From NCBI GenBank assembly GCA_023132135.1, contig JAGLYR010000303.1, positions 1 to 9,830 on the forward strand: 9,830 nucleotides of DNA, given 5' to 3'. This DNA is from Candidatus Eiseniibacteriota bacterium. Lineage in GTDB: Bacteria > Arandabacterota > Arandabacteria > JAGLYR01. Shown here piece after piece: positions 1 to 9,830 of this stretch (the first letter of the stretch is position 1; every line of letters starts with the position of its first letter). The translations under genes were made by a program, and so were the position numbers. The notes beneath the pieces are model-generated. The model had not been told where the DNA came from. It saw only the letters and a list, made by a program, of their open reading frames with translations, and did no database searches.

Positions 1-2163
1 GATGCCCAGCGAACCCAGGAGCTGCCTCGGTGCCTGGGTGACATTCCGGGAGTCCAGGAGGATAAGGAGCCGACCGCCCCGGCTGACGTACGTTACGAGG
101 GCATCAATCTCGTCCTGGATGAAGGGACGCCACGGATCGGCGATGACCACAAGATCGCCCTTCGCGATGGCCTCCTCCAGCGTTGGCTCGAAGCTCGGGA
201 AGAACCCGACACGCTGTGTCCACACGAAGAACGTGTGGAGACTGATCTCGGGATTCCGGGTCAGGCCCCGGGTCGGGAGGGTTACCCGCGAGTGTTCGGC
301 CTCAAATGCCACGTGAACGTAATCCGTGTGGGGTTCGGGTGGGCCGTATGAGCGCCGCACGTGAGCGTCGTAGATAAGTGCCGCCAGGGCTACGCCCAGA
401 CACCCTGCCCCCAGAACGAGGGCGGCTCTCTGGGATCGCGACCATGACCGCATCGGGAGTGCGGCGGCGGCGAGGGCGGCGAGTCCCAGAAGGAACAGCA
501 GCTTGTCAACCCACGCCAGGCGGTTCACCCGATTCAGCCACTCCACAGTGCCCAGGGCCAGCTCCGGCTTACCCGGAATGAACATGAAGAAGTTGGAGAG
601 ACACGTGCTGTCCGTGTAGAAGGCCACCCTGCCCTTGCCATACTTGACGCCGCCCTGCTGCACGAACACACCGTAGCTGTAACTCCGGTTCTCCTTCTTG
701 GGGAAGAAGCTGTTCTGGGAATAGTCCAGCTCACTGGCCTTGACGGAATAGCCCAGAATCTGGTTCTCCGAGAGGAAGGGTGACGTCATGCTGCAGGAAG
801 TGGCGAAGAGATACGCGGGCATGTAGTTTTCCACGGGATGTGCGAAGATGGGCGGGCGCTCATAGACCGAGAGAGCCATGGTGGCCAGCTGGTAGGTGGA
901 ATCGTACCGGAAACGGCACCCGAACCGTTCCGCCAGCGCATTGAGGTACGTGCTGATGCCAAAAACGTTGGTGTGGTCCCCGTGAAGCCAGAGTCCGCCC
1001 CCCCGGCGCACGAATTCGACCAGCGCGTCGATCTCCTCCGGACCGTAGGACTCCGTCGGGGTTTTCAGCATCACGATGTCGTACTGGGAAAGGAGGTCCG
1101 GCAGAAGGGAATCGGCCCGGGAGTCGACATGGTAGAATTGGTTGAGATACTGAGCGAGGGAGTAGTAGTTGTAGCCGGACTTCCGACCGTACCAGTAGGT
1201 GTCGTACTCCTGGGTTGTCCATTCCCAGTCGGAATGGATCTCCTCGATCAGCAGACGTCCCGCCTTGGGCGTTCCAGCGTCATGATACGCGAAAAGTCCG
1301 ATGAAGCCGATTACCCCCAGCGTGACCAGAACCAGCGCGGTCAGCGTCCTCCCGCGTCCCGGCCACGCAATCCGCAGTGCAGCCCGCTCTGGAGAACGGT
1401 TGAGCACTTCCAAGCCCGCCAGCAACGCAGCCAGGGGCACGAAGCTCAGCGCTATGGGCTGGAATTGCCAAAGAATACCCGAGGTCTTGAACTTCACGAC
1501 CAGGAACATCATGAAGAGGTAGCGAAGCACTGAGTAACCCGCCAGCAGGGCGAGGAAGCCCAGAATGGTCCGTGCGGAGCGCCGCGCCAGAACAAGGAAC
1601 GTGATCCCGGCTACGGCGATCAGGCTCAGAGGAATGAAGCCCAACGATTCAAGACGCGTAGGGAAGGCAAACACGTCGTAGACGTAGGGAATGATAATGT
1701 CATTCTCGCTCAGCGACACCAGCGGGTTGAACAACCGGGCCAACCCGTAGAACAGGGGTGAGAGCCAGGGGATCTCGTGAACGCGGGAGGAGAAGATGTA
1801 GACGAAGGGGAACAGCGCCGCCTGGACCGCGAGAACCAGACCGGCCAGCCCCAGTGGAAGGCCCACCCAGGCCAGCGTCCGGGACAATCGCGCGGTGGAC
1901 AGAAGGACCACGGCCAGGATCAGGAGAACGGCCGGCAGCCGAAAGGGAAAGGGGAGATGGACAGCGGCCACAGCCAGGGGGACCAGGAGAAATGACCATC
2001 GCAGATCGAACTGCTCTACGACTGTCTTGCGGAGCCCCATACCGGCCGCCGCAATCCCGATCAGAACCAACCAGATCCAGTTCCCGCCCGGGGGCGTGAA
2101 GATGGGAACCGTGTTCAGCCAGAACAGCGTCAAGACAAGGGCGGTCAGCCAGAACCATCTCAT
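1..2163 (-). CDS. Large membrane protein with paired GATase-like (DUF4350-type) domains, 3' end off the window
   Basis: The frame read from the ATG at 2163 is open for 721 codons to the left edge with no stop, so the C-terminus is missing. Residues 1-295 hold about nine hydrophobic segments (for example 4-21, 57-70, 98-122, 174-193, 199-222, 233-252, 274-293). Residues 303-545 form a soluble alpha/beta region with LHGDHTNVFG (393-402) and YGKGRVAFYTDST (508-520). Two further membrane segments (about 553-570 and 580-597) lead into a second similar domain containing LVVIADPWRP (671-680) and SRGGRLLILLD (694-704). This plan matches the upstream gene, so the two are paralogues. The soluble domains resemble DUF4350/ThuA-like class-I glutamine amidotransferase folds, but I see no obvious catalytic Cys elbow. 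Substrate and pathway are unknown. The ATG overlaps the upstream stop by one base (TGATG), which suggests translational coupling. The gene is certain; the domain family is moderately certain. Confidence 0.85.
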   Translation of the reverse strand, partial: MRWFWLTALVLTLFWLNTVPIFTPPGGNWIWLVLIGIAAAGMGLRKTVVEQFDLRWSFLLVPLAVAAVHLPFPFRLPAVLLILAVVLLSTARLSRTLAWVGLPLGLAGLVLAVQAALFPFVYIFSSRVHEIPWLSPLFYGLARLFNPLVSLSENDIIIPYVYDVFAFPTRLESLGFIPLSLIAVAGITFLVLARRSARTILGFLALLAGYSVLRYLFMMFLVVKFKTSGILWQFQPIALSFVPLAALLAGLEVLNRSPERAALRIAWPGRGRTLTALVLVTLGVIGFIGLFAYHDAGTPKAGRLLIEEIHSDWEWTTQEYDTYWYGRKSGYNYYSLAQYLNQFYHVDSRADSLLPDLLSQYDIVMLKTPTESYGPEEIDALVEFVRRGGGLWLHGDHTNVFGISTYLNALAERFGCRFRYDSTYQLATMALSVYERPPIFAHPVENYMPAYLFATSCSMTSPFLSENQILGYSVKASELDYSQNSFFPKKENRSYSYGVFVQQGGVKYGKGRVAFYTDSTCLSNFFMFIPGKPELALGTVEWLNRVNRLAWVDKLLFLLGLAALAAAALPMRSWSRSQRAALVLGAGCLGVALAALIYDAHVRRSYGPPEPHTDYVHVAFEAEHSRVTLPTRGLTRNPEISLHTFFVWTQRVGFFPSFEPTLEEAIAKGDLVVIADPWRPFIQDEIDALVTYVSRGGRLLILLDSRNVTQAPRQLLGSLGI

Positions 2164-4532
2164 CACCGGAGCTCTCCCGCGTTCAGTCGCTCGAAGAATT
2201 CCTTCAGGAACATGATGTTTCCGACTTTCCATTCCTCGAGGGCCTCCAGATTGCTGTTCAGAAGGAACTGCGAGTCAGCGATGATCAATGCGCCACCCCC
2301 GGCCCCGCCTTCCGGCACGAAGGCCATGAAGGGGTCGGGGTGACCCGGGTGGTATCCGATCCCGACGGCATCGGCTCTGGAGAGTTTCAAAGGCCAGGCT
2401 TCCGAAACGTGGACGCTCTGGCCGTAGAGTGCGATATCGAAGTGAGCCAGAGGCACGTTCTGGATCGCGGCGCCGAACATGGCCAGCAAGGGCTCCGAAC
2501 GATCCCTCTCCTCGTAGCCTGTAGACAGAATGAGCACGCCCCCCGATTCAACGAAGGCCCGGACGGTTTCCAGTTCCTTCCCCCTGAAGGGTTTGGCGGG
2601 AGCAATCACGACCAGGAGTTCGCTGTCCATGACGAGGGATCCGGAGAACTTCCTCATCATCATGGAACAGTACCCGTTTCGTGCCAGGTTGAGCTCAAGG
2701 CCTCCGACGCAGTCGTCGTACCAGGTGAGCTGATCGAACCTCCCAACGTGGGACAGATCGATCACGGCTTTGCGCAGATCAATCCGCGGCACGGGCGGGG
2801 GTTCCGCCAGATGGCCTGTGACCATGGTTCCCAGGACAATGCCAAGACCAAGGACGGACCATGCATGCACCGACCGGGAGAGCGATCTGCGGGACAGCAG
2901 AATGAGAGCCACCGCGACTATGATGAGCAGTTCCCTGAATGGAAAACGGTTGTTGTCGGGAGGACTCGTCAGCCACTGAAACACCCGTTGCACGAAGGGC
3001 CACGCAGTTACCAGGGCCCCGTTCTGGAAGGGCGAGGTGTCTCCGAACACCAGTACTCTTCCTTTGCCGTAGCTGGCCTCGGCCACAAGACAGATGTCGC
3101 CCAACTGTTCCCCGGGGTTGTAGAGGCGGTCTCCAAGGTAGGACCGCTCCAGGTTCGCGGCGTCGCCCACGTCCGAGAAGCCGTATTTCCCAATGATGAC
3201 AGGCTTGGCCGGCGGAGCGAAACCGAGGGAAGCGCCCACCCAGATCTGGATGTCCTCGGAAACGATCACGTCCCGGTTGATGGGATGGGGGAGAAGCTCC
3301 AGTGCATCACGCCATCCCTGCGCCCAGAAGGTTCCGGAGTCGAATTCGAACCCGATGTTCACAGGTTTCAGTAGATCGTTGAAGGGCCCGCGGATGCCCT
3401 TGACTCCGGTGTGGTCTCCGAGGGCGAGAAGGGAGCCCCCGCGGGCTACGAAGTCCCAGATTACCGCTTTTTCCCGGGTATTGAAGAACTCCATCTGGTT
3501 GATCATCACAAGCACCCGGGCGTCGGCGAGGACTTCGGCGGTCAGGGCCTCGGGCCCCTTCACCACTTCAAATCCCTGGGCCTCGAGGAATCCGGGCAGC
3601 CGCCCAAACATGCCCCCGGAGCGTTCTCCGTACCGTCCGAAGACCGGGACATCCCAGTTGAGGTAGCCCTCATCCAGAATGACGACCTTTCCACCCCCGG
3701 ACCCCGGTTTCGGCATCAGCGTGAGACCGGCCGCCAGGACTACGCCGGCCAGGAGAGCCAGCGCGAGAGCCGCAGGCTGGAAGGCCATGGGTGATCCGAC
3801 AGCGCCGCCCGAGGTCCTGCGCCGGTACCAGGCGATGGGGCACAGAAGGGCAAGGAGGTGAATCGTCTGGGGGTTGAACAGGAGGAAATCCAGGCTGGGC
3901 GCCCACCGCTGGATTCCCACCGCGATGGGTGTCAGGAGCATCAGTACCAGCGCGTTGGTTGCAATGATGAACAGCAGGAAAACCCCGAAATCCCACGGCC
4001 GCCGGCCCTTTGCCCAAATGAGCCGGCTGAGTCCCCAACATGCCGCAAAGATTCCCATCCAGAATCCCGACATGGTGAAGCTCATGGCGTAGTTCTCGCC
4101 GATCATCTTTCCGACTGCGCCGGAAAAGCCGATGGCGGTGCGGCTCGTTAACCACCACAGGTGTGTCAGATGAAGATGGGCCAGGTGGAACACGAGAAAG
4201 AAGACAACCGCAGGGATCAGGAACACCAGATCCCGGTGCCCGGGGTCTTCCTCGTCCGTGGTAACCAGCAGAGCTGCAACCAGGGCGATGAAGGCCATCC
4301 CGCGCCAGAGCTCATGCCCCTGGCCCAGAACCGCCGCAAGAACGAGGAGCAGAATGCCCGCCAGCCACCGCGGGCGAGTCACCTTGGAGAGGGACCGAGG
4401 TCTCTCGATGATCACGAACACAGAAGCAAGGGTAAAGGAGGCCAGACGGTTGAGGGCCTCAGTGAGAAAACCCATCTCACCAAAAGAGAAAAGAAGGGCG
4501 GCTGAAAAGACCATGATTCCCATAAGCTGCAC
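2163..4532 (-). CDS. Large membrane protein with paired GATase-like (DUF4350-type) domains
   Basis: This 789-residue protein starts at GTG 4532. An AGGAG ribosome binding site lies 7 nt upstream (4540-4544) and an in-frame TGA precedes the start, so no earlier start is possible. ATGs at codons 4 and 7 are alternatives with poorer spacing. Residues 1-275 contain about eight or nine hydrophobic segments. Residues 282-523 form the first soluble domain, with VVILDEGY (283-290), LALGDHTGVKG (369-379) and YGKGRVLVFGDTS (488-500). A membrane hairpin follows at about 532-575. Residues 584-785 form a second domain with SELLVVIAP (637-645) and SGGVLILSTGYEE (663-675). The fold looks like DUF4350/ThuA-type GATase-like domains anchored in the membrane. 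I cannot name an enzyme activity, and no canonical GATase Cys elbow is evident. It is the first gene of a two-gene operon with its paralogue. Confidence 0.88.
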   Translation of the reverse strand: MQLMGIMVFSAALLFSFGEMGFLTEALNRLASFTLASVFVIIERPRSLSKVTRPRWLAGILLLVLAAVLGQGHELWRGMAFIALVAALLVTTDEEDPGHRDLVFLIPAVVFFLVFHLAHLHLTHLWWLTSRTAIGFSGAVGKMIGENYAMSFTMSGFWMGIFAACWGLSRLIWAKGRRPWDFGVFLLFIIATNALVLMLLTPIAVGIQRWAPSLDFLLFNPQTIHLLALLCPIAWYRRRTSGGAVGSPMAFQPAALALALLAGVVLAAGLTLMPKPGSGGGKVVILDEGYLNWDVPVFGRYGERSGGMFGRLPGFLEAQGFEVVKGPEALTAEVLADARVLVMINQMEFFNTREKAVIWDFVARGGSLLALGDHTGVKGIRGPFNDLLKPVNIGFEFDSGTFWAQGWRDALELLPHPINRDVIVSEDIQIWVGASLGFAPPAKPVIIGKYGFSDVGDAANLERSYLGDRLYNPGEQLGDICLVAEASYGKGRVLVFGDTSPFQNGALVTAWPFVQRVFQWLTSPPDNNRFPFRELLIIVAVALILLSRRSLSRSVHAWSVLGLGIVLGTMVTGHLAEPPPVPRIDLRKAVIDLSHVGRFDQLTWYDDCVGGLELNLARNGYCSMMMRKFSGSLVMDSELLVVIAPAKPFRGKELETVRAFVESGGVLILSTGYEERDRSEPLLAMFGAAIQNVPLAHFDIALYGQSVHVSEAWPLKLSRADAVGIGYHPGHPDPFMAFVPEGGAGGGALIIADSQFLLNSNLEALEEWKVGNIMFLKEFFERLNAGELR

Positions 4533-4539
4533 GGGCGGA

Positions 4540-4593
4540 CTCCTGCTTCAATGGATGCCGCTCCATTAAACCACCAGCCCGAATTCCCGTCAA
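4540..4593 (-). promoter_or_regulatory. Sigma70-type promoter and ribosome binding site of the two-gene membrane operon
   Basis: On the minus strand TTGACG (4588-4593) is followed by a 17-nt spacer and TTTAAT (4565-4570), each matching consensus at 5 of 6 positions. Transcription would begin near 4558, giving a leader of about 26 nt that contains AGGAG (4540-4544) before the GTG at 4532. Position, spacing and strand all agree. The start site itself is inferred. Confidence 0.7.
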
Positions 4594-4630
4594 ACACTGA
4601 ATTGCCTGGGAAGCGGAATCTGAATGCGAC

Positions 4631-4663
4631 GGCAAAGGCCCGCAGTGATTGCGGGCCTTTGCC
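4631..4663 (-). terminator. Hairpin terminator after the Cys-rich repeat gene
   Basis: Two perfect 14-base arms (4631-4644 and 4650-4663) flank a 5-base loop, with the AAAGGCCCGC...GCGGGCCTTT pattern usual for intrinsic terminators. It begins 37 nt past the stop codon at 4700 and lies before the next minus-strand promoter, so it separates the two transcription units. There is no long T tract beyond the stem-encoded one. Confidence 0.75.
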
Positions 4664-4699
4664 ATTCGTTACGCGGAGAGAGTCGGAATCTCCGTGGCA

Positions 4700-6106
4700 T
4701 TATTTGTTCCTGAACTCCTCCTTGACCTTACCCCACGTGGTGCGGTCGGAACCGCCGTCGCCCTGGATACCGGTCTGGCATCCGGGCCAACCCAGGCAGG
4801 TATTCTCGCAGGTGGGAACTCCATCGCAGGTTGGGGCGCCGTCGCACGTGGGCCAACCTGTGCAGGTCAAGTGACACGTCTGGCTTCCGTCACATGTGAA
4901 GTTGCCCTGGAACGTGAACGGGATGCAGTCCGGATCGTGCGCTACGCACGTCGGGGAGACCCCGTCGCACGTTGCCATCGGCTGATCGCATGTTGAGTTC
5001 CAGCATGTGTCGTGACCGTCGCAGGTGGCCTCGCCGTGACACGTGAATTGCGAGTCGCACGTGTAGAACCTGGAGCACGTCACCGTGGCGTCGCAGGTCA
5101 CCAGCCCCGGATCGCACGTGGCCATGCCCTCGTCGTAGGTCAGCTCCCAACATTCGGGACGGTCGCGGTCGCACGTGTCATACCCGTACATCGTGGGCTG
5201 CACGCAGTCCGGCCAGCCCGAGCAGGTTTCGTGACACGTCTGGCTTCCGTCACACGTGAAGTTGCCCTGCATGGTGTAGGGAATGCAGCTCGCGTCACAG
5301 GTGGGCGAGATGCCGTCGCACGTCATCTCGGGCTCGTCGCACGTTGAGTTCCAGCAGGTGTACTGACCGTTGCACGTGAGCTCTCCGTGGCACGTGTACT
5401 GCGAATCGCACGTGTAGAACCTGGAACAGGTTTCCGTGGCGTCGCAGGTCGCAATGCCCGGGTCGCATGTTGGGGTTCCCGCCTGGTAGGTCAAAGACCA
5501 GCAGTCGGGGTTGTCCCGGTCGCACGTAGGTGACGGATACATAGTGTCCACGCTGCCGCAGTTCGGCCAACCTTCGCAGGTCTCGTGGCAGGTGACCGTT
5601 CCGTCACACGTGAAGTTGCCCTGCATGGTGTAGGGGATGCACGTGCCGTCACACGTCGGCGAGACGCCGTCACACGTCATGTCGGGCTGGTCGCACGTTG
5701 AGTTCCAACATGTGAAACCCCCGTCACACGTGTACTCCCCGTGGCACGTGTACTGCGAGTCGCACGTGTAGAACCTGGAGCAGGTCTGCGTGGCGCCGCA
5801 CGTAGCCATTGACGATTCGCAGGTTACCTCGCCCTGGTAGGTGAGGTCCCAACATTCGGGAAGGTCGCGGTCGCAGGTGTACTCACCGTACATGGTCATC
5901 TGCTTCGGGCTCTCCGCGTGGGCTTCCGCCACGGTCGCCGCAGTGATCTGCTGCGGGGCCCCTTCCAGGCGGGCGATCGCCTCAGTGAGCAACGTCTGGA
6001 AGGCTGGGGAGCTTGCGTGGTGAACCGGTGAAGAGAGACCCGTCAGGTAGGTGACGCCGAAGACTGCAAGAGCTACAAAACATCCGATAACTATCGCCGT
6101 TCGCAT
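4700..6106 (-). CDS. Exported Cys-rich tandem-repeat protein (468 aa)
   Basis: I place the start at ATG 6106, where the purine-rich Shine-Dalgarno run sits 8 nt upstream. The in-frame GTG at 6115 touches that run and is unlikely. Residues 1-22 are a signal peptide or anchor (MRTAIVIGCFVALAVF). Residues 23-70 are a Cys-free linker. Residues 71-187, 188-304 and 305-421 are three repeats of about 117 residues. Each follows the order TMY, CDRD.P.CW.LTY, TCSRFYTCDSQ, TCHGE, TCWNSTC, TCDG.SPTC, CIP[YF]T.QGNFTCDG and GWP.C. An extra partial unit ends at LGWPGC, then a polar tail ends TTWGKVKEEFRNK. I count about 56 Cys, mostly as Thr-Cys spaced 5-8 residues apart. Such regular Cys ladders suggest a disulphide-stabilised beta-solenoid or a metal-binding scaffold outside the cytoplasm. 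I know no characterised family for it. VIGC at residues 6-9 resembles a lipobox but lies too close to the N-terminus to be trusted. Confidence 0.9.
   Translation of the reverse strand: MRTAIVIGCFVALAVFGVTYLTGLSSPVHHASSPAFQTLLTEAIARLEGAPQQITAATVAEAHAESPKQMTMYGEYTCDRDLPECWDLTYQGEVTCESSMATCGATQTCSRFYTCDSQYTCHGEYTCDGGFTCWNSTCDQPDMTCDGVSPTCDGTCIPYTMQGNFTCDGTVTCHETCEGWPNCGSVDTMYPSPTCDRDNPDCWSLTYQAGTPTCDPGIATCDATETCSRFYTCDSQYTCHGELTCNGQYTCWNSTCDEPEMTCDGISPTCDASCIPYTMQGNFTCDGSQTCHETCSGWPDCVQPTMYGYDTCDRDRPECWELTYDEGMATCDPGLVTCDATVTCSRFYTCDSQFTCHGEATCDGHDTCWNSTCDQPMATCDGVSPTCVAHDPDCIPFTFQGNFTCDGSQTCHLTCTGWPTCDGAPTCDGVPTCENTCLGWPGCQTGIQGDGGSDRTTWGKVKEEFRNK
4844..5896 (-). repeat. Three tandem 351-bp coding repeats
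   Basis: Units at 5546-5896, 5195-5545 and 4844-5194 encode the 117-residue repeats of the Cys-rich protein. The first two are exactly 351 bp. The third carries a small insertion (VAHDPDC in place of the shorter DASC), so its boundary is approximate. Long identical stretches survive between units at DNA level, for example around the SRFYTCDSQ and QGNFTCDG codons. This points to recent duplication or recombination between copies. Confidence 0.88.
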
Positions 6107-6145
6107 TGATCTCACCCCCCTTCAAGCGAACTGAGCTTTGGAGGT

Positions 6146-6174
6146 ATTATAGCAGATACGCAGAAGCAGATCAA
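6146..6174 (-). promoter_or_regulatory. Extended -10 promoter of the Cys-rich repeat gene
   Basis: On the minus strand TTGATC (6169-6174) is followed by a 17-nt spacer and a perfect TATAAT (6146-6151) preceded by TG at the extended -10 position. The leader to ATG 6106 is about 33 nt and holds a G-rich ribosome binding site. This is one of the best promoters in the window and implies strong expression. Confidence 0.78.
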
Positions 6175-6239
6175 GGATCAAAAGTCTGCGCGGGCTTTGG
6201 CAAAACGTGGAAACTGTTGTGAGTGTTATGGCCTGGATT

Positions 6240-6349
6240 CTGTCCTGCCGGTTGGCGAAAAGCCGAACACTGAATGCACTGAAGACAGGCGATGAAGGCT
6301 GGAAGTCCTCGGGTCCCCGACGTTGTCGGAGCCCCGAGATCTTCCAGCC
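6240..6349. other. Highly structured palindromic element
   Basis: A symmetric hairpin at 6297-6349 has GGCTGGAAG (6297-6305) pairing with CTTCCAGCC (6341-6349), then CTCGGG with CCCGAG, then CCGA with TCGG around a 5-base loop. The internal loops are equal in size on both sides. Just upstream, CTGTC (6240-6244) can pair with GACAG (6284-6288) around a GAAAA-loop hairpin (6251-6268). There is no T tract, so a standard terminator is unlikely. It could be a small structured RNA, a REP-like palindrome or a former mobile-element end. Its function is unknown. Confidence 0.5.
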
Positions 6350-6447
6350 GGGTCATGAAAAGACCCCGTGTTCAGGCACAAGGCCGGCGCGCTTATCCGA
6401 TGAGGCCCGGTGGTTCGCGCGGGATGTTCATGCTTGCATGCTTGACC

Positions 6448-6476
6448 TTGACTTCGTGTGACGCTGAAAGTAGCAT
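6448..6476 (+). promoter_or_regulatory. Possible promoter reading into the cassette array
   Basis: TTGACT (6448-6453, 5 of 6 to consensus) is followed by a 17-nt spacer and TAGCAT (6471-6476, 4 of 6). It points into the array, about 175 nt before the first cassette gene. Cassette genes usually lack promoters and depend on an upstream one, so the position makes sense. The -10 is weak and the call is tentative. Confidence 0.35.
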
Positions 6477-6650
6477 TGGGATAAAGATCCGCATAAGACC
6501 CCTCGCGACGAGAGGCTGCCTGGCCAATTAGCTGAGATAGTCGGCGTTGCCTGCGTGCTCTACACGAATCTGCAGATGCGTTATGCTACGCGCCAGCGGT
6601 GCTGGGGGTCTTATACGGAACAAGATACTCATAGTTCGGCTGGAGAAGAG

Positions 6651-7199
6651 ATGAACCGGGACAAACTCATCGCGACCATCTACGCGGAGCGGGATTTCGG
6701 TCGCAGCATCGCGACAACTGTGGCTGGCGTCGTGGGTCTCACGACCTACCTGTTCAGTTCGGATTGGATCATCGCTCTCTTTGCCGCCGTCATCGCGTTC
6801 CCGGTGTGTCGTGTCACAGCATCTGCCCTGCACTCACGCTGGAAGCAGAACCATGCCCAAATCGTGAAGAAGATTGAGGCGGCGCAAGCATTCAGCAGGT
6901 TCAGCCCGCAAGAACGCCAGGTCATTGAGTTCTTCGTCCGTTCTGGGGGTGCGTGTGTTTCATGGGGAGCGGTCAATCGGTCTGACCTCCCCTTCCCGAG
7001 AGCTGCTGTCAATTCGCTGATCGAACGCGGGGTTGTCCGATTGAGCGTAATGGAAGATTTGATGACTGAGGCCTTTGCACTCGACATCGACACGTTTGAC
7101 ACTGCTCAAGAGGCACTTGGGGGGAACAGGGAAGCCGAACCAGAACCTGCACGCGATTCCAAAAAGGCCGGCCGTCTTGACGACGACCTGCCTTTTTGA
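6651..7199 (+). CDS. Cassette 1: small two-helix membrane protein with cytoplasmic domain (SieB-like layout)
   Basis: I chose ATG 6651 because GGAG lies 5 nt upstream and the cassette itself begins only 16 nt earlier. The longer frame from 6555 would start outside the cassette. The 182-residue product has two membrane segments (about 18-35 and 38-57), a charged helix (60-80), and a compact domain from FSPQERQVIEFF (82-93) to about 155 that could be winged-helix-like. An acidic tail ends DDDLPF. The order of two N-terminal helices followed by a small domain opening with a serine-proline-rich helix start resembles phage superinfection-exclusion SieB proteins. The resemblance is general, not motif-exact. 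A role in excluding phage is inference. The stop codon lies inside attC 1. Confidence 0.78.
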   Translation: MNRDKLIATIYAERDFGRSIATTVAGVVGLTTYLFSSDWIIALFAAVIAFPVCRVTASALHSRWKQNHAQIVKKIEAAQAFSRFSPQERQVIEFFVRSGGACVSWGAVNRSDLPFPRAAVNSLIERGVVRLSVMEDLMTEAFALDIDTFDTAQEALGGNREAEPEPARDSKKAGRLDDDLPF

Positions 7200-7222
7200 A
7201 ACGCGTGAGGTCAACGTTAAGG
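7134..7222 (+). other. attC site 1 (89 bp)
   Basis: R'' GCCGAAC (7134-7140), 5-nt spacer, L'' CCTGCAC (7146-7152), L' GTGAGG (7205-7210), 5-nt spacer, R' GTTAAGG (7216-7222). L'' pairs with L' leaving one extrahelical G (7149), a hallmark of attC. The stem continues as CACGCG/CGCGTG and then a perfect 9-bp arm CAAAAAGGC (7160-7168) with GCCTTTTTG (7190-7198). The site overlaps the last 22 codons of the cassette 1 gene. Confidence 0.85.
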
Positions 7223-7549
7223 GTAGAGCTTTGGGGACGTAGTGAGCTTTATTAGCTTATTGCCATTCTTGGCCTGAGATGGATTCTTGCATTCATCTGT
7301 CCCTGTAGCCGAAGGACATTCCTGCGCTGTATCGACTCCTTCTGCCAGCACATTCCAGAACATGCGTGGGTCTTCTGGCGGACATCTTCCCGACGGTCTC
7401 AGCCGCCATTCGCTGGATCGAAGCGAATCCCCCCTGCCAATCAGATATGGACAGATGGTGCCGGAAAGATGCAGTCTGGTGCGCAATCGACCTAACAAAC
7501 GCTTGCACGCAGACAATCGCGCCAGCCACGCTTGCTGGTGAAGCCAACG
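7217..7549 (+). other. Cassette 2: 333-bp cassette with no convincing gene
   Basis: It is bounded by the R' boxes of attC 1 and attC 2. In the sense orientation stops are frequent near its 5' end, and the only early ATG (7279) ends after nine codons. Longer frames on both strands run through the attC hairpin, lack ribosome binding sites and encode nothing I recognise. Its R'' box (ACCTAAC) does not match its own 5' end (GTTAAGG) beyond GTTA, unlike cassettes 1 and 3. It may be a non-coding cassette or a cassette that lost its gene. Confidence 0.65.
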
Positions 7550-7555
7550 TTAGCT
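7490..7555 (+). other. attC site 2 (66 bp)
   Basis: R'' ACCTAAC (7490-7496), 5-nt spacer AAACG, L'' CTTGCAC (7502-7508), L' GTGAAG (7538-7543), 5-nt spacer CCAAC, R' GTTAGCT (7549-7555). L'' and L' pair with a single extrahelical G (7505). The inner part folds as CCAGC (7522-7526) against GCTGG (7534-7538) around a 7-base loop. It fits the attC consensus in box order, spacing and length. Confidence 0.88.
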
Positions 7556-7592
7556 GCATAACGCACCATGCTCACGAAAGGGAAGAGCGCAC

Positions 7593-9008
7593 ATGACAAC
7601 CAAACAAGACGCGACCTTGAGCGAGCATGAGGTCCGACTCTTTCCGTCTGTGCACATCACGAGCGACCGAGAGGCCGAACTCAGGGCGACAGCGTCGCTC
7701 CTCGCGGTGATTCGCGCAGTGTCCGAGTTCGGCAGGACAATTGTTCGCCTTGCCGGTGGTCCGGCTGGCCGACTCTCCTGCTTCACCGAAGTGCCCTGTC
7801 AATTGGAGCCTGGCGGCGGAGGTCCTCCTGAGGAATTGCGCCCTGATGGGCTTGTTCAGGTAGTGCGCGGGAAGACACGCTGGGTTGCCTTGGTCGAAGT
7901 CAAGGTCGGCAGGGCAAACCTCGATCCCGAGCAGATCGATAAGTATCACCGGCTGGCTCGGCAAGAAGGTGCGGGTGCCTTGATCACTGTGAGCAATCAG
8001 CCGGCACTTCCGGATGGTCGTCCTCCAGTTAGTCTCGATGGACGAAGGCTGCGCAGCATACCCGTAGTGCACTTCTCATGGGAGCGCCTCCTCAGCGAGG
8101 CGCAGCTTTTAAGCCGCAAGAAGGAGGTATCGGATTCAGATCAAAAATGGATGCTCGACGAATGGATCCGCTACGTTGATGATCCGGAGTCACGCATTGT
8201 CGTGCCGCCGGACCTCGGGTCGCAGTGGACCGAGATTCTCAAAGCTGCCAGAACAGGTGCGCTTGACCAGTCGGGTAGCGAACTCCTGGATGTGGCTAGG
8301 TTCTGGATGGGCTACCTCCGAAAGGCCGCGCTGCGGCTTCGGGCGAAACTCGGTGTAGAGGTGGAGATACGGTTGTCCAGAAAAGAGAAAAGGGACAGTC
8401 AGCTTCATCTCGAACGCCTCATCGCAAACGCTCGCGCCAACGGAGCTCTGTCTGGCGTGCTCCGTATTCCAGGCGCCGCCGGAGACATCCAGATTGACTT
8501 GTTTTTGCACAGCCGCTCCGTTCGGTATGGTCTGGAGGTCGCCGCACCAACAGAGGGAAGGCAGGCGACTCGTGTCAAGTGGCTATCACGACAGCTGCGC
8601 CGTCTCGACCTTCCAAGCGATCTCGTCGTGATCGCTGAGTGGACCGCACGCGGTTTGCTCACGTCGGCGCCTGCGACCCAATTCGTGGCCGACCCGCCCA
8701 TGCTGCTAGTCGACCGAAACGGTGCTGCACTTCCGAAGGATGTCAATCCAAAGCGTTTCCAGGTTCAATGGACTACCAATCTCCTGGTGGGCCGCGGACG
8801 TTCAAGTGCACCCGTCCTGGAGGGAATCTCCAAGGGGCTTGAGGACTTCTACCTCCGCGTAGTGGAGGGGCTCGTTCCCTTCGTTCCGCGTGCACCACGA
8901 CTGGTTACGAAGGATGTCCAGCCGGAAGATGGTGGCAGTACTCCTCACGAAGGCGGTGGTGAGTCAATCCCAGGCGATCCAACCACAGTAGCTAACAAGC
9001 CGATGTAA
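7593..9008 (+). CDS. Cassette 3: PD-(D/E)XK nuclease-superfamily protein (471 aa)
   Basis: The start is ATG 7593, preceded by a purine-rich GGGAAGAG and placed 43 nt inside the cassette. The N-terminal half carries a nuclease signature: helix LLAVIRAVSEFGR (36-48), E66 in FTEVP, D85 in RPDG, E102 and K104 in VEVKVG, and Q114 in the following helix (PEQIDKY). This D-x16-ExK plus Q arrangement is typical of the PD-(D/E)XK fold, and all catalytic positions are intact. HFSWERLLSEA (160-170) follows. Residues 210-430 are a second, charged domain I do not recognise, and the tail from 440 is low-complexity. Related bacterial proteins with RPDG...ALVEVK are known to me only as uncharacterised nuclease-like or stress-associated proteins. 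A DNA-cleaving defence role is plausible but unproven. The stop lies inside attC 3. Confidence 0.85.
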   Translation: MTTKQDATLSEHEVRLFPSVHITSDREAELRATASLLAVIRAVSEFGRTIVRLAGGPAGRLSCFTEVPCQLEPGGGGPPEELRPDGLVQVVRGKTRWVALVEVKVGRANLDPEQIDKYHRLARQEGAGALITVSNQPALPDGRPPVSLDGRRLRSIPVVHFSWERLLSEAQLLSRKKEVSDSDQKWMLDEWIRYVDDPESRIVVPPDLGSQWTEILKAARTGALDQSGSELLDVARFWMGYLRKAALRLRAKLGVEVEIRLSRKEKRDSQLHLERLIANARANGALSGVLRIPGAAGDIQIDLFLHSRSVRYGLEVAAPTEGRQATRVKWLSRQLRRLDLPSDLVVIAEWTARGLLTSAPATQFVADPPMLLVDRNGAALPKDVNPKRFQVQWTTNLLVGRGRSSAPVLEGISKGLEDFYLRVVEGLVPFVPRAPRLVTKDVQPEDGGSTPHEGGGESIPGDPTTVANKPM

Positions 9009-9052
9009 CCGGACTGCCCTTCGGCTGGCCGTTGATCGGCAGCGCGTTAGGC
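8990..9052 (+). other. attC site 3 (63 bp)
   Basis: R'' AGCTAAC (8990-8996), 5-nt spacer, L'' GATGTAA (9002-9008), L' TTGATC (9032-9037), R' GTTAGGC (9046-9052). L'' pairs with L' with one extrahelical G (9005) and one G-T wobble. GCC/GGC next to the L boxes extends the stem, which explains the longer 8-nt L'-R' spacer. The TAA stop of the cassette 3 gene sits in L''. Confidence 0.85.
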
Positions 9053-9074
9053 GACACAAACTGAAAGGAGGGGA

Positions 9075-9209
9075 ATCCGCCCGGATCAGAGTCGCATCCG
9101 TGTGGATCGTATCCCCGGCCACAAGACCTGCCTTGATACGTGCCTCGATGATCTTCTCGAAGATCCGCCGAAATCGATCCTCGCCCCAACGCTGGCTCGT
9201 TACCGGCAA
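9075..9209 (-). pseudogene. Transposase remnant, DDE type (IS1182/IS5-like)
   Basis: About 45 residues match the middle of DDE transposases: QRWGEDRFRRIFEKI, IKAGLV and then HTDATLIRAD, where the Asp of TDATLI would be the first catalytic residue. The match stops abruptly after that Asp, and the frame then runs into the attC. Upstream of TSQRWG the similarity also ends, close to CTGTTGAAAAAG (9222-9233 read on the minus strand), a motif often seen near ends of such elements. Both flanks of the transposase gene are therefore missing and it cannot be active. The family assignment is approximate. Confidence 0.65.
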
Positions 9210-9520
9210 AATCGCGACCGCTTTTTCAACAGCCCCCGTGTCCCCAGAAAACCCTTCGGTGTCCCTCCCTACAAGGTGCAGAAATGGACGCCTGAGCTCC
9301 AGTACGCGAAAACGGCAGTGTGGTTATCCTTCGACGGGCTCAGGACGAACGGTTTGGGGGCCTGTCTGGTGCTGATTGACACACTGTTTCGTGCACATCG
9401 GACCCCGGAGTGTCTCATCTTCTGCGTCAGAGTCCGAGACCGTAACACTGCCGTTGTAGCCTGTGCCGTGAACCGCTAAAGTCGCCGCCGGACGAGAAAA
9501 CGCTTGCGCACGATCGCCGC
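9210..9520. other. Intergenic stretch with IS-end-like sequence
   Basis: Apart from the IS-end-like CTGTTGAAAAAG (minus strand, 9222-9233) and the REP-like palindrome at 9327-9352, I see no gene or RNA here. The open frames on both strands translate to sequence typical of repeat DNA. Confidence 0.5.
9327..9352. repeat. REP-like palindromic repeat
   Basis: The core CCTTCGACGGGCTCAGGAC followed by GAACGG is the widespread intergenic REP-like sequence whose chance translation gives PEPVEG and FDGLRTNG peptides in many proteobacterial and environmental genomes. TTCG and CGAA form the ends of an imperfect hairpin. Only one copy is present in the window. The identification rests on memory of the motif. 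Confidence 0.6.
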
Positions 9521-9542
9521 AACTGGCAATATGTGCCCAGTT
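9521..9542. promoter_or_regulatory. Candidate operator of the AbiEi-type gene
   Basis: AACTGGCA (9521-9528) and TGCCCAGTT (9534-9542) form an inverted repeat that is perfect except for one extra C. It lies 2 nt upstream of the GGAGGT ribosome binding site and over the likely promoter region (a weak TTGCGC at 9504-9509 with CAATAT at 9527-9532). AbiEi antitoxins are known to repress their own operons through inverted repeats, so this is a reasonable binding site. Confidence 0.45.
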
Positions 9543-9558
9543 ACGGAGGTCACGCGCC

Positions 9559-9830
9559 ATGAAGCCTGAGCTTTTCCTCACCACCCACCGCGTGTTCACG
9601 CGAGCGGAGCTGCAGGCCGCCCTGCAGGGGCGGGCTAGGGCCACCGTGGATTCGTACCTCTCTCGCTGGCGTCATCAGGGGCGGATCGCACGGGTCAAGC
9701 GGGGTGTCTTCGTGCGCCTGGACGGGCAGGGAAGGGGCAACGGTTCGCTGCCGGACTTCGTGACCCTCGCTTCACGCATGGCCCCCGACGCGGCGGCCGC
9801 CTACCACACGGCGCTCGAGGTCCACGGCTG
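9559..9830 (+). CDS. AbiEi-family type IV antitoxin / transcriptional regulator, 5' part only
   Basis: ATG 9559 follows GGAGGT (9545-9550) at 8 nt, and the frame is open for 90 codons to the right edge. Residues 12-55 are a winged helix-turn-helix: VFTRAEL, then TVDSYLSRWRHQGRIARVKRGVFV ending in the wing. Residues 64-90 (PDFVTLASRMAPD, then AYHTALEVHG) match the start of the C-terminal antitoxin domain of AbiEi-like proteins. In AbiE systems AbiEi represses its operon and counteracts the nucleotidyltransferase toxin AbiEii encoded just downstream; that gene would lie outside the window. Some relatives are solitary regulators, so a complete toxin-antitoxin pair is not shown. Confidence 0.8.
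   Translation, partial: MKPELFLTTHRVFTRAELQAALQGRARATVDSYLSRWRHQGRIARVKRGVFVRLDGQGRGNGSLPDFVTLASRMAPDAAAAYHTALEVHG

Follow-up and report, generated by a model that had tools for sequence, protein, structure and literature searches.

A cysteine-repeat exported protein with GIFT-domain membrane partners and a short C-terminal tail found only in SprA-encoding genomes of the searched set

The contig JAGLYR010000303.1 of Candidatus Eiseniibacteriota, of which a stretch of 9,830 nucleotides was analysed (referred to as the window), encodes on its reverse strand a protein in which cysteines recur at regular intervals, raising the question of what such a protein is, how it might leave the cell and which partners it has. 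The gene spans 4700..6106 (468 aa from the ATG at 6106), and an in-frame GTG at 6115 would yield an alternative ORF of 471 aa (4700-6115). Its product starts with a hydrophobic helix (residues 2-22, 6041..6103), either a signal peptide or a signal anchor, bearing the MR[KT]xI motif conserved in the family, and the start was also signal-like by a simple hydrophobicity rule, as for a Sec-type N-terminus. A SPAFxxLLxEAIARLEG helix motif (residues 33-49, 5960..6010) comes next, then three repeat blocks of 117 aa with 17 Cys each (5546..5896, 5195..5545 and 4844..5194), a half unit DGAPTCDGVPTCENTCLGWPGC with 4 Cys (4778..4843), and finally a Cys-free tail region, RTTWGKVKEEFRNK (4703..4744), all on the reverse strand. 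In total 56 Cys were counted, and 55 of these come after the hydrophobic N-terminal segment; most are directly preceded by Thr and spaced by 5-7 residues with runs of 6 (overall range 4-12), and the repeats are very acidic and Asp-rich. At the DNA level, TRF reported a 354-bp period in 2.7 copies (score 1032). An earlier note, made from the sequence, had described an exported Cys-rich protein of three repeats with Thr-Cys periodicity, which is confirmed. Its block length of 117 was exact as well, and its wording of "near-identical" blocks proved too strong, the three being 74-75% identical in protein sequence.

The earlier note named lack of translation as one of two cases that would overturn its view, the other being a match to a characterised Cys-rich family. 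Comparison of the orthologues in two genomes of the same class (G001 and G004) gave dN 0.017 and dS 0.109 (dN/dS of ~0.15), and comparison of block 1 with block 2 gave dN 0.18 and dS 0.86. Because purifying selection thus acts both between orthologues and between blocks, the reading frame is real, and an untranslated frame could be ruled out; the frame is kept in two paralogues in the same genome and in four orthologues. Its composition is rare, since at least 12 Cys together with at least 8% Cys occurred in just 3 of 1158 frames of at least 100 aa in a six-frame reading of unrelated loci. Sequence searches of Pfam, NCBIfam, PADLOC and the PDB returned no match for the protein, supporting the view that it stands outside characterised families. 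A role as defence gene was considered and rejected; PADLOC was negative for the Cys gene and for the two genes downstream of it. Elsewhere in the window, the region 9559-9828 (forward strand) encodes the N-terminal part of an AbiEi-type antitoxin/regulator that runs off the end (PADLOC E 4e-20), a 471-aa ORF at 7593-9008 (forward strand) matches the VRR_NUC nuclease family weakly, with a score below cut-off (E 0.012), and has no PADLOC match, and a transposase-like fragment IHTDATLIRADSPPF was noted by eye from the ORF list at 8964-9209 (reverse strand).

The class was represented by eight genomes, including the source genome (G000). The latter carries two paralogues, one of 320 aa with two blocks (G000:C249:9251-10213) and one of 398 aa with two blocks plus TTDPADPAC units (G000:C39:12072-13268), while four other class genomes carry one-block orthologues of 186-205 aa (205 aa in G001). 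Block number, which the earlier note had proposed to survey, varies across the alignment of the relatives, and the parts that stay constant are the N-terminal MRKxI, the ensuing SPAFxxLLxEAIARLEGxxQ and a C-terminal RTTWGxxKxxF. A contig search with the family alignment recovered the four class orthologues only, and with the single protein none. The 398-aa paralogue (L013:12072-13268) lies downstream of genes that by eye resemble type IV pilus assembly and response regulator genes, with no GIFT pair adjoining.

Upstream of the Cys gene we found a sigma70-type promoter-like site with an extended TG (TTGATC-17-TATAAT, 6146..6174, reverse strand, 10/12 consensus match), separated from the ATG by a GGGGGG-TGA stretch. 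Downstream, a perfect hairpin without a free U tract (4631..4663, reverse strand), a candidate terminator or attenuator, separates the Cys gene from the gene that follows, before which a second promoter-like site (TTGACG-17-TTTAAT, 4565..4593, reverse strand) was seen by eye, outside the tool's list. Comparable hairpins occupy the same place in G001, G003 and G004, and hence in all four syntenic genomes. The earlier note's strong promoter and terminator of the gene's own therefore have their counterparts in the promoter-like site and the hairpin, whereas the isolation that this implied did not hold: downstream, beyond the hairpin, lies a conserved partner gene, which makes the Cys gene part of a module. 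As the hairpin separates the two genes in all four genomes, the Cys-repeat product may be made in excess of its partners.

These partners are two membrane proteins encoded on the same strand. GIFT gene A (2163..4532, 789 aa) carries two domains of the GIFT/DUF4350/GldG type, and GIFT gene B (1..2232), cut by the window end and with an orthologue of 900 aa, is of the same type; each protein has two DUF4350, ABC_transp_aux or GIFT matches located between membrane segments. In G000, G001, G003 and G004 gene A follows the Cys gene on the same strand at a distance of 127-250 bp (in G003 the second GIFT gene is on another contig, whose end fits), and first-type pair and Cys gene also co-occur in G007, where they occupy separate contigs and what looks like a transposase remnant fills the expected Cys-gene position. 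Two pair loci had no adjoining Cys gene, namely G007:C358, with that remnant upstream, and G275:C219, and in G164:C15 and G007:C389 the contig ends are too near to judge. Neighbouring genes were read as ORF lists, some of them checked against family libraries, and for the loci seen these partly annotated lists contained no recognisable ABC ATPase or GldF-type permease beside the GIFT genes.

A second, paralogous GIFT pair in G001, G002, G003, G004 and G005 is preceded by small exported proteins with CxGSx pentapeptide Cys repeats (L166:2385-2690, L167:2262-2732, L115:9126-9629, L197:1187-1678 and L180:2-277; the G001 copy has an in-frame stop), in several loci with small membrane proteins between the CxGSx gene and the pair. 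One of these partners gave a weak Keratin_B2_2 score (E 0.54). Outside the phylum, the gene A profile found GIFT pairs in only a few genomes, among them G143, G058, G203 and G275, which share only the domain Bacteria with the source genome. The Cys-repeat partner beside the pair in G143 (752 aa, 92 Cys, TC hexads) is closest in style to the window protein, that of G058 has TDPxxC repeats and 24 Cys beyond the signal, and that of G203, a genome of the same family as G058, is an exported protein of 1589 aa and 141 Cys in TNPxxDPxC decapeptides with a period of 10 (L216:10541-15310 on G203:C22), lying beside a divergent pair. A frame-broken copy of such a partner was found on G275:C182.

Among all these module partners the Cys period varies from 5 to 10, and N-terminal motif and gene context are kept. 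Specifically, [ST]P[AL][FY] directly behind the signal segment was present in 13/13 intact partners examined, the very proteins from which the motif was derived, versus 0/46 other exported proteins; the SPAFxxLLxEAIARLEG helix of the window protein is likewise common to Cys-repeat partners of other lineages. With the repeat period differing among partners, the conserved parts are the N-terminal motif and the GIFT pair. Our best guess is that the pair would act on the Cys-repeat cargo, by handling, anchoring or modifying it, and would read its constant N-terminal helix. GIFT domains have been proposed to bind sugars and to connect GldG, IFT52 and an oligosaccharyltransferase subunit (Beatson and Ponting 2004, as cited in PMC7226087). 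The succession of a constant N-terminal segment and Cys-rich repeats that vary also resembles the leader and core of a ribosomally made modified peptide (RiPP), of which the Cys-repeat protein would be the precursor and in whose export the pair would act. However, the putative cores reach up to 1589 aa, two partners carry C-terminal secretion domains (see below), and the partly annotated ORF lists of the neighbourhood contained no gene recognisable as radical SAM, LanM, YcaO or protease, so that we judged a RiPP precursor very unlikely.

Structure prediction, another check proposed in the earlier note, yielded no usable fold for the Cys region, either as one block or within the whole protein (AlphaFold pLDDT ~30). 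At the N-terminus the model has helices at residues 2-22 and 34-48, with a pLDDT of 82-85 in the first 20 residues. The earlier note had likened the Thr-Cys ladder to the disulphide-braced solenoids of some insect antifreeze proteins, while remarking that period and sequence differ, and Thr-Cys runs every 6 residues would fit a rigid beta-solenoid that binds ice or another lattice. Insect beta-solenoid antifreeze proteins have a uniform 12-residue coil with a TCT face. Against this, each block of the window protein contains phase breaks of 4, 5, 7, 11 and 12, homologous modules use other periods, and neither a confident fold nor a uniform 12-residue coil nor a PDB match was obtained; the antifreeze solenoid was rejected and we give it next to no credence.

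The chemistry of the cysteines is a separate matter. We expect them to form disulphides outside the cell; alternatively, they might bind metal or store thiols in the manner of a metallothionein, with no disulphides, in an anoxic periplasm or at an anoxic surface. The very acidic character of the repeats would suit metal or thiol storage, as would the failure to find VKOR in any of the 8 class genomes and the odd number of exported Cys (55 in the window protein and 43 in one paralogue). The count of 55 means that not all Cys can be paired within one chain, leaving at least one for another partner or for metal. However, the window protein lacks the CxxC and CxC spacings of metal sites, its cysteines being 4-12 and mostly 6 apart, and Cys spacing differs among the partners, which makes metal binding or thiol storage rather improbable in our view and disulphides the preferred expectation.

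A further constant element, at the other end of the protein, had escaped the earlier note, which also missed the two GIFT-domain proteins and the connection with type IX secretion (T9SS) described below. The tail of the window protein, in which TTWG starts 12-13 residues before the stop, belongs to a TTWGxIKxLYR set and fits the pattern [ST][ST]WGx[IVL]Kxx[YF]; a canonical tail protein ends in PSATEPTTWGGIKQLYR. In DNA of the class genomes, the pattern T[ST]WGxxxK gave 8-19 matches per genome versus 0-4 for the reversed control, and in nearly all matching ORFs the motif lay 10-12 residues from the stop. A stricter pattern was present in 18/193 genomes, its reversed control in none of the 193, and matches outside the class were again mostly C-terminal. 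By the simple hydrophobicity rule, 48/50 complete tail ORFs had a signal-peptide-like start versus 91/249 control ORFs, and the bodies of the 50 form 21 unrelated clusters. Within the tail, W, G, K and Y/F are fixed, a fixity partly set by the search expression, and a looser P-S-A-T-E-P runs ahead of them. One tail-bearing family, with AKVAVHV near the N-terminus and GxxGDDPC near the end, recurs in the class genomes, often in tandem (L145:804-2690, L129:896-2560, L154 and L143). Among the proteins tested, the tail was covered by no NCBIfam or Pfam model and matched no T9SS model. Sorting tails of the LPXTG, PEP-CTERM or GlyGly-CTERM kind, which combine a motif with a C-terminal transmembrane segment and a basic end, had no NCBIfam match in the window protein, whose C-terminus has no hydrophobic segment. 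In literature searches neither the tail nor T9SS in Eisenbacteria nor a Cys-repeat T9SS cargo was found to have been described.

The genomes that carry this tail have one secretion component in common, SprA, which is the translocon of T9SS. SprA_N (PF14349) was found in 58/193 genomes (the match in G046 being below the Pfam cut-off), including all 18 tail genomes, and in 8/8 class genomes versus 0/14 control genomes. In the source genome the domain lies on G000:C275 (E 3e-20), where a SprA homologue of 1968 aa (L245:3508-9414) is followed by genes that by eye resemble rimP and nusA. The tail was absent from 135/135 SprA-negative genomes, and the probability of such co-occurrence by chance was 5e-11, or 1e-6 with the source's own class left out; since SprA and tail are both traits of related lineages, the co-occurrence is partly a matter of ancestry. 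The main argument for a functional link comes from the C-terminal slot itself. In the Cys-repeat partners of G143 and G058, a T9SS type A domain (TIGR04183, scoring above NCBIfam's curated cut-off) stands in this slot in place of the TTWG tail, suggesting that the tail may do similar work. Another protein of the class genome G007 also has TIGR04183 above cut-off. The CxGSx-type partners and the G203 partner have neither tail nor T9SS domain, and the window protein itself had no match to TIGR04183, TIGR04131 or PF18962 in NCBIfam and Pfam.

Alternatively, the tail could be a sorting or anchoring signal unrelated to T9SS, recognised for example by a processing enzyme or outer-membrane receptor of another kind, with SprA co-occurring through lineage kinship only. 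Such a signal would accord with the 40 SprA genomes that lack the tail, and with a tail so short, devoid of any T9SS motif and covered by no model. The T9SS C-terminal domains described in PMC11969387 comprise 40-82 residues, the shortest signals being 40-55, and the TTWG tail is far shorter at ~11-14. Nevertheless, for one cargo of P. gingivalis the final 22 residues were enough to export GFP (PMC11969387), which makes a very short T9SS signal conceivable. Both the restriction of the tail to SprA genomes in the searched set and the T9SS domain that takes its slot in two partners speak against a signal unrelated to T9SS, which we consider possible and on balance doubtful.

Taken together, we favour the reading, with a probability of roughly 0.55, that the window protein is rich in disulphides, reaches the cell surface by a T9SS-like route and has the GIFT pair as its partners. 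The tandem Thr-Cys-repeat protein would leave the cytoplasm via its N-terminal hydrophobic signal, and its TTWGxxKxxF tail would serve in sorting, most likely by directing the protein to a SprA-based type IX-like route through the outer membrane. Once outside, the repeats would be braced or cross-linked by disulphides between their many cysteines and so build a coat or fibre. The GIFT-domain proteins would be devoted to a cargo whose Cys repeats vary; they would recognise its constant N-terminal motif and assist in its maturation, anchoring or transfer. More tentatively, the same observations might reflect an undescribed surface-display system of several lineages, in which the GIFT pair serves interchangeable Cys-repeat cargoes via the constant N-terminal helix, and the TTWGxIKxLYR tail, which numerous exported proteins of unrelated families bear, is a minimal and new type IX-like signal. 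If this is true, type IX-like secretion would reach beyond Bacteroidota into uncultured lineages, where it would use a signal of ~12 residues that escapes current models. In that case a large number of secreted proteins in each genome could be recognised at once by their tail, and orphan GIFT/DUF4350 membrane pairs would gain a testable function as partners of highly cysteine-repetitive surface proteins.

Several known systems resemble parts of this module. The beetle antifreeze protein TmAFP likewise repeats Thr and Cys at multiples of six, and the window protein differs from it in its phase breaks, its size, its N- and C-terminal modules and its bacterial gene context. Chlamydial Cys-rich outer membrane proteins and keratin-associated proteins are Cys-rich cross-linked coat proteins, and regularly spaced Cys in an extracellular structural protein would be the point of likeness; they have no apparent homology to the window protein, whose Thr-Cys hexads and module context are new. 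With the GldG, ABC_transp_aux, DUF4350 and GIFT-domain proteins, both window neighbours share their two domains between membrane segments, and they differ from GldG-type proteins in being large, paired and encoded next to a Cys-repeat gene. Finally, T9SS cargo as defined by TIGR04183 or PF18962 ends in a beta-sandwich domain that bears GxY and final Lys motifs, whereas the window protein ends in ~12 residues with the pattern W-G-x-[IV]-K; common to both are a Sec-type N-terminus, a C-terminal element, with a sorting role presumed for the tail, and SprA in the genome, and the G143 and G058 partners join the two by carrying the T9SS domain on Cys-repeat proteins of the same module.
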